This document shows positions 1 to 64,000 of a DNA stretch of 64,000 nt, piece by piece; within the stretch, counting starts at the first letter, position 1, and each line of letters begins with the position of its first letter. The DNA is from Actinoplanes cyaneus (GTDB lineage: Bacteria > Actinomycetota > Actinomycetes > Mycobacteriales > Micromonosporaceae), in NCBI RefSeq assembly GCF_016862095.1, contig NZ_BOMH01000031.1:62001-126000 (forward strand), given 5' to 3'. Position numbers and translations under genes: made by a program. A model generated the notes under the pieces. That model was given only the letters and a program-made list of their open reading frames with translations, was not told the origin of the DNA and searched no databases.

Positions 1-822
1 GGTCTCGGCGAGCTCGTCGACGAACACATACGCCAGGCGGCGTCGCTCGGCGGCCAGCAGGCCGGGCTCGTCGGCGAGCAGCCCGGAGGCGGCCCGGACC
101 AGCTCGGCCGGGTCGTAGGCGACCGACCCGCGCGTGGTGGCGTCGCGGAGCGAGAGCACCTCCACGTATTCCCGGAGGAAGCGGGCGGCCGCCGCCCAGT
201 CGCTGCGGCCCAGCCGGGCGGCGTGATCGGCCAGCTCGAACGGGCCGACGCCACGCTCGGCGGCACGCTGCATCAGGTCACGCAGCTGCTGGGCGAAGGC
301 ACGGGTGGGCAGCGCGGGGCGCAGCTCGTCGGGCCAGCCGACGGTGTCGGCGGAATCCGGATCCTCGACCACGGCCAGCAACTCGCGGATGATCAGATCC
401 TGCTCGGGGCCGGTGAGCAGGCGCGGGGCGGGCTCGCCGCGCTCTGCCGCGGCTCGGCGGAGCAGGCCGAACGCGTACGCGTGGAAGGTCCTGACCAGCG
501 GCTCGTGCACGATCCGCGCGGCATCGCCGGCGACGCGCGCCTCGATCCTGTCGCGCAGCGCGGCGGCGCCCCGGCGGCCGAAGGTGAGCACGAGGATCCG
601 CTCCGGGTCGACGCCCTCGGCGATCCGCGCGGCGACCGACTCCACCAGCACGGTGGTCTTGCCGGTGCCGGGACCACCGACGACCAGCAGCGGCCCGGCG
701 GTGTGCGCGGTCACCCGGGCTTGGATCGGGTCGGCGCGCAGCTCGGGCGCGGCCGGGCGGGGGCGCCGGACCAGGCGGTAGGCCGGCCGGCGCACCGGGG
801 ACGGGGGGGCCGGCGTGCTCAC
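1..822 (-). CDS. UvrD/Rep-family ATP-dependent DNA helicase, 5' part (runs off the window)
   Basis: The first 274 codons are present; the C-terminal part lies beyond base 1. Translation from GTG at 822 gives a superfamily 1 helicase N-terminus: a Q-motif-like segment (ELRADPIQARV), Walker A GGPGTGKTT near residue 50, motif Ia-like VLTFGRRGAAALRDR, and at the window edge the Walker B segment FVDEL. The usual UvrD sequence there is DEYQDT; here it reads DELAET, so the residue after the acidic pair is atypical. Expected role is unwinding DNA in repair or recombination. The upstream ATG at 826 hits a stop after two codons, so GTG 822 is the first usable start. There is no obvious Shine-Dalgarno sequence, so translation may be leaderless. 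Confidence 0.8.
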   Translation of the reverse strand, partial: MSTPAPPSPVRRPAYRLVRRPRPAAPELRADPIQARVTAHTAGPLLVVGGPGTGKTTVLVESVAARIAEGVDPERILVLTFGRRGAAALRDRIEARVAGDAARIVHEPLVRTFHAYAFGLLRRAAAERGEPAPRLLTGPEQDLIIRELLAVVEDPDSADTVGWPDELRPALPTRAFAQQLRDLMQRAAERGVGPFELADHAARLGRSDWAAAARFLREYVEVLSLRDATTRGSVAYDPAELVRAASGLLADEPGLLAAERRRLAYVFVDELAET

Positions 823-928
823 GGCATCTATGAGAGCACGCCGGTACGACGTTTCCGCCGCCTCACCCGTCCGGTGAAGGCGCGAGCGTAACCGGCGTCA
901 CCCGGCGCGGGCGGAAGCGGACAGGGCG

Positions 929-1477
929 TCACCCCGCGAGGGCGGCCTCGATCGTGTCCAGCGCCTCCGGCACCGACCGGGCCACGAGCACGGTGTCCAT
1001 CACCGCGGGGCGGACGAACTTCGTCGCGACGAGCCCGTTCAGCCAGCTGATCAGGCCGTCGTAGAAGCCGTCCGGGTCGAGGACCACGATCGGTTTGCGG
1101 TGCACCTCGAGCGCCGACGTCGTCCACACCTCGAAGAGCTCGTCGAGCGTGCCGAGCCCGCCGGGCAGGGTGAGGAACGCGTCCGACCGGTCGATCATCA
1201 GGTTCTTCCGGGCGGCCATGTCATCGGTGACGACCAGCTCGTCCGACGAGGTGTCGGCGACCTCCCAGTCCACCAGGCACTGCGGGATGATGCCGAGGGT
1301 GTGCGCGCCACCGGCCCGGGCGCCGTCGGCGACCGCGCCCATCATGCCGACGCAGCCGCCACCGGAGACCAGGGTGTGCCCCCGCTCGCCGAGCGCCCGG
1401 CCGGTCTCGGCGGCCAGGTCGAGCCAGCGCTGCTCCAGGGTGCTCGACGAGCCGCAGAACACGCAGATCGCGGCCAT
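929..1477 (-). CDS. LOG-family (TIGR00730) nucleotide phosphoribohydrolase
   Basis: A 182-residue Rossmann-fold protein with the two LOG-family signatures: SGGGCVGMMG near residue 40 and LPGGLGTLDELFE near residue 105. Characterised family members cleave cytokinin riboside 5'-monophosphate, or AMP-like nucleotides, to free base and ribose 5-phosphate. The bacterial substrate is often unknown. The start ATG at 1477 shares one base with the stop of the upstream gene (TGATG), so the two LOG-type genes are translationally coupled. Length fits the short class of the family. Confident on family, unsure on the physiological substrate. Confidence 0.88.
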   Translation of the reverse strand: MAAICVFCGSSSTLEQRWLDLAAETGRALGERGHTLVSGGGCVGMMGAVADGARAGGAHTLGIIPQCLVDWEVADTSSDELVVTDDMAARKNLMIDRSDAFLTLPGGLGTLDELFEVWTTSALEVHRKPIVVLDPDGFYDGLISWLNGLVATKFVRPAVMDTVLVARSVPEALDTIEAALAG

Positions 1478-2256
1478 CAGGACGACGCCTGCGGGTCGGC
1501 GAGGGCGGCGCCGGCGTCCACGATGATCTGGACCGCCTCGGCGACGTCGTCGGTCACCTGGATGAGCTCCAGGTCGGCCGCGCTGATCTTGCCGTCGTCG
1601 AGCATCCGCTGCTTGATCCAGTCGAGCAGGCCGCTCCAGTAGTCGGCGCCCATCAGGATCACCGGGAACCGGGTCACCTTGTGCGTCTGGACCAGCGTGA
1701 TCGCCTCGAACAGCTCGTCCAGGGTGCCGTAACCGCCGGGCAGCACCACGAACGCCTGCGCGTACTTCACGAACATGGTCTTGCGGACGAAGAAGTAGCG
1801 GAAGTCGATGCCGATGTCGACCCAGTCGTTGAGGCCCTGCTCGAACGGCAGCTCGATGCCGAGCCCGACCGACATCCCGCCGGCCTCGGTCGCGCCGCGG
1901 TTCGCCGCGGCCATCACGCCCGGGCCGCCGCCGGTGATCACCGCGTAGCCCGCCTCGGCGAGGGCGGCGCCCAGCCGGGCGGCGAGCTCGCACTCGGCGG
2001 ACTCCGGCTTGCTGCGCGCCGAGCCGAAGACGCTGACCGCGGGCGGCAGGTCGGCCAGCGTGTCGAAGCCCTCGACGAACTCGGACAGGATGCGCAGGGC
2101 TCGCCAGGCGTCCTTCGTCTTCCACTCACCGCGATGATGCGAGTCAAGCAACTTCTCGTCCGCGGTGCTCAGGGGCACGGCTTCGCGTCGTAGCGTGACC
2201 GCACCCCGATGACGCTGCGGCGCGGCCGTCGGTCGCCCGTTGGTGCTCTCCGTCAT
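1477..2256 (-). CDS. LOG-family (TIGR00730) Rossmann-fold protein, long form
   Basis: A 259-residue protein. The N-terminal ~75 residues are polar and variable. The core has VSVFGSARS, TGGGPGVMAAANRGA and LPGGYGTLDELFEA, the nucleotide-binding and catalytic signatures of the LOG/lysine-decarboxylase-like fold. It forms a coupled pair with the short LOG gene downstream, sharing one base. Two such paralogues next to dapE and dapD resemble the order around dapD/dapE in mycobacteria. I chose ATG 2256 (MTESTN...) rather than the farther upstream in-frame start because the family homology begins well after it and the extra residues look non-coding. Confidence 0.85.
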   Translation of the reverse strand: MTESTNGRPTAAPQRHRGAVTLRREAVPLSTADEKLLDSHHRGEWKTKDAWRALRILSEFVEGFDTLADLPPAVSVFGSARSKPESAECELAARLGAALAEAGYAVITGGGPGVMAAANRGATEAGGMSVGLGIELPFEQGLNDWVDIGIDFRYFFVRKTMFVKYAQAFVVLPGGYGTLDELFEAITLVQTHKVTRFPVILMGADYWSGLLDWIKQRMLDDGKISAADLELIQVTDDVAEAVQIIVDAGAALADPQASS

Positions 2257-2454
2257 GCGCCCAAGGTAGTGCGGACGGCCATTCTCCGGTGAATAACCGG
2301 CCGCGTTTCGACAAGAGGATTGCGACCGGGAGACCTTTTTGCCAGATTGAAGCAACGGACGGTAGCTCTGGCACGTCTATACAGTTACCGCACCGCGTAT
2401 GCACGGCAGGCACGGCGCCCGGAGCCCGGGTGTCCCGGTGAAAGGGCGGCCACC

Positions 2455-2640
2455 GTGGCGAACCGATACGAGCGCCTCAAGCTGCACCGCCGCATGCAAC
2501 GGCGCATCCAGCTCGTGGTGGAGGAACGCCGGGTCGCGTTCGCGGCGCGGCAGCCCGATCCGGCCTACGACCCGGAGACCACGATGGAGGTCTCGGTGCC
2601 GCAGCGCGCGATCGGCCGGGCGGCCATCCCCCAGCTCTGA
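2455..2640 (+). CDS. Small basic protein of unknown function
   Basis: A 61-codon frame from GTG 2455, preceded by the purine-rich AAAGGG about nine bases upstream. The product is highly charged: an Arg/Lys-rich helix (YERLKLHRRMQRRIQLVVEERR) followed by a short tail that ends in PQL. It has no signal peptide or membrane segment. It sits between the LOG genes and dapE and runs toward dapE, leaving 15 bases between the stops. Codon use is strongly GC3-biased, which supports real coding. I do not recognise a family and assign no function. Confidence 0.6.
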   Translation: MANRYERLKLHRRMQRRIQLVVEERRVAFAARQPDPAYDPETTMEVSVPQRAIGRAAIPQL

Positions 2641-2655
2641 CCCGGGCAAGCGGGC

Positions 2656-3726
2656 CTAGCGGGCCAGCCAGCGGTGCAGCGTCGCGGCGCCGTCCCGGAT
2701 CCGGCCGATCTCCACGTGCTCGTCCGGCGCGTGCGCCAGCGACGGGTCACCGGGGCCGTAGTTCATCGCCGGGATGCCCAGCGCCGCGAACCGGGCCACG
2801 TCCGTCCAGCCCAGCTTGGCGGCCGGTTCCACACCGATCGCGGTGAGGAACTCGCGGGCCGCCACCGCGTCCAGGCCGGGCAGCGCGCCCGGGGCGGAGT
2901 CGACGACCTCCAGGTCGAAACCCTGGAAGACCTCGCGCAGGTGCTCGTGGGCCTGCTGCTCAGACCGGTCCGGGGCGAATCGCAGGTTCACCTCGACGGC
3001 ACACTCGTCCGGGACGACGTTGCCGGCAACCCCACCATTGACGCGTACGGCGTTGAGCCCCTCCCGATACGTGCATCCGTCGATCGTCACCGTCCGCGGG
3101 TGGTAGTCCTCCAGCCGGCGCAGCACCTCCGCGGCGGCGTGGATCGCATTCACCCCGCGCCACGCCCGTGCGGTGTGCGCCCGCCGCCCGTGCGTGCGGA
3201 CCACCGCCGTGACCGTCCCCTGGCAGCCGGCCTCGACCGCCCCGTACGTCGGTTCGAGCAGCACCGCGAAGTCGGCCCGCAGCCACTCCGGCCGGCTGTC
3301 GGCGACCAGTCTGAGCCCGTTGAACTCGGACTCGATCTCCTCGGCCTCGTAGAAGAGGTACGTCACGTCGTACGCCGGGTCGGGCAGTGTCGCGGCCAGG
3401 TGCAGCGCGATCGCCACCCCGGACTTCATGTCGGACGTCCCGCAGCCGTAGATCAGGTCGTCGACGACGGTGGACGGCCAGTTGTCGTTGATCGGCACCG
3501 TGTCCAGGTGACCGGCGAGCACCACCCGCTGCTCACGCCCCAGGTCGGTGCGGCCCATCACCGTGTTGCCCAGCCGCTCGACGGTCAGGTGGCCGGCACT
3601 GCGCAGGACGTCCTCGACGCAGTCGGCGATCACCTTCTCGTCACGGGACACGGATTCGATGTCGACCAGGGCACGGGTCAGTTCGACCGGGTCGACAAGC
3701 ACGTCCGGGGTCAGCGGGTTGGCCAT
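2656..3726 (-). CDS. dapE: Succinyl-diaminopimelate desuccinylase
   Basis: A 356-residue M20-family metallohydrolase that removes succinate from N-succinyl-LL-2,6-diaminopimelate in lysine and peptidoglycan precursor synthesis. Visible zinc-site signatures are AGHLDTVP (His73, Asp75), the metal-bridging Asp in CGTSDMKSG near residue 99, and the catalytic/metal Glu pair in [13 protein letters not shown]. The dimerisation domain with its characteristic NGG ([11 protein letters not shown]) follows. ATG 3726 is used because homology starts at once ([13 protein letters not shown]). It is divergent from dapD, only 76 bases away, which matches the dapD/dapE arrangement of other actinobacteria. Length fits the family. 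Confidence 0.93.
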
Positions 3727-3802
3727 GTGCGCACCATACAAGGCCGTCCCGAGCAGCGGACGCACCCGATCCACGCCTCACGGGACTAGTAGGGTTCACC
3801 CT

Positions 3803-4750
3803 GTGGATACCGCGATCTCGACTTCGCCCGCCTGGGGCATCGGTTTGGCCACCGTCACCGCCGAGGGGCAGGTGCTGGACACCTGGTTCCCGGCCGGCTT
3901 CCTGGGCCTGGGCGAGGAGCCGGCCGACCTGCCGGCGCTGCCGGCCGGGCTGACCGGCCCGAAGCTGCTGCCCGGACTCTCGACGGTCGAGGTCCGCGCC
4001 ACGATCAAGTCGCTGGCCGAGCCGATCGCCGACGCCAGTGAGGCCTATCTTCGGCTGCACCTGCTGTCGCACCGCCTGGTCCGGCCGAACGAGTTGAACC
4101 TGGACGGCATCTTCGGCCTGCTGGCGAACGTCGCCTGGACCTCGGCCGGCCCCTGCCCGCCGGAACGGGTGGACGAGCTGCGCTTCCTCGAGCGCGCCGC
4201 CGGCCGCCACCTGGCCGTCCACGGCATCGACAAGTTCCCGCGGATGACCGACTATGTCGCGCCCTCCGGCGTCCGGATCGCCGACGCGGACCGGGTCCGG
4301 CTCGGCGCCCACCTGGCCGCCGGGACGACGATCATGCACGAGGGATTCGTCAACTTCAACGCCGGCACGCTCGGCACCTCGATGGTCGAGGGCCGGATCG
4401 TGCAGGGCGTGGTGGTCGGCGACGGGTCCGACATCGGCGGCGGGTCGTCCATCATGGGCACGCTCTCCGGCGGCGGCAAGGAGAAGGTCCGGATCGGCGA
4501 GCGCAGCCTGCTCGGGGCGAACGCCGGCGTCGGCATCTCGCTCGGCGACGACTGCGTGGTCGAGGCCGGTGTCTACATCACCGCGGCGTCGAAGATCACG
4601 CTGCCCGACGGTCGTGTGGTGAAGGCCATCGAGCTGTCCGGTGTGAACAATCTCCTGTTCTGGCGCAACTCGGTGAGCGGCGCCCTGGAGGCCCGCCCCC
4701 GTAAGGGCACCGGCATCGAGCTGAACAGCGCCCTGCACAACAACGATTGA
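3803..4750 (+). CDS. dapD: 2,3,4,5-tetrahydropyridine-2,6-dicarboxylate N-succinyltransferase (actinobacterial type)
   Basis: A 315-residue acyltransferase that uses succinyl-CoA to open tetrahydrodipicolinate in the succinylase branch of diaminopimelate synthesis. The second half is a left-handed beta-helix with repeats such as [15 protein letters not shown] and [18 protein letters not shown]. The N-terminal domain ([20 protein letters not shown]) is typical of the actinobacterial DapD class of about 317 residues. GTG 3803 is the start; longer upstream frames run into dapE's promoter region. Its stop lies one base from the convergent lysG-like gene. With dapE and dapC in this window, three steps of the succinylase branch are present. 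Confidence 0.93.
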
Positions 4751-4751
4751 G

Positions 4752-5573
4752 CTAGCTCCGCAATGTCCGGGCGGCCGCCGTGCGAACGGCGGCCGTCAGT
4801 GCGTTCAGCAGGCCTGATTCGATCCGCCAGTACTGCCAGTGGAGCGGGACGTCCAGGAACGCGCCGGGGAAGATCTGGACGTACTCCCCGGATTCCAGGA
4901 GCGGCCCGGCGTTCTGCTCCGGCACCGTCCCCCAGCCCAGGCCCAGCCGGATCGCCTCGTTGAAGGCCGCGGCCGCCGGCACGTAGTGGACCTGCTCGGC
5001 GGGGCGGCGGCCCACCAGCGTCAGGAACCGATGCTGCAGCTGGTCCTTGCGGTTGTAGACGATCATCGGCGCGGAGGCGGGATCCAGGCCCGGCGCGGCG
5101 ACCGCGAGGTAACGCATGGCGCCCAGCCTCTCCACCCGGCAGCCCTGGACCGCCACGTTCTCGGCGGTCACGGCGGCCATCGCGGTACCCGATCGCAGCA
5201 GGTCAGCCGTGTAGTCCTGGTCATCGGTGTGCAGCTCGAAGGCCGCACCCGGGACCTGGGTCAGCACCGGCAGGAACCACGTGTTCAGCGAGTCGGCGTT
5301 CACCACGATCGAGATCCGGGTGCCGCCACGGGCCTGGGCCAGCGCCTCCCGTTCCAGCAGCGCCACCTGCCCGGCGAACCGGACCAGCGCCTCCCCCGCC
5401 ACCGTCGCCGTGCACGGCTTGGCCCGCCGGACGAGCACCTGGCCGACCGCCCGTTCGAGCGCCTTGATCCGCTGGCTGACCGCCGACGGAGTGACGTGCA
5501 GCGCCCGCGCCGCCGCCTCGAAGCTGCCGTGCTCGACGACAGCCTGGAACGTCTGCAACTGCACCTGGTCCAC
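4752..5573 (-). CDS. lysG: LysR-type regulator of the LysG/ArgP group
   Basis: A 273-residue LysR-type protein: N-terminal winged helix-turn-helix (residues 1-60, with the recognition segment AARALHVTPSAVSQRIKALE) and a C-terminal effector-binding domain. It is divergent from a LysE-type exporter. That pairing, and the N-terminus beginning DQVQLQTFQAVVEHGSF, are characteristic of LysG/ArgP regulators, which activate the exporter gene when intracellular lysine or arginine is high. Its neighbours on the other side are lysine biosynthesis genes, which supports lysine as effector. The exact ligand is inferred from context. Confidence 0.87.
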   Translation of the reverse strand: MDQVQLQTFQAVVEHGSFEAAARALHVTPSAVSQRIKALERAVGQVLVRRAKPCTATVAGEALVRFAGQVALLEREALAQARGGTRISIVVNADSLNTWFLPVLTQVPGAAFELHTDDQDYTADLLRSGTAMAAVTAENVAVQGCRVERLGAMRYLAVAAPGLDPASAPMIVYNRKDQLQHRFLTLVGRRPAEQVHYVPAAAAFNEAIRLGLGWGTVPEQNAGPLLESGEYVQIFPGAFLDVPLHWQYWRIESGLLNALTAAVRTAAARTLRS

Positions 5574-5584
5574 GATTAAGTATC

Positions 5585-5610
5585 GCTAATTCATCCTTAG
5601 AATCATTAGC
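5585..5610. promoter_or_regulatory. Probable LysG operator in the lysG-lysE intergenic region
   Basis: The 73-base gap between the two divergent starts is unusually AT-rich for this genome and contains the perfect inverted repeat GCTAAT (5585-5590) / ATTAGC (5605-5610) with 14 bases between the arms. Spaced dyads of this size in a divergent promoter are typical of LysR-type regulators. The site assignment is inference. Confidence 0.5.
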
Positions 5611-5646
5611 TGGCCTACACGTACGGGGGAATCTAGCGTCGACGAC

Positions 5647-6249
5647 GTGCTCACCTCCGCTCTCGCCGGTTTCGCCGCCTCCGCCGTCCTGATCATCGCC
5701 ATCGGCGCTCAGAACGCGTTCGTCCTCCGTCAGGGCCTGCGCCGCGAACACGTCCTGCCCGTCGTCCTGACCTGCGCGCTCTCCGATCTCGCGCTGATCT
5801 CGGCGGGCATCGCGGGGCTCGGCGCGATCATCGCGGCGCAGCCCGGGCTGGTCACTGTCATCCGCTGGGCCGGGGCCGCGTTCCTCATCGGGTACGCCGT
5901 GCTCGCCGCCCGCCGGGCCCTGCGACCCGCCGGCAGCCTCGACCCGGCCGGCAAGGCCCCCGCGACGCTCCGCGCGACCCTGCTCACCTGCCTGGCCCTG
6001 ACCTACCTCAACCCGCACGTCTACCTGGACACCGTGCTGCTGCTCGGCTCGGTCGCCCAGCAGCACGCGCACCGCTGGATGTTCGGCCTCGGCGCGGCCG
6101 CCGCGAGCCTGGCCTGGTTCGCGGCGCTCGGCCTCGGCGCGCACAGGCTCGGCCCGCTGCTGGCCCGGCCGAACGCGTGGCGCGTCCTGGACGGCCTGAT
6201 CGCGGTGGTCATGGCCGCGGTGGCCGCGACACTGTTGCTGGGCACCTAG
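5647..6249 (+). CDS. lysE: LysE/ArgO-type basic amino acid exporter
   Basis: A 200-residue, very hydrophobic inner-membrane protein with about six membrane segments. It opens with the family signature region [23 protein letters not shown] and has the conserved [11 protein letters not shown] near residue 120. Proteins of this family export L-lysine and/or L-arginine to prevent toxic accumulation. GTG 5647 is the start. The adjacent divergent LysG/ArgP-type regulator very probably controls it. Next to dapD/dapE, this puts lysine synthesis and overflow export side by side. Confidence 0.9.
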
Positions 6250-6350
6250 GGTCTGCCTGGCCGCGACACTGCCGATCGGCAACAAGGACCGGTACCGGCT
6301 TGACCCTCGACCAGGTCGAGACACCAGGGTCATCGGCTGTGAGGAGTGAG

Positions 6351-7400
6351 ATGCGGACGATCGGCGAGGCGGCCCGGGCCAGTGGCCTGTCGGTCAGCGC
6401 GCTGCGCTGGTATGACGGCGCCGGCGTGCTGGTCCCGGCCGCGGTGGACCCGGGGACGGGCTATCGCCGGTACACCGCCGAGCAGATCAGGGCGGCCCGC
6501 CTGATCGCGGGACTGCGCCGGGTGGGCATGCCGGTCCCGGAGATCGCGGAGGCGGTGCGTGACCTCGACCACCCCGGCCGCGTCCGGGCCCGGCTCGACG
6601 CCCATCTCGCACGCCTGGAAGCCGGCCTCGCCGACGCCCGCCGCGAGCTCCTCCGCCTGCACACCCTGCTGGACCTGGAGGAGAACCTGATGACCCGCAT
6701 CACCCTGTCCGCTTCTGATCTCAAGGCCGCGCTCACCGCCGTCCGCTTCGCGGTCACCGACCCGATCCCCGGCATGCCGTTCCCCGGAGGTGTCCTCTTC
6801 GAGACCGGCGAGGGAACGCTGACCCTGGTGGCGACGGATCGCTACCGGCTCGCGGTGGCCACGACGCCGGCCACCGTCGAGGGCCCTGACGTCCGGCAGT
6901 ACCTGCCGCTGACCTTCACCGACGAGCTCCTGCGGCTCGGTTCCGGCTCAGCGACCCTCGACGTCGATGCCGATGCGGTACGTACGGATGTGGCCGGCGC
7001 CGAGCTCCGGACCGCCCCGCTCGACGTGGACTTCCCGGACTACCGCCGGCTGATCAGCCCCGCCGGCCCGGGCACCCAGCGGGTCACCGTCGACCGTGAC
7101 GACCTGCGCGAGCTGGTGTCGTCGGCGCCCGAGGTCCGCCGGGAGCACGACGGCTCGGCGTACCGGGTCGCGATCCTCGCCCTGAACCCGGACGGTGGCC
7201 TGCGCGTCGCCGAGGAGTCGGAGTGGACCGCCGGAGACACCGCGCACGTGGCGGTCAACCGGGAGTTCCTGCTCCAGGCCGCCGACGCGGGCGGGCCCGG
7301 CCAGCTGCTGCTGGAACTGGACGGGCCGGTGCAACCACTGACGATCCGGGCGGCCGGCGACGACTCCCGTTTCTCCCTCCTCATGCCCGTCCGTGCCTGA
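6351..7400 (+). CDS. MerR-type DNA-binding domain fused to DNA polymerase III beta-clamp-like domains
   Basis: A 349-residue two-part protein. Residues 1-70 are a MerR winged helix (TIGEAARASGLSVSALRWYDGAG, then GYRRYTAEQ), followed by a coiled coil to about residue 112. Residues 114-349 resemble two of the three DnaN sliding-clamp domains (LSASDLKAALTAVRFAV, TLVATDRYRLAVA, PDYRRLI, and a C-terminal FSLLMPVRA that matches the clamp's usual end LMPVR). ATG 6351 follows AGGAG. A second strong signal exists inside: GGAGGAG at 6677-6683, six bases before an in-frame ATG at 6690 (residue 114), exactly where the clamp part begins. A separate clamp-only product is therefore possible. Function is unknown; a damage- or replication-linked regulator is a guess. 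Confidence 0.85.
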   Translation: MRTIGEAARASGLSVSALRWYDGAGVLVPAAVDPGTGYRRYTAEQIRAARLIAGLRRVGMPVPEIAEAVRDLDHPGRVRARLDAHLARLEAGLADARRELLRLHTLLDLEENLMTRITLSASDLKAALTAVRFAVTDPIPGMPFPGGVLFETGEGTLTLVATDRYRLAVATTPATVEGPDVRQYLPLTFTDELLRLGSGSATLDVDADAVRTDVAGAELRTAPLDVDFPDYRRLISPAGPGTQRVTVDRDDLRELVSSAPEVRREHDGSAYRVAILALNPDGGLRVAEESEWTAGDTAHVAVNREFLLQAADAGGPGQLLLELDGPVQPLTIRAAGDDSRFSLLMPVRA

Positions 7401-7506
7401 CCGTCCCACCGCGCAGGGTCGCGGATTGAACACGGTTCAGCCACGACTTCCGTGAACGGTGAGACCATCGCGACTTTGAGCGCAGCCGCTGGCTACCGTC
7501 GGCGTT

Positions 7507-8256
7507 GTGCGCAGCAGCCCGCCGGATGACGACCTCAACACCGCGGCGGCCGGCGCGTCCATGACCGGGTGGGAGTTCGCCTGGCTGGACGGGCTGGCCG
7601 TCGCGTCCGAGCCGTCCTGGTCCTACCCGGAGATCGCTCGCCCGCTCGTGCGCCCGGCCGGCAGCCTGCTCGACCTGGACACCGGCGGCGGGGAGCTGCT
7701 GGCGGAGCTGGCGCCGCTCCCGGCGTACACGGTCGCGGTGGAGAGCTGGACCCGCAACACCCCGATCGCCCGGGAGCGGCTCGCGCCGTTCGGCGTCGAG
7801 GTCCTCACCGAGCTGCCCGCCGGGGAGGACGAGTTCGACGTCGTCCTCAGCCGCCACGGGCGCCTGCCCGCCGCCGACGTCGCCCGCCTGCTCAAGCCCG
7901 GCGGTGTCCTGCTCACCCAGCAGGTCGGCAGCGACGACCTGGCCGAGCTGAACGACGCGCTCGGCGCCCCGCCGCCGTCCCCCCGCCGCTGGGACGCCGA
8001 GGTCGCGGCGGCCGCCCTGACCGCGGCCGGCCTGCTGGTGACGGACGTGCGCGAGGAGCACCCCGGGCTCGCGTTCCGCGACATCCGGGCGGTCGTGCAC
8101 CACTTGCGGACCGTTCCGTGGCAGGTGCGGGACTTCACGCCCCAACGGTACGAACGTGAGCTCGCCCGCCTCGCCGCGGTCATCCGTGCCCGTGGAGAGT
8201 TCACCGTGCGGGCGCACCGATTCCTGCTCCAAGCTCAGCGACCGACAGAGGCATAG
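7507..8256 (+). CDS. Class I SAM-dependent methyltransferase
   Basis: A 249-residue protein with a Rossmann-type SAM-binding motif, LLDLDTGGGELLAELAP, near residue 55 (the variant DTGGGE of the usual DxGxGxG) and the post-I acidic strand VAVESW. A motif IV-like EFDVVLSRHGRLP and the motif FRDIRAVVHHLRTVPWQVRDF follow, typical of small-molecule methyltransferases of the UbiE/Methyltransf_11 kind in actinobacteria. The substrate cannot be predicted. GTG 7507 is chosen because the next ATG at 7561 would remove residues that look structured. It is monocistronic, with free space on both sides. Confidence 0.75.
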   Translation: MRSSPPDDDLNTAAAGASMTGWEFAWLDGLAVASEPSWSYPEIARPLVRPAGSLLDLDTGGGELLAELAPLPAYTVAVESWTRNTPIARERLAPFGVEVLTELPAGEDEFDVVLSRHGRLPAADVARLLKPGGVLLTQQVGSDDLAELNDALGAPPPSPRRWDAEVAAAALTAAGLLVTDVREEHPGLAFRDIRAVVHHLRTVPWQVRDFTPQRYERELARLAAVIRARGEFTVRAHRFLLQAQRPTEA

Positions 8257-8687
8257 CGCGAAAGCCTCTTTCAGGGGAACGCCGGTTCGATCGGCTTACC
8301 CCATTCGGGGCCGAGGGCCGAAGATTCTCGCCCTCTCCATCAACGACAGGCCGCCGTTCCAGGCCCTTTCCGCCACGTGAGCAGAACTCGGGCTTGACCG
8401 GCTCTGACCTCATCGATGCAGCTCAAGGACCTTCCCGGGTTACGGGATGAACGCTTTGTTCATGCTTGCGGGTTAAGCGCATCAGACACCGGTAGGTACC
8501 GGATCATCCGTGACAGGGCGTCTGGAAGCCCTATCGCCGCGTGTGCGCCGTTAGGTCATCTTTGTCCCAGCGCCGCGACGCCAAACGGGCTCCGGCGATC
8601 ACCGAACCAACGACGCGCTCACCGTTTCCGTCGCTCCGCAACCGCCGGAACCGGGTGCCGCGACATCGTTCCAGGAGGAACTCCCCC
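8257..8687 (+). other. 431-base non-coding leader upstream of the exported-protein cluster
   Basis: No gene is supported here on either strand. The stretch contains short dyads: TGAAC/GTTCA around 8451-8465 and the near-palindrome CCGGTAGGTACCGG at 8489-8502. It ends in a strong ribosome-binding site, AGGAGGAA at 8673-8680. The length suggests a long 5' leader or a regulated promoter for the gene at 8688. I could not match it to a known riboswitch class. Confidence 0.4.
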
Positions 8688-9170
8688 ATGCGCAAGCTTT
8701 CCAAGCGTTCCACCGCTGTCATCGCCGGCGTAGCGGTCGTCGCCATCGGCGGAGGCGCGGCTTGGGCCGCCAACGGATGGAACATCGGCGGCTCCGGGTC
8801 GGCCGACGCCGAGGCGGCCACCATCACCGACCTGACGGCGACGTCGACTCTCGCGGGCAAGATCTACCCTGGCGTCACGACCAAAGTCAACAGCGGGGTG
8901 ATCAACCTCAACGACTTCCCGGTCCAGCTCACCGCCTCGTCCGCCGCGGTGACCAGCTTCGACGGCACCGCCGACCCCACCTGCAAGAGCGCTCTGGCCG
9001 CCAACCCCGGCATCTTCACCACCACCTTCCCGGACAGCCCGACGATCCCCGCCAAGGCCACCAGTGCCGTGCCGATCGAGTCGACCGTGACGATCGGCGA
9101 CCTGCCGCAGGCCTGTGCCGGCAAGGCCATCAAGATCAATTACACGTTCCAGGGTGTGAGCAAAGCCTGA
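8688..9170 (+). CDS. Exported protein of unknown function, paralogue 1 of the surface cluster
   Basis: 160 residues. A signal peptide occupies residues 1-28 (RKLSKRST, a hydrophobic run, then AAWA). The mature domain has the pattern shared with the proteins starting at 9231 and 10762: a YPG turn, then a strand ending in a polar residue before FPV or an equivalent, one Cys in the middle (DPTCKS), and a second Cys near the end (QACAGKAIKINYTF). The two cysteines could form a disulphide outside the cell. ATG 8688 has an excellent Shine-Dalgarno eight bases upstream. The fold looks beta-rich. The family is not recognised; a cell-surface or matrix role is inferred only from export and clustering. 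Confidence 0.7.
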   Translation: MRKLSKRSTAVIAGVAVVAIGGGAAWAANGWNIGGSGSADAEAATITDLTATSTLAGKIYPGVTTKVNSGVINLNDFPVQLTASSAAVTSFDGTADPTCKSALAANPGIFTTTFPDSPTIPAKATSAVPIESTVTIGDLPQACAGKAIKINYTFQGVSKA

Positions 9171-9230
9171 TCCGGTCGCCGAGGTGGGGCGGCCGGTCCG
9201 CCCCACCTTCTCGCTTGTCAGGGGCAGCTC

Positions 9231-9710
9231 ATGTCGAAGATCTGGTGGACGGCAGCCGCGACGGCGGCGGCGGCCCTGATCACGGCGGCATTCGTCACGG
9301 CGACCGATTCGTCGGGAACGCCGGACGATGGAATGCTCGTCCTGGTCGGGCAGGGCACGCACCGGGACGATCCGCTCCATTTCCAGCTCAGGGGGAAGCC
9401 GGTGAAAGGGCTCTACCCCGGAGCGGTCAAGCAGATGCGGATCACGGTGGTCAATCCACTCGGGTTCCGGCTCCGCGTGCAGAGCCTGAGCGCCCAGGTG
9501 TCCGGCTCGAACCGGCGCGGCTGCCACGCCGAGTCGCAGAACCTGCAGATCCGGCAGTTCAGCAGGCCGCTGCCGATCACGGTGCCGGTCGGCCGGACCG
9601 ACCTGAGCGGGTTCTTCCCGATCACCATGCCCCGCGGAGCCCCGCGAACGTGCGCAGGCGCCCGCTTCACCATCACGATCTCGGGGGTCGGCCGGCGGGT
9701 GACGCGATGA
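9231..9710 (+). CDS. Exported protein of unknown function, paralogue 2 of the surface cluster
   Basis: 159 residues with an N-terminal hydrophobic export segment (residues 3-24). The remainder shows the cluster's shared architecture: GLYPGAVKQMRITVVNPLGFRL, a middle Cys (RRGCHAES), a strand at PITVPVG, and the terminal PRTCAGARFTITISG. Its stop overlaps the next start by four bases (ATGA), so it is co-translated with the protein at 9707. Sixty bases separate it from the preceding gene, which suggests one transcript. No enzyme motif is visible. Homology between the three paralogues is my own reading by eye. Confidence 0.7.
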   Translation: MSKIWWTAAATAAAALITAAFVTATDSSGTPDDGMLVLVGQGTHRDDPLHFQLRGKPVKGLYPGAVKQMRITVVNPLGFRLRVQSLSAQVSGSNRRGCHAESQNLQIRQFSRPLPITVPVGRTDLSGFFPITMPRGAPRTCAGARFTITISGVGRRVTR

Positions 9711-10375
9711 GGCGTACCGGGAAGGTCCTGTTGATCGTGGCGGTGGTGGCCTCGCTCGGAGTCGCCGGCACGGTCCTCGCCTACGCCGGGGGCTGGGTCG
9801 TCAGCGTCGGGCCAGCCCGGCTCACCGCGAACGTCGCCACCATGCCGCAGGGCGTCGAGCCGAGCGTGGCCAGGCAGGACGGGCAAGCCGTCGTCAGCTG
9901 GAGCGCCCAGGAGATCGCGCCGGGTGTCCGGATGGACCACTACGTCGTCACCGCGCACAGCGCCGACGATCCGCCCCGGCCGGACATCATCCACACGGTC
10001 GGCGCCGGGCGCGGGCCGGCCGAGACGCTCGTCTTCACCATGGCCGAGATGACCGGCGGGAAGTGGCGCTGGTCGGTCGCGCCGAAGTACCGGGGGTGGA
10101 CCGGTGAGATGAGCCGGCTGAGCCAGCGGCTCGTCTTCCCGGCCGCGCCCGCCCCACGGGTGGCCGCCACACCCGGGAAGGGCCCGGCGACGAAGCCCGC
10201 TCCGGCAACCGCGGCAGCTTCGGGTGCTCCGGCGGGCGAGGCCGGCGCCGAACCGGCCACGCCGCCGCCGACCGCCCCGGAGCCTGCGCCGGCCACATCG
10301 GATAGCGAGCAGCCGGAGTCGGCTCCACAGCCGGTCCTGTCCGCACCGGACCCGGCGGGTTCTTCGGCGTCCTGA
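9707..10375 (+). CDS. Exported protein with a fibronectin-III-like domain and Ala/Pro-rich tail
   Basis: 222 residues. Residues 1-28 are a signal peptide or membrane anchor (LLIVAVVASLGVAGTVLAYAGGW). Residues about 40-150 look like a fibronectin type III fold: AVVSWSAQEIAPGVRMDHYVVTAH, then a tail strand WRWSVAPKYRGWTGEMS. The last 70 residues are Ala/Pro/Glu-rich low-complexity sequence, a common wall-spanning spacer. It starts inside the stop of the preceding gene (ATGA). In gram-positives, Fn3 modules with such spacers are usual in surface adhesins or matrix proteins, so a structural partner role for the neighbouring paralogues is plausible but unproven. No sortase signal is present. Confidence 0.7.
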   Translation: MRRTGKVLLIVAVVASLGVAGTVLAYAGGWVVSVGPARLTANVATMPQGVEPSVARQDGQAVVSWSAQEIAPGVRMDHYVVTAHSADDPPRPDIIHTVGAGRGPAETLVFTMAEMTGGKWRWSVAPKYRGWTGEMSRLSQRLVFPAAPAPRVAATPGKGPATKPAPATAAASGAPAGEAGAEPATPPPTAPEPAPATSDSEQPESAPQPVLSAPDPAGSSAS

Positions 10376-10391
10376 TCCGCCGTGCACGCCT

Positions 10392-10425
10392 CGAGCCCTC
10401 GGTGTCCGCGCCCACCGGGGGCTCG
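10392..10425 (+). terminator. Probable transcription terminator after the exported-protein operon
   Basis: An inverted repeat with 13-base arms (CGAGCCCTCGGTG at 10392-10404 and CACCGGGGGCTCG at 10413-10425, one mismatch) and an 8-base loop, 17 bases after the stop at 10375. There is no T-tract, which is common for GC-rich actinobacterial terminators. Confidence 0.55.
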
Positions 10426-10708
10426 ATCCGTCCGTTCGGGCGGTCCCGGATCCGAGTCAGCGCTCGCCGGCCATCAACCGCGTGCCGGCGCTGATCCCGG
10501 TAGTCCCGAGGAGCACGGTGGACGCTTCGTCCGGCGCGTCGGAACAGGCCCGATCCCTCGGGCGGGGTAAACCGGTTGGGTGGATCGTTCCGATTTATGC
10601 GCCTACAACGGCGGACGGAAAACCGATCACATCGGACATCTCCATCAGGGAACGTTGTATGAAACGCCAGCCTGACCTTTCACCGGCGTCCGAGGAGGAG
10701 CAAGCCGC

Positions 10709-10762
10709 ATGCCCGATCTGAGCGACCCGCCCGCGGCAGCCGCCTCGCGAGCCTGCTCGTGA
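10709..10762 (+). CDS. Possible 17-codon leader ORF overlapping the next gene
   Basis: A short frame (MPDLSDPPAAAASRACS) begins eight bases after the very strong ribosome-binding site GAGGAGGAG (10692-10700). It ends in TGA, sharing one base with the ATG of the next gene (TGATG). The downstream gene itself has no Shine-Dalgarno of its own, so this leader probably delivers ribosomes to it. It is too short to assign a function and could be a translational coupler or attenuator peptide. Confidence 0.4.
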   Translation: MPDLSDPPAAAASRACS

Positions 10763-11364
10763 TGCGGCGGGACGTGCTGACCAACTCGCCGCACGGCGCC
10801 GGGCAGCCGGAGGGCCGGATCGAGTTGAGCGCCGCGGACCACGAGGAGCCGACCTGGGAGGTGCGGTCACCGCGCCGGCGCCGGTTCGACCGGCGGTCGC
10901 GGACCATCCTGGGGGTGGCGGCGCTCGCGGCGATCCTGGCGAACGCCGGGGCGGCCTGGGCCTACTGGAAGATCACCCAGCCGAGCCAGGTGGCCGGGCC
11001 GGCGCCGGTCACCGTCGACATGGTGCTGCGCGGGCGCAACGACCTGAGCCGGACACTGCGGCCGGGCGACACCGGGAAGCTTCTGGTCACGGTCAACAAC
11101 GACAAGAACGTGCCGATCCGGATCACCTCGATCACGATGGGTCCGGGGAATGTGGTGGCCGACCCGGAACACCGGGACGCGGGCTGCGCGGGGCCCGGGG
11201 TGCGGATGAACCGGACGGTCTTCCCGGTCTCGTGGGAAGTGGCGCGGAACACCGTGGGCGCGTTCGCCGTCGACGGAGCGCTGACCATGCCGCATGGCGT
11301 GCCGAAAGCCTGCATCGGGGCGACGTTCACCGTGCCGCTGCGGGCCGACGGCGTCCAGCGCTGA
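10762..11364 (+). CDS. Membrane-anchored exported protein, paralogue 3 of the surface cluster
   Basis: 200 residues. A charged cytoplasmic N-terminus of about 45 residues ends in RRRRFDRRSR, followed by one membrane segment (ILGVAALAAILANAGAAWAYW). The extracellular domain repeats the pattern of the proteins at 8688 and 9231: LRPGDTGKLLVTVNNDKNVPI, middle Cys (DAGCAGPG), a strand LTMPHGVP, and the terminal KACIGATFTVPL. The start may be this ATG or the adjoining GTG at 10759. It overlaps a 17-codon leader. About 380 bases and a terminator-like hairpin separate it from the other three genes, so it probably has its own promoter. Function unknown. Confidence 0.68.
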   Translation: MRRDVLTNSPHGAGQPEGRIELSAADHEEPTWEVRSPRRRRFDRRSRTILGVAALAAILANAGAAWAYWKITQPSQVAGPAPVTVDMVLRGRNDLSRTLRPGDTGKLLVTVNNDKNVPIRITSITMGPGNVVADPEHRDAGCAGPGVRMNRTVFPVSWEVARNTVGAFAVDGALTMPHGVPKACIGATFTVPLRADGVQR

Positions 11365-11400
11365 GGTTTCTCCCCGGCGGATCCCGGTCATTCGTCTGTC

Positions 11401-12402
11401 ATGACCAGGATTTCGGTAGTGACCGGCGCGAGCGGCGGCATCGGGCGGGCGGTGGCCCGGCGACTGGCGGCCCGGGGTGACACCGTCGCCCTGCTGGCGC
11501 GCGGTGAGGAAGGGCTGGACGGGGCGGCCGAGGACGTGCGCCGGGCCGGTGGCACAGCGCTGCCGATCGAGGTGGACATGGCCGACTACCAGGCCGTGGA
11601 CGCGGCAGCGGAACGGGTGGAGAAGGAACTCGGGCCGATCGGGCTCTGGGTCAACAACGCCTTCTCCAGCGTCTTCGCGCCGTTCATGGAGATGGAGATG
11701 CCCGAGTTCGCCCGGACGACCGAGGTCTCGTACCTCGGCTACGTCTACGGCACGCGGGCGGCGCTGGCCCGGATGCGTACCCGGGACCAGGGCGTGATCG
11801 TGCAGGTCGGCTCGGCGCTGGCGTACCGGGGGATCCCGCTGCAGAGCGCGTACTGCGGGGCGAAGCACGCGATCCAGGGGTTCACCGAGTCGCTGCGGGT
11901 CGAGCTGCTGCACGCGAAGAGCAACGTGCACGTGACCATGGTGCAGATGCCGGCCGTGAACACCCCGCAGTTCGGCTGGGTGCTGTCCCGGCTGCCGCGC
12001 AAGGCCCAGCCGGTGGCGCCGATCTACCAGCCCGAGGTGGCCGCACGCGCCGTCGAGTACGCGGCGGACCACCCGAAACGGCGGGAGTACTGGGTCGGTG
12101 GGTCGACCGCGCTGACCCTCGCCGCGAACGCCGTCGCGCCCGGGATCCTGGACCGCTACCTGGCCCGGACCGGCTTCAAGGGGCAGCAGACCGACGAGCG
12201 CCGGCCCGCGGACCAGCCGGCGAACCTGTGGGCGCCGGCCGACGGGCCGCGGGGACACGACCATGGCGCGCACGGCGACTTCGACGACCAGGCGCACTCC
12301 CGCAGCCTGCAGCTGTGGGCGTCGCAGCACCACGGCCTGCTGGCCGCGGTCGGTGGCGGGCTCGCCGCGGCCGGCGCCGCCTGGGCCTTCGGCCGCCGCT
12401 GA
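11401..12402 (+). CDS. Short-chain dehydrogenase/reductase with C-terminal extension and membrane helix
   Basis: 333 residues. It opens with the NAD(P)-binding motif TGASGGIG and carries the downstream NNA (VNNAFSSVF) and catalytic Ser/Tyr/Lys set (VGSALAYRG, then YCGAKHA). After the SDR fold, residues ~255-310 are polar with His/Asp-rich stretches, and residues ~312-330 form a hydrophobic helix (GLLAAVGGGLAAAGAAWAFG) that could anchor the enzyme to the membrane. The domain order resembles the SDRs often annotated as 'SDR family oxidoreductase' with a DUF-like tail in actinobacteria. The substrate is unknown. No operon partner is evident. Confidence 0.85.
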   Translation: MTRISVVTGASGGIGRAVARRLAARGDTVALLARGEEGLDGAAEDVRRAGGTALPIEVDMADYQAVDAAAERVEKELGPIGLWVNNAFSSVFAPFMEMEMPEFARTTEVSYLGYVYGTRAALARMRTRDQGVIVQVGSALAYRGIPLQSAYCGAKHAIQGFTESLRVELLHAKSNVHVTMVQMPAVNTPQFGWVLSRLPRKAQPVAPIYQPEVAARAVEYAADHPKRREYWVGGSTALTLAANAVAPGILDRYLARTGFKGQQTDERRPADQPANLWAPADGPRGHDHGAHGDFDDQAHSRSLQLWASQHHGLLAAVGGGLAAAGAAWAFGRR

Positions 12403-12862
12403 CCTCCGCAAGCCCAGCTGACTCCAGCACCAGCGGTGAGTCACGCCGGCCCCACCCACGCGAGCCCCGCGACGGCAGCAGGACCAGCCGCGACGCAGGG
12501 GTTCCAGCTGGTGCTCATGGGCGCTATTCGTGCCTCATTACGCCCATGAGCACCAGCTGGGAGAGGGGGCGCGCCGGTGCCGTGACCCGGCGACTGCGTC
12601 GCGGGCTCCGACGGGCGGGACTTCGCCGCGGGCGGGAGGCCGGGAGTCGCGGGCGCGCGAGTTGTGGGGGCGCGTCGTGGGCGGGTTTGCTGCTCTGAGC
12701 GGGACCACCCACGGACGTCGCCCTGGAGGGCTGAGCGTTCTGGGCGCCCCGCGCCCTGCTCGGCCCGGAAGGGTCCCCGCGGGAGCGACGATCTGGACCA
12801 CAGCGGAGGCAGGCAATGAAGATCTTGACGTTGATCTTCTGGCTTGGTCTTGAGGTTGGGGT
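12403..12862. other. 460-base gap between convergent genes
   Basis: No gene is supported here. The stretch contains the large perfect inverted repeat described separately (12504-12560) and otherwise GC-rich sequence without recognisable signals. It lies between two convergent genes, so bidirectional termination is the expected role. Confidence 0.4.
12504..12560. terminator. Large perfect inverted repeat, probable bidirectional terminator
   Basis: Arms of 20 bases (CCAGCTGGTGCTCATGGGCG at 12504-12523 and its exact reverse complement at 12541-12560) flank a 17-base loop that is AT-richer than the surroundings. The position between the convergent SDR and DUF4407 genes fits a terminator. The perfect symmetry and long loop also allow a protein-binding or recombination site. 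Confidence 0.5.
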
Positions 12863-14110
12863 TCAGGCTTCGACGCGGTCGCGGCGGAAGGGGTGTTCGA
12901 GCTCGGCCGGGTCGACGATGACCGCGGTGTGCAGGACGGCTCGGGCGCGTTCGGTAGCGGCGTGCGCGAGCTGGACGTCGTGGCTGGCCGCTTCGATGCC
13001 GTCGGCGACCACCTTCGCGGTCGCGTCGCCGTAGGTGCGGGCGTCGTGCACCTCACGCTCGTGGATCAGCCCGGCCTCGTGTTCCCGCAGGCGCGCGGCC
13101 CGGGCCTCGTTGCGCTCGTAGGCGTTGCCGCGGGACGCGAACTTCAGCCCGATCGCCGCGCAGTCGAGCGCTACCAGCAGTAACGCTATCCCCAGGTAGT
13201 AGATGCCGACCCCGGCGAAGTCGGCGGTGATCAGGTGCCACATCGCGGCGGTTCGCGCGCCGAAGCCTGAGTCGCCGCGTACCGCCGCCGCGTTGGCGAC
13301 CCGCTCGGCGCTGACCAGTGCGGTCAGCCGGGACTGCTCGCCGGCCCGCGCCGCCCGCTCGGGACGCTGGTCGCGCTGCAGGTCGGCGGCCTGCCGGTCG
13401 AGCGCGGCGGCCTGATCGTCGAGCGCGCGGGAACGGCGGACCAGGTTGTCGCAGTAACCGCCGGCTGGGCAGCCGGGGCTGTGGGTGACGCCGGATCCCG
13501 CCGAGTCGGCGAGGGCCTGGCGATAGAGGGTACGGGCGTCGCGCCGCTTGCCGGCCGCACGGTCGCTGAGGGCGCGGACGGCGGCGTCGTCGTCCTTCGT
13601 CGCCTGTCGCAACTCCGCGAGGCGTGCCTGGTAGCCGGCGACCGCGCCACCCTGGTCGAGACGGCTGAGCTGGTCGCTGTGCGTGACCGCGAGCCGGGCG
13701 TCGATCTCGCCGCGGTAGCGTGCCAGCATCAGCGGCTCGGTCACCACCACCGCGAAGAGCAGCGCCAGACCGATCCGGCCCAGGTAGAGCCCGAGCGTCG
13801 GCGGGCGCAGCAGGTGGTGGGGGTCGGTGGAGTCCAGGTTCTCGTAGCTGATCGACACCCGGCCGACGACCGCGCGGTCGTACGCCACCACGCCGATCGC
13901 CACGAGCGGGCCGACCAGCCACTGGTACCAGGGGTGCCGATAGCCGCTGCTGGCGTCGATGAACGCCGCGCCGCCGATCGTGGCGTACAGCAGGTAGAGC
14001 AGGATGAAGACGCCGATCGAGCGGTACAGCACGCGATCCGAATGCGTCGTCACACTGCGCGGATTCACGTTCGCCACCCGCAGCAGCAGGTGCCCGAGGC
14101 CCGTGCGCAT
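12863..14110 (-). CDS. DUF4407 domain-containing membrane protein
   Basis: 415 residues from ATG 14110. Two membrane segments come early (IGVFILLYLLYATIGGAAFI and WLVGPLVAIGVVAY), a third near residue 105 (IGLALLFAVVVTEPLML), then a long coiled-coil, Arg/Ala/Asp-rich region from about 125 to 265, and a final membrane helix (IYYLGIALLLVALDCAAIG). This arrangement and the N-terminal RVANVNPRSVTTHSDR match DUF4407 proteins. Their function is not established. A GTG at 14140 would add ten residues. It runs in the same direction as the SIMPL gene, 50 bases downstream of it. Confidence 0.8.
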   Translation of the reverse strand: MRTGLGHLLLRVANVNPRSVTTHSDRVLYRSIGVFILLYLLYATIGGAAFIDASSGYRHPWYQWLVGPLVAIGVVAYDRAVVGRVSISYENLDSTDPHHLLRPPTLGLYLGRIGLALLFAVVVTEPLMLARYRGEIDARLAVTHSDQLSRLDQGGAVAGYQARLAELRQATKDDDAAVRALSDRAAGKRRDARTLYRQALADSAGSGVTHSPGCPAGGYCDNLVRRSRALDDQAAALDRQAADLQRDQRPERAARAGEQSRLTALVSAERVANAAAVRGDSGFGARTAAMWHLITADFAGVGIYYLGIALLLVALDCAAIGLKFASRGNAYERNEARAARLREHEAGLIHEREVHDARTYGDATAKVVADGIEAASHDVQLAHAATERARAVLHTAVIVDPAELEHPFRRDRVEA

Positions 14111-14160
14111 GCGGTCGAGTCTTGCCGAAGCGGCCGCCACGCGTGCCCGGAACGGCGAGA

Positions 14161-14808
14161 TCAGGCCCCCGGCAGCGTCGGCTCGCTGATCGTGACCGTC
14201 ACCTTGACCGTGGCCTGCACCGTCTGCAACTCCGGCTCGAGCTCCAGGGACTGCGAGTCCTGAGCGGCCATGGAGCGCATCATGCCCCCGCCGACCCCGA
14301 ACCCGCCGCCGGAGAGCACGTCGCTGATCTCGACCAGGCGGTCCACCCGGGCGCCGACGGCGGCCGCATACTCCCCCGCCTTCTCCAGCGCGTCGGTGAC
14401 GGCGGCCTGCCGGACGTCGGCGCCGGCCCGGCTGCCCGGCCGCATCCGCCACCACGGGCCGGACACGGTGGTCAGCTCCTCGGCGCCGAGCTTCAGCATC
14501 AGATCGCCCAGCACGGTGAAGTCGGTGACGATCACCTCGGTGGCGATGCTGCCGTGGTAGGCCAGCACCTCCTCGCCGCGCCGCTTCAGCTGCGGGCGGA
14601 TGTGCAGGCCCGCGCTCTCGCGCCGCTCGACGGCGGCGGCGAACTGGTCGAGCACCGCGGCGATCGCGGCCGACCGCTGCGTGAGACGTTCCAGCACCGA
14701 CTCGCGGCTGCGGCCCTTCGACTCCGAGCGCACCGAGACGACGGCCTGCTCGGGCGGCACCTCCCGGACGGCCTCGCCGGTGGCGACGACGATCGGGAGG
14801 CGCTCCAC
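14161..14808 (-). CDS. SIMPL-domain (DUF541) protein
   Basis: 215 residues from GTG 14808, which starts one base after the dapC stop codon. The SIMPL pattern is visible: an initial strand IVVATGEAVREVPPEQAVVSV, long helices with RSAAIAAVLDQF, a middle strand pair with YHGSIATEVIVTDFTVLGDLM, and the terminal ATVKVTVTISEPTLPG. SIMPL proteins oligomerise; in gram-negatives several are periplasmic or outer-membrane proteins, but this one shows no signal peptide, so a cytoplasmic location is likely. Co-transcription with dapC is likely, but no functional link is known. Confidence 0.78.
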   Translation of the reverse strand: MERLPIVVATGEAVREVPPEQAVVSVRSESKGRSRESVLERLTQRSAAIAAVLDQFAAAVERRESAGLHIRPQLKRRGEEVLAYHGSIATEVIVTDFTVLGDLMLKLGAEELTTVSGPWWRMRPGSRAGADVRQAAVTDALEKAGEYAAAVGARVDRLVEISDVLSGGGFGVGGGMMRSMAAQDSQSLELEPELQTVQATVKVTVTISEPTLPGA

Positions 14809-14809
14809 G

Positions 14810-15907
14810 TCAGAGGCCTGCGGCGAGACGGTCGGCGGCCGCGGCCACCCGCTCGTCGGTCGCGGTGAGCGCCACCCGCACGTGCTGGGCGGCGGCCGGG
14901 CCGTAGAACGCACCCGGCGCGGCCAGGATGCCCCGCTGGGCCAGGCGGTCGACGGTCTGCCAGCAGTCCTCACCCCGGGTCGCCCACAGGTAGAGACCCG
15001 CCTCCGAATGGCTGAGCTCGAAACCGGCCTTGAGCAGGGCGGCCCGCAGGGTGTCGCGGCGAGCCGCATAGCGCGCCCGCTGCTCGGCCACGTGCGTCTC
15101 GTCCTCCAGGGCCGCGACCATGGCCGCCTGCACCGGGGCCGGCGGGATCATGCCGGCGTGCTTGCGCACCGCGAGCAGCTCGCCGATCAGCGCCGGGTCG
15201 CCGCCCACGAAACCGGCTCGGTAGCCGGCCAGATTGGACCGCTTGGAGAGCGAGTGGACGGCGAGCACGCCGGTGTAGTCGCCACCGGTCACCTCGTCGG
15301 CCAGCACCGACACCGGCTCGGACTCCCAGCCGAGCGACAGATAGCACTCGTCGCTGACCACGATCGCGTCGCGCTCGCGGGCCCAGGCGACCACCTTGCG
15401 CAGGTGCTCGGCGGGCAGGACGCGACCGGTGGGATTGGACGGTGAGTTGATCCAGACGAGTTTCACCCGCTCCGGGCCGACAGCGGTGAGCGAGTCGGCA
15501 CGGATCACCTCGGCGCCGGCGAGACGCACCCCGACCTCGTACGTCGGGTAGCAGATCCGGGGGATGACCACCTTGTCCCCGGGACCGGCGCCGAGCAGCG
15601 TGGGCAGCCACGCGACCAGCTCCTTGGAGCCGATCGTGGGCAGCACCCCGAGCTCACCGGAGGCGCGGCAGGCACGGGCCAGCCAGCCCGCGATCGCGGC
15701 ACGCAGCTGCGTGGTGCCGGCGGTCAGCGGGTAGCCGGGCGTGTCCGAAGCCCCGGCGAGGGCCTGCCGGACCACCGCGGGAACCGGGTCGACCGGCGTG
15801 CCGACGGAAAGGTCGACGATGCCGTCCGGGTGGGAGGCGGCGAGGGTCTTCGCCGGCTCCAGCAGGTCCCAGGGAAAGTCCGGCAGGGCCGACGACAGAG
15901 CGCTCAG
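14810..15907 (-). CDS. dapC: Succinyldiaminopimelate transaminase (PLP-dependent)
   Basis: 365 residues, class I/II aminotransferase. The PLP lysine is in [18 protein letters not shown]. Substrate-binding and fold motifs include [10 protein letters not shown] near the N-terminus, INSPSNPTG, and [13 protein letters not shown]. It catalyses the glutamate-dependent amination that forms N-succinyl-LL-diaminopimelate, between DapD and DapE. The fdxA-dapC order matches Mycobacterium tuberculosis Rv1177-Rv1178. No ATG, GTG or TTG exists in frame between the upstream stop and the conserved N-terminus. The only sensible start is CTG at 15907, which overlaps the fdxA stop as CTGA, the usual 4-base coupling with an unusual first base. 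Confidence 0.9.
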
Positions 15908-16230
15908 TGCGCGTCCCCACGCGGGGCCTGGGCGGCGACGAACGTGGCGTCCTTCTCGATCTTGCCGACCTTGGAGGCGCCACCGGGCGAACCGAGGTCC
16001 TCGAAGAACTCGTAGTTCGCGTTCGTGTAGTCCTTCCACTGCTCCGGGACGTCGTCCTCGTAGAAGATCGCCTCGACCGGGCAGACCGGCTCGCACGCAC
16101 CGCAGTCCACGCACTCATCGGGGTGGATGTAGAGCATCCGGTTGCCCTCATAGATGCAGTCGACAGGGCATTCCTCGATGCACGCCTTGTCGAGAACATC
16201 GACGCAGGGCTCAGCGATGATGTAGGTCAC
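15904..16230 (-). CDS. fdxA: Seven-iron ferredoxin ([3Fe-4S][4Fe-4S])
   Basis: 108 residues. Cysteines at 9, 17, 21, 25 and then [12 protein letters not shown] (40, 43, 46, 50) give the two-cluster FdxA pattern, with the N-terminal [24 protein letters not shown] type sequence of actinobacterial and Thermus ferredoxins. It transfers electrons in the cytoplasm; a partner in actinobacteria is often a P450 or oxidoreductase, none of which is visible here. The acidic C-terminal extension (about residues 60-108) is normal for this group. ATG 16230; it overlaps dapC by four bases and is the first gene of an fdxA-dapC-SIMPL-DUF4407 run. Confidence 0.93.
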
Positions 16231-16312
16231 GGGTCTTTCCCTTCAAAGCCACGCCGCGTGGACCGCCGACGACAAATGCAGAGCCTAGTATTCCCGCCGA
16301 AGGAGGTAATAC

Positions 16313-17272
16313 GTGCTCCGACAGCAGGATGTGGGACACCGGGTGGTGGTACGGCGAATTGTAGGCGTATCCGGGGATCGCCCGCTGTACACGGATGCCC
16401 TGGGCGAGCTCGTCGACCTCACCGAGACCGAACTCACACTCGCCACCGCCAAGGGCACCGTCCGCGTGCCGTTGCGCGAGGTGCACCGCGCCAAGCGGGT
16501 GCCACCGGCCAGCCGCCCGCACGCCGCCGCGGTGATCGCCCTCGAGCTGGCCGCCGATCAGGCCTGGCCGGCCCCGGTGCGAGCCCGGCTGGGCAGCTGG
16601 CTGCTGCGCGCGGCGGAGAACTGGACCGGCCGGGCGAACTCCGCGCTCGCTGTCGGCGACCCGGACCGCCCGCTGGAGGCGGCGATCGACGCCGTCGAGA
16701 AGTGGTACGCCGAGCACGGCCAGCGCCCACTGATCAACGCGCCGATGCCCCTGGCCTCGCCGGTCAACGCGACCCTCGACGAGCGCGGCTGGTCGGCGCG
16801 GCCGCTCACGCTGGTGCAGACCGCGGCGCTGAACCCGATCCTGGCCGCCCCGGGACGCGGGGACCTGCCACCGGTCGACCTCGCCGACTCCCCCGGCGAC
16901 GACTGGTACGCGATGGTCGCCGAGCACAAGGGCACGTTGCCGTCCGCGGCGATCCGGATCCTCACCGGCGTACCGGAGAAGGTCTTCGCTCAGGTCCGTG
17001 ACCCCGACGGTGAGCTGGTCGCTGTCGCGCGCGGCGCGGTCACCGGCCCGGATCGCTGGCTGGGGATCTCGCTGCTCCAGACCGCCCCGGCGATGCGGCG
17101 GCGCGGCCTGGGGCAGCACGTCGTGCGCGGCCTCGCGCAGTGGGCCGTGCAGCGCGGCGCGACCAGGGCCTACCTCCAGGTGGAGGAGCGGAACACGGCC
17201 GCGGTGGCGCTTTACGGCCGGCTCGGCTTCAGCACCCACCACACCTATCTCACCCGGGAGGCGCCGCTCTGA
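16313..17272 (+). CDS. GNAT acetyltransferase with N-terminal SH3-like domain (CG3035/Rv0428c type)
   Basis: 319 residues. Residues 1-60 form a small beta-barrel-like domain (GHRVVVRRIVG, VDLTETELTLATAKGTVRVPL). The C-terminal third is a GNAT fold with the acetyl-CoA loop RRRGLGQHVVRGLAQWAVQRGA and the terminal NTAAVALYGRLGFSTHH. This two-domain layout matches the actinobacterial CG3035/Rv0428c group, some members of which are annotated as N-acetylglutamate synthases; that activity is not proven here. GTG 16313 is the start. It is divergent from fdxA, sharing an 82-base promoter region. Confidence 0.8.
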   Translation: MLRQQDVGHRVVVRRIVGVSGDRPLYTDALGELVDLTETELTLATAKGTVRVPLREVHRAKRVPPASRPHAAAVIALELAADQAWPAPVRARLGSWLLRAAENWTGRANSALAVGDPDRPLEAAIDAVEKWYAEHGQRPLINAPMPLASPVNATLDERGWSARPLTLVQTAALNPILAAPGRGDLPPVDLADSPGDDWYAMVAEHKGTLPSAAIRILTGVPEKVFAQVRDPDGELVAVARGAVTGPDRWLGISLLQTAPAMRRRGLGQHVVRGLAQWAVQRGATRAYLQVEERNTAAVALYGRLGFSTHHTYLTREAPL

Positions 17273-17279
17273 ACCGGCG

Positions 17280-17747
17280 TCAGCGGCGGACGACCCGGCG
17301 AGGCTTGACGGTCTTCGCCCGGCTGTAGGCCTGCAGCGAGCGGGAGCGGAAGTCCTTCGCCAGCATCACGGCGACCCAGTAACCGATCAGCGTGCCGACG
17401 ATCGCGAAAGCGGCGTAAAGGAAGATCTGTGCGAAGAAGGCGCCGCTCCCGTTCGCGAACGGCTCGCTGCCGCTCAGGAACGGCCCGGCGAGAACGGTCA
17501 GCACCATTCCGCCGAGCGCACCGAAACCGACGTCGGGCAGCCAGTCGCTCGGCCGGCGGCGCTGGCACCAGACGAACGTGAGCGCGCCCAGCACGAGCGC
17601 CACCAGTGCGAACATCACGATCGAGCCGCGGCCCTGAGCGGTGTCCGTGCCGTCGAATCCGATGCGGACGACCAGTCTGGTCACCGCGTTGATCGCGAAC
17701 AGGGCGACCGCCAGCACCGTGATCCGGAACCAGCGCTGCTGCCTCAT
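17280..17747 (-). CDS. Four-helix membrane protein of unknown function
   Basis: 155 residues with four hydrophobic segments (ITVLAVALFAINAVTRLVV; IVMFALVALVLGALTFVW; FGALGGMVLTVLAGPFL; IFLYAAFAIVGTLIGYWVAVMLA) and a strongly basic C-terminus ending in RRVVRR. ATG 17747 is preceded by GGGAGGA at proper spacing, so the longer upstream start is rejected. Its stop lies seven bases from the convergent GNAT stop. I do not recognise the family. Confidence 0.75.
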   Translation of the reverse strand: MRQQRWFRITVLAVALFAINAVTRLVVRIGFDGTDTAQGRGSIVMFALVALVLGALTFVWCQRRRPSDWLPDVGFGALGGMVLTVLAGPFLSGSEPFANGSGAFFAQIFLYAAFAIVGTLIGYWVAVMLAKDFRSRSLQAYSRAKTVKPRRVVRR

Positions 17748-17902
17748 CAGTCCTCCCGGGGAACGTTTCGTGGCCGGGATCGTAGCGCCCGGGAAACCCG
17801 CGGGGCTCGATCTCCCGGTCATCTTCGCGGATGGTGCGCGACAGTTCCTAAACGGGAGCTGTGAGTCGGCTGAAAGTCACCGCCGCCTGATGCGTTCCAT
17901 GA

Positions 17903-18385
17903 TCATTGTGCCCTTTTGATGGGTTTCATGATCCTTCGGTACGCATGGACGGCGAACGCCAGGCTCCCCGCCAGGATCATCACGAGGGCGACCCAGTTGT
18001 CCGCGCCGAGCAGATAGTCCCCCTCGGTGGTCTTGGTGCCGGCCGCCCCCAGGATCAGCAGCGTCCACAGCGCCCACGGGACGCCGATCGCCCAGCTGCG
18101 CGCGATCGTGGTGGTGGCGAACCAGGCCAGCGCCAGATTCGCCGCGACCGTCACCGGGATGGCCAGGCCGACCAGCGCCCCGGTGCCCTCCCAGACCGCC
18201 AGTCGCCCGTGGAACAGGCCGGTGACGCCGCCGACGCGCAGAACGCTCAGCTCCAGCTCGATGACCGTGACCACCACGGTGGCGACGACACTGACCAGGA
18301 CACCGCCGACCCGGATCGCGAGGTCGGCCCCCGGCGCGGCCCGCTCCTGGGCCTTCTCCTCCACAGGTGCCTCGGTCACCGTCAT
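17903..18385 (-). CDS. Membrane protein co-translated with mshB
   Basis: 160 residues. A charged N-terminus of about 25 residues is followed by four membrane segments ([83 protein letters not shown]). It starts at ATG 18385 inside the mshB stop (ATGA), so it is translated with mshB. M. tuberculosis also has a small membrane protein (Rv1171) directly after mshB, and Streptomyces has a DUF6113 protein in this place; the match to either is by position and topology only. The function is unknown. Confidence 0.75.
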
Positions 18386-19278
18386 CTGCCGTCCAGGTCC
18401 AGGCCCGCGAACAGGTCGCTCTCCCACTTGTGCGGGCCCTCGCCGGGGCCGCGCTCACCCTTGACCAGCGTGTAGTACTCCACACCCATGAACTCGCCGC
18501 CGAAGTCGCCGGCCATCCCGTACAGCCAGGAGTTGTCGGGGATCTGGGTGGCGTGGGCCCGCATCGCAGCGGTCTTCTTCGCGTAGTGCTCCGTGCCGTC
18601 GATCCGGGCGGCGATCTCCTCGTCGGGGGTGCCGAACGGCAGGTCCTCGACGGTGTCGACGTCGGCGAACGGGTTGCTCTCCGACTCCTTGAACGCCTCC
18701 ATGCCGTCGCGCAGGACGCTCAGCGGCTGGGCCGTCCAGTAGATCTTCTGCGGACCGTCCTCGCCGGCGAGCTCGGCGGCGCGCATCGCGACCCGATGGG
18801 CCTGGATGTGGTCGGGATGGCCGTAGAACCCGTTCTCGTCATAGGTGATCATGACCTGCGGGCGGATCTCCCGCATGATCTCGACCAGGTGCGCGGCGGC
18901 CTCGTCCAGGTCGGCGCCCCAGAACGCGCGGGGGTGCTTGTTGGTCTCCAGGCCCATCATGCCGGAGTCCCGATAACGCCCCGGGCCGCCCAGCATGCGC
19001 CGGTCGGAGACGCCGAGCGCGTCGCACGCCCGCTCCCACTCGACCAGGCGCCAGCCGCCGAGCTGGTCGGCCTGACCGGCGGCGAGCTGTGACAGAGCGG
19101 AAACGTGGATCTCGCCCTCCTCACCCAGGGTGCAGGTCACCAGGGTCACGTGGGCGCCGTCGGAGACGTAGTGCGACATGGTCGCGCCGGTCCCGATGAC
19201 CTCGTCGTCGGGATGGGCGTGCACCAGCAGGAGGCGGCGGGCGGGCAGCGAATCGGATGCGGTCCGGTCGAGCGTCAC
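18382..19278 (-). CDS. mshB: N-acetyl-1-D-myo-inositol-2-amino-2-deoxy-alpha-D-glucopyranoside deacetylase (mycothiol synthesis)
   Basis: 298 residues, LmbE/PIG-L-type zinc deacetylase. It removes acetate from GlcNAc-inositol to give GlcN-inositol, the second dedicated step of mycothiol synthesis. The zinc site is visible as [14 protein letters not shown] (His22, Asp25) and the distal His in [10 protein letters not shown]. Length is close to the 303 residues of the mycobacterial enzyme. GTG 19278 is the start; upstream in-frame sequence reads through the divergent gene's promoter. The gene identifies the host as a mycothiol-producing actinobacterium. Confidence 0.93.
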
Positions 19279-19350
19279 GGCGGATACTGTACGCGCGACC
19301 ACCGACAGGTTCGCTCGACGAGCCCACCGTTTACCCGGCGGGAGCACACC

Positions 19351-21186
19351 GTGATCAGCGATGCTGAGATCGTGGACTACCCCGGACTCGCCGGTCGCAC
19401 CGGCGACTTCAGCCACGGCGCGCCCCATGCCGTGACGGTCGGCGCCGACGGGGCGCGGGTCGCCTTCCTGCGCTCCTCGGGCCCCTTCGACCCGGCGGCC
19501 GCGCTCTGGGTGCTCGACGTGCTCACCGGTGCGGAGCACCTCGTCGCACCGGGGCCGATCAGCTCGTACGCGGTGGATCGGGACGCCCGGATCGCCGCCT
19601 TCGCCGGCGGTGGCAGGCTGTACCGCGCCGACCTGACCGCCGGCGCGGTGACCGCGATCCCGACCGGTGAGCCGGTGCACGACCCGCGGCCCGACCCGCA
19701 GGGCGTCCGGATCGGCTACGTCACCGACCCGGCGGGCTCCGCGTCGCTGCGGGTCACCGGGCCGGACGGGGACCGGCTGCTCGCCGGCGAGCAGGGCTTC
19801 GCCTGGCGGGAGCACGGCGGCACGATCGCCTGGGGCATCGCCGGTGCGGGCGCGGCCCCGTTCGGGCGGACCCGGGGCTGGTGGTGGTCACCGGACGGGA
19901 CCCAGGTGCTGGCCGTGCGCACCGCCGGGACGACCAGTCTGCACCTGCTCGACCTGGACGACGGCTGGGTGGACGTGCACTGGGACCGGGAGACGTACCC
20001 GCACCTGGCCCAGGTGCGCTGGTCCGGCGGGGGTCCGCTGATCACCGTGCTGCGCCGGATGCAGCAGCACGGCCTGGTGCTCTCGGTCGACCCGCGGACC
20101 GGGGAGACGCAGGTGCACGCGGAGCTGGCCGACGCCCGCTGGGTCGAGCCGATCCCGGGCACGCCGCGCCACCTGCCCGACGGCCGGGTGCTGGTCGGCG
20201 GCGAACTGGCCCACGACGGGTTCGACGCGCGCTGCCTCTTCGCCGACGGCAGCCTGCTCACCCCGCCCGCTCTCTACGTACGGCGGGTGGCCGGCACGCT
20301 GCCCCGCGCGGACGGCCCGGCCGGGACCCCGGATCTGATCGTCGAGGGCAGCCTGGGCGACCCCGCCGTGCGGGAGGTGTTCCGGGTGCGCACGGCACTG
20401 GGCGGCGGCGGACCCGAGGTGACCAGGTTGACCAGGCTCACCGGCACCACGCTGGCGACCGGCGGGGACGTTCTGGTCACCGGCGACGAGGTGTGGCGTG
20501 GCGACCGGCGGATCAGGGCGTTGCGGTCGTTGCGCGCGGAGCAGCCGTACCGTCCGGAACCGGTTCTGGAACGGGTCACCGATCGGCGTCTGCCGGCCGC
20601 CGTGCTCTACCCCACCGGCTTCGTCGGGGGCAGCCTTCCCGTTCTGGTCGCTCTCGGCGACGGTCCGGGATCCCAGGTGGTACGGGCTGAGACGCGCGCC
20701 TGGCAGGAACGCCAGTGGTGGGCGGACGCCGGGTTCGCCGTGGTCGGCATCGACCCGCGCGGCACGCCCGGGATCGCGCCCAGCTTCGAGAAGGCGGTGC
20801 ACCGGCGGGTCGCCGACCTGGTCCTGACCGACCTGGTGGACGCGCTGCGGGCGCTCACCGGCAAGCATCCCGACCTGGACCTGACCCGGGTCGCGGCCCG
20901 GGGACGCGGACTCGGCGGATGGCTGGCGGCGCTGGCGGCGTTGCGCCGGCCGGAGGTGTTCCGCTGCGCGGTCGCCAGGGAAGCGGTGCTGGACTGGTCC
21001 ACGCTGCCCCGGCCGGTCGCCGAGCGCTATCTGGGTGACCCGGCCGACTCGGCACACGTCTACCGCGACCACGATCTGACCGAGGAGCTCGCCGAGGCCG
21101 GCCCGGCCGGCCCGGTGCTGCTGACCGGCCCGGAGACCGAGCCGGCCGCCGAGTTGACCTGGATCCGACAACAATTGGCCGCCTGA
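19351..21186 (+). CDS. S9 (prolyl oligopeptidase/acylaminoacyl) peptidase homologue lacking the catalytic triad
   Basis: 611 residues. The N-terminal two thirds look like a DPP4-type beta-propeller ([41 protein letters not shown]). The C-terminal part is a shortened alpha/beta-hydrolase domain ([14 protein letters not shown]). The nucleophile elbow, normally GWSYGG, reads GRGLGG with Gly520 in the place of Ser. The protein ends about 20 residues after LLTGPETEP, so the strands that normally carry the catalytic Asp and His are missing. It is therefore probably a pseudoenzyme, perhaps with a binding role. GTG 19351 follows CGGGAG. Codon bias is normal, which argues against recent decay. Confidence 0.8.
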
Positions 21187-21223
21187 CGAGTTTCGTCGCA
21201 CCCGACCCCTAGGGTCGACAGAC

Positions 21224-22651
21224 ATGAGCCACTTCGATGAGGCGGGTGCGGCGGTTCAGGCCGCGCTCGACGCCGGCGCCCGCTATGCGGACGCCCGTGT
21301 CATGGTCTGCCGCACCGAGTCGATGACGGCCCGCAACGGGTCCGTCGAGGATCTCGGCTCCGACGAGAGCGCCGGCCTGGGTGTGCGTGCCCTGGTCGGC
21401 TCGGGCTGGGGCTTCTACGCCGTGCCCGATCTCTCCGAGCCGTCCGCCCGCGCCGCCGGCCGCCGCGCCGCGCAGATCGCCGCGGCCAGCGCGCAGGTGG
21501 CCGGCCCGCCGGTCGAGCTGACGCCGTCCGCGCCGGTGACCGCGAGCTGGGCCAGCGAGTGCAAGGTCGACCCGCTCTCGGTCCCGCTGTCGGACAAGGG
21601 CGACCTGCTGGTCCGGGCCACCACCGCGGCCAAGGAGGCGGGCGCCGACCTGGCCCAGGCGAGCTACGCCGTCTGGGACACCCGCAAGTGGTTCGTCTCC
21701 AGCGAGGGCCACCGCATCGACCAGCACATCCGGGAGTGCGGCGGCGGGGTGACCGCCAACGCGATCGGCGACGGCGAGGTCCAGCGCCGGTCCCTGCCGG
21801 GGCAGTACGGGACGCGCGGCTGGGAGCTGGTCGAGGAGCTGGATCTGATCGGCAACGCTCCGCGGCTCGCGCAGGAGGCGCGGGAGCTGCTCACCGCACC
21901 GCTGTGCCCGTCCGGGGAGACCACCCTGATCCTCGGCGGGTCGCAGCTCGCACTGCAGATCCACGAGTCGGTGGGGCACGCCATCGAGCTGGACCGGATC
22001 CTCGGGTGGGAGGCCGCGTTCGCCGGCACGAGCTGGCTCGACCTGAGCAAGCTCGGCCAGTTGCGGTACGGGTCGGAGCTGATGAACATCACCATCGACC
22101 CGAGCTTCCCGGGCGCGCTGGGCAGCTTCGGGTTCGACGACGAGGGCACCCCCGCGGCGAAACGGCACGCGGTCCGGGACGGCATCTGGGTCGGCGTGCT
22201 GGCCGGGCGGGACTCGGCCGCCGTCGCCGGGCTGGACTACGCCGGCAGTGTCCGCTCCGACGGCTGGGCGCGACTGCCGATGGTCCGGATGACCAACGTC
22301 GGCCTGGAACCCGGCCCGCACACCCTCGACGAGATCATCGCCGCCACCGACGACGGTGTGTTCATGGAGACCAACCGGTCCTGGTCGATCGACGACCGCC
22401 GGCTGAACTTCCAGTTCGGCTGCGAGATCGGCTACGAGATCAAGAACGGGAAGCGCGGCCGGATGCTGCGGAACCCGACCTACACCGGGATCGGCCCGAA
22501 GTTCTGGCAGTCGATGGACATGCTCTCGTCCGAGACCGTCGCCTGGGGCACGCCGAACTGCGGTAAGGGCCAGCCCGGCCAGGTCGGGCACACCGGGCAC
22601 CCGGCGGCGCCGGCCCGGTTCACCAACGTTCGGGTGGGGGTGCACGGATGA
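21224..22651 (+). CDS. tldD: TldD-type metalloprotease subunit
   Basis: 475 residues, PmbA/TldD superfamily. The metal-binding motif HESVGHAIELD (HExxxH) is intact near residue 247, and the C-terminal half contains GLEPGPHTLDEIIAATDDGVFM and NFQFGCEIGYEIKNGK. TldD carries the catalytic zinc of the TldD/TldE heterodimer, which degrades unfolded peptides and in other bacteria matures microcins or processes CcdA. The partner gene follows with a 4-base overlap (ATGA). It is 37 bases downstream of the S9 homologue, so all three may be one transcript. Confidence 0.92.
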   Translation: MSHFDEAGAAVQAALDAGARYADARVMVCRTESMTARNGSVEDLGSDESAGLGVRALVGSGWGFYAVPDLSEPSARAAGRRAAQIAAASAQVAGPPVELTPSAPVTASWASECKVDPLSVPLSDKGDLLVRATTAAKEAGADLAQASYAVWDTRKWFVSSEGHRIDQHIRECGGGVTANAIGDGEVQRRSLPGQYGTRGWELVEELDLIGNAPRLAQEARELLTAPLCPSGETTLILGGSQLALQIHESVGHAIELDRILGWEAAFAGTSWLDLSKLGQLRYGSELMNITIDPSFPGALGSFGFDDEGTPAAKRHAVRDGIWVGVLAGRDSAAVAGLDYAGSVRSDGWARLPMVRMTNVGLEPGPHTLDEIIAATDDGVFMETNRSWSIDDRRLNFQFGCEIGYEIKNGKRGRMLRNPTYTGIGPKFWQSMDMLSSETVAWGTPNCGKGQPGQVGHTGHPAAPARFTNVRVGVHG

Positions 22652-24102
22652 GCGCATCATCGGGCAGCGGCGTGAGCACCGAGTTGCAGGTGGCGGCGAA
22701 GGTCGTCGAGCTGGTCCGGGAGCTGGCCGGCCGGGCGGCCGAGGCCGAGGTCAACGTGCGGCACCGCGCGCTCGCCCTGACCCGGTTCGCCAACTCGGCG
22801 ATCCATCAGAACGTGGCCGAGGCGACCACCGGCGTCCGGCTGCGGCTGCATCTGGACGGCCGGACGGCGGCCGGCTCCACCACGGTGACCAGCGTGGACG
22901 GGTTGCGCTCGCTGGTCGAGCGGACCCTGGCGGCGGCCCGGGTCACCCCGCCCGACCCGGGCTGGGCCGGGCTCACGCTGCCCGCCGCGCTGCACATCTC
23001 GGCCGGTCACCCGGGCTCGGGCGAGCATTCGGGGCTGGCCTTCGGCTTCGACGAGGCGACCGCCCGGGCCACGCCGGCGGAACGGGCCGAGCGGGTCCGC
23101 GCGTTCGTCGACGCGGCCGGTGGCCTGGAGACCGCGGGCTACTGCCGGACGGAGTACGTGTCGGCCGCCTTCGCGAACACCGCCGGCCAGGCCGTCGAGG
23201 GCCGCACCGCGGAGGCCGCGATGGACGGCATCGCCCGTAACAACGGCGCCGACGGGGTGGCCCGGCTGGCCGCGGCCCGGCTCGCCGACCTGGACGGCGC
23301 GGCGCTGGGCGCCCGCGCGGCGGCCAAGGCGCGCGCCGCGGCCGCCCCGATCGAGCTCCCCCCGGGGGAGTACGAGGTGGTCCTGGAGCCCACCGCGGTC
23401 GCCGACCTGCTGCAGAACTTCTCGGTCTTCGGGTTCAACGGGAAGTCGTACACGGAGAAGCAGTCCTTCGCCGAGCTGGGCAAGGAGCAGTTCGACCCGT
23501 CGGTGACCATCGTGGACGACCCGCTGGGCAGCCGCGGCGAGCCGGCCCCGGGCCTGCCGTTCGACGACGAGGGCACCCCGGCGCGGTCGCTGGTGCTGGT
23601 TCGTGAGGGGGTCACCAAGGCGGTCACCCACGACCGGACGTCCGCGGCCGAGGCCGGCGCCGAGTCGACCGGGCACGCCGCCGCCACCTCGCGTTCCTGG
23701 GGTGCGTTCCCCGCTCACCTGCGGATGGAGGCCGGCCCGCCGGTCACCGGCACCCCGGGCGAGCCGGCCGCGGTCGTCGAGTCGGCCCGCCCGTTCCTCG
23801 CCCACATGCGGCGCGGCCTGCTGGTCACCGACCTCTGGTACACCCGAGTGCTGGACCCGAAGACGCTGGTCGTGACCGGTCTGACCCGCAACGGCGTGTG
23901 GCTGGTGGAGGACGGCGAGATCACCCGCCCGGTGGGGAACCTGCGCTTCACCCAGTCCTACCCGCAGGCGCTGGGCCCGGGACGGGTGCTCGGGATCGGC
24001 GCCGAGTCGGTGCTGCTGCCGGATTCGTGGGGCGGCGCGCACTACGCCTCGCCGGCGCTGCACCTGGCGTCGTGGAACTTCACGGGCAACGCCTCCGGAT
24101 GA
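22648..24102 (+). CDS. tldE: TldE/PmbA-type subunit
   Basis: 484 residues. It aligns by eye with TldD-family proteins (a barrel-like N-terminal domain with NVRHRALALTRFANSAIHQNVAEATTG, then LEPTAVADLLQNFSVFGFNGKS and the C-terminal RNGVWLVEDGEITRPVGNLRFTQS) but has no HExxxH, as expected for the non-catalytic half of the heterodimer. It starts inside the tldD stop. The pair was probably acquired and retained together in actinobacteria; whether this strain uses it on a ribosomal peptide is unknown, and no precursor peptide gene is visible nearby. Confidence 0.9.
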   Translation: MSASSGSGVSTELQVAAKVVELVRELAGRAAEAEVNVRHRALALTRFANSAIHQNVAEATTGVRLRLHLDGRTAAGSTTVTSVDGLRSLVERTLAAARVTPPDPGWAGLTLPAALHISAGHPGSGEHSGLAFGFDEATARATPAERAERVRAFVDAAGGLETAGYCRTEYVSAAFANTAGQAVEGRTAEAAMDGIARNNGADGVARLAAARLADLDGAALGARAAAKARAAAAPIELPPGEYEVVLEPTAVADLLQNFSVFGFNGKSYTEKQSFAELGKEQFDPSVTIVDDPLGSRGEPAPGLPFDDEGTPARSLVLVREGVTKAVTHDRTSAAEAGAESTGHAAATSRSWGAFPAHLRMEAGPPVTGTPGEPAAVVESARPFLAHMRRGLLVTDLWYTRVLDPKTLVVTGLTRNGVWLVEDGEITRPVGNLRFTQSYPQALGPGRVLGIGAESVLLPDSWGGAHYASPALHLASWNFTGNASG

Positions 24103-24125
24103 TCCACTAGTCCATCGGCGGTCGT

Positions 24126-24181
24126 CTTTGCGGACCGGGTTGATGTTTTTGTGAGCTACTTCGCATCCCCGGTCCGCAAAG
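24126..24181. promoter_or_regulatory. Inverted repeat upstream of the succinate dehydrogenase operon
   Basis: Perfect 14-base arms (CTTTGCGGACCGGG at 24126-24139; CCCGGTCCGCAAAG at 24168-24181) enclose 28 AT-rich bases that include a T5 run. It could be the terminator of tldE or a regulatory dyad for sdh; the large AT-rich interior favours a protein-binding or promoter-overlapping site. Confidence 0.45.
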
Positions 24182-24308
24182 CGTCCGACCTTCGGCGTAA
24201 CGTGTGCTCCACATCACCGTCGCGCGAGGACGGCTGACTGTGGGCATCCGTGTGTCCGCTTCCGGTCGGCCCGCGCAGCACCTGGCGCGGCACCGGCAGG
24301 GAGATGAC

Positions 24309-25100
24309 ATGACGAGCACGGCAGCGAGGCCGGGCGCGGGAGGTTTCCGTGCGGCGATCTCGGCGCGGACACTGCGGACCGATCGATGGTGGATCGCGCC
24401 GCTGATCACGTTCCTGGGCCTGAGCGCCTGGGTGGCGTATGCGACGGTCCGCGTCTTCATGCACAAGTGGTTCTACGTGGGGGAGTTCCACTACCTCACG
24501 CCGTTCTACTCCCCGTGCATCACCGACCGGTGCGGCGAGGCGGCCGAGTTCGGCACTCCCCTGCCGAGCTTCTGGCTGATCCCGGAGGCGTCGTTCACCC
24601 TGCCGTTCCTGCTGCTCTTCCGGTTGACATGCTACTACTACCGCAAGGCGTACTACCGGGCGTTCTGGTTGTCGCCGCCGGCCTGCGCGGTGCCGGACGG
24701 GCACCAGACCTACTCCGGTGAGACCCGCTTCCCGCTGGTGTTCCAGAACGCGCATCGGTACGCGTTCTACGCCGCGTTCCTGATCTCGGTCATCAACACC
24801 TGGGACGCCGTCCGGGCGCAGGCCACCGGCCTCGGCCTCGGCAACGTGATCCTCTGGGTCAACGTGATCATGCTGTGGGCGTACACGTTGTCCTGTCACT
24901 CCTGCCGGCACATCGCCGGCGGACGGCTCAAGCACTTCTCCAGGCATCCGGTGCGATACCGCTTCTGGACCTTCGTGTCCAAGCTGAACACCCGGCACAT
25001 GCAGCTCGCCTGGATCACCCTCGGGACGCTGGCGCTGACCGATTTCTACATCATGGCGGTCTCCGCCCACTGGATCTCCGACCTGCGGATCATCGGCTAG
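24309..25100 (+). CDS. sdhC: Succinate dehydrogenase membrane anchor (actinobacterial Sdh1 type)
   Basis: 263 residues, membrane protein of about five helices (WWIAPLITFLGLSAWVAYATV; FTLPFLLLFRLTCYYY; AFYAAFLISVINTWDAV; VILWVNVIMLWAYTLSCHSCRHI; MQLAWITLGTLALTDFYIMAV). Several membrane-facing His residues are available, including the CHSCRHIAGG segment. It precedes the flavoprotein gene by eleven bases. Size, topology and gene order (anchor-flavoprotein-iron-sulphur protein) match M. tuberculosis Rv0249c-Rv0247c. It should bind quinone and anchor the complex. Whether heme is present cannot be judged from sequence alone. ATG 24309. Confidence 0.88.
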   Translation: MTSTAARPGAGGFRAAISARTLRTDRWWIAPLITFLGLSAWVAYATVRVFMHKWFYVGEFHYLTPFYSPCITDRCGEAAEFGTPLPSFWLIPEASFTLPFLLLFRLTCYYYRKAYYRAFWLSPPACAVPDGHQTYSGETRFPLVFQNAHRYAFYAAFLISVINTWDAVRAQATGLGLGNVILWVNVIMLWAYTLSCHSCRHIAGGRLKHFSRHPVRYRFWTFVSKLNTRHMQLAWITLGTLALTDFYIMAVSAHWISDLRIIG

Positions 25101-25111
25101 GAGCGGCGACG

Positions 25112-27001
25112 ATGACGACCACTACCGAGCGGCACCTGTACGACGTCGTGGTGATCGGCGCGGGCGGGGCCGGGCTGCGCGCGGCGATCGAGGCACGGCT
25201 GGCCGGCAAGCGCACCGCGATCATCTCCAAGTCCCTGTTCGGCAAGGCGCACACGGTGATGGCCGAGGGTGGCGCCGCGGCCGCGATGGGGAACGTGAAC
25301 TCGCGCGACAACTGGATGGTCCACTTCCGGGACACCATGCGCGGCGGGAAGTTCCTCAACAACTTCCGGATGGCGGAGCTGCACGCCAAGGAGGCCCCGG
25401 AACGCATCTGGGAGCTGGAGACGTACGGGGCGTTGTTCGACCGGACGAAGGACGGCAGGATCTCGCAGCGCAACTTCGGCGGCCACGAGTACCCGCGCCT
25501 GGCTCACGTCGGCGACCGCACGGGGCTGGAGTTGATCCGTACCCTCCAGCAGAAGATCGTCTCCCTGCAGCAGGAGGACTTCGCCGAGACCGGGAGCTAC
25601 GACTCGCGGATCCGGGTCTTCCAGGAGACCACGATCACCGAGCTGCTGCTCGACGGTGACCGGATCGCCGGTGCCTTCGGCTACTACCGCGACTCCGGCG
25701 AGTTCCTGCTCTTCGAGGCGCCCGCGGTGGTGCTCGCCACCGGTGGCGTCGGGCGCAGCTACAAGGTCACCTCGAACTCCTGGGAGTACACGGGCGACGG
25801 CCACGCGCTGGCCCTGCGCGCCGGCGCCACGCTGATCAACATGGAGTTCCTGCAGTTCCATCCGACCGGCATGGTCTGGCCGCCCAGTGTGAAAGGCATC
25901 CTGGTCACCGAGTCGGTCCGGGGCGACGGTGGCGTGCTGCGCAACTCCGAGCAGAAGCGGTTCATGTTCGACTACGTCCCCGACGTCTTCCGCAAGCAGT
26001 ACGCGGAGACCGAGGAGGAGGCCGACCGCTGGTACGACGACCCGGACAACAACCGCCGCCCGCCCGAGCTGCTGCCCCGCGACGAGGTGGCCCGGGCCAT
26101 CAACAGCGAGGTCAAAGCCGGTCGTGGCAGCCCGGCCGGCGGCGTCTTCCTGGACATCGCCAGCCGCCTGCCGGCCGAGCAGATCGTCCGGCGGCTGCCG
26201 TCGATGCACCACCAGTTCAAGGAGCTCGCCGACGTCGACATCACCAAGGAGCCGATGGAGGTCGGCCCGACCTGCCACTACGTGATGGGCGGCGTCGAGG
26301 TCGACCCGGACTCCGGCGCCGCGTTCGGCACGGTGCTCGGGCTGTTCGCGGCCGGCGAGGTGTCCGGCGGCATGCACGGCTCGAACCGGCTCGGCGGCAA
26401 TTCCCTCTCCGACCTGCTCGTCTTCGGCAAGCGCGCCGGGGAGCACGCCGCGGCGTACGTGGACACGCTCGGCAAGCGCCCCAAGCCGGACCGGGTGGAC
26501 GTGGCCGCGGCGGCCGAGGTCGCGCTCGCGCCACTCACCCGCAGCGGGGGCGAGAACCCGTACACGCTGCAGCAGGATCTTCAGGCCGTGATGGGGGACC
26601 TGGTCGGCATCATCCGGCGCGAGGGCGAACTGACCGACGCGCTCAAACGTCTCCACGAGCTGCGGCTGCGCGTGGCGAACGTCGCGGCCGGCGGCGGTGG
26701 CCGGCGCTACAACCCCGGCTGGCACCTCGCCCTCGACCTGCGCAACATGCTGGTCGTCTCGGAGTGCACCGCGAAGGCCGCGCTGGAACGCGAGGAGTCG
26801 CGCGGCGGCCACACCCGGGAGGACTTCCCGGGGATGAGCCCGCAGTGGCGGCGGATCAACCTCGTCTGCTCGCTCGACGAGACCGGCGCGGTGCACCTGG
26901 AACGCAAGCCGGTGCCGGCCATGCGGCCCGAGCTGCTCGACCTCTTCGACCGCAGTGAGCTGTCCAAATACATGACCGACGAGGAGCTGGGGGAAGAGTG
27001 A
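25112..27001 (+). CDS. sdhA: Succinate dehydrogenase/fumarate reductase flavoprotein subunit
   Basis: 629 residues. FAD-binding DVVVIGAGGAGLRAAIEARLAG lies at the N-terminus, followed by the flavin-linking region SLFGKAHTVMAEGGAAAAMGNV, where His is the expected covalent FAD ligand. Further motifs include FLQFHPTGMVWP, the active-site region THYVMGG-like CHYVMGGVEVD, and GLFAAGEVSGGMHGSNRLGGNSLSDLLVFG. It oxidises succinate to fumarate in the TCA cycle at the cytoplasmic face of the membrane. The stop overlaps the sdhB GTG (GTGA). A shorter upstream frame was discarded; ATG 25112 follows GGAGCGG. Confidence 0.95.
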   Translation: MTTTTERHLYDVVVIGAGGAGLRAAIEARLAGKRTAIISKSLFGKAHTVMAEGGAAAAMGNVNSRDNWMVHFRDTMRGGKFLNNFRMAELHAKEAPERIWELETYGALFDRTKDGRISQRNFGGHEYPRLAHVGDRTGLELIRTLQQKIVSLQQEDFAETGSYDSRIRVFQETTITELLLDGDRIAGAFGYYRDSGEFLLFEAPAVVLATGGVGRSYKVTSNSWEYTGDGHALALRAGATLINMEFLQFHPTGMVWPPSVKGILVTESVRGDGGVLRNSEQKRFMFDYVPDVFRKQYAETEEEADRWYDDPDNNRRPPELLPRDEVARAINSEVKAGRGSPAGGVFLDIASRLPAEQIVRRLPSMHHQFKELADVDITKEPMEVGPTCHYVMGGVEVDPDSGAAFGTVLGLFAAGEVSGGMHGSNRLGGNSLSDLLVFGKRAGEHAAAYVDTLGKRPKPDRVDVAAAAEVALAPLTRSGGENPYTLQQDLQAVMGDLVGIIRREGELTDALKRLHELRLRVANVAAGGGGRRYNPGWHLALDLRNMLVVSECTAKAALEREESRGGHTREDFPGMSPQWRRINLVCSLDETGAVHLERKPVPAMRPELLDLFDRSELSKYMTDEELGEE

Positions 27002-28002
27002 ACCGACACTTCCGCGTCTGGCGGGGCGACTCGTCCGGCGGCGACCTGGAGGACTTCGACGTCGAGGTGAACGACGGCGAGGTCGTGCTCGACATCATCC
27101 ACCGGCTGCAGGCCACCCAGGCGCCCGACCTGGCCTGCCGGTGGAACTGCAAAGCCGGCAAATGCGGCTCCTGCTCGATGGAGATCAACGGCATGCCCCG
27201 GCTGGGCTGCATGACCCGGATGTCCACGTTCACCGAGCAGGAGACGATCACGGTCACCCCGCTGCGGACCTTCCCGGTGATCCGCGACCTGGTCACCGAC
27301 GTCTCCTTCAACTACGAGAAGGCGCGCGAGACCCCCGCCTTCGCCCCGCCGGCCGGCGTCGCCCCCGGGCAGTACCGGATGCAGCAGGTCGACGTCGAGC
27401 GCAGCCAGGAGTTCCGCAAGTGCATCGAGTGCTACCTCTGCCAGAACACCTGCCACGTGGTCCGCGACCACGAGGAGAACAAGGAGTCGTTCTCCGGGCC
27501 GCGGTTCTTCATCCGCGCGGCCGAGCTCGACATGCACCCGCTGGACGATCGCACCGACCGTAAGCAGCACGCCCAGCAGAGCCAGGGCCTCGGCTTCTGC
27601 AACATCACCAAGTGCTGCACCGAGGTCTGCCCGGAACACATCAAGATCACCGACAACGCGATCATCCCGATGAAGGAGCGCGTCGTGGACCGTCGATACG
27701 ACCCGCTGGTCCGCCTCGGCCGCAAGATCTTCCGCCGGGACCAGCTCGAACAGCCGGAGAACATGGCGCCGTCGACCAGCGAGGGAGTCTCCGGCGTCGG
27801 CGCCGGCATGACCTACACCAGCGCACGCCTCCCCGAAGGGCCACCGGTCGGGCCGGACGGCCGCCTCGAGATCGCCGAACTCGCCGCGACCACCCAGGGC
27901 GGGCCGTCGCCCTTCGGCGAGGACATGGAGTTCCCGCTTCCGATCGAACGCGTCTCCTACCACCACCCGGAGCCGGAGACGCCACCGCGGTCGCCGTCTT
28001 GA
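26998..28002 (+). CDS. sdhB: Succinate dehydrogenase iron-sulphur subunit
   Basis: 334 residues. The plant-type [2Fe-2S] cluster motif is CRWNCKAGKCGSCSM near residue 48. Two C-terminal cluster motifs, CIECYLCQNTCHVV and CCTEVCPEHIKI, carry the [4Fe-4S] and [3Fe-4S] ligands. The protein is about 80 residues longer than classical SdhB. The additional C-terminus (from about residue 240, with STSEGVSGVGAGMTYTS and a proline-rich end) lacks extra cysteines. It transfers electrons from FAD to quinone. It begins at GTG 26998, overlapping sdhA by four bases. Confidence 0.94.
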   Translation: MNRHFRVWRGDSSGGDLEDFDVEVNDGEVVLDIIHRLQATQAPDLACRWNCKAGKCGSCSMEINGMPRLGCMTRMSTFTEQETITVTPLRTFPVIRDLVTDVSFNYEKARETPAFAPPAGVAPGQYRMQQVDVERSQEFRKCIECYLCQNTCHVVRDHEENKESFSGPRFFIRAAELDMHPLDDRTDRKQHAQQSQGLGFCNITKCCTEVCPEHIKITDNAIIPMKERVVDRRYDPLVRLGRKIFRRDQLEQPENMAPSTSEGVSGVGAGMTYTSARLPEGPPVGPDGRLEIAELAATTQGGPSPFGEDMEFPLPIERVSYHHPEPETPPRSPS

Positions 28003-28106
28003 GAGCATTTCCCCTGGTACGAGGGGTGGAGCCCGGCCCGCCCCTCAGCGCAGGGCCCACCCTCCCTGGGGGTCCCCCACCTCGAGCCATCCTGCCGGAA
28101 ACGGCC

Positions 28107-28124
28107 GGCCGCCGCGAGGCGGCC
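28107..28124 (+). terminator. Probable terminator after sdhB
   Basis: A hairpin with 7-base perfect arms, GGCCGCC and GGCGGCC, around a GCGA tetraloop, about 100 bases after the sdhB stop. A GGGGG/CCCCC dyad lies just upstream near 28065-28075. Together they make a plausible terminator block without a T-tract. Confidence 0.5.
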
Positions 28125-28150
28125 TGTGGACAACCCGCCACTGTGGATAA
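28125..28150. promoter_or_regulatory. Pair of DnaA-box matches upstream of a GNAT gene
   Basis: Two nine-base sites lie 17 bases apart in the same orientation: TGTGGACAA (28125-28133, reverse complement TTGTCCACA, the actinobacterial consensus) and TGTGGATAA (28142-28150, reverse complement TTATCCACA, the E. coli consensus). They lie 38 bases before the GNAT start, where bound DnaA could affect transcription. No other origin features are near. Confidence 0.5.
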
Positions 28151-28187
28151 CCGATCGGCGCCCTGACCGACGGCCTAGAGTTCTCGC

Positions 28188-28874
28188 ATGCCATCGCTTG
28201 TCGCACCCGCCCTCCCCGCCGGAAAGCTGTCCGCCTCGGCCCAGCCGAGCATCCCGGGCGACGGGCTGCTGTTGCGGCCCTGGCAGGAGTCCGACCGCGC
28301 GGCGGTCGTCACGGGTTACGCCGACCCGGCGATCCAGCGGTGGCACTGCCACACCATGACCGACGACGAGGCTGCGGCCTGGATCGCCGTCTGGTCCCGG
28401 CACTGGCACGAGGAGACCGGCGCGAGCTGGGCGATCATGGACGGCGTGATGGCCGGTCGGACCAGCCTGGAACAGGACGGCACGGTGACCGGTCAAGCGG
28501 GCCTGCGACAGGACGGCGCGGTGACCGGTCAAGCGGGCCTGCGACAGGTCGGCGTCGGGGACGGCACGGTGGCCGGTCAGGTCGGCCTGCGGCGGGTCGA
28601 TCTCGGGGAAGGGCTGGCCGCGATCTCCTACTGGGTGCTGCCCGAGTTCCGCGGCCGGCGGATCGCTCCGCGGGCCCTGGCGGCGCTGACCTCCTGGGCG
28701 TTCGGGCAGCTGGGGTTGCACCGCCTGGAGCTGAGCCACTCGACGGCGAACCAGGCGTCCTGTCGCGTCGCCGAGCAGGCGGGTTATCGGGTCGAGGGGG
28801 TGAAGCGCTCCGAGGCGCGGCACGCGGACGGCTGGCACGACATGCACCTGCACGCCCGTCTCGCCACCGACTGA
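28188..28874 (+). CDS. RimJ/RimL-type GNAT acetyltransferase with expanded tandem-repeat insert
   Basis: 228 residues. A GNAT fold typical of ribosomal-protein N-acetyltransferases: LLLRPWQESDRAAVVTGYADP at the start, GLAAISYWVLPEFRGRRIAPRALAALTSWAF for the acetyl-CoA loop, and NQASCRVAEQAGYRVEGVKRSEARH at the end. Residues 85-136 are four degenerate copies of a 12-residue unit (DG.V.GQ.GLRQ) in the place where the family normally has one strand, GQVGLRRVDL, next to the cofactor loop. The last copy retains the normal VGLRRVDL sequence, so the extra three look like an in-frame expansion. ATG 28188 is chosen as the first codon; substrate unknown. Confidence 0.8.
   Translation: MPSLVAPALPAGKLSASAQPSIPGDGLLLRPWQESDRAAVVTGYADPAIQRWHCHTMTDDEAAAWIAVWSRHWHEETGASWAIMDGVMAGRTSLEQDGTVTGQAGLRQDGAVTGQAGLRQVGVGDGTVAGQVGLRRVDLGEGLAAISYWVLPEFRGRRIAPRALAALTSWAFGQLGLHRLELSHSTANQASCRVAEQAGYRVEGVKRSEARHADGWHDMHLHARLATD
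28440..28595 (+). repeat. 36-bp in-frame tandem repeat, four copies
   Basis: Units at 28440-28475 (divergent), 28476-28511 and 28512-28547 (one mismatch between them), then a 12-base spacer and 28560-28595. Each 36-base unit encodes 12 residues, so copy number can change without frameshift. The two middle copies are nearly identical at DNA level, which suggests recent duplication by slippage or unequal recombination. Confidence 0.85.
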
Positions 28875-28886
28875 GCGGTGAACGGG

Positions 28887-29411
28887 TCAGTGCGGGCCGG
28901 CGGGTGCGGTGATCTCCGGCGTGAGGAAGAGCTGGGTGATGGCCACGTCGTGCCAGGCGTCGTGTTTCCAGCCGATGCGGCGGTGGGTTCCGACGGGTTC
29001 GAAGCCGAAGGCGCTGTGCAGTCCCATGGCGGCGTCGTTCGGGAGCGTGGTCTTCGCGACCGCCACCCGATAGCCGCGGGTGGCCAGGCGCGGGAGCAGA
29101 ACCTCGTAGAGGGCACGGCCCGCGCCGGTGCGCCGGCGACCCGTCCGCAGGTAGACGCTGACCTCGCAGGACCAGCGGTAGGCGGCCCGGGCGGCGAACG
29201 GGCGGGCGTAGGCGTAACCGATGACGACGCCGGCGTCCTCGGCGACCAGCCAGGCGTGGGTCGCGGCGGCCTCGGCGATCCGGGCAGCCATCTCGGCCGC
29301 GGCGGGTGGCTCGGTCTCGAACGTGATTGCGGTGTCCAGCACGTAGGGCTCGTAGATGGCGGCGCAGGCCTTCGCGTCGTCAGCGGTGGCGTCCCGGATC
29401 AGCAGCGGCAT
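28887..29411 (-). CDS. GNAT acetyltransferase, phosphinothricin-acetyltransferase-like
   Basis: 174 residues from ATG 29411. The N-terminus IRDATADDAKACAAIYEPYVLDTAITFETEPP and the acetyl-CoA loop RRRTGAGRALYEVLLPRLATRGYRVAVA, with NDAAMGLHSAFGFEPVGTHRRIGWKHDAWHDV, match the PAT/Bar-like and YncA group, which acetylate small amines such as phosphinothricin or methionine sulphone. Real substrate unknown. The start at 29411 rather than 29420 is preferred because a -10 element (TACTAT, minus strand, 29424-29419) sits at the right distance for a leaderless mRNA. It is divergent from an XRE-cupin regulator. Confidence 0.82.
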   Translation of the reverse strand: MPLLIRDATADDAKACAAIYEPYVLDTAITFETEPPAAAEMAARIAEAAATHAWLVAEDAGVVIGYAYARPFAARAAYRWSCEVSVYLRTGRRRTGAGRALYEVLLPRLATRGYRVAVAKTTLPNDAAMGLHSAFGFEPVGTHRRIGWKHDAWHDVAITQLFLTPEITAPAGPH

Positions 29412-29418
29412 GCGCACC

Positions 29419-29442
29419 ATAGTAACCAGAGACTTCTACTAT
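29419..29442. promoter_or_regulatory. Symmetric divergent promoter/operator
   Basis: ATAGTA (29419-29424) and TACTAT (29437-29442) form a perfect inverted repeat with a 12-base centre. Each arm reads as a -10 element (TACTAT) for one of the two divergent genes and sits about 11 bases from its start codon, which suggests two leaderless transcripts. The XRE-cupin protein is the natural candidate for binding this dyad. Confidence 0.5.
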
Positions 29443-29452
29443 AGTGTCATTC

Positions 29453-30019
29453 ATGGCGGACGAACTCACTGACGAGCTGGCTGCGACGCTGCGCGAGGTG
29501 CGCGGCGAGCGGGGGCTCACCGTCAACGCGCTGGCCGAGCGGTCCGGAGTGTCCCGGGCGATGATCGCGAAGATCGAGCGGGGCGAGGCTCAGCCGACCG
29601 CGGCGCTGCTGGGACGGCTGGTGGCGGCGCTGGGGCTGACGCTGTCGGAGTTGTTCGCCCGCACCGAGAAGGAGTCCCGGCGACTGGCACGGCGCGCCGA
29701 CCAGCCGGTGTGGGTGGACCCGGAGACCGGCTACCGGCGACGGTCGGTCTCCCCCGCGGGCGGGCCGGCGCAGCTCGTCGAGGTGGAGCTGCCGCCGGGG
29801 GCGTCGGTGGCCTACCCCGCGGACTCGTATGCGCTGGCCAGGCACCAGATCTATGTGCTCGGCGGGCGGTTGCGGTTCCGCGAGGGCGACGTCGTGCACG
29901 AGCTGGCGACCGGGGACTGCCTGGAGCTGGGGGCTCCGGCGCCGGGCGAATACCACAACCCGGGCGCGGAGACCTGCCGATATCTGGTCGTGCTCAGCGC
30001 TCGGCGGGCGGGCTCATGA
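29453..30019 (+). CDS. XRE-family regulator with C-terminal cupin domain
   Basis: 188 residues. The N-terminal helix-turn-helix (residues 7-63) has LREVRGERGLTVNALAERSGVSRAMIAKIERGEAQPTAALLGRLVAALGLT. Residues ~105-180 are a single cupin barrel (QIYVLGGRLRFREGDVVHELATGDCLELGAPAPGEYHNPG). Such proteins are autoregulators that often control a neighbouring acetyltransferase or transporter; here the divergent PAT-like GNAT is the likely target. ATG 29453; a GTG at 29444 would add three residues. The gene ends ten bases from the convergent TetR gene. Confidence 0.87.
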   Translation: MADELTDELAATLREVRGERGLTVNALAERSGVSRAMIAKIERGEAQPTAALLGRLVAALGLTLSELFARTEKESRRLARRADQPVWVDPETGYRRRSVSPAGGPAQLVEVELPPGASVAYPADSYALARHQIYVLGGRLRFREGDVVHELATGDCLELGAPAPGEYHNPGAETCRYLVVLSARRAGS

Positions 30020-30028
30020 CGTACGCGA

Positions 30029-30772
30029 TCAGGCGGCTCGTGGGTTTTCCGATTTCTGGCCGAGCCAGAGGGACAGGCCGTCGAGCAGGCGCTCCAGGCC
30101 GAAGGCGAACGCCTGCTCCATCACGTGATCGGGATCGGGGCCGGCGACACCGTTGAGGCGGCGCCACCTGTCGTAGTGCGGATACTCCCCCGCGACCCGC
30201 TCGACCAGCGGCTCGATCTGCTCGGCGAACTCGCTGAAACTCAGGCCGCTGCGCGTCGCGGCAGCGGCCAGGGCGGACTCGGTCGTCGCGGCGCCGAGCG
30301 CGTGGGCATGCAGGAGTGATCCCGCGTACGACACCTCGACGCCCGTGAAACCGGCGGCGGTGAGCAGCGCGACGGTCCGGTTCCCCATCCGCATCGCGTT
30401 CGGCCCCAGAGTGGGACGGGCGCCGAGCTGGCCGAGCACCCACGGGTGCCGCAACAGGGCCGCGCGTATGCCGTTGGCCAGGATCGACGCGCCGACCCGC
30501 CAGTCGGTGTCGCCCGGCTCGGGCACGTAGATCTCGCCGAGCACCTCGTCGACGGCGAGCTCGAGCAGCTCGTCCTTGTTCGCCACATACCAGTACACCG
30601 AGGTCGTGCCGGAGCCCAGCCTGGTGCCCAGACGGCGCATGCTCAGCCCGGCGGCGCCCTCCGCGTCCAGCAGCTCGATCGCGGCGCGCACGATCTGCTC
30701 ACGACTGAGGGTGGGCTGGTCACCGCGGGTGGCGCGGGGCGGACGCGCCCACACCGAGTTCACTTCGGCCAT
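30029..30772 (-). CDS. TetR-family repressor of the divergent MFS exporter
   Basis: 247 residues. TetR DNA-binding domain at residues 22-68 (LSREQIVRAAIELLDAEGAAGLSMRRLGTRLGSGTTSVYWYVANKDELL) and a large C-terminal ligand domain of the TetR_C_1 (tetracycline-repressor-like) type. It is divergent from a 14-helix MFS transporter, and the shared 86-base region contains a paired palindrome. The classical arrangement is a repressor released by the drug that the pump exports. Ligand unknown. Confidence 0.88.
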   Translation of the reverse strand: MAEVNSVWARPPRATRGDQPTLSREQIVRAAIELLDAEGAAGLSMRRLGTRLGSGTTSVYWYVANKDELLELAVDEVLGEIYVPEPGDTDWRVGASILANGIRAALLRHPWVLGQLGARPTLGPNAMRMGNRTVALLTAAGFTGVEVSYAGSLLHAHALGAATTESALAAAATRSGLSFSEFAEQIEPLVERVAGEYPHYDRWRRLNGVAGPDPDHVMEQAFAFGLERLLDGLSLWLGQKSENPRAA

Positions 30773-30791
30773 GCTCAGATCCTAACTTCCC

Positions 30792-30847
30792 TCGTACGGT
30801 GTTCGAGGGTCTGGTACGTTGTACGAGCCCTCGAACGCCGTACGAGA
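30792..30847. promoter_or_regulatory. Paired TetR operators between repressor and MFS gene
   Basis: Two 19-base elements, CTCGTACGGTGTTCGAGGG (30792-30810) and CCCTCGAACGCCGTACGAG (30829-30847), are inverted copies of each other with one mismatch. Each is itself an imperfect palindrome (CTCG...CGAG). The space between them holds another partial copy (GTACGTTGTACGAG). This is a good match to dual TetR operators controlling both divergent promoters. Confidence 0.7.
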
Positions 30848-30858
30848 GAAGGTGATCC

Positions 30859-32391
30859 ATGCTAGAGAAGTCGTCCATGCCAGAGAAGTCCTCCATGCCT
30901 GAGCGTGATCCTCGACGTTGGCTGATCCTCGGCGTGCTGTGCCTGGCGATGCTCGTGGTCGTCGTCGACAACATGGTGCTGAACATCGCGATCCCGGCCC
31001 TGATCCGTGATCTCGGCGCGAGCACCGCCGACATCCAGTGGATCATCGACGCGTACATCCTGGTGTTCGCCGGTCTGCTGCTCACCGCCGGCAGTCTCTC
31101 CGATCGGCACGGGCGCCGCCGCGGCCTGGTGATCGGTCTGATCATCTTCGGCGGCGCTTCCCTGCTGGCCACGATGTGCCAGACCTCCGGTCAGCTGATC
31201 GCAACCCGCGCGCTGATGGGTGTCGGCGCGGCGTTCCTGATGCCCGGCACACTCTCGATCCTCACCACCGTCTTCGACGACGAGGAGCGGAAGAAGGCGA
31301 TCGCGATCTGGGGCTCGGTGCTGATGCTCGGCGCGCTCGGCGGGCCCAGCCTCGGCGGGCTGCTGCTGGAGCACTTCTGGTGGGGCTCGGTCTTCCTGAT
31401 GAACATCCCGATCGCCGCGCTCGGCGTCCTCGCCGCCATCGTCATCATCCCGGAGTCGCGAGGCCCCGCGAGCCGGCCCGACGTGATCGGAGCGCTGACC
31501 TCGACGATCGGCATGACCGCCCTGGTCTGGGGCGTAATCTCGGCGCCGAAGGAGGGCTGGGGCTCGGTGCGGACGCTGGGCGGGTTCGCGGTCGCCGCGG
31601 TCGCGCTGGTCGCCTTCGGGCTCTGGGAGCGGCGCACCGAGGAGCCGATGCTGCCGCTCTCGCTCTTCCGCAACCGCAACTTCGCCGGGGCCAGCCTCTC
31701 CATCGTGCTGCTGTCGTTCTCGGCGGGCGGAGTGCTGCTCGCCCTGACGCAGTATGTGCAGTTCGTCCTCGGCTTCGAGCCGCTCCGGGCCGGTTTCGCG
31801 TTCGTGCCGATGATCGTCAGCGGGCTGGTGTTCAACGGGATCGGCGTGGTGATAGACAAGCGGCTCGGCACCCGGGTCGCCCTCGCGCTCGGCCTGCTGC
31901 TGATGGGCGCCGGGTTCGGGGTGCTGGCGTCGCTCGGGCCGGCCGACGGCTATCTGAAACTGGCGATCGCGCTGGTCGTCATCGGGGCCGGCAGCGGCAC
32001 GGCGACACCGGCCGCGGTCGGGACGCTGCTCGGGGCGCTGCCCAAGGAGCGGGCCGGCGTCGGGTCGGCGGTCAACGACACGGTGCAGCAGATCGGGACT
32101 GCGCTGTCCGTCGCGGTCCTCGGCAGCGTGCTGACCACCGCCTACCGGGCGGCGATGCCACCGGACGCGCCGGCCGCGGCACGCGACTCGATCGGGGAGG
32201 CGCTGCGGATCGGGGATCCGTCGCTCGCGCTGGTCGCGAAGGCCTCCTTCGTCGACGCGATCGCCACGACCTCCTGGCTCGGCGTCGTCGGCGGGGTGGC
32301 GGCGGCGATCGTGGCCGCATCGATGCTGCGGCCGAAGTTGTCCACAGGCGTGCCCGAGGAGCCGAACATCAGTACTAATATCGCTGCATGA
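30859..32391 (+). CDS. MFS multidrug exporter, DHA2 (14-helix) type
   Basis: 510 residues with about 14 membrane segments. Motif A is visible as GSLSDRHGRRRGLVIG after the second helix, motif C-like GALGGPSLGG near residue 160, and the family's D in VVVVDNMVLNIAIPAL in helix 1. It exports drug-like molecules in exchange for protons. The first 15 residues are an odd triple repeat (MLEKSS, MPEKSS, MPERD) with three in-frame ATGs at 30859, 30877 and 30895; any could be the true start. Control by the divergent TetR protein is likely. The stop overlaps the alkB start (ATGA). Confidence 0.87.
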   Translation: MLEKSSMPEKSSMPERDPRRWLILGVLCLAMLVVVVDNMVLNIAIPALIRDLGASTADIQWIIDAYILVFAGLLLTAGSLSDRHGRRRGLVIGLIIFGGASLLATMCQTSGQLIATRALMGVGAAFLMPGTLSILTTVFDDEERKKAIAIWGSVLMLGALGGPSLGGLLLEHFWWGSVFLMNIPIAALGVLAAIVIIPESRGPASRPDVIGALTSTIGMTALVWGVISAPKEGWGSVRTLGGFAVAAVALVAFGLWERRTEEPMLPLSLFRNRNFAGASLSIVLLSFSAGGVLLALTQYVQFVLGFEPLRAGFAFVPMIVSGLVFNGIGVVIDKRLGTRVALALGLLLMGAGFGVLASLGPADGYLKLAIALVVIGAGSGTATPAAVGTLLGALPKERAGVGSAVNDTVQQIGTALSVAVLGSVLTTAYRAAMPPDAPAAARDSIGEALRIGDPSLALVAKASFVDAIATTSWLGVVGGVAAAIVAASMLRPKLSTGVPEEPNISTNIAA

Positions 32392-33020
32392 GCAGTGCCT
32401 ATCAGCCTTCGATGCTCGACCTGATGACGGCGAGCGGCCCGACCCTCGAGCCACTGGCCGGGGCGACCCGGCATCACCTCACCGCCGGGGCGTGGGTCGA
32501 CGTGCTGCCCGGGTGGCTGCACGGGTCCGACGAGGTCTTCGAGACGCTGCTCGGCATCGACTGGCGGGCCGAGCGGCGGCAGATGTATGACGGCGTGGTC
32601 GACGTGCCGCGGCTGCTGCGGTGGTTCCGTGAGGGAGAGCGGCTGCCGCATCCGGCGCTGACCGAGGCCCTGGCGGCGCTGAACGAGCACTACGCCGCTG
32701 AGCTCGGTGAGAAGTTCGCGACCGCCGGGATGTGTCTCTACCGGGACGGGCGGGACAGCGTGGCCTGGCACGGCGACACGATCGGGCGGTCGGCGACCGA
32801 GGACACGATGGTGGCGATCGTCTCGGTGGGGTCACCACGGAATCTGCTGCTGCGGCCGCGGGCCGGGGAGCACGAGACATTGCGGTTCCCGCTGGGGCAC
32901 GGCGACCTGATCGTGATGGGCGGGAGCTGCCAGCGCACCTGGGAGCACGCGGTGCCGAAGACGGCTCGGGCGGTGGGGCCGCGGGTGAGCGTTCAGTTCC
33001 GGCCGCGCGGGGTGGCGTAA
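32388..33020 (+). CDS. alkB: AlkB-type Fe(II)/2-oxoglutarate DNA/RNA dealkylase
   Basis: 210 residues. The iron ligands are visible as WHGD (His, Asp) and the distal His in TWEHAVPK, with the 2-oxoglutarate-binding Arg in RVSVQFRPRG. The CLYRDGRDSVAWHGDTIGRSATEDTMVAIVSVG segment is characteristic of AlkB. It removes 1-methyladenine and 3-methylcytosine oxidatively. It begins within the stop of the MFS gene (ATGA), an unexpected partner, and is therefore probably induced by the exporter's TetR system. Other alkylation-repair genes are clustered at 59.5-61.7 kb. Confidence 0.88.
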   Translation: MSSAYQPSMLDLMTASGPTLEPLAGATRHHLTAGAWVDVLPGWLHGSDEVFETLLGIDWRAERRQMYDGVVDVPRLLRWFREGERLPHPALTEALAALNEHYAAELGEKFATAGMCLYRDGRDSVAWHGDTIGRSATEDTMVAIVSVGSPRNLLLRPRAGEHETLRFPLGHGDLIVMGGSCQRTWEHAVPKTARAVGPRVSVQFRPRGVA

Positions 33021-33043
33021 GGCGGTGCGGCGGCGGTCGATGG

Positions 33044-34150
33044 TCAGCGGAGCTGGGTAAATCGGTCGTGGTCGGCAGTGATCCGGCGGACCAGGAGGGC
33101 CGCGGCGACTCCGGCCACCGGCAGGGTGATCGCGGAGAGGAGGCCGACGCCGGCGTAGGGGGCGAGGACCCTGGACGTGCGCTCCAGGAGGAGGTCGAGC
33201 GTCCACGCCACGGCCCAGAGGGCGAAGAGGCCGGAGCCGTGGTCACGGGCGCTGCGGTCCACCTCGCGGATGACGAGCAGCGGGAGGACCAGATTGGCCA
33301 GTGGGATGAACCAGGCGCCGACGGTCCAGCCCGGGCGCCACTTCATCGCGTGACCGGTGTTCCAGAGGTTGGTCGACGCCCGGTGGAGCCAGACCAGGAA
33401 CACGACGGCGGTGAAGAGGAAGGCGACGCCGTAAGCGATGAAGGCGGCCGCGGCCAGCCAGTCGATGCGGTCACCGGCGAGCGAGGTGCTGTAGGAATAC
33501 GCCACGGCCTGCACGAGCAGGGACAGGACGGTGGTCACGGCCAGGCCGCCGATGGCCAGGCGGGCCGGGATCCGCAGTGAGCGGACCGGACCCGCGGCGT
33601 AGGGCGGCGGGGAGTAGTAGGGCGCCTGCGAGTGGGGCGACGGGACGGCGTCGACCGGCTGGGGGTAGAGCGACGGGACGGCGTTGAGCGGCTGCGACGG
33701 GTAGGCGGGCGGCGGGCGGTCGGCCGGCGACCAGGAATGGACCGGAGCCTGCGCGGGGTAGGCCGGTGGCGGAAAGCCCAACTGCTCCGGCATCGCCGAC
33801 GTGGGCGGATACCACGGCTGTTGCGGTGCGGTCGGCCCATACGGGCTCGGCAGCGGGGCGACCGGCGGCCCCGGCTCAGCGGGCAACGACGAGGCGGGCG
33901 TGGACCAGGCGGACGACGGCGAAGCGGGCGGTCCCGACGGAGGCAAAGGCGAAGCGGGCGGTCCGAAGGCGGGCGGCGGCGAGGCGGGCAACGGCTCGGG
34001 CTGGGCCAGCGGGTCGGCGGCGGGGTGCGGCGACGTCGGGAACAGCGGGTCCGGCGTGGACAGCGGCGCGCCGGACCACGGGTCGGCCGGTGGTGTCAGG
34101 CCCGGGAAGTGGGGGTCGTCCGGGCCGGGGCGGGGCGGCTGCGCGCTCAT
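33044..34150 (-). CDS. DUF4328 membrane protein with long Pro/Ser/Ala-rich N-terminus
   Basis: 368 residues. Residues 1-175 are low-complexity, proline-rich (repeats of PPASP, PPPAYP and PQP) and probably cytoplasmic. The C-terminal half is a DUF4328-type domain with about five helices (IGGLAVTTVLSLLVQAVAY; AAAAFIAYGVAFLFTAVVFLVWLHRA; TVGAWFIPLANLVLPLLVIREV; LFALWAVAWTLDLLL; LLSAITLPVAGVAAALLVRRI) and the conserved NLWNTGHAMKWRPGWTVGAWFIPLANL. ATG 34150 follows GAGGAG. The function of DUF4328 is unknown; such proline-rich actinobacterial membrane proteins often scaffold others. Confidence 0.82.
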   Translation of the reverse strand: MSAQPPRPGPDDPHFPGLTPPADPWSGAPLSTPDPLFPTSPHPAADPLAQPEPLPASPPPAFGPPASPLPPSGPPASPSSAWSTPASSLPAEPGPPVAPLPSPYGPTAPQQPWYPPTSAMPEQLGFPPPAYPAQAPVHSWSPADRPPPAYPSQPLNAVPSLYPQPVDAVPSPHSQAPYYSPPPYAAGPVRSLRIPARLAIGGLAVTTVLSLLVQAVAYSYSTSLAGDRIDWLAAAAFIAYGVAFLFTAVVFLVWLHRASTNLWNTGHAMKWRPGWTVGAWFIPLANLVLPLLVIREVDRSARDHGSGLFALWAVAWTLDLLLERTSRVLAPYAGVGLLSAITLPVAGVAAALLVRRITADHDRFTQLR

Positions 34151-34281
34151 CGGACTCCTCGTCGATGGACTGACCGCAGGGTATCCGCTCCGGACAACGG
34201 CGACCGACCGGAAGTTTTCGCTGTTCACGGCCGGATATCGAACATAACGGTCGCGTCAGGTAACGGGGATGTTGCAAGTAG

Positions 34282-34319
34282 TTGACGAGCCGGATCGGAA
34301 AGTTACACTCCTAGTGTAA
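34282..34319 (+). promoter_or_regulatory. Promoter with overlapping palindromic operator for the liv-SDR-APH-ACAD operon
   Basis: A sigma-70-like promoter: -35 TTGACG (34282-34287), 16-base spacer, -10 TACACT (34304-34309). A perfect palindrome, TTACACT-CCT-AGTGTAA (34303-34319), covers the -10 box, so a bound dimer would block transcription. The TetR gene that ends this operon (42871) is the obvious candidate repressor. Sites read by eye. Confidence 0.6.
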
Positions 34320-34361
34320 ATAGTTGACCATCACGCTCCACAATGGATGCATGAGGTGGCC

Positions 34362-35201
34362 ATGCCGACGGAAACCCCTGCTCATGAGCTCTCGCTCGAC
34401 CACATAACGGTTCGCTTCGGCGGGCTGACCGCTCTCGACGACGTCTCCCTGCGGGTGCCCGCGGGGCACATCGTCGGGGTGATCGGGCCGAACGGCGCCG
34501 GCAAGACCACGCTCTTCAACGTCATCTGCGGGTTCGTCACCCCGACGTCCGGTGAGATCAGCCTGGACGGCAAGCCGTGGCGGCCCCGCCCGCACCACCT
34601 GAACCGGCTCGGCATCGCCCGCACGCTGCAGGGGGTCGGCCAGTTCAGCGGCCTCACCGTCCTGGAGAACGTGCAGGTCGGCGCCCGCGGCCACCACCGC
34701 CGGGGACAAGACGCCGGGCACGACGCCGGCAAAGCCGCCGGGCACGACGGCGGGAAAGCCAGCGGACAAGACGGCCGCGAGACCGACCGGCCGGCGGGCC
34801 GCGGGTGGCGAGCCGGCCGCGAGAGACTGTCCCAACAGGACGCCCTCGCGACCCTGGAGCGATGCGGTGTCGCGGAATATGCGCACCAGCACCCCGGCGC
34901 GTTGCCGTATGCGATCCGTAAGCGGATCGAGCTGGCACGCGCCCTCGCCGCCCGTCCCCGGATCCTCATGCTCGACGAGCCGGCCGGCGGCCTGGACGCC
35001 GACGAGATCCACTGGCTGGCCGGACTGATCCGGGAGATCGGGACGACGGTTCTGCTGGTCGAGCACCACATGGACCTGGTCATGTCGGTCTGCGACCAGA
35101 TCCTGGTCCTCGATTTCGGCAAGCCGATCGCGCTCGGCTCCCCCGCGGAGATCAGCACGAACGACAAGGTGACCGAGGCCTATCTGGGAGCCGCCGCATG
35201 A
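34362..35201 (+). CDS. livG: ABC transporter ATPase, LivG-type, with unusual low-complexity insert
   Basis: 279 residues. Walker A GPNGAGKTT at 42-50, Q-loop around 90-94 (TLQGVGQFSG), Walker B ILMLDEPAGGLD at 201-212, and the switch His in LLVEHHMDLV. The signature motif is degenerate (LPYAIRKRIELARALA rather than LPYGxQRR). Residues ~110-155 are a Gly/Asp/Lys/Arg-rich low-complexity insert with GHDAGK and GHDGGK repeats, placed between Q-loop and signature, where LivG proteins normally have helical-domain sequence. Start ATG 34362 follows GAGG at six bases. It is the first gene of a ten-gene operon; it energises uptake with LivF. Confidence 0.85.
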   Translation: MPTETPAHELSLDHITVRFGGLTALDDVSLRVPAGHIVGVIGPNGAGKTTLFNVICGFVTPTSGEISLDGKPWRPRPHHLNRLGIARTLQGVGQFSGLTVLENVQVGARGHHRRGQDAGHDAGKAAGHDGGKASGQDGRETDRPAGRGWRAGRERLSQQDALATLERCGVAEYAHQHPGALPYAIRKRIELARALAARPRILMLDEPAGGLDADEIHWLAGLIREIGTTVLLVEHHMDLVMSVCDQILVLDFGKPIALGSPAEISTNDKVTEAYLGAAA

Positions 35202-35968
35202 GCGCGCCCGAAACCGGCCGGCTGGACCGGTTGGACGAGCCGTACCGGAAGAAGAAACCGCTGCTGGAGGTCGAGGGCCTGACCGCCGGCTACGGCGCCG
35301 CACCGGTCCTGCACGACGTCTGCCTGACCGTCCGGCCGGGCGAGATCGTGGCGGTCCTGGGGGCGAACGGCGCCGGGAAGACCACACTCCTGCGGACCCT
35401 GTCCGGGCTGGTCAGGGCCGACGGCGGGCGCATCGCGTTCGACGGGGAGGACCTGCGCAAGGTCAGGGTGGAGCAGATGGTGCGGCTCGGCATCGCGCAC
35501 GTCCCGGAGGGCCGGGGCGTCGTCACCGAGCTGACGGTGGACGAGAACCTGCGGCTCGGCGGCCTGTGGCGGCGTGACCGCGCGGATGCGACCCGCGCCC
35601 TGAGCGAGGTCTACGACCTCTTCCCGGCGCTGGCACAACGACGTGCCAGCGCCGGGCACCAGCTCTCCGGTGGCGAGCGGCAGATGCTGGCGCTGGGCCG
35701 CGCCCTGATCGGCCGGCCCCGGCTGCTGCTGCTCGACGAGCCGTCGCTGGGCCTGGCCCCGCGGATCACCGCGCAGATCCTGGCGCTGCTGCGCGACCTG
35801 CGTGAACGCACCGGCCTCGCGGTGCTGCTGGTCGAGCAGAACGTCCGCAGCGCGCTGGCGATCGCGGACGAGGGGATCGTCCTGTCACTGGGTCGTGTGG
35901 TGACCCGCAACTCCGCGGCGGATCTGCGTGACGACGCCGACCTGCGCCACGCCTACCTGGGGTTCTGA
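35198..35968 (+). CDS. livF: ABC transporter ATPase, LivF-type
   Basis: 256 residues. Complete motif set: Walker A GANGAGKTT near residue 58, signature LSGGERQMLALGRALI near 155, Walker B LLLLDEPSLGLAP and switch His region LLVEQNVRSAL (the LivF-type Gln-Asn replacement of the His loop). The GVVTELTVDENLRLGG segment is typical of LivF. It pairs with LivG to form the nucleotide-binding unit of a branched-chain-type importer. ATG overlaps the livG stop by four bases. The N-terminal 20 residues are variable and charged. Confidence 0.9.
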   Translation: MSAPETGRLDRLDEPYRKKKPLLEVEGLTAGYGAAPVLHDVCLTVRPGEIVAVLGANGAGKTTLLRTLSGLVRADGGRIAFDGEDLRKVRVEQMVRLGIAHVPEGRGVVTELTVDENLRLGGLWRRDRADATRALSEVYDLFPALAQRRASAGHQLSGGERQMLALGRALIGRPRLLLLDEPSLGLAPRITAQILALLRDLRERTGLAVLLVEQNVRSALAIADEGIVLSLGRVVTRNSAADLRDDADLRHAYLGF

Positions 35969-35978
35969 GGAACAGACG

Positions 35979-36857
35979 ATGGACAGATTTATCTACCTGA
36001 CCTTCGACGGGTTGAGCCGGGGCGCGGTCTATGCCGCGTTCGCGCTGGCCCTGGTGCTGATCTGGCGCGCGGCGCGGATCGTCAACTTCGCGCAGGGCGC
36101 CATGGCGGTCGCGGCCGTCTACGTGGCGTACTCGGTGACCGAGAAGACCGGCTCCTACTGGCTCGGCTTCGCCGCGGCGCTCGTCTTCGGGCTGCTGCTG
36201 GGCATCGCGGTGGAGAAGGCGGTGATGCGCTTCGTCGACCATTCGTCGCCGCTCAACGGCGTGGTCGTCGCGCTCGGCCTGGTGCTGGTCGTGCAGGGGG
36301 TGCTCGGCATCGTCTACGGCAACGAGTTCCGGCCGGTCGAGACGCCGTTCGCCCGGGACGCGTTCCAGATCGGCGGGATCGCGGTGCTGAGCCGCTACGA
36401 CGTCTTCGTGTTCGCCGCGGTGGGCGCGGTGGTCGTCGCTCTCACGGTGCTCTTCACGCGTACGTCGGTGGGCCTGCGCATGCGTGCCGCGGCGTTCGCC
36501 CCGGACGTGTCGCGGCTGCTCGGTGTCCCGGTCGGCGGCATGCTGACGCTGGGCTGGGCGCTGGCCGCCGCGGTCGGGTCGCTCGCCGGGATGCTGGTCG
36601 TCCCGACCGAGCTGGGCCTGAATCCGAACGCCATGGACGTGCTGTTCGTGTCGGCGTTCACGGCGGCCGTGGTGGGTGGGCTGGACAGCCCGATCGGCGC
36701 GGTGACCGGCGGGCTGGTCGTCGGGCTGCTGCTCTCCTACGTCAGCGGTTACCTGGGCGCGACGGTCGCCCCGATGGCGGTGCTGGCGCTGCTGGTCGTG
36801 GTCCTGCTGGGCCGGCCGGGCGGGCTCTTCTCCAGTTCGAAGGCGAGGCTGGCATGA
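35979..36857 (+). CDS. livH: Branched-chain-type ABC permease, LivH-like
   Basis: 292 residues, about eight membrane segments. The family signature region appears as GLSRGAVYAAFALALVLIWRAARIVNFAQGAMA at the N-terminus, and the EAA-like loop in AAFAPDVSRLLGVPVGGMLTLGWALAAAVGSLAGML. ATG 35979 is ten bases after the livF stop. It forms the membrane channel with LivM; substrates of this importer family include branched-chain amino acids, urea, amides, and carboxylic acids, so the family does not fix the substrate. Confidence 0.9.
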   Translation: MDRFIYLTFDGLSRGAVYAAFALALVLIWRAARIVNFAQGAMAVAAVYVAYSVTEKTGSYWLGFAAALVFGLLLGIAVEKAVMRFVDHSSPLNGVVVALGLVLVVQGVLGIVYGNEFRPVETPFARDAFQIGGIAVLSRYDVFVFAAVGAVVVALTVLFTRTSVGLRMRAAAFAPDVSRLLGVPVGGMLTLGWALAAAVGSLAGMLVVPTELGLNPNAMDVLFVSAFTAAVVGGLDSPIGAVTGGLVVGLLLSYVSGYLGATVAPMAVLALLVVVLLGRPGGLFSSSKARLA

Positions 36858-37873
36858 CGGACATCAAGGAGAAGCGGCCGGTCACCACGACCCGGCCCAC
36901 CACCCGGAAACCCAGAAGACACCCGCATCCGATCTGGTACGCCGTGGCCGGCGCGGTGCTCGTCGTGGCGCTCACCTACGTCCTGCCGCCGTTCCGGAAC
37001 TACCAGCTGGCCACGGTCGGCGCGTACTTCACCGTGACCGCCGGCCTGACCGTCCTCACCGGACTGAACGGGCAGCTGTCGCTCGGGCACGGCGCCCTGA
37101 TGGCCACGGGCGCGTACAGTTTCGCGCTCGCCCAGAACAAGTGGCTGAACATGCCGCTCAGCATCGTCGCCGCCCTGATCACCACGACTCTGGCGGGCGT
37201 GGTGATCGGGCTGGCGGCGGCTCGCCTGCGCGGCCCGTACCTGGCCGGTCTCACGCTCGCGGTGGCGGTCGTCGTCCCGTCGGTGACCAGCACGTTCGAC
37301 GAGACGCTCGGCAGCGACATGGGCCTGTCGATCGCGCTGGACCCGCCACCCGGGGTGCTGCCGATGGAGCAGTGGCAGGCGTGGCTGTGCTGGGGCGGCG
37401 CGCTGGTCACGACGTTCCTGCTGGCCATGCTCGTGCGTGGACGGTTCGGGCGGGATCTGCGCGCGGTGCGCGACGACGAGACCGCGGCCCGGCTCGCGGG
37501 GGTGAACGTCGCCCGTACGCAGGTGCTGGCCTTCGTGGTGAGCGCCGCCTGCGCCGGCCTGGCCGGCGCCCTCTTCGCCTTCCTCGCGCAGAGCGTCTCG
37601 CCGGGGGCGTTCCCCCTGACGCTGTCGCTGTTCCTGGTGATGGCGATCGTGATCGGCGGCCTGGGCCGGCTGGCCGGCGCGCTCTGCGGCGCGTTGTTGC
37701 TGGTCCTGCTGCCGGCGCTGGCGCAGACCGCCGGTGAACGCTCCGGCTCGCAGCACCTGGAGGGAAACCTCGCCCTGGTGATCTTCGGCCTGGTGCTGGT
37801 GGTCGTCATGCTTGCCGCCCCGGGCGGCCTCGCATCAATCCGATTTTCCACGATATCCAGGAGGAAACGATGA
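36854..37873 (+). CDS. livM: Branched-chain-type ABC permease, LivM-like
   Basis: 339 residues with about ten membrane segments. The LivM hallmarks are visible: YTVTAGLTVLTGLNGQLSLGHGALMATGAYSFALAQN (here YFTVTAGL...), LRGPYLAGLTLAVAVVVPS, and the EAA loop RDLRAVRDDETAARLAGVNVARTQVLAFVVSAACAGLAGALFAF. The 35-residue N-terminus is basic and cytoplasmic. Start overlaps the livH stop (ATGA). Together with LivH, LivF, LivG and the binding lipoprotein, it completes a five-component importer. Confidence 0.9.
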   Translation: MTDIKEKRPVTTTRPTTRKPRRHPHPIWYAVAGAVLVVALTYVLPPFRNYQLATVGAYFTVTAGLTVLTGLNGQLSLGHGALMATGAYSFALAQNKWLNMPLSIVAALITTTLAGVVIGLAAARLRGPYLAGLTLAVAVVVPSVTSTFDETLGSDMGLSIALDPPPGVLPMEQWQAWLCWGGALVTTFLLAMLVRGRFGRDLRAVRDDETAARLAGVNVARTQVLAFVVSAACAGLAGALFAFLAQSVSPGAFPLTLSLFLVMAIVIGGLGRLAGALCGALLLVLLPALAQTAGERSGSQHLEGNLALVIFGLVLVVVMLAAPGGLASIRFSTISRRKR

Positions 37874-39129
37874 AACGCACCACGGCGGTGTTCCTCGCCG
37901 TCCTCTTGTTCGCCGGGGCCTGCGACGGGTCCTCGACCTCCTCCAGCAGCGGAGGAACCACCCCGGGCGTGACCGACACCGAGATCGTTCTCGGCACGCA
38001 CATGCCACTGACCGGGCCGGCCGCCGCGGGTTACTCCAAGATCGCGCCGGCCACCAAGGCCTACTTCGACTTCGTCAACGCGGGCGGCGGGATCAACGGC
38101 CGCAAGATCACCTACAAGGTCAAGGACGACGCCTACAACCCGGCGACCACCCAGCAGGTGGTGCGTGAGCTGGTGCTGCAGGACAAGGTCTTCGCGATCA
38201 TGGGCGGTCTGGGCACCCCGACGCACTCCGGCGTGCTGGACTTCCTGAAGACCAACAAGGTTCCGGACCTGTTCGTGGCCAGTGGCAGCCGCAGCTGGAA
38301 CCAGCCGGACAAGTATCCGGGCACGTTCGGCTTCAACCCCGACTACACCGTCGAGGGCAAGATCCTCGGCACGTACGTCAAGGAGAACCTGGCCGGCAAG
38401 AAGGCCTGCTTCCTCGGTCAGGACGACGACTTCGGGCAGGACAGCCTGGCCGGCATCGAGAAGATCCTGGGCGCGGTCGTGGCCAAGCAGACGTACGTGA
38501 CCAGCAACCCGAACGTCGGCCCGCAGATGGGCGCGCTCAAGTCGGCCGGCTGCGAGGTCGTCCTGCTGGCGACGATCCCGGGCTTCACCGCCCTCTCGAT
38601 CGGCACCGCCGCGAAGATCGGCTTCAAGCCGCAGTTCGTGGTCAGCAACGTGGGCTCCGACCCGGCCACGGTCGGCAAGGCGCTGGGCGCGGCGGCACCG
38701 CTGCTGGAGGGCGTCGTCTCGGCGAACTATCTGCCGCTCAACACCGACGACACCAGCCCCTGGATCCAGCTGTTCAAGAAGGTCAACGACCAGTACAACG
38801 CCGGTGCGGAGTTCGACAACAACGTCGTCTACGGCATGTCCGCGGCGTACCTTCTCGTGCAGTCGCTGCAGGCCGCGGGCAAGGATCTGACCCGGGACGG
38901 CATCACCGCCGCGGTCAAGAAGAACGGTTTCCAGGGCCCGGGGCTGGTCCCGCTGCGCTTCTCCGACAAAGATCATTCGGGGTACGGCGGTGAGCAGTTG
39001 ACCAAGGTCCAGGGCGGCAAGGCGGTCTTCTTCGGCCAGGCGTACACCACCGACGACGGCGACGGCGCGGTGCAGCCCTTCACCGGTCAACCCGTGACAC
39101 CCCCGCAGAACGGGATCCCGGCAGCGTAA
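37870..39129 (+). CDS. livK: Periplasmic-binding-type substrate lipoprotein of the Liv importer
   Basis: 419 residues, type I periplasmic-binding fold. A short signal sequence ends in FAGAC, a relaxed lipobox that predicts a lipoprotein tethered outside the membrane. The mature protein begins with a Ser/Gly-rich spacer followed by GVTDTEIVLGTHMPLTGPAAAGYSKI, the strand and ligand loop of LivK/Peripla_BP_6 proteins, and GGGINGRKITYKVKDDAYNP. It would capture the substrate for LivFGHM. The start overlaps the livM stop (ATGA). Its ligand is unknown; operon context suggests a carboxylic acid. Confidence 0.88.
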   Translation: MKRTTAVFLAVLLFAGACDGSSTSSSSGGTTPGVTDTEIVLGTHMPLTGPAAAGYSKIAPATKAYFDFVNAGGGINGRKITYKVKDDAYNPATTQQVVRELVLQDKVFAIMGGLGTPTHSGVLDFLKTNKVPDLFVASGSRSWNQPDKYPGTFGFNPDYTVEGKILGTYVKENLAGKKACFLGQDDDFGQDSLAGIEKILGAVVAKQTYVTSNPNVGPQMGALKSAGCEVVLLATIPGFTALSIGTAAKIGFKPQFVVSNVGSDPATVGKALGAAAPLLEGVVSANYLPLNTDDTSPWIQLFKKVNDQYNAGAEFDNNVVYGMSAAYLLVQSLQAAGKDLTRDGITAAVKKNGFQGPGLVPLRFSDKDHSGYGGEQLTKVQGGKAVFFGQAYTTDDGDGAVQPFTGQPVTPPQNGIPAA

Positions 39130-39172
39130 TATCCGCACTCTGAGTGCATAAACAAGCTATGGAGGTAGTGCG

Positions 39173-39916
39173 ATGGCGGACCAAGTGGCGATCGTGACCG
39201 GGGCAAGCCGGGGAATCGGGTTCGCCATCGCGCAACGCTTCGTGGCCCAGGGCACGAAGGTCGCGATCACCGGACGCGACGCGGACGCCCTGGCGGCAGC
39301 GGTGAAGGAGCTGGGCGGCCCCGGGGTCGCCCTCGGGGTGGCGGGCAAGGGCGACGACGCGGGCCACCGGGCAGCCGTGATCGACCAGGTCAACGACGCA
39401 TTCGGGCCGGTCACCACCCTGATCAACAACATCGGCATCAACCCGGCGTACGGGCCGCTGGCCCAGCTCGACCTCAACGCCGCGCGCAAGATGGCCGAGG
39501 TCAACCTGATCGGCACGCTCGGCTGGGTGCAAGAGGCGCTGCGCGGTGGCCTCGCCGGCGGCGGCTCGGTCGTCAACATCTCGTCGGTCTCGGGCGTGCG
39601 CCCGGCGCCCGGCATCGCGTTCTACGGCACCACCAAGGCCGCGCTGATCCACCTCACCGAGGAGCTCGCCGTCGAGCTCGCCCCGAAGATCCGGGTCAAC
39701 GCGGTCGCACCGGCCGTCGTGAAGACCCGCTTCGCGGCTGCGCTCTTCGAGGGCCGCGAGGAGCAGGTCACCGCGACCTACCCGCTCAAGCGGCTGGGCG
39801 CGCCCGAGGACGTGGCCGGCGCTGTCGCGTTCCTCTGCTCCCCCGACGCGTCGTGGATCACCGGGCAGACCATCGTGATCGACGGCGGCGTCACCCTGAG
39901 CGGGGTGGTCGAGTGA
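39173..39916 (+). CDS. Short-chain dehydrogenase/reductase, FabG-like, first of a pair
   Basis: 247 residues. NAD(P) motif TGASRGIG at residues 10-17, NNIG in [13 protein letters not shown], catalytic Ser in SSVSG, and Tyr-x3-Lys in YGTTKAA. C-terminal [29 protein letters not shown] is standard for FabG-like SDRs. It starts 43 bases after livK with a GGAGG Shine-Dalgarno. In lva-type operons one SDR reduces the 4-oxo group of a 4-oxoacyl-CoA; that is my suggested role, but general 3-hydroxyacyl-CoA dehydrogenase activity is equally compatible with sequence. Overlaps the next SDR by four bases. Confidence 0.85.
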
Positions 39917-40692
39917 CCCGGGTCGTCGTCACCGGCGCCGGCGGCGGCATCGGCGCGGCCCTCGCACGGCGCTTCGCCGCGGACGGCGCGCAGGTCGTGG
40001 TCAGCGACATCAACCCCGCCGCGGCCTCCGCGGTGGCCGAGGAGATCGGCGCGGTCGCGGTCGCCGCCGATGTGGCTTCCGAGGCCGACGTACGCGCTCT
40101 GGTCGCGACCGCCGAGAAGGAACTGGGCGGCATCGACCTGTTCTGCTCGAACGCCGGCGTCCTCAGCGCCGGTGACGAGAACACCCCGGACCAGCAGTGG
40201 GACCGCGACTTCGGGGTGAACGTGATGTCGCACGTCTACGTCACCCGCGCCCTGCTGCCCACCTGGCTGGACTCCGGAACGCCGAAGCGGCTGCTGATCA
40301 CGGTGAGCGCCGCGGGACTGCTGACGTTGCTGGGCAGCGCGACCTACTCGGTGACCAAGCACGCGGCTCTGGCGTACGCGGAATGGCTGCGAGCCACGTA
40401 CGCGCATCGGGGTCTGATCGTCCAGGCCCTGTGCCCGCAAGGGGTTCGCACCGACATGCTGACCGGTGGAGACGCCCGTGGCAGCGGCAGCGCGGCCCTG
40501 CTCGCCGAGGGCGCCCTGGAGCCGTCCGCCGTGGCGGATCTGGTCGCCGGGTCCGTACAGGGGAATCAGTTCCTGATCCTGCCGCATCCCGAAGTCGCGG
40601 AGTACTACCGCTTGCGCGCGGCAGATCCCGACCGTTGGCTGGGTGGCATGAACAAGATGCAGCGTGGCTTCGAACAGCGAGCGTCGTCATGA
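39913..40692 (+). CDS. Short-chain dehydrogenase/reductase, second of a pair
   Basis: 259 residues from GTG 39913, which overlaps the preceding stop (GTGA). Motifs: TGAGGGIG at residues 7-14, CSNAGV, catalytic Ser-Tyr-Lys in [21 protein letters not shown]. It is not close to its neighbour by eye and has an unusual C-terminus ([16 protein letters not shown]) that appears in SDRs annotated near acyl-CoA dehydrogenases. Having two different SDRs next to an APH/ACAD pair suggests oxidation and reduction of hydroxyacyl or oxoacyl intermediates of the same pathway. Confidence 0.85.
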
Positions 40693-41669
40693 AGGGTCTC
40701 GACCTGGAGAAACTCCAGGCCTATCTGGACAGCCCGCCGCTGACCGGGACGATGTTCGCGGGCGGCCGGTCGAACCTGACGTACGCGGTGACCGACGGGA
40801 CGAACCGCTGGGTGCTGCGCCGGCCGCCGCTCGGTCACGTGCTGCCGACCGCGCACGACATGGTTCGTGAGCACAAGGTCCTCGACGCGCTGTCGAAGGC
40901 GGGCTTCCCGGTGCCGAGGCCGGTGCGGCTGTGCACCGACGCCGAGGTCATCGGGGCGCCGTTCTACCTCATGGAGCACGTCGACGGGAAGATCTACCGG
41001 GACGCCGCCGACCTGGAGAAGGTCGACATCGGCGCACTGACTATGACGCTCGTCGACACCCTGGCCGACCTGCACGCCCTGGTCCCCGGCGAGATCGGGC
41101 TGGGCGACTTCGGCAAGGCGGAGGGTTTCAACGCCCGTCAGGTGCGCCGCTGGAAGCAGCAGCTCGACGCGTCCCGCAGCCGTGAGCTGTCCGGCATCGA
41201 GGAGCTGCACGCGCGGCTGGCCACGGACATCCCGGCCGGTGGCCCGGGCGCCGTGGTGCACGGCGACTTCCGGCTCGACAACGTGCTAATCGGCGAGAAC
41301 CAGCAGGTCAAAGCGGTGCTGGACTGGGAGATGTCGACGCTCGGGGACCCGCTCAGCGACCTCGCCCTGATGCTCGTCTACGCCGGCCGGCCGCTGCTCA
41401 TCTCCGACGGCAAGCCGTTCGCCTCGATCGACCTGCCCGGCCATCCCTCGCTGGACGAGATGTCGGCCCGCTACGCGCAGCGCAGTGGCCGCGACGTCAG
41501 CGACCTGCACTGGTACGTGGGGTTCGCCGCGTTCAAGCTCGCCGTCATTCTGGAGGGCGTGCACTACCGCTACACCAAGGGCCAGACCGTCGGCGCCGGC
41601 TTCGAAACGGTGGGCGCGATGGTGCCCGCGCTGGTCGAGCAGGGCCACCGAGCGCTGGAAGGACACTGA
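40689..41669 (+). CDS. APH-like kinase of the ACAD10/11 phosphotransferase group
   Basis: 326 residues. Protein-kinase-like APH fold: a Gly-rich start ([15 protein letters not shown]), the ATP-binding Lys/Arg region WVLRRPP, catalytic loop [12 protein letters not shown] (HGDxxxxN) and the metal-binding Asp in [20 protein letters not shown]. These features and the neighbouring acyl-CoA dehydrogenase match the phosphotransferase family of ACAD10/11 and the bacterial LvaA kinase, which phosphorylates the 4-hydroxyl of 4-hydroxyacyl-CoA. Start ATG 40689 overlaps the SDR stop (ATGA). The stop shares one base with the following ACAD start (TGATG). Confidence 0.86.
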
Positions 41670-42874
41670 TGGACTTCGAGTTCGACGCGACCACCGAGGA
41701 CTACCGTAAGCGGTTGCTCGCGTTCATGGACGAGCACGTGTACCCGGCCGAGGACGAGTATCACGCCGGCGGGGACGGGTGGGAGGCACCGCCCGTACTG
41801 GAGGATCTGAAGAACGCGGCGAAAGCCGCCGGGCTCTGGAACCTCTTCCTGCCCGGGGAGCACGGCGCCGGGCTGACGAACCTGCAGTACGCGCCGCTGG
41901 CCGAGATCATGGGCCGCAGCCCGGCGATCGCGCCGCCCGCCCTGAACTGCAACGCGCCGGACACCGGCAACATGGAGGTGCTCGCCGAGTTCGGCACCCC
42001 GGCGCAACAGGAGCAGTGGCTGAAGCCGCTTCTGGAGGGTTCCATCCGGTCCGCCTTCGCGATGACGGAGCCGCAGGTCGCGTCGTCCGACGCGACGAAC
42101 ATCGGCACCCGGATCGAACGGGACGGCGACGAGTACGTCATCAACGGCCGCAAGTTCTACATCACCGGCGCGATGAACCCGAACTGCAAGATCTTCATCG
42201 TGATGGGCAAGACCGACCCGGACGCCGACCGGCACGTCCAGCAGAGCCAGATCCTGGTCCCGCGGGACACCCCGGGCCTCACGATCAAGCGCGGCATGAC
42301 CGTTTTCGGCTACACCGACGGCGACCACGGCGGCCACGCCGAGCTGCTCTTCGAGAACGTCCGCGTGCCGGCGAGCAACCTGATCGGTGTCGAGGGCGGC
42401 GGCTTCGCGATCTCCCAGGCGCGGCTCGGCCCCGGCCGGATCCACCACTGCATGCGGCTGATCGGCATGGCCGAGCGCGGCCTGGAGCTGATGTGCCGGC
42501 GAGCGCTGGAGCGCACCCCGTTCGGCAAGCCGCTCGCCGAGCAGGGCGTGATCCAGGACTGGATCGCCGAGTCCCGGGTCCGGATCGAGCAGGCCCGCCT
42601 GCTCGTGCTCAAGGCCGCGTGGCTGATGGACACCGTCGGCAACAAGGGCGCGCACACCGAGATCCAGGCCATCAAGATCGTGGTGCCGCAGACCGTCGAG
42701 TGGATCCTGGACAAGGCGATCCAGGCCCACGGCGCGCTCGGCACCAGCCAGGACACGCCGCTCGCCCACCTCTGGGTGTCGGCCCGCACGCTGCGTCTCG
42801 CCGACGGCCCCGACGAGGTGCACAAGCGCTCGCTGGCCCGGCGGGAGCTGAACCGTTACCGGAGTCGTCAGTGA
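41669..42874 (+). CDS. Acyl-CoA dehydrogenase of the ACAD10/11 type
   Basis: 401 residues. FAD-dependent acyl-CoA dehydrogenase fold: [65 protein letters not shown], and the C-terminal [19 protein letters not shown] and [16 protein letters not shown]. The GRIHHCMR and DEVHKR motifs are typical of ACAD10/11-like enzymes, which in lva operons and in mammals process 4-phospho-hydroxyacyl-CoA. Sharing a base with the kinase stop (TGATG) shows tight translational coupling. A general beta-oxidation dehydrogenase cannot be excluded. Confidence 0.88.
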
Positions 42875-43446
42875 CCACACCACCGCGCGTCGACGGTCGC
42901 ACCGCACGGTCCGAGAGGACACGTAACGCGATCGTCGACGCCCACCTCCGGTTGATCGCCGAGGGCGACCTGCGCCCCACGGCGGACCGGATCGCCAAGC
43001 TCGCCGGGGTCTCGTTGCGCGCGCTGTGGAGCCACTTCGCCGACATGGAGGCGTTGATGGCGGCCAGCGGGCAGCGGGTCCTGGAGCAGCGCGACGCGTC
43101 GTACCGGTCGATCCCGCCGGAGCTGCCGCTGGCCGAGCGGATCGAGACGTTCAGCCGGCAGCGGGCCCGGATGCTGGAGGAGATCGGCCCAACGGCGCGG
43201 GCGTCCGCGCTGAAGGAGCCGTTCTCCAGCGCGCTGCAGCGCTACCGCCGGTTGCACGTCGCCCGCGTCCGTGACGAGCTGACCAGCACGTTCCCGGAGG
43301 AGATCGGGACGGACGAGGATCTGCTGAACGCGCTGACCGCGATCAGCCTGTGGCCTACGTGGTCGACCTGGCGCGAGGCGATGGGCCTGCCCGTGGAGGC
43401 GGCGCAGGCGGCTCTCGCCCGCAGCGTGCGGTCGCTGCTGTCCTGA
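42871..43446 (+). CDS. TetR-family regulator, last gene of the liv-ACAD operon
   Basis: 191 residues from GTG 42871, overlapping the ACAD stop (GTGA). N-terminal TetR helix-turn-helix: [54 protein letters not shown]. The C-terminal domain is short and divergent. A regulator encoded at the end of its own operon usually autorepresses it; the palindrome over the operon's -10 box at 34303-34319 is a fitting site. The inducer would then be a substrate or CoA ester of the pathway. Confidence 0.85.
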
Positions 43447-43507
43447 CGGGTCGGGCTCCCGGGCTCGCTTCGCCAATGGTTGCTGCCCGGTGGCCGGCGG
43501 CCGGCGG

Positions 43508-43570
43508 CCGGTCGCCGGTGGCCGGTGGCCGGTCGCCGGTGGCCGGTGGCCGGTCGCCGGTGGCCGGTGG
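43508..43570. repeat. 21-bp tandem repeat, three perfect copies
   Basis: Three identical units (CCGGTCGCCGGTGGCCGGTGG at 43508-43528, 43529-43549, 43550-43570), with degenerate GGCCGGC runs on both sides. The units are GC-only except two T/A positions and follow directly after the TetR gene. A 21-base period keeps reading frames open on both strands, but nothing supports coding. Confidence 0.85.
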
Positions 43571-43678
43571 CCGGGGTGCTCGCCAGGCGGCGTGGGCTGG
43601 TGGTCGCGGTGGTTTCCGCCGGTCGCGGTGCCGAGATGCCACGGTCGCCGGCCCGCGGTGCGACCACGGCATCGCCGG

Positions 43679-43853
43679 CTGGCACTCACGGTCGGAAACC
43701 CGGCCGGAAACAACCCTCAGTGCCAGCCCACCACCCGCGGCTGGCACTCACGGTCGGAAACCCGGCGGGAAACAGCCCTCAGTGCCAGCTCACCACCCGC
43801 GGCTGGCACTCACGGTTGGAAACCCGGCGGGAAACAGCCCTCGGTGCCAGCTC
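43679..43853. repeat. 62-bp tandem repeat with internal dyad, two full copies and a third partial
   Basis: Copies begin at 43679, 43741 and 43803 (period 62; the third stops matching at about 43853). Each has an outer dyad, CTGGCACT at its left and AGTGCCAG about 40 bases later, around a central GGAAACCCGGCGGGAAAC-like core. Differences between copies are a few substitutions. No variable spacers exist, so it is not CRISPR. The arrangement resembles an extragenic palindromic or iteron-like array. It lies in a 544-base region without genes, between the TetR gene and the M15-like gene. Confidence 0.85.
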
Positions 43854-43990
43854 GGCGACCCCGTTCGAGGGGAATCGGCGGGATCGGGGACTCCATCGGG
43901 TGACCCGGTGCACGCGGAGTGCGGCTGACCGCCCCCGGCTCGTGGGAACGTTCGTCCCGTATACGAACGACCGCTGCCGGGAGGTAACCG

Positions 43991-44797
43991 ATGTCCGAAT
44001 GGGTTCTGGTGCCGTGCCTGGTGTCGCTGCGGGCCGAGTTCACCGCGGTGGCCCCGCGGCGGGACCGGAGCTCGGACGGCGCGATCGGGGACGGCAACCA
44101 CACGTCCGCTTCCGATCACACGCCGGACGAGGACTCGGACATCCTGCGTGACCATGACGCGGACTCGAAGAACGAGGTGCACGCGCTCGACATCGACAGT
44201 TCGGGGCCGTGGCCGGGTGGTCCGGCCTGGTTCGACGCGGCGGTCAAGGGCATCGTGGACCGGCACCGCCGTGGCGAGGACGACCGGCTGCAGTACGTGA
44301 TCTGGAACCGGCAGATCGCCAACCGGGACATCGGGAACTGGAAGTGGCGGCCCTACACGTCGACGAAGGACCCGCACACCGGCCACGCCCACTTCTCGGC
44401 CCGGTACACGACCGCGCAGGAGCAGGACACCGGCCCCTGGGGGCTGGAAGGGGACGACATGCCGTTGAACAGCGATGACAAGAGCTTCATCACCGGCCAG
44501 GTCAAGGCCGGCTCGATCGACGCACTGACGTTCGTGCTGTCCGAGGCGTACCGGGCGGCCACCGGCAAGGCGTCCGGCCCGTCGGCCGAGGACCGGCGGG
44601 CGCGCAACTGGCGGGACTACCTGCACGGCATCCTCGGGGAGCCGGTCGACCTGTCCGGCGTGCCGGCCGCGACCGCGGCCGAGGTGCTGCGGGCCCTCGG
44701 CTCCGCGTCGACCCCGGAGGACGTGGCAGCCGTCCTGCGACCGGTGCTCGGCTCCAACGCGCCGGAGGTCGGCCGCATCCTGATCGGACAGCGCTGA
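43991..44797 (+). CDS. M15-like (D-Ala-D-Ala carboxypeptidase/phage endolysin fold) protein
   Basis: 268 residues. The first 140 residues contain a Zn-site pattern like M15 peptidases: SDH at 41-43, the strand VHALDID at 63-69, and HTGHAHFS at 129-135 with the distal His134. Such domains occur in phage tail-associated lysins and actinobacterial wall hydrolases. No signal peptide is visible, which fits a phage-derived gene. The remaining 120 residues (GDDMPLNSDDKSFITGQVKAG, APTAAEVLRALG-like ATAAEVLRALG repeats) look helical and may bind a partner. It stands alone behind a repeat array with no other phage genes, so it may be a relic. ATG 43991 follows GGGAGG. Confidence 0.65.
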   Translation: MSEWVLVPCLVSLRAEFTAVAPRRDRSSDGAIGDGNHTSASDHTPDEDSDILRDHDADSKNEVHALDIDSSGPWPGGPAWFDAAVKGIVDRHRRGEDDRLQYVIWNRQIANRDIGNWKWRPYTSTKDPHTGHAHFSARYTTAQEQDTGPWGLEGDDMPLNSDDKSFITGQVKAGSIDALTFVLSEAYRAATGKASGPSAEDRRARNWRDYLHGILGEPVDLSGVPAATAAEVLRALGSASTPEDVAAVLRPVLGSNAPEVGRILIGQR

Positions 44798-44854
44798 TCT
44801 GCGCCCCACGGCGATGATCATCGGGGAAACGGCCCCGGCCTGCCAGAATGAGGC

Positions 44855-45454
44855 GTGATCAACGCCGGGCCGACTGTGAGTGAGCGGATCGCTCGTATCG
44901 TCTCCGAAGTTCTCGCGCCGGCGGTGCTGGTCGCGGCGCTGCTGGTCACCGTGGGGTGGCACGCCGGGGAGGAACCCGGGGTCTCCCGCTGGTGGGGGCT
45001 GCCGGGCGCGATCTTCGCGGCGGTCATCCCGCTGGGTTACGTGTTGCACGGGGTGCGGACCGGTCGCCTCACCGACCACCACATCCCGGACCGGGCCGCC
45101 CGCCGGCTGCCGCTGCTCTTCGGGATCGCGTCGCTGGGTGCCGGGCTGATCGTGCTGGTGCTGCTCGGCGCACCCCGCGAGGTGCTGGCGCTGCTCGTCG
45201 CGGGCGGCAGCGGGCTGGTGATCTTCGCGCTGGTCACGCACTGGTGGAAGATGTCGATCCACGCCGGGGTGGCGGCCGGTGCGCTGGCCACGCTGACCGC
45301 GATCTACGGGCCGGTGGCGCTGCTCGGCGCGCCGCTGGTGGTGCTCGGCGGCTGGGCTCGGGTCCGGCTGACCGCGCACACCCCCGCCCAGGTGGTGGTC
45401 GGGGCCCTGGCCGGGGCGCTGGTGGCCGGCACAATCTTCCCCGCGCTGCGTTGA
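44855..45454 (+). CDS. PAP2-superfamily membrane phosphatase
   Basis: 199 residues, about six membrane helices (VLAPAVLVAALLVTVGW; WGLPGAIFAAVIPLGYVLHGV; LLFGIASLGAGLIVLVLLG; VLALLVAGGSGLVIFALV; GVAAGALATLTAIYG; VVVGALAGALVAGTIFPAL). PAP2-type active-site segments appear as KMSIHAGVAAG (SxxH variant) and RVRLTAHTPAQVVVGALAG (R...H). They are slightly degenerate compared with the family. Probable role is dephosphorylating a lipid phosphate or isoprenyl pyrophosphate at the membrane. GTG 44855. Confidence 0.75.
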   Translation: MINAGPTVSERIARIVSEVLAPAVLVAALLVTVGWHAGEEPGVSRWWGLPGAIFAAVIPLGYVLHGVRTGRLTDHHIPDRAARRLPLLFGIASLGAGLIVLVLLGAPREVLALLVAGGSGLVIFALVTHWWKMSIHAGVAAGALATLTAIYGPVALLGAPLVVLGGWARVRLTAHTPAQVVVGALAGALVAGTIFPALR

Positions 45455-45500
45455 GGAAGACGAAACAGCGAAGAGCCGATTCGCCCGTACGGTGGCAGCC

Positions 45501-45986
45501 ATGACCTTGACGATCGAGGAACGGCCCTGGGACGACCCGGCCGGCGTCGCGCTCCGTCAGGCGCAACGCGCCGAGCTGGACGCCCGTTACGGTTGCGACG
45601 ACCACGAGCCCGGCGGCGCCCCGGAAGCGTCCGAGATCGACGTCTTCCTGGTCGCGACGCGCGACGGCGAGCCGGTCGGCTGCGGCGCCCTGCGGCAGCT
45701 CGACGACCACAGCGTCGAGATCAAGCGGATGTACGTGTCACCGGCGAGCCGTGGCTCCGGCGTCGCCACCGCGGTCCTGCGGGCGCTCGAGGACGCCGCG
45801 AGGCGGCGCGGCTGGACGACGATGCGGCTGGAGACCGGGACGGCGCAGCCCGAGGCGATCCGCTTCTACGAGCGCGAGGGCTACCGGGAGATCCCGTTGT
45901 ACGGCAAGTATGTCGGCGCGCCGATGTCGAAGTGCTACGAACGCGTCCTGGTCACCGCGCCCCGCGCATCCGCGGCGACGGGTTAG
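45501..45986 (+). CDS. GNAT N-acetyltransferase
   Basis: 161 residues. The single-domain GNAT fold is complete: EIDVFLVATRDGEPVGCGALRQLDDHSVEIKRMYVSPASRGSGVATAVLRALEDAARRRGW contains strand 4 and the acetyl-CoA loop (RGSGVA), and TAQPEAIRFYEREGYREIPLYG the C-terminal Tyr region. The N-terminus resembles PhnO/MarR-associated GNATs. Substrate unknown. ATG 45501 is used; a GTG at 45492 would add three residues. It lies tail to tail with a MarR regulator gene. Confidence 0.82.
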   Translation: MTLTIEERPWDDPAGVALRQAQRAELDARYGCDDHEPGGAPEASEIDVFLVATRDGEPVGCGALRQLDDHSVEIKRMYVSPASRGSGVATAVLRALEDAARRRGWTTMRLETGTAQPEAIRFYEREGYREIPLYGKYVGAPMSKCYERVLVTAPRASAATG

Positions 45987-46057
45987 GCGGGTTACGTGGT
46001 GCGACCGGGGCTGCGGCCTGGCCCGGAGCACGCTCGGAAGCGGCCGCGAGACACCGG

Positions 46058-46516
46058 CTAGTCCGTCGCCATCGCGGAGAACGCGGCCGCGAGCTTCTTC
46101 AGGTCCAGCTCGCCCAGGTGGTCGAAGATGTGCCGCCGGACGCTGTCCAGGTGGGTCGGCCACGCCTCGCGCAGGCGTGCCAGGCCGTCGTCGGTGAGCA
46201 CCGCGTTCGCGCCGCGCGCGTCCTCCTCGCACCGGATCCGCTTGAGGTAGCCCAGCGACTCCAGTTTCGCCGCGAGCCGGGTCATCCCGCTCAGTGACAT
46301 GTCGCACGCCGCGGCGAGCTCGCTCATCCGCATCAGCCGGCCGGGTGTCTCGGAGAGGTGGCGCAGCACCGAGTACTCACTGAGGGACATGCGCTGCTCG
46401 TGCATCAAGTCGGCGTCCAGCGCGCGCGGCATGACGAGCAGGAACCGGCCGAGGGCGCGCATCACCGCCTCCTCCTCCGGGCTCAAGGGGACGGGAGTTC
46501 CGGATGCTGGTGGCAT
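46058..46516 (-). CDS. MarR-family transcriptional regulator
   Basis: 152 residues. The winged helix is visible in residues ~45-115: LSEYSVLRHLSETPGRLMRMSELAAACDMSLSGMTRLAAKLESLGYLKRIRCEEDARGANAVLTDDG, where the DARGANAVLT wing is the MarR hallmark. N- and C-terminal helices would form the dimer. Targets are unknown; no divergent partner is directly adjacent, the G5 gene at 46707 being the nearest divergent neighbour, 190 bases away. ATG 46516. Confidence 0.88.
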   Translation of the reverse strand: MPPASGTPVPLSPEEEAVMRALGRFLLVMPRALDADLMHEQRMSLSEYSVLRHLSETPGRLMRMSELAAACDMSLSGMTRLAAKLESLGYLKRIRCEEDARGANAVLTDDGLARLREAWPTHLDSVRRHIFDHLGELDLKKLAAAFSAMATD

Positions 46517-46706
46517 CCTGCGATCGTACGGCGACCCCGCATCCGCCTGCCCCGGGCGCGAACGGCGAGATTTCGCCTCGTAGAGGGAACGCGCCAGAAG
46601 GGTTGCGGGCACCGGCGGTCAGCATTTCGGGGGACTGTCGTTGCGTTGTCTTTCCTTCCGGACAAGTCACAATGCTTTGGTGCAAAACCAGACAACTAGT
46701 GACTCA

Positions 46707-47600
46707 ATGCAGCATCTGCTCGAGGTGCCACGAAAGTCTTGGTGGGCCCGTCTGCCGTTCGGTGTCCGCATGCTCGCCGGAACCAGCGCGCTGCTGGCAC
46801 TGATCAGCGGCGGTCTGGCCACCGCGGCCGTGCTGGACAACAGCGACGAACCCGCCCAGACAGCCGAGCAGACCCTGGCCGCGGACCCCGGCGCCGCACG
46901 CCTGGAGGAGGACCCGGAGATCGTCAGCCGGGAAGCGGCCGCCGCCGAGCCGCCGCCCCGGCGGCAGGCACACGTCCCTGTGCAGCCCGCGCCGCCCGCG
47001 CCGCCGGTCGCCGGCCGGCCCGCGGGAACCGGCAGCGAGCTCAGCCGGGTCCGGGCCGAGGACCCGGCGGACCGGACCGCCCCGCGCGTGCCCCGATCGT
47101 CCCGCACGACCGCGGAGAAGCCGGCGGCGGACAAGCCGGCCGGGGCGAGCCGGACAGCGGCGAAACCGGCCGTCACCACCCGGACCGACGTGGAGACGCA
47201 ACCCATCCCGTTCCGCACCCGGGTGGTCCGCGACGACACGCTGCCGCAGGGCTTCCGCCAGGTGCGGACCATGGGAGCGCCGGGCGAGCGCACGATCCGT
47301 TACCAGGTCACCCTCGTCGACGGGAAGCCGTCCGGCCGGCGGCTGCTGGACACCACGATCACCCGGCAGCCCGAGGAGCGCGTGATCGTCCTCGGCGTCC
47401 AGAGGAGCTGCGAGAACCTGCTGGACTGGTGCCTGCCGCTGTCCCGCAGCGCCTGCCCGCAGGAGACCGGCCCGACCGACCCCACCCCGTCGGCCACGAT
47501 CGACGAGACCGGCCCGCGCGTGCTCACCGACGAGGACCTCGCGCTGCTCGACCCGGACGCGGTGGCCGACACCAGGCTGGAACCCGCCACGACGTGCTGA
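46707..47600 (+). CDS. Membrane-anchored G5-domain protein
   Basis: 297 residues. One membrane segment (VRMLAGTSALLALISGGLATAAVL, residues 20-43) is followed by a Pro/Ala/Glu/Arg-rich linker (44-160) and a G5 domain at about 160-232 (PIPFRTRVVRDDTLPQGFRQVRTMGAPGERTIRYQVTLVDGK, ERVIVLG). G5 domains bind N-acetylglucosamine-containing cell-wall or surface polymers and occur in Rpf-type resuscitation factors and surface proteins. The C-terminal 65 residues contain four cysteines and are acidic. It is therefore probably a wall-associated protein. ATG 46707 is chosen; the Shine-Dalgarno is weak, and the upstream 190 bases are AT-rich, suggesting the promoter. Confidence 0.78.
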   Translation: MQHLLEVPRKSWWARLPFGVRMLAGTSALLALISGGLATAAVLDNSDEPAQTAEQTLAADPGAARLEEDPEIVSREAAAAEPPPRRQAHVPVQPAPPAPPVAGRPAGTGSELSRVRAEDPADRTAPRVPRSSRTTAEKPAADKPAGASRTAAKPAVTTRTDVETQPIPFRTRVVRDDTLPQGFRQVRTMGAPGERTIRYQVTLVDGKPSGRRLLDTTITRQPEERVIVLGVQRSCENLLDWCLPLSRSACPQETGPTDPTPSATIDETGPRVLTDEDLALLDPDAVADTRLEPATTC

Positions 47601-47620
47601 ACCGGTCATAGGCTTGCCGC

Positions 47621-48454
47621 ATGGCCCTCACCGACGCCGAACTGACCGAGATGGCCCAGCGCCTGCTCACCGTCCCCGGGGTGGTCGGGGTCGTGCTGGG
47701 CGGCAGCCGGGCCCGGCAGACCCACGCGGCGGAGTCCGACACCGATCTCGGCCTGTACTACCGGGCCCCGTTCGACACCGACCGGCTCGGCGAGCTGGCC
47801 GTCGCGGTGGCCGGGGACAAGGCGCGGGTCACGGCGCCCGGCGAGTGGGGGCCGTGGGTGGACGGCGGCGGCTGGCTCCGGATCGGCGATCACCCGGTGG
47901 ACTGGATCTACCGAGACCTGGACCGCGTGCATCAGTGCTGGTCACAGGCGGAGCAGGGCCGGTACGAGTTCCACGCGCAGGGCGGCCATCCACTCGGGGT
48001 GCCGGATTTCGCGTACGCGGGCGAATTGGCCCTGGGGCGCGTCCTGAGCGACCCGACCGGGGAGCTGACCACGCTGCGACGCCGCGTCCAGGTCTATCCG
48101 GGGCCGCTGGCCGAGGCGCTGGTCTCCGGGCTCTGGGAGGCGGACTTCCTGGTCGGGCTGGCCCGCAAGGGCGTCTCGCGCCTCGACACGAGTTACGTCG
48201 CGGGCTGCCTGTTCCGGCTGGTCGGCGTGTGCGCGCACGCGCTGCACGGCGCGGCCGGGCAGTGGCTGATCAACGAGAAGGGCGCGGTGGCCGCGGCCGG
48301 GCGGCTGCCGGGCGCGCCGGCGAAGTTCCCGCAGCGTGTCGACGCCGCGTTCGCCGCGATCACCAACGATCCGCTGCGCCTCACGCTCGCCATCGACATC
48401 GCCGCGGATCTGGTGCTGGAGACGACCGAGGCGTGCGCCATGATGATGCGATGA
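47621..48454 (+). CDS. Nucleotidyltransferase-fold protein (MNT/aminoglycoside type)
   Basis: 277 residues. The nucleotidyltransferase signature GGSRARQTHAAESDTDLGLYY (GS followed by D.D) is at residues 27-47, the metal-binding pair of the polymerase-beta-like fold. The rest is helical with an Asp/Glu-rich C-terminus. Family members adenylylate aminoglycosides or act as MNT antitoxins; substrate unknown, and no HEPN partner is adjacent. ATG 47621. It overlaps the peptidase E gene by four bases (ATGA), a pairing whose logic is not clear. Confidence 0.8.
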   Translation: MALTDAELTEMAQRLLTVPGVVGVVLGGSRARQTHAAESDTDLGLYYRAPFDTDRLGELAVAVAGDKARVTAPGEWGPWVDGGGWLRIGDHPVDWIYRDLDRVHQCWSQAEQGRYEFHAQGGHPLGVPDFAYAGELALGRVLSDPTGELTTLRRRVQVYPGPLAEALVSGLWEADFLVGLARKGVSRLDTSYVAGCLFRLVGVCAHALHGAAGQWLINEKGAVAAAGRLPGAPAKFPQRVDAAFAAITNDPLRLTLAIDIAADLVLETTEACAMMMR

Positions 48455-49197
48455 CCGCGGACATTCCCACCATTCTGGCCACCAGCGCGAGTTTCCAGCG
48501 CGGCCGGCGTGGCAACTTCGACATCCAGCCGGGCCGGATCCACCACTTCGCGGCGGAGCTGGCCAACGCCACGAAGGCCCCGAAGATCTGCGTGCTGACC
48601 CAGGCCACCGGCGACCCCGACGCCCGCATCGGCGCGTTCTACTCGGCCTTCGCCGGGACCAAGTTCACCGTCTCCCACCTGCAGCTGTTCCCGATGCCGA
48701 ACATCGAGGACATCCGCGCGCACCTGCTCGCGCAGGACGTGATCTGGGTCGACGGCGGCAGCGTGGCGAACCTGTGCGCGGTGTGGCGGGTGCACGGGCT
48801 CGACGAGATCCTGCACGAGGCGTGGCAGGCCGGCGTCGTGATGAGCGGCGTGTCGGCGGGGTCGATCTGCTGGCACCAGGGCGGCAGCACGGACAGCTTC
48901 GGGCTGCGGCTGCGCGGGTTCACGGACGGGCTGGGCTGGTTGCCGTACAGCAACGGGGTGCATTACGACGCCGAGGAGCAGCGCCGGCCGAAGATGCACG
49001 AGCTGATCGGGAACGGCACCCTGGGCGACGGTTTCGCCACCGACGACGGGGCCGGGCTGGTGTACCGGGGGACCTCGCTGGAGGAGGTCGTCTCGGATCG
49101 GGAAGGGCCTCGGGGGTACGAGCTCAAGCGCGCCGCCGACGGCTCCGTGGCCGAGACGCCGCTGCCGACCCGGGTGCTCCCGGAGTATCCCAACTGA
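48451..49197 (+). CDS. Peptidase E-like serine dipeptidase (S51)
   Basis: 248 residues. The glutamine-amidotransferase-like fold of peptidase E is seen in the nucleophile elbow GVSAGSICW (Ser-x-Gly context, GxSAGS) near residue 130 and the region DGGSVANLCAVWRVHGLDEILHEAWQAG before it. PepE cleaves Asp-Xaa dipeptides; cyanophycinase belongs to the same clan. ATG 48451 overlaps the nucleotidyltransferase stop. Length fits the family (about 230-250 residues). Confidence 0.85.
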   Translation: MTADIPTILATSASFQRGRRGNFDIQPGRIHHFAAELANATKAPKICVLTQATGDPDARIGAFYSAFAGTKFTVSHLQLFPMPNIEDIRAHLLAQDVIWVDGGSVANLCAVWRVHGLDEILHEAWQAGVVMSGVSAGSICWHQGGSTDSFGLRLRGFTDGLGWLPYSNGVHYDAEEQRRPKMHELIGNGTLGDGFATDDGAGLVYRGTSLEEVVSDREGPRGYELKRAADGSVAETPLPTRVLPEYPN

Positions 49198-49232
49198 CCG
49201 GCCGGTGACGGCCGATCGACCCGCGCCGGAGG

Positions 49233-49436
49233 TCAGTGCAACGCGACGGTGGCCAGGCCGACGAGCACGGCCGAGAGCAGCAACGCCATCGCGACCGCGT
49301 GCGCGCCGGGGAACACGGCCGGCCGATGCGACGGGCCCCCTCCCCCGCCACCGGTCATCGGCGCGGGACTCGGATCGCTGCCGAGCAGTTCGCGGCTCGG
49401 TCGTCGCGTCAGCGGCTTCTGCAGGTGAGCCAGCAT
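49233..49436 (-). CDS. Small single-pass membrane protein
   Basis: 67 residues from ATG 49436, which follows GGAGG at about nine bases. It has a polar, Arg/Pro-containing N-terminus, a Gly-rich turn (six Gly in a row) and one C-terminal membrane helix (VAMALLLSAVLVGLATVAL). Nothing else is recognisable. It may be a small membrane peptide, but no family is known to me. Confidence 0.45.
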   Translation of the reverse strand: MLAHLQKPLTRRPSRELLGSDPSPAPMTGGGGGGPSHRPAVFPGAHAVAMALLLSAVLVGLATVALH

Positions 49437-49512
49437 CGGTGATCGCCTCCAGGGGCGGAGCATCGACAGATCGGGATGGACCTCCCGGTAGCATGCTGCG
49501 ACCCGGCCGGCA

Positions 49513-49529
49513 CCGGCAACAGTTGCCGG
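49513..49529. promoter_or_regulatory. Palindrome CCGGCAACAGTTGCCGG
   Basis: A perfect 8-base inverted repeat around one central base lies in the 185-base gap upstream of the small membrane gene and downstream of the PH-domain gene. It could be a repressor site or part of a terminator. Nothing else supports a specific regulator. Confidence 0.35.
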
Positions 49530-49621
49530 CGAATCCCGCTCGCGGCCGGCCCGGTTTGGCATGCCGTATCCCCCGTCCGGCCGCCGGACGCGGGCCGAAC
49601 GGCCGGCACCCCAGGCCGGGG

Positions 49622-49984
49622 TCAGGAGGCGAGGCTGAGGATCAGGTTGTGTGCGTGCTGGGCCTTGTCGGAGCCGCGGAACTCGACCTCGTACACGTGC
49701 TGCCCGACCGTGATGGCGATCTCGCCACTGGAGAAGAACTGGCCGGCCCAGCTCTTGTTGCTGACGACGCTGACCGAGCTCACCTTGCCGTAGGGGATGC
49801 TCGTGATCGCGAACTTCTTACCGACGAACGACTTGTCCTGGATGATGATCCGGCGGTTGGTCAGGCCGATGAAGCCGGTGCCCACCCCGATCGCGTCGTA
49901 GACGGCGATGACCGTCTCACCCTCGAGCAGGCCACTGCGAACCTGCTCCAGCTGGCCCTTGTTGTCATAGATCTCGTCTGCCAT
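49622..49984 (-). CDS. PH-domain-like (bacterial Pleckstrin-homology) protein
   Basis: 120 residues. A bacterial PH (DUF304/YdbT-like) fold: VIAVYDAIGVGTGFIGLTNRRIIIQDKSFVGKKFAITSIPYGKVSSVSV and a terminal helix. The LTNRRIIIQDKS strand is the family hallmark. These small proteins occur singly in actinobacteria with unknown roles, perhaps as membrane-associated adaptors. ATG 49984 has no strong Shine-Dalgarno but is the first start in frame. Confidence 0.8.
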   Translation of the reverse strand: MADEIYDNKGQLEQVRSGLLEGETVIAVYDAIGVGTGFIGLTNRRIIIQDKSFVGKKFAITSIPYGKVSSVSVVSNKSWAGQFFSSGEIAITVGQHVYEVEFRGSDKAQHAHNLILSLAS

Positions 49985-50007
49985 GCGGCGCAGCGTAGCC
50001 GGGATCC

Positions 50008-50322
50008 CTACGGATGTTCGAGCACGGTCCGGTAGAAATCCTCGATGCGGGCCGCCAGCGTGACCTCACCGTCCGTGATGGCCTCGCCGTCGCGGTCACC
50101 CAGGCAGATCTGCGTGTGCCCATCGACGCGCCGGATCACCGGCCTGATCGCGAGGGTGTCCGCCGCCACCTTGATCCGCTCGGTCAGCGCGGCATGCTGA
50201 CTGTCGTCGCACGCGAGATCGCGACGTAGCTGCACGCCGTCCCGGGTCCAGCCGCCCAACACCGCAAGGGCGTCGCTCAGATAGTCCGAGCCGGTGTTGT
50301 TCCGGCGTTTTCTAGCCCGCAT
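50008..50322 (-). CDS. Hypothetical protein
   Basis: 104 residues from ATG 50322, preceded by GGGGGGTGG. A basic N-terminus (RARKRRNN) is followed by an alpha/beta-rich domain (SDYLSDALAVLGGWTRDGVQLRRDLACDD, AADTLAIRPVIRRVDGHTQICLGD, ITDGEVTLAARIEDFYRTVLEH). Its sequence resembles no family I know. It is divergent from the NUDIX gene. Codon bias supports coding. Confidence 0.6.
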   Translation of the reverse strand: MRARKRRNNTGSDYLSDALAVLGGWTRDGVQLRRDLACDDSQHAALTERIKVAADTLAIRPVIRRVDGHTQICLGDRDGEAITDGEVTLAARIEDFYRTVLEHP

Positions 50323-50504
50323 GGCACCACCCCCCAAAGCGTTGTTGCCGGCTTGTGGCCGAACTGTCGCCGTGTCGTCATGGTCGGTACGCACAGTCTC
50401 GTCCGTTGGGACAGTGATGTCCACGCCCACATATCCGTGTTTGGGGGACGATCGGGGCGGCTCGGGCAACCTGATCGGCCGAGTTTTGTGCGATCTTGTT
50501 TCTC

Positions 50505-50927
50505 ATGCCGTCGGAACAGTACGTCAAACCCGCGCCGTCACCCAGGGTGATTGTGGCCGCGGTGATCATCGCGGGCGGGCGGGTGCTCGCCTGTCAGCGC
50601 AGCGCCCCGCCGGAGGCGGCCGGCAAATGGGAGTTCCCCGGCGGCAAGGTCGAGCCCGGGGAGAGCGACCAGCAGGCGCTGGCCCGGGAATGCGCCGAGG
50701 AGCTCGGCATCGCCGTCGAGGTCGGCGAGCGGGTCGGCCCGGACGTGCCGCTGGCCCACGGCCGGGCCGTGCTCCGGGTCTACGCCGTCGAGGTGCTCGA
50801 CGGCGGCGTTCCGGAGGCGCTGGAGCATTCCGCCATGCGCTGGCTGGCCGTGGACCAGTTGAACAGTGTCCCGTGGTTGCCCGCCGACGTCCCGATCGTC
50901 GCCGAGCTCCCGGCGTTGCTGGCCTAA
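50505..50927 (+). CDS. NUDIX hydrolase, MutT type
   Basis: 140 residues. NUDIX box: GKVEPGESDQQALARECAEELGI (GX5EX7REUXEEXGU complete) at residues 48-70. The short length and the preceding VIVAAVIIAGGRVLACQRSAPPEAAGKWEFPGGK are typical of MutT/8-oxo-dGTPase. It would hydrolyse 8-oxo-dGTP or related nucleotides to prevent mutations. The stop lies next to the convergent acyl-CoA ligase stop (four-base overlap). ATG 50505. Confidence 0.88.
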   Translation: MPSEQYVKPAPSPRVIVAAVIIAGGRVLACQRSAPPEAAGKWEFPGGKVEPGESDQQALARECAEELGIAVEVGERVGPDVPLAHGRAVLRVYAVEVLDGGVPEALEHSAMRWLAVDQLNSVPWLPADVPIVAELPALLA

Positions 50928-52459
50928 ACCGAGTACTGCTTGCGCAGCTCCCGCTTGAGGACCTTCATGCTGGGCCCGAGCGGGAGCGACTCGGCGAAGC
51001 GGACCTGCCGCGGGTACTTGTGCTTGCCCAGCCGTTCGCGCGACCAGTCGATCAGCTCCTGCTCGGTCAAGCCCTTGTCCTCCAGGACCACCACGGCGCA
51101 GATCTCCTCGCCGTGCGTCCCGTCCGGCACCCCGATGACCGCGACCTGCTGGATCGCCGGGTGCCGGGCGATGACCTCCTCCACCTCGCGCGGGTAGACG
51201 TTGAAGCCGCCCCGGATGATCAGATCCTTGGTGCGGTCGACGATGCTGATGAACCCCTCGTCGTCCTTCACGCCCAGGTCACCGGTACGGAACCAGCCGT
51301 CCACGATGGCCTCCGCGGTGGCCTCCGGCCGATTCAGGTAACCGGCGAAGATGTTGTGACCGCGGATCACGATCTCCCCCATCTCGCCCGTCGGCAGGAA
51401 CTCGATGCGCTCCGGCACCTCGGGGCGCGCGATCTCCACCTCGACGCCCCAGATCGGATGCCCGACGGTGCCGGGCTTGGCGCCGTACGCCGGCTGATTG
51501 GTCGTTGCCGTCGGTGACGTCTCGGACAGCCCGTAGCCCTCCCAGATGTGCGACCCGAACGTCTCGGCGAAGCGCTCGAGCACCGCCACCGGCAACGACG
51601 CACCACCGGAGACGCAGAGCTTGAGCTTGGGCAGGCGCTCCGCCTTCGCCGCCGCCTCGAGCAGGCCGATGTACATGGTCGGCACCCCGTGGAAGATCGA
51701 CACGTTCTCCCGCAGGATCAGCTCGATCGCCGCCTCGCCGGAGAACCGGGGCAGCAGCACGAGGGTCCCGCCGAGCCGGAACGTCGCGTTCATCCCGACC
51801 GTCTGGCCGAACGTGTGGAACAGCGGCAGGCAGCCCAGCACCACGTCCTCGCCGGTGATCGGGTGCACGTCGAAGACGTTGACCGCGGCGTTCATCACCA
51901 GGTTGAGGTTGGTGAGCAGGGCGCCCTTCGGCTTGCCCGTGGTGCCGCTGGTGTAGAGGATCACCGCGATGTCCTCGGCCTGACGGGTCACGTAGGTGTG
52001 CAGCGCCGGGACGCCGGCCGCTACCTCCTCCAGGCGCCGCGGCGGGTTCGGCAACTCGGCCGGCAACGGGCCGACGTTCACCAGCGGCGTGCCGGAGATC
52101 TGCGCCGCGGCCGCTCCCACCTGCAGGAACGCGGAGTGCGTGACGATCAGGTCGGCCTGGCTGTCGGCGAGGACGTAGGCCACCTCCTCGGGCTGCAGCA
52201 GCAGCGACACCGGCACGACCCGGGCCCCCACGGTCAGCGCCGCGTAGTAGACCCGGGGGAAGTCGGCGACGTTCGGCAGCATCACGGCGACCGTGCTGCC
52301 CGGGCCGATGCCCAGCTCCTGCAGGCCCGCCGCGTACTCCCGGGCCTGCTGCCACAACTCGCGGTACGTGATCCGGGCGCCCGCGTCGACCACCGCCACC
52401 TTCTCCGGGTACCGGCGCGCGCTCTCCGCCAGAACTGTCGCCAGGGACAGTGTCGTCAT
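50924..52459 (-). CDS. Long-chain fatty acyl-CoA ligase (AMP-forming)
   Basis: 511 residues from ATG 52459, preceded by GGAGGGG. AMP-binding motifs: YTSGTTGKPKGA near residue 165, GYGLSETSP near 305, and DGWFRTGDLG near 385; the conserved catalytic Lys is near the C-terminus in PLGPSMKVLKREL. It activates a carboxylic acid to acyl-AMP and then acyl-CoA. It is divergent from a TetR gene whose operon carries aldehyde and alcohol dehydrogenases, so a route alcohol to aldehyde to acid to acyl-CoA is a consistent reading. The same enzyme could also feed the operon at 34-43 kb. Confidence 0.92.
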   Translation of the reverse strand: MTTLSLATVLAESARRYPEKVAVVDAGARITYRELWQQAREYAAGLQELGIGPGSTVAVMLPNVADFPRVYYAALTVGARVVPVSLLLQPEEVAYVLADSQADLIVTHSAFLQVGAAAAQISGTPLVNVGPLPAELPNPPRRLEEVAAGVPALHTYVTRQAEDIAVILYTSGTTGKPKGALLTNLNLVMNAAVNVFDVHPITGEDVVLGCLPLFHTFGQTVGMNATFRLGGTLVLLPRFSGEAAIELILRENVSIFHGVPTMYIGLLEAAAKAERLPKLKLCVSGGASLPVAVLERFAETFGSHIWEGYGLSETSPTATTNQPAYGAKPGTVGHPIWGVEVEIARPEVPERIEFLPTGEMGEIVIRGHNIFAGYLNRPEATAEAIVDGWFRTGDLGVKDDEGFISIVDRTKDLIIRGGFNVYPREVEEVIARHPAIQQVAVIGVPDGTHGEEICAVVVLEDKGLTEQELIDWSRERLGKHKYPRQVRFAESLPLGPSMKVLKRELRKQYSV

Positions 52460-52494
52460 GCTGGTTCCCCTCCGAGTGATGTACGTCGCAGCTT

Positions 52495-52525
52495 GCGCAT
52501 AAACTAGCGGCGTAAGTTTTTGCGC
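52495..52525. promoter_or_regulatory. Probable TetR operator between ligase and TetR gene
   Basis: GCGCATAAACT (52495-52505) and AGTTTTTGCGC (52515-52525) form an inverted repeat with one mismatch and a nine-base centre, in the AT-richest part of the divergent promoter region. Size and spacing fit a TetR site. Confidence 0.5.
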
Positions 52526-52563
52526 GTCCAGTGTTGATTTCCGATTTCCAGGGAGTTGCCAAC

Positions 52564-53189
52564 ATGGCAAGGCCACGACAGGCGCTGCTCACCCGGGAGC
52601 GCATCGTCGAGGCCGCCGCGACCCTGATCGACGCCGAAGGCCTGGACGCGCTGTCGATGCGACGGCTCGCGACCGAGCTGGGCGTGCAGGGCCCGTCGCT
52701 CTACAACCACTTCGCCACGAAGGCGGAGATCGTCGACGCGGTCGCCGAGGCGGTGGTCGCGCAGGTGGACATCGACGTGTTCGCCGACTGCGACTGGCGG
52801 GAAGGGCTGCGGCTCTGGGCGAAGTCGTACCACGCGGTGCTCACCGCCCACCCGAACATCGTCCCGGTCCTGGCCACCGGTCCCGGCCGCCGGCCGCACG
52901 GGCTGGCCATGGCCGAGGCCGTCTACGGCGCCCTGATCGACGCCGGATGGTCCCGGTCGCGGGCCACCCACATCGGCGCGCTCATGCGCTACCTGATCAC
53001 CGGGTCGGCGCTCGGCTCGTTCGCGCTCGGCTTCGACAACGACCCGGAGCTGTACGACCGCTATCCGCACCTGCACCGCGCCCACGAACTGCCGGCCCAT
53101 CGCGCCGCGGTCGACGAGGGCGCGTTCGAACTCGGGCTGGACGTGCTCATCGCCGGCCTGTCCGACCACTACGACCAGGGGGTACGCCG

Positions 53190-53193
<4 letters not shown>
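52564..53193 (+). CDS. TetR-family regulator (TetR_C_1 type)
   Basis: 209 residues from ATG 52564, after a GGGAG Shine-Dalgarno. DNA-binding domain at residues 9-55 ([49 protein letters not shown]). The C-terminal domain resembles the tetracycline-repressor-like class. It is divergent from the acyl-CoA ligase and co-translated with the aldehyde dehydrogenase (ATGA). It probably represses both directions until an acyl or alcohol ligand appears. An upstream in-frame ATG at 52531 would add eleven residues, but homology starts at MARPR. Confidence 0.88.
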
Positions 53194-54595
<1,402 letters not shown>

Positions 54596-54599
<4 letters not shown>

Positions 54600-55684
54600 G
54601 CCACTACGTTTCCGGACTGGTCGTGCGCGAGGGTGGTGGCCCGGCCACCGTCGAGGAGCTGCGGCTGCCCGAGATCGGCCCCGGCCAGGTTCGCGTACGT
54701 GTCCGGGCAGCCGGCGTGTGCCACTCCGACCTGTCGATGATCAACGGGACGCTGCGGCCGCCGCACCCGCTCGTCCTCGGCCACGAGGCGTCCGGCGAGG
54801 TCGTCGAGGTTGGCGAGCACGTCACCCGGGCCGCGGTCGGCGATCACGTGGTGCTGAACTGGCAGCCGCCGTGCCGCAACTGCTGGTTCTGCGACCACGG
54901 GCAGCCGTGGCTCTGCTCCACGTCCTCCGGCGTCGCGGCCCTGGAGAACGGGATCACCCTCGACGACGCGCCGGTGCACGTGACGCTCGGCCTCGGCGCG
55001 TTCGCCGAGCAGGTCGTCGCGCCGGAGAACGCCGTCATCGCCGTACCGCGGGAACTGGATTTCGAGGTGGCGGCGCTGCTCGGGTGCTCGGTGCTGACCG
55101 GGTCCGGCGCGGTCCGCAACACCGCCGACGTGCAGCCGGGCGAATCGGTGCTGGTCATCGGCCTGGGCGGGGTCGGGCTGTCGGTCGTCGCGGCGGCCCG
55201 GGCGGCCGGCGCCGGGCAGGTCATCGCGGTCGACGTCAGCGAGGCCAAGAAAGGGCTCGCCGAGGCGGCCGGCGCGACCGACTTCGTGGTCTCGTCGGAC
55301 GCGCTCTCCAAGGACATCCGGGTACGCACCGAAGGCCGCGGCGCCGACCACGCCATCGAATGCGTCGGCCGGGCGTCGACGATCCGCGCGGCGTGGCGGG
55401 CCACCCGGCGCGGCGGGCAGGTCACCGTGGTCGGGATGGGCGCGGCCGACGACATGGTGCAGATCGCGGCGCTCGACATCTTCTCGTCGGCGCGGACCCT
55501 GCGAGCCTCCGTCTACGGCCAGGCGGACCCGGACATCGCGGTGCCCGCCCTGGCCCGGGACGTGCTCGACGGCACGCTGTCGCTCGACCACCTGATCACC
55601 GACCGGATCGAGCTGGCCGACGTGCCGGCCGCGTTCGAGCGGATGGCGCGCGGCGAGGGTGCCCGCTCGGTCGTCCGGCTCTGA
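54596..55684 (+). CDS. Zinc-dependent alcohol dehydrogenase (MDR)
   Basis: 362 residues. Catalytic zinc site: [20 protein letters not shown], and the Cys in [14 protein letters not shown]; structural zinc cysteines are in [17 protein letters not shown]. Rossmann motif GLGGVGL. Such medium-chain enzymes oxidise alcohols with NAD, often linked to mycothiol in actinobacteria. It is the last gene of the TetR-ALDH-ADH unit. A terminator-like hairpin follows seven bases after the stop. Confidence 0.9.
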
Positions 55685-55688
55685 TCAC

Positions 55689-55975
55689 GTGCACCTCACC
55701 GGGCCCGCTCAGCCCGCGCCCGGTGAGGTGCTCCACTTCTGGCGAGACCCGGCGATCACCCGCTTCGTCCGCACGTCGCGGTCACCGCTCAACGGCCTGA
55801 GCCCTAAGTCTGGGCGGTCGACGCCCCGTCCACGGTCAACGATCTGATCGACGTTCACTCCGCGGCGGGAATCCAGCTCCGGATCCTGCCGAACCTGTGG
55901 CCGTTCTAGGACGAGGTCACCGAGAGCACGCTGGGCTTCAGCGGCATTCGCCTCCACAACGCCACACCCCGCTGA
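55689..55975 (+). pseudogene. Decayed DUF6886-like gene (frameshift, internal deletion, nonsense)
   Basis: Fragments of one protein appear in order in two frames. Frame of 55689 (GTG): PGEVLHFWRDPAITRFVRTS, the N-terminus. Then, shifted, VWAVDA near 55808, followed directly by VNDLIDVHSAAGIQLRILP and NLWPF, a TAG in place of an expected Trp at about 55908, then DEVTESTLGFSGIRLHNATPR, the family C-terminus. I recall this arrangement from actinobacterial proteins of about 170 residues, now called DUF6886, so the central ~70 codons appear deleted. The family assignment is from memory; the multiple lesions are read directly. Confidence 0.65.
55691..55731 (+). terminator. Probable terminator after the ADH gene
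   Basis: Perfect 14-base arms (GCACCTCACCGGGC at 55691-55704; GCCCGGTGAGGTGC at 55718-55731) and a 13-base loop, starting seven bases after the stop. Strong GC stem without T-tract. It overlaps the start of the pseudogene reading. Confidence 0.6.
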
Positions 55976-55991
55976 CTGTTACGGTTGCTCC

Positions 55992-56576
55992 ATGACATCA
56001 GCTCTGCCCGAGTGGATGCGCCCGCCTCGCATCGAGGGTTGGTTCGCCGATGACCTGGACCATCTGCCCGAGGCACCGCGTCACACCGAGCTGATCGATG
56101 GAGCACTCGTCTTCATGATGTCCCCCCAGCGAATCTGGCACGCCATCGTCGTCGACGAGCTGCGCACAGCCCTCAGAGGACAGGCACCAGCCGACATCGG
56201 GATCATGCGGGAGATCACGATTCGGCTCGACAAACTGAACCGGCCCGAGCCGGATGTGCTGGCCGTCTCGAAGCCATACGACACGAATGCCACGTTTTTC
56301 GTGCCTGCCCAGGTGCTTCTGGTCATCGAAGTGGTCTCGCCGGAATCGGCCCACCGTGATCGGACGGTCAAGCTGCGCAAATATGCGGAGGCCGGCATCG
56401 CGCACTACTGGATCGTCGAGGAAGAGGACGAGGCGCCGGTCGTCCATACCTACGAAATCGACGGACCGACCCAGGCCTACGTAGCGACCGGAATCCATCG
56501 CACCGAATTGCGCATTTCCAGGCCGTTCCCGATCGCCATTGACCTGGACGGGCTGGTGTCCGGCTCGGGGAACTGA
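55992..56576 (+). CDS. Uma2-family (DUF820) PD-(D/E)XK nuclease
   Basis: 194 residues. Uma2/DUF820 signatures: HTELIDGALVFMM with Glu33, NRPEPDVLAV with Asp88, VIEVVSPES with Glu113, and the Lys of LRKYAEAGIAHYWIV. This is the PD-(D/E)XK site. Uma2 proteins are abundant in actinobacteria and cyanobacteria, and are presumed nucleases of unknown biology. Third-position GC is visibly lower than in neighbours, suggesting horizontal origin. ATG 55992 starts 17 bases after the pseudogene. Confidence 0.87.
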   Translation: MTSALPEWMRPPRIEGWFADDLDHLPEAPRHTELIDGALVFMMSPQRIWHAIVVDELRTALRGQAPADIGIMREITIRLDKLNRPEPDVLAVSKPYDTNATFFVPAQVLLVIEVVSPESAHRDRTVKLRKYAEAGIAHYWIVEEEDEAPVVHTYEIDGPTQAYVATGIHRTELRISRPFPIAIDLDGLVSGSGN

Positions 56577-56705
56577 GCCGACGACCCGCTACAGCCCGAT
56601 CGCCCGCATCCGCTGCCCGGCGAACTCGAGTCTGACTGAAGCCGCCCTCGGCGGAGCAGCATCCTAGGGCCGTGGATGTAGTCGCACAGTCAGCGAGACA
56701 CAGCT

Positions 56706-57119
56706 TCAGACCGCCACGAGCCGAATGCGGGCGGCACAGAGTTTGCCCATGTCGTCGATGTCAGACGTCAACATGACCACGGGGCGTTGCTGGCGCAGCG
56801 CAGCCTCGGCGACCGCCGCATCGATCGCGTACTTGTGGCCGTGCAGACCGGCCTCCATCAGCAGCGTCGACGCCGCCCTCGCCTCCTCGTCACCCACCGG
56901 GACCACACGCAGCCCGGAGAGCACCCAGTTCAGGCGAGGCCTGTTCGTACGCACGTGAACAGCCTCGATGATCGTGAGTGCGCTGATCACGACCTCCATG
57001 CCGCGCGAGCGCGCCTCGGCGACGAGCGCCACAACCTGGTCGTCGTCGGCGAGCAGCTTCGAGAGCCCTTCGCTGTCCAGGACGAGGGTCCCCCCATGGA
57101 TCAGCTTGCGGCGGGCCAT
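56706..57119 (-). CDS. PIN-domain toxin (VapC-like)
   Basis: 137 residues. Acidic PIN-domain residues are visible: Asp15 (LVLDSEGL), Glu52 (TIIEAVHV), Asp100 (YAIDAAVAEA) and Asp120 (LTSDIDDM). PIN domains are Mg-dependent RNases; as toxins they cleave tRNA or rRNA. The start overlaps the antitoxin stop by 19 bases, the typical antitoxin-first layout. The upstream ~12 residues are not part of the PIN fold. Confidence 0.85.
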   Translation of the reverse strand: MARRKLIHGGTLVLDSEGLSKLLADDDQVVALVAEARSRGMEVVISALTIIEAVHVRTNRPRLNWVLSGLRVVPVGDEEARAASTLLMEAGLHGHKYAIDAAVAEAALRQQRPVVMLTSDIDDMGKLCAARIRLVAV

Positions 57120-57385
57120 TCCTCCTCCTCGGCGAACACCTCGTCGAACACCTGGCGCGCCCGTTGACGAGCCTGTTCGGAGACCGGCCCCTTGCGGCTC
57201 TCGTAGTCCGCCAGGTACTCATCGAGGATCTGTCCGCGCAGTTCCCGCTCGACCGCCTCGGTGATGAACGCGGAGAACTCCCGCTTACCCACCCGTGCCC
57301 GGATCGCCTCGGCAGTCCCCTCCGGCAGCGACAGGCTCACCCGCGTCGCCGGCCCTTCCCCGATGCTGTACGTCGTGTCGCCCAT
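57101..57385 (-). CDS. Antitoxin of the PIN pair (ribbon-helix-helix-like)
   Basis: 94 residues. The N-terminal half looks like a ribbon-helix-helix DNA-binding fold (TRVSLSLPEGTAEAIRARVGKREFSAFITEAVERELR). The C-terminal half is charged, helix-rich (EYLADYESRKGPVSEQARQRARQVFDEVFAEEEE) and would bind the toxin's active site. It probably represses the operon with the toxin. Overlap with the toxin start (57101-57119) is typical. No clear palindrome upstream could be defined. Confidence 0.82.
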   Translation of the reverse strand: MGDTTYSIGEGPATRVSLSLPEGTAEAIRARVGKREFSAFITEAVERELRGQILDEYLADYESRKGPVSEQARQRARQVFDEVFAEEEEWPAAS

Positions 57386-57481
57386 GGCTCAAGTGTGTCA
57401 AATGAGTAGGAAAACTGCCAACGGACGACCCGGCATGGGCGAGACAAGCCCTCGCCCACCTGGCGGCGAGGGCCGGACCCC

Positions 57482-58567
<1,086 letters not shown>

Positions 58568-58590
58568 GGAACGCCAGTCTACGGGGTTCG

Positions 58591-59376
58591 CTATTCGAAG
58601 AACCTCCGCAGTTCCGCGGCGACCAGGGCGGGCCTGCCGCTGTTGTCCGCCGCGAGGTGGCCGACACCGCCCAGCGTCACGCGTGACACGTTCGGCAGCA
58701 CCGGTTCAAGACCGTTCAAGACCGCTTTCAGGTACGCCGGTGAGCGCTCCCCGCCGAGCAGCAACGTCTCCGCGGTCACGCTCGCATACGTGGTCAGCGG
58801 GCCGGCCGCGCCCTCGACCACCGCCGCGTCCAGGCGCATCGACGGCACCAGCTCCGCGATCCCGGAGTTGCGCACGGCCAGCCCGGCGAGCGGCAGCATC
58901 GCGGCCCGGGGCAGGAAGCGGGCGCCGCCCGTGCCCTTCACGACGGTGGTGAACGCGGCGGCGGTGCGGCCACGGGACAGCTCACGTTCGTACCGGGGAA
59001 GCCAGGCAATCGGATCGTGGAGATCGTGCTTGAGGGGCGGCTCGTAGAGGGCGAGCCGCTCGATCGGCAGTTCCAGCGCCGCCCGCAGGGCGATGACGGC
59101 CCCCGAGCTGAGCCCGAACACGTTGCGCGCGCCGGTCTCGCCGAGGACCGCGGACAGGTCGTCGATCTCGGTCCGCAGCCCGTGACCACGTGCGGCCGGG
59201 CCGCTGAACCCACGACCGCGGCGATCGGGCACGTAGACGGTGAAGTCGCCGGCCAGCTCACGGGCCAGCTTCGTGAAGTTCGCCGAGGTCTGCATTCCGC
59301 CGTGCAGCAGCACGACCCCTGGTCCCCCGTCGCCGAAGGCCCGCCACCGGATGTCCGTCGTCACCAAAGCCATCAT
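58591..59376 (-). CDS. Alpha/beta hydrolase
   Basis: 261 residues. Oxyanion-hole loop LHGGMQTSANF near residue 24, nucleophile elbow GLSSGAV (Ser in GLSSG) near 92, and a catalytic His in GGVGHLAADNSG near 240. This is a standard epoxide-hydrolase/esterase-like fold; substrate unknown. ATG 59376 or the next ATG at 59373. The promoter on this strand reads TTGACG (59411-59406), a 17-base spacer and TACGGT (59388-59383), so transcription would start almost at the start codon (leaderless). Confidence 0.83.
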   Translation of the reverse strand: MMALVTTDIRWRAFGDGGPGVVLLHGGMQTSANFTKLARELAGDFTVYVPDRRGRGFSGPAARGHGLRTEIDDLSAVLGETGARNVFGLSSGAVIALRAALELPIERLALYEPPLKHDLHDPIAWLPRYERELSRGRTAAAFTTVVKGTGGARFLPRAAMLPLAGLAVRNSGIAELVPSMRLDAAVVEGAAGPLTTYASVTAETLLLGGERSPAYLKAVLNGLEPVLPNVSRVTLGGVGHLAADNSGRPALVAAELRRFFE

Positions 59377-59378
59377 GC

Positions 59379-59422
59379 GTCAACCGTAGTTGACACATGA
59401 TGGGTCGTCAACTCAAGTTGAC
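59379..59422. promoter_or_regulatory. Tandem palindromic operators covering the hydrolase promoter
   Basis: Two 16-base palindromes with the same half-site: GTCAAC-CGTA-GTTGAC (59379-59394) and GTCAAC-TCAA-GTTGAC (59407-59422), centres 28 bases apart. The first lies on the -10 and the second on the -35 of the minus-strand hydrolase promoter. This is an ideal two-site repressor arrangement, here with no regulator gene adjacent. The sites are also 70 bases from the adaA-alkA start. Confidence 0.65.
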
Positions 59423-59491
59423 ATCACGCGCGCACGGTCAGGTCCGAAACCCGCCAGCCGGAAGGCCCGCCCGCGGAGCAGACTCGGTGAC

Positions 59492-60973
59492 ATGGAGCTG
59501 GACTTCGAGCGTTGCTACCGCGCTGTCGACAGCCGCGACCAGCGGTTCGACGGCTGCTTCTACACCGCGGTGCGTACCACCGGGATCTACTGCCGGCCGT
59601 CCTGCCCCGCCGTCACCCCCAAGCGCCAGAACGTCACGTTCTACGTGAGCGCGGCCGCCGCCCAACGCGGCGGATTCCGCGCCTGCCGCCGGTGCCGGCC
59701 CGACGTCGCACCAGGATCGCCCGAATGGGACGCCCGCGCCGACACGGTCGGGCGCGCGATGCGGCTGATCGGCGACGGAGTCGTCGACCGGGAAGGCGTG
59801 ACCGGGCTCGCCACCCGCCTCGGATACACCGAACGGCACCTCAACCGGATGCTGACCACCGAACTCGGCGCCGGACCGCTCGCGCTCGCCCGGGCGCAAC
59901 GCGCGCAGACCGCCCGGATCCTCGTCGAGACGACCGACCTCGGACTCGCCGAGATCGCGTTCGCGGCCGGGTTCGGCAGCGTGCGCCAATTCAACGACAC
60001 GATGCTCGAGGTGTACGCGCAGTCGCCGAGCCGGCTGCGGGAGAAACGGCCCATCACGCGAGGCGAAGCCGGGGTGATCAACCTGCGTCTCGCGTACCGG
60101 CCGCCACTGCACGCCACCTCGCTGCTCGGATTCCTCGGCGCCCGGACACTGCCCGGGGTGGACGAAGTGGACGACCTGACGTACCGCAGAGGCCTGGCCC
60201 TGCCCCACGGGACCGGAAGTGTGGCGCTGCGCCCCGCGGACCGGTGGGTCTTCGCGACGCTACGACTCAGCGACGTCCGGGACCTGGCACCGGCGGTGGC
60301 CCGGTGCCGCCGGCTGTTCGACCTCGACGCGGATCCCGATGCGGTGGACACGATGCTGGGAGCGGATCCGGCGCTGGCGGCGATGGTCGCGGCGGAACCC
60401 GGGGTGCGGGTGCCGCGGGCGGTGGACGGGTTCGAGATGGCGGTTCGGGCTGTGGTGGGGCAGCAGGTCAGCGTGTCCGGGGCTCGGACGACGTTGGGGC
60501 GAATCGTCCGGGCGGCTGCCGCTGACGACGGCAGCGGCGGAACTGATGGTCTCGGCCCTTCGGGCCCCGCCCCCGCCCCCGCCTCCACCAACCAATTGAC
60601 CGGATTCCCGTCGGCGGCCGTGGTCGCCGAACTGCCCGATTCCGCCTTCGGCATGCCGGCGGCCCGGCGCGCCACCATCCGCGCCCTGGCCGCCGCGGTC
60701 GCCGACGGCAAACTCGACCTCGAGCCGGGCGCCGACCGCTCCGAGACCACCGCCCGCATGCAGGAGCTCCCGGGGATCGGCCCGTGGACCGCCGGCTATG
60801 TGGCGATGCGCGCGATCGGCGACCCCGACGTCTTCCTTCCCACTGATCTGGCCGCCCGCCGTGGCGCGGCCGCGCTCGGCCTGCCGGACTCGGCGAAGGC
60901 GCTCGCCGCGCATGCCGAGCGTTGGCGCCCCTGGCGCTCGTACGCGCTGATCCGGCTCTGGCGAGCCGCCTGA
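59492..60973 (+). CDS. AdaA-AlkA fusion: methyl-phosphotriester-sensing activator plus 3-methyladenine DNA glycosylase
   Basis: 493 residues in three parts. Residues 1-75: Ada N-terminal zinc domain with Cys34 (GIYCRPSC), Cys38, Cys65 and Cys68; Cys34 should take the methyl group from DNA phosphotriesters. Residues 85-190: AraC-type helix-turn-helix pair (VTGLATRLGYTERHLNRMLTTELG, GLAEIAFAAGFGSVRQFNDTM). Residues 200-493: AlkA fold with helix-hairpin-helix LPGIGPWTAGYVAMRAIGD and catalytic Asp in DVFLPTDL. A low-complexity run (residues ~355-375) lies within the glycosylase part. It would sense alkylation, activate the regulon and remove alkylated bases. ATG 59492. Confidence 0.93.
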   Translation: MELDFERCYRAVDSRDQRFDGCFYTAVRTTGIYCRPSCPAVTPKRQNVTFYVSAAAAQRGGFRACRRCRPDVAPGSPEWDARADTVGRAMRLIGDGVVDREGVTGLATRLGYTERHLNRMLTTELGAGPLALARAQRAQTARILVETTDLGLAEIAFAAGFGSVRQFNDTMLEVYAQSPSRLREKRPITRGEAGVINLRLAYRPPLHATSLLGFLGARTLPGVDEVDDLTYRRGLALPHGTGSVALRPADRWVFATLRLSDVRDLAPAVARCRRLFDLDADPDAVDTMLGADPALAAMVAAEPGVRVPRAVDGFEMAVRAVVGQQVSVSGARTTLGRIVRAAAADDGSGGTDGLGPSGPAPAPASTNQLTGFPSAAVVAELPDSAFGMPAARRATIRALAAAVADGKLDLEPGADRSETTARMQELPGIGPWTAGYVAMRAIGDPDVFLPTDLAARRGAAALGLPDSAKALAAHAERWRPWRSYALIRLWRAA

Positions 60974-61123
60974 CCTCACAGCCCCGAACCCTCCGACGGC
61001 CGACCGGAGCGGACCTGACAGCAGAACAGAGAAACCCATTGCCCGGTACGGATCCTGGCCCGCTCGCGAGCACGGGTCCGGACTTGGCAGCCAAGCTACC
61101 TCGCCGGCCGCCCCGGGAACGCG

Positions 61124-61151
61124 TTGTCCACAGGCCGAGCCTTTGTCCACA
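61124..61151. promoter_or_regulatory. Pair of DnaA boxes upstream of ogt
   Basis: Two perfect TTGTCCACA boxes (61124-61132 and 61143-61151), same orientation, 19 bases apart. They lie about 80 bases before the ogt start. Like the pair at 28125-28150, they could link the gene to DnaA activity or titrate DnaA. Confidence 0.55.
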
Positions 61152-61233
61152 GGCGACGCAGAAAGTCGCTCGTGGCCGACGGGAATCCGCGAGGCTGTAC
61201 CGCGCGAAGCCTGAGAAGAAGGAGCTGATGACC

Positions 61234-61743
61234 ATGTTGCGTCATTCCACGATGGAGACCCCGGCCGGCCCGTTCACCCTGGTGGTCGCGGAGTCCGGCG
61301 CGGTCCGCGCGTCCGGTTTCACGACCGATCTACCCGGTTTGCTGCGGTTGATCCATCCACGTCTGCTGGAGGACTGGATTCCGGCTGATGACGTCGGCCC
61401 GGCGCAGGCCGCGGTGCGGGCCTACTTCGCTGGTGACCTGACCGCGTTGGATGCGGTGGCGGTGGAGCAGCACAGCGGCGGCGAGTTCATGGCGCACGCC
61501 TGGCAGGTGATGCGGGACATCAAGCCGGGTGATCCGGTGACCTATTCGCACTATGCGGGGCTGGCCGGCCGGCCGGCGGCGATCCGGGCGGCCGCCGCCG
61601 CGTGCGCGCGCAACGCGGTGGCGCTGATCGTGCCGTGTCACCGGGTGCTGCGCCTGGACGGATCGCTGGGCGGTTATCGATGGGGTCTGCCGGTCAAGTC
61701 CTGGCTGCTGGAGCACGAGTCGCCGGACCGGGGCACGCCGTGA
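61234..61743 (+). CDS. ogt: Methylated-DNA--protein-cysteine methyltransferase
   Basis: 169 residues from ATG 61234. Active-site IVPCHRVLR with Cys135 accepting the alkyl group from O6-alkylguanine, and the helix-turn-helix Arg finger region SHYAGLAGRPAAIRAAAAAC. It repairs O6-methylguanine stoichiometrically. ATG 61234 is preferred over 61228 because the Shine-Dalgarno GGAG (61221-61224) would then be nine bases away rather than three. It is 260 bases downstream of adaA-alkA on the same strand and is expected to be in the same regulon. Confidence 0.92.
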   Translation: MLRHSTMETPAGPFTLVVAESGAVRASGFTTDLPGLLRLIHPRLLEDWIPADDVGPAQAAVRAYFAGDLTALDAVAVEQHSGGEFMAHAWQVMRDIKPGDPVTYSHYAGLAGRPAAIRAAAAACARNAVALIVPCHRVLRLDGSLGGYRWGLPVKSWLLEHESPDRGTP

Positions 61744-61899
61744 GACCCGGACCGGCGCGACGGGACCCGGGATGGCACGGCAGCCGATGACGGTCGGCGT
61801 GATGCCGCCCGGTGGCGGGGCCGCACAACACTCCCGTGTGGACTCAGCGGCGGGGAAAACTGCTGGCAGCGGTCGTCTTGGCGAGCCTAGGGTGGCCGC

Positions 61900-64000
61900 A
61901 TGAGCGATACGGGAACCGGGCGCCCCGGTCTCCCCGAGCGGCCGTCGCTGGACGGGCTCGAGGACAAGTGGGCGCCGCGCTGGCAGGAGGAGGGCACGTA
62001 CACGTTCGACCGGCGGAAGGGGCGGTCTGACGTGTTCGCCATCGACACCCCTCCGCCGACCGTATCGGGCGCGTTGCACCTCGGGCACGTCTTCTCGTTC
62101 ACCCACACCGACACGGTCGCGCGTTACCAGCGGATGCGCGGCAAGGCCGTCTTCTACCCGATGGGCTGGGACGACAACGGCCTGCCGACCGAGCGGCGGG
62201 TGCAGAAGGTGTATGGCGTCCGCTGTGATCCGTCGATGCCCTACGAGCCGGGCTGGCAGCCGCCGGCACGACCGCCGGCCTCACCGGTCGCGATCTCCCG
62301 GCGTAACTTCGTCGAGCTGTGCGGGCGGCTGACCGGCGAGGACGAGAAGGCGTACGAGGCGATCTGGCGGCGGCTCGGGTTGTCCGTCGACTGGGGGTTG
62401 ACGTATACGACGATCGGCGACCACGCGCGGGCCGTCTCGCAGCGGGAGTTCCTGGCGAATCTGGCCCGTGGCGAGGCGTATTCGTCGGAGGCGCCGACGC
62501 TGTGGGATGTCGGCTTCCGCACCGCGGTCGCGCAGGCGGAGCTGGAGGATCGGGACCGTCCCGGCGCGTTCCACACGCTGCGCTTCCACGGGCCGGCCGG
62601 GCCGATCGACGTCGACACCACCCGGCCGGAGCTGCTGCCGGCGTGTGTCGCGCTGGTCCATCATCCCGGTGATCCGCGGTTCGCCGGCGTGACCTCGGCA
62701 CGGTCCCCACTGTTCGGGGTCGAGGTCCCGGTCCTCGCGCATCCGCTGGCGGAGCCGGAGAAGGGCACCGGCATCGCGATGGTCTGTACGTTCGGTGACC
62801 TGACCGATGTCACCTGGTGGCGGGATCTGGGTCTGGGCACCCGGGTCGTCCTGGGACGGGACGGGCGTTTCCTACCGGAGTCACCGGCCGGCGTCCCGAT
62901 GGCGGCTTATCGGCCGTTGGCCGGGCTGACCGGCGAGGCTGCCCGGCGGGAGATCGTCGAGCTGCTGCGCGCGTCGGGCGAGTTGGTCGGGGAGGTGCGG
63001 CCGGTCACGCATCCGGTGAAGTTCTACGAGCGGGGCGACGCGCCGCTGGAGATCGTCACGAGCCGTCAGTGGTTCATCCGCAACGGCGGGCGGGACGCGG
63101 AGCTGCGCGAGCGGCTGCTGGCCCGCGGCCGGGAGCTGCACTGGGTTCCGGAGCACATGCGGCACCGTTACGAGCGGTGGGTCGCCGGCCTGACCGGGGA
63201 CTGGCTGATCAGCCGGCAGCGCTTCTTCGGCGTGCCGTTCCCGATCTGGTACCGGCTCGACGACGCTGGCGAGCCGGACCACGACCAGCTTCTCATACCG
63301 GACGATTCGGCACTGCCGGTCGACCCGACCTCTGACTGCCCGCCCGGGTTCGACGAGTCGATGCGGGACAGGCCCGGCGGCTTCACTGCCGATCCGGACG
63401 TCATGGACACGTGGGCCACGTCGTCGCTGACCCCGGAGATCAACGGGGTGGTCCCGATGGATCTGCGGCCGCAGGGCCAGGAGATCATCCGCACCTGGCT
63501 GTTCGCGTCGGTCCTGCGCGCCGAGCTGAGCCACGGGGTGCTGCCCTGGCACACCGCGGTCCTGTCGGGCTGGGTCGTCGACCCGCGCCACAAGAAGATG
63601 TCGAGCTCGGTGGGCAACGTCCTGACGCCGGACCAGCCGCTCGCGCGCTTCGGGGCGGACGCGGTGCGCTACTGGGCGGCGAGCGGACGGCCGGGTGTCG
63701 ACACCACCTATGACGAGGGGCAGTTGAAGGTCGGGCGGCGGCTCGCGACGAAGCTGCTCAACGCGTCGAGGTTCGCGTTGGGCCTGGGCGCGGTGGACGC
63801 GCTCCGGCAGCCGGTCACCGAGCCGCTGGACCGGGCGATGCTCGGCCGGCTGGCCGGTGTCGTCACCACCGCGACGGAGGCGTTCGACCGGTTCGAGCAC
63901 ACCGACGCGCTGCAGGCGGCGGAGGCGTTCTTCTGGACGTTCTGCGACGACTACATCGAGCTGGTGAAGGACCGGGCGTATGCGACGGGCCCGGCCGGGG
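61900..64000 (+). CDS. valS: Valyl-tRNA synthetase, 5' part (runs off the window)
   Basis: The first 700 codons are present. HIGH-equivalent HLGH in GALHLGHVFSFTHTD near residue 60, editing domain with TTRPELLPACVALVHHP, and KMSSS (HKKMSSSVGN, KMSKS equivalent) near residue 567. It charges tRNA-Val with valine and edits threonine-like errors. The rather short N-terminus and editing domain place it in the more archaeal-like ValS class that many actinobacteria have. ATG 61900 has no strong Shine-Dalgarno. The 156-base gap upstream of it has no gene. Confidence 0.9.
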   Translation, partial: MSDTGTGRPGLPERPSLDGLEDKWAPRWQEEGTYTFDRRKGRSDVFAIDTPPPTVSGALHLGHVFSFTHTDTVARYQRMRGKAVFYPMGWDDNGLPTERRVQKVYGVRCDPSMPYEPGWQPPARPPASPVAISRRNFVELCGRLTGEDEKAYEAIWRRLGLSVDWGLTYTTIGDHARAVSQREFLANLARGEAYSSEAPTLWDVGFRTAVAQAELEDRDRPGAFHTLRFHGPAGPIDVDTTRPELLPACVALVHHPGDPRFAGVTSARSPLFGVEVPVLAHPLAEPEKGTGIAMVCTFGDLTDVTWWRDLGLGTRVVLGRDGRFLPESPAGVPMAAYRPLAGLTGEAARREIVELLRASGELVGEVRPVTHPVKFYERGDAPLEIVTSRQWFIRNGGRDAELRERLLARGRELHWVPEHMRHRYERWVAGLTGDWLISRQRFFGVPFPIWYRLDDAGEPDHDQLLIPDDSALPVDPTSDCPPGFDESMRDRPGGFTADPDVMDTWATSSLTPEINGVVPMDLRPQGQEIIRTWLFASVLRAELSHGVLPWHTAVLSGWVVDPRHKKMSSSVGNVLTPDQPLARFGADAVRYWAASGRPGVDTTYDEGQLKVGRRLATKLLNASRFALGLGAVDALRQPVTEPLDRAMLGRLAGVVTTATEAFDRFEHTDALQAAEAFFWTFCDDYIELVKDRAYATGPAG

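Follow-up and report, generated by a model that had tools for sequence, protein, structure and literature searches.

A TetR-linked cassette of Actinoplanes cyaneus that joins a Liv-type importer to an ACAD10/11-type kinase and dehydrogenase, a candidate uptake and degradation system for hydroxylated or 4-oxo acids

The ten plus-strand genes at positions 34347-43446 of the window (the whole 64,000-nucleotide stretch of Actinoplanes cyaneus DNA that we analysed) encode a LivGFHMK importer, two short-chain dehydrogenases (SDRs), a kinase and an acyl-CoA dehydrogenase (ACAD) of the ACAD10/11 type, and a TetR-family regulator. We think it rather likely that this cassette, under TetR control, takes up and breaks down a carboxylic acid bearing a hydroxyl or 4-oxo group, or a precursor of such an acid. 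How 4-hydroxy acids are broken down through phosphate elimination has become clear only recently, both in a Pseudomonas pathway and in mammals, where the explanation dates from 2024-2025. ACAD10/11-like genes are common in actinobacteria, yet we know of no food molecule for them in this group. The locus gives a handle on the role of this pair through its importer, binding protein, repressor and operator, one of each; if it serves to scavenge 4-hydroxylated compounds, it would be a bacterial uptake route for them, and a LivK-type protein would be a natural sensor. It also cautions against calling Liv-like importers amino acid transporters, or APH-like kinases aminoglycoside phosphotransferases, by name alone.

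An earlier note on this DNA had described ten tightly packed genes including a complete Liv-type importer, and our analysis bore out both points. All ten genes were present, and seven of the nine junctions overlap by one or four bases, with gaps of 10 bases between livF and livH and of 43 bases between livK and SDR1. By their Pfam domains, the importer genes encode two ABC ATPases, LivG (34347-35201; PF00005 98.8 bits, PF12399 29.6 bits) and LivF (35198-35968; PF00005 112.4 bits), two permeases, LivH (35979-36857; PF02653 96.5 bits in a scan from 35928) and LivM (36854-37873; PF02653 145.1 bits), and one Peripla_BP_6 substrate-binding protein, LivK (37870-39129; PF13458 196 bits). They are followed by SDR1 (39173-39916; PF13561, and NCBIfam PRK07231 at 277 bits with a cut-off of 215), whose nearest solved structure is DHRS4 (3o4r), SDR2 with a GTG start (39913-40692; PF00106 134.7 bits), an APH-fold kinase of the ACAD10/11-LvaA type (40689-41669; PF01636 181 bits), an ACAD of the ACAD10/11-LvaC type (41669-42874; nearest PDB entries 4hr3 and ACAD11 8v3u, 8v3v and 2wbi) and a TetR-family regulator with a GTG start (42871-43446; PF00440 25.9 bits, cut-off 24), the probable repressor of the cassette. 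The protein motifs claimed earlier were found as described, DEVHKR included, and the ten-gene order is conserved among relatives (for example loci L039-L043, L045 and L119-L125). The start previously given, 34282, lies ahead of the first start codon (34347) and includes upstream sequence; an ATG at 34362 is a possible alternative start of livG.

The proposal that the kinase and the ACAD are ACAD10/11-like agreed with the residues of both proteins, which include those distinguishing ACAD10/11 and LvaC. The window kinase has D193, N198, R150 and R60; the catalytic Asp and Asn of PKL/APH kinases and the CoA-contacting Arg (ACAD11 D220, N225 and Arg176) are present, as is the Arg next to the alpha-C Glu (R86 in the excerpted text of PMC12440821), whose numbering maps two off. 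The equivalents of ACAD11 D220 and N225 were kept in 148 of 148 APH alignments of at least 45% identity in the fetched loci. In the ACAD, R252, H260, R263 and D379 correspond to ACAD11 R626, H634, R637 and D753; the roles of the kinase and ACAD residues are those given in PMC12440821. Among ACAD alignments of at least 45% identity in the fetched loci, the R626/H634/R637 equivalents were found in 144 of 144 and the D753 equivalent in 143 of 143, while the 22 alignments below 45% in the same loci had Glu at the catalytic position in 16 cases and Asp in 6. Because the dehydrogenase carries Asp rather than Glu at the catalytic position, the HCMR motif and, eight residues ahead of its His, the Arg seen in ACAD10/11 and LvaC, 4-hydroxyacyl-CoA phospho-elimination by the cassette pair is a well supported prediction from sequence. 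An ACAD match at E<=1e-90 was found in 97 of the 121 family genomes, and an ACAD at least 50% identical to that of the window lay within 3 kb of an APH gene in 72/72 of loci L127-L198, 8/8 of L119-L126, 36/37 of L039-L078, 19/40 of L204-L243 and 3/5 plasmid loci. PA3973 was rejected as a relative, being an unrelated AidB-type ACAD by the excerpts of PMC9736018.

Mammalian ACAD10 and ACAD11 (PMC12440821, PMC11342911), whose product is 2-enoyl-CoA, share both protein families, the catalytic residues and the HCMR motif with the cassette pair, but in the cassette the kinase and the ACAD are encoded separately and are linked to genes for an ABC importer, a TetR and SDRs. The lva operon of P. putida and P. 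citronellolis resembles the cassette in encoding kinase, ACAD and SDR together and in having a ligase in the wider locus; according to the excerpted text of PMC6692424, however, its transporter is the ActP-type symporter LvaF/LvaG and its regulator is the sigma54 regulator LvaR. The cassette instead has a Liv importer and a TetR, and its candidate ligase lies apart, in a block that also encodes a second TetR and an additional aldehyde dehydrogenase (ALDH) and alcohol dehydrogenase (ADH). The cassette encodes no counterpart of the LvaE-type ligase, the candidate at 50924-52576 being assigned by synteny, and no LvaB, since all ten genes are accounted for and the APH and ACAD genes overlap by one base; the P. 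citronellolis lva cluster is likewise described without LvaB in the same excerpts. The Streptomyces, Amycolatopsis and related loci L127-L198 share the APH-ACAD core (72/72), with an SDR2-like gene within 10 kb in 65/72 and some ligase, from another branch (32-41% identity), in 50/72; unlike the cassette, they had LivK in none of the 72 fetched stretches. The five-part architecture and domain families of the importer are those of E. coli LivJ/K-FGHM (HAAT/Liv), but it falls well short of the curated Liv models in score and is linked to acyl-CoA chemistry. A limited literature search returned no description of a Liv importer combined with phospho-elimination.

The genome-neighbourhood survey of APH-ACAD pairs near liv genes that had been suggested earlier showed that the linkage recurs. 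In the family sample (121 genomes), LivK lay within 10 kb of an APH match at 27 of 61 places and had no kinase within 10 kb at 34; in the class sample (148 genomes), it lay within 10 kb of APH at 7 of 42 places outside the own genome, and these were seven of the ten best-scoring LivK matches. The count omitted 31 weaker or later APH rows, all of them more than 10 kb from any LivK place scored as unlinked, as well as the class-sample APH rows from genomes without a LivK match. In a quick kinase tree of 108 APH rows, with several long branches, the liv-linked rows fell in three clades with at least five label changes on starred branches, changes that do not separate gain from loss. The tree included 16 of the 71 loci L128-L198, omitted L126, L079-L097 and L099-L118, and placed L135, on a contig that stops 4.2 kb upstream, among the unlinked loci. 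These results support a genetic tie of the importer to the kinase and ACAD beyond chance.

Upstream of livG, by 27 bp, stands a perfect palindrome, TTACACT-CCT-AGTGTAA (34303-34319), which conservation and a genome scan mark as a predicted TetR-type operator. The pattern NTACACTNNNAGTGTAN, with at most one mismatch, occurred in the 10.36-Mb genome only at 34303, compared with six occurrences of a reversed control pattern. The TTACACT-N3-AGTGTAA palindrome was found 5' of livG, with at most three mismatches, in 42 of 46 liv loci, or 45 distinct ones given the duplicate L046 = L126 (control 0.5%); by a hand tally across the fetched loci, it was present in 41 of 42 loci with the TetR and one of four without. 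A second operator-like site, CCGCACTCTGAGTGCAT (39133-39149), stands 5' of SDR1, and its core, RCACTNNNAGTGY, was conserved in SDR1 upstream regions, exactly in 9 of 37 and with at most one mismatch in 18 of 37 (controls 0.5% and 1.6%). Where the kinase pair is present, the TetR gene adjoins liv in 26 of 27 loci, and where it is absent, in 15 of 19; both a TetR_N domain and a conserved palindrome are predicted, the latter at the candidate target promoters. With one operator 5' of livG, kept in relatives, and a variant 5' of SDR1, one TetR therefore probably controls importer and enzymes together. A single ten-gene operon is doubtful; since the 43-base gap between livK and SDR1 contains the operator-like palindrome, the cassette may form two transcription units. 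Elsewhere in the genome, a DUF2855 gene adjoins a perfect TTGCACTNNNAGTGCAA, and its place in the regulon was judged weak because the DUF2855 copy in L098 lies without such a site.

The required acyl-CoA ligase had been reported as missing from the operon and present at 50.9 kb, and this was confirmed: none lies within 34347-43446, and one is encoded on the minus strand at 50924-52576 (PF00501 314 bits; GTG start as called), its true start being probably about 36 codons further in. Synteny groups it with three plus-strand genes, TetR2 (52531-53193; PF00440, PF02909), the probable regulator of the block, an ALDH (53190-54599; best NCBIfam ALDH model TIGR04284 at 444 bits, below its cut-off of 775) and a zinc ADH (54596-55684; PF08240, PF00107). 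Its suggested partnership with the cassette was strengthened by the relatives, in which the ligase orthologue lies near the cassette and the whole block adjoins it, at 70 bp from the TetR gene in A. utahensis. The orthologue was found in 15 of 27 loci with liv, APH and ACAD, in 6 of the 19 liv loci that lack the pair, and in 3 of 20 ACAD loci without liv, while the 19 pair-less liv loci also had ALDH in 10 and ADH in 10. These ligase, ALDH, ADH and TetR counts cover the fetched stretches, with downstream stretches for 20 loci, and their 46 loci differ slightly from the operator set (L076 in, L126 out). Control of the ligase by the cassette TetR was not supported, with the operator at one mismatch or fewer in none of 24 ligase upstream regions.

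The ligand of the importer was approached through LivK, which is probably a lipoprotein, with a Cys18 invariant in 11 relatives. Its model, built from 11 sequences (mean pLDDT 80.7), has a predicted Peripla_BP_6-type fold, and its structural neighbours, drawn from Foldseek's 1000 best, include binders of amino acids, aromatic acids, urea and fatty acids. With all these types present and the top four neighbours within 1.3 Z, the fold does not single out one ligand; the valine-bound 3lkb ties with 4n03, one of the top four, which is a fatty acid binder by its title. A thin profile alignment with LIVBP (hhalign probability 4%) placed a non-acidic residue, with an invariant Asp close by, at the position of Glu226, the acidic residue of LIVBP that binds the ligand ammonium.

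The Liv proteins might instead import a common nutrient, branched-chain amino acids for example, with the kinase and ACAD acting on an unrelated or endogenous hydroxy acid and co-regulation as the sole tie between them. We regard this as unlikely, since the importer scores far under the cut-offs of the NCBIfam LivG/F/H/M and urea models (LivK 26.5 bits at best), part of the pair-less liv loci keep the ligase, ALDH and ADH, the kinase linkage occurs in three kinase clades, and the best solved relative of LivK by sequence is 4n03 of Thermomonospora curvata, by title a fatty acid ABC transporter substrate-binding protein, whose 25% identity is the highest among the 50 structural neighbours listed. 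The chances are likewise low for a bulky isoprenoid- or steroid-like substrate, taken up by the importer and activated at its side chain by ADH, ALDH and ligase, with the kinase and ACAD clearing the 4-hydroxyacyl-CoA formed. By a hand count resting on 40 of 63 matches, an ACAD stands upstream of livG in at least 17 of the liv loci fetched from other genera; its best solved relatives, 6wy8 (Tcur3481) and 4x28_D, are presumably steroid alpha2-beta2 ACADs. Two plasmid contexts are also suggestive, that of Sphingopyxis, with the APH-ACAD pair beside P450, ferredoxin, ALDH and SDR genes, and that of Rhodococcus, with APH beside a 37% ACAD, AtuA, carboxylase, thiolase and ligase genes. However, the 6wy8 match is modest (100.6 bits) and the window has no upstream ACAD, its sole match (27% over 132 residues) being the ACAD of the cassette.

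A levulinate pathway of the lva type with another transporter is less probable still. It would explain the kinase, ACAD and SDR, and LvaD converts levulinyl-CoA to 4-hydroxyvaleryl-CoA in the excerpts of PMC6692424, but the ActP-type symporter and sigma54-dependent regulator that these excerpts give for two Pseudomonas lva clusters are absent from the cassette. Thiolase and MaoC hydratase genes lie within or adjoining the cassette in some relatives, with further ACAD genes nearby. Together with the neighbouring ADH and ALDH genes, they suggest that breakdown of the imported compound takes more than one 4-hydroxyl removal, and that the substrate is longer or more complex than levulinate. Nothing in the data pointed to levulinate or to another particular 4-oxo acid. 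The reading of the APH protein as an antibiotic-modifying enzyme with unrelated neighbours is scarcely credible, and we rejected it: it belongs to the Pfam APH family, but its NCBIfam APH(3')/Mph matches are weak and far under cut-off, its nearest solved relatives are 9o56, ACAD11 (8v3v/8v3u) and 3dxp, and its neighbour is an ACAD throughout L127-L198, though in about half of L204-L243.

In the uptake and degradation system that we favour, LivK would bind the compound at the outer face of the membrane and LivHMGF would bring it in; an alcohol would be oxidised to the acid by the linked ADH and ALDH. The 50.9-kb ligase, placed here by synteny, would form the CoA ester, and an SDR may make or interconvert the 4-hydroxyacyl-CoA. 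The published activity of their homologues, ACAD10/11 and LvaA/LvaC, suggests the next steps: the kinase would phosphorylate the 4-hydroxyl, whereupon the ACAD, using Asp379, HCMR and Arg252, would remove the phosphate by flavin-assisted elimination to give 2-enoyl-CoA, leaving beta-oxidation to complete the breakdown. The TetR would bind operators resembling TTACACT-N3-AGTGTAA and hold the promoters of livG and SDR1 repressed until released by an accumulating intermediate; the operators come from phylogenetic footprinting, and we infer the TetR binding and the inducer. Somewhat more tentatively, at a little under even chances, the union of an actinobacterial ABC importer and ACAD10/11-type phospho-elimination under one TetR may serve environmental scavenging of 4-hydroxylated, or 4-hydroxy-yielding, lipids and acids. 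The joining of importer and kinase in three kinase clades would then have come about either repeatedly or once with frequent loss.

The ten genes livG, livF, livH, livM, livK, SDR1, SDR2, APH, ACAD and TetR were found in this order at 34347-43446 (+) by gene calls and domain scans, and the tight packing described in the earlier note was confirmed, with an overlap of 1 or 4 bases at seven of the nine junctions. In the 10.36-Mb host genome, the cassette LivK (E≤1e-40) and ACAD (E≤1e-90) matched only themselves and the cassette APH had no second match at E≤1e-40; the broad Pfam APH family gave 51 matches. The closest named relatives in the scan were Actinoplanes species, with a top APH identity of 90% (A. 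siamensis). Immediately 3' of TetR, CCGGTGGCCGGTCGCCGG-like units are repeated through a GC-rich segment (43480-43590), which borders the 7.5-kb stretch that follows the cassette. In one fetched locus (L076:9548-13138), the expected livK stop is absent and the frame stays open across the APH region and as far as the 3' end of ACAD, perhaps through a sequencing error or as a chance open frame.

The nearest PDB sequences to the kinase in a sequence search were 9o56, deposited under the title 'aminoglycoside phosphotransferase', followed by ACAD11 and 3dxp; those nearest to the dehydrogenase were 4hr3 and three ACAD11 sequences (432-441 bits, other ACADs reaching 154). Alignment placed the ACAD11 kinase residues D220, N225, R86 and R176, named in PMC12440821, at D193, N198, R60 and R150; for R86 the numbering is two off and the position beside the alpha-C Glu agrees. 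The dehydrogenase residues R626, H634, R637 and D753, from the same paper, correspond to R252, H260, R263 and D379. The kinase residues were conserved in 148/148 alignments from fetched loci and those of the ACAD in 144/144 (D753, 143/143; ≥45% identity), and the catalytic place is occupied by Glu in 16 of 22 more distant ACAD alignments. Burkholderia orthologues substituted for ACAD10 domains in vitro, according to PMC11342911. The closest PDB relatives, the diagnostic residues and this Burkholderia result make phospho-elimination of 4-hydroxyacyl-CoA the best reading of what the pair would catalyze, and the proposed ACAD10/11-like character of the pair is upheld at the level of sequence.

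The lva clusters described in PMC6692424 pair a sigma54 regulator with a symporter of the ActP type, whereas the cassette has a Liv ABC importer and a TetR. A literature search, with most subscription journals outside its coverage, found no description of an ABC importer joined to such chemistry, and within that literature the suggestion that the combination is undescribed held. We file the cassette as a variant within the ACAD10/11-Lva kind.

Whether the importer is tied to the kinase was judged from the distribution of LivK. Orthologues were present in 59/121 family genomes (61 places), 27 places being within 10 kb of an APH match. Outside the own genome, 7/42 places in the class sample (148 genomes) were so linked; these were seven of the ten top-scoring LivK (families f14, f23 and f32), whereas the 32 lower-scoring places all lacked an APH within 10 kb. 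For a genome of 3-4 Mb, we put the chance rate at roughly 1% or lower for each place. Among fetched class loci the proportion was 4/40 (L222, L228, L229 and L230), and two (L217 and L240) had Liv ATPase or permease matches without a LivK match. In the APH tree (108 sequences), the 31 liv-linked rows were spread over three clades and the label took six changes, at least five on starred branches (shuffled mean, 27); genomes G102 and G010 each carried one linked and one unlinked kinase, in separate clades. Against the simple account, 34/61 family places had no kinase within 10 kb, yet the 19 fetched LivK loci without it often kept TetR (15/19) and ALDH and ADH (10/19). We therefore infer that the importer serves a broader pathway, by which the kinase pair was gained or from which it was lost.

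The acyl-CoA ligase (50924-52576, -) heads a block continued by TetR2, ALDH and ADH (52531-55684, +), separated from the cassette in the window by 7.5 kb of other genes. This block starts about 70 bp past TetR, in unchanged order, in A. utahensis (L122), and lies downstream in reversed orientation in A. siamensis, A. aureus and A. italicus (L119-L121); this adjacency strengthens the earlier suggestion of the ligase as a candidate partner. In fetched stretches, the orthologue occurred in 15/27 liv loci with the kinase pair (excluding that of L120, truncated by the stretch end), four more having only another ligase, and in 6/19 without the pair. It was also present in 3/20 ACAD loci without liv (L044, L051 and L063), all retaining SDR1, SDR2 and ACAD. 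L051 and L063 have SDR1-SDR2-ACAD, then a second ACAD and the orthologue of the ligase; their fetched stretches contain neither liv nor APH, and an operator-like site lies 5' of SDR1. A different ligase stands immediately 3' of ACAD in L048-L050, L076, L229 and L230, and in other genera (L108, L110, L113 and L118) extra ACAD, SDR and MaoC genes lie after or within the block.

The palindrome TTACACTCCTAGTGTAA precedes livG at 34303-34319; at ≤1 mismatch, NTACACTNNNAGTGTAN had one genomic place and the reversed control pattern six. Among 46 liv loci (one a duplicate), the site was present before livG in 33 at ≤1 mismatch (0 of 2218 control stretches) and in 42 at ≤3 mismatches (0.5% of controls), by hand count in 41/42 TetR-bearing loci versus 1/4 without TetR. 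The variant core RCACTNNNAGTGY preceded SDR1 exactly in 9/37 loci (control, 0.5%) and at ≤1 mismatch in 18/37, including the window at 39133-39149 (control, 1.6%); at ≤1 mismatch it was also found in 9/45 TetR upstream regions (control, 2.7%) and in 0/24 regions upstream of the ligase. From this distribution of sites, a single TetR probably governs the importer and the enzymes, and TetR2 the ligase block. The block probably has its own operator, since the TetR2 promoters (L099:9620, L100:6000, L120:20191, L122:14424 and L124:16303) share a different, TTAAACTAGCGGTGTAA-like site. On another contig of the own genome, a perfect TTGCACTACGAGTGCAA lies just 5' of a DUF2855 gene (L245:401-1465 (-); G000:C112:7067), possibly a further TetR target.

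In cassettes from other genera, divergent genes stand between livK and SDR1: thiolase with MaoC in L046, L052 and L053, thiolase without MaoC in L054, L061 and L098, and MaoC in L048-L050, which also have a zinc ADH between the SDRs (the Pfam scan behind these calls covered L046, L048 and L054). Such genes would meet the needs of an enoyl-CoA product. The substrate itself is possibly a bulky isoprenoid or steroid-like compound, because at least 17 fetched other-genus liv loci encode, upstream of livG, an ACAD akin to 6wy8 and 4x28_D, which we take to be steroid ACADs. These two are the best solved relatives of L054:16800-17939 and its counterparts, and TTGCACTNNNAGTGCAA-like sites often lie near this type of ACAD. 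On a plasmid of Deinococcus sp. NW-56 (L203), genes for an SDR, MaoC, a thioesterase, a gluconolactonase-like protein, ACAD, an SDR, APH and a histidine phosphatase are clustered; the P. citronellolis levulinate cluster likewise has a histidine phosphatase gene, according to PMC6692424.
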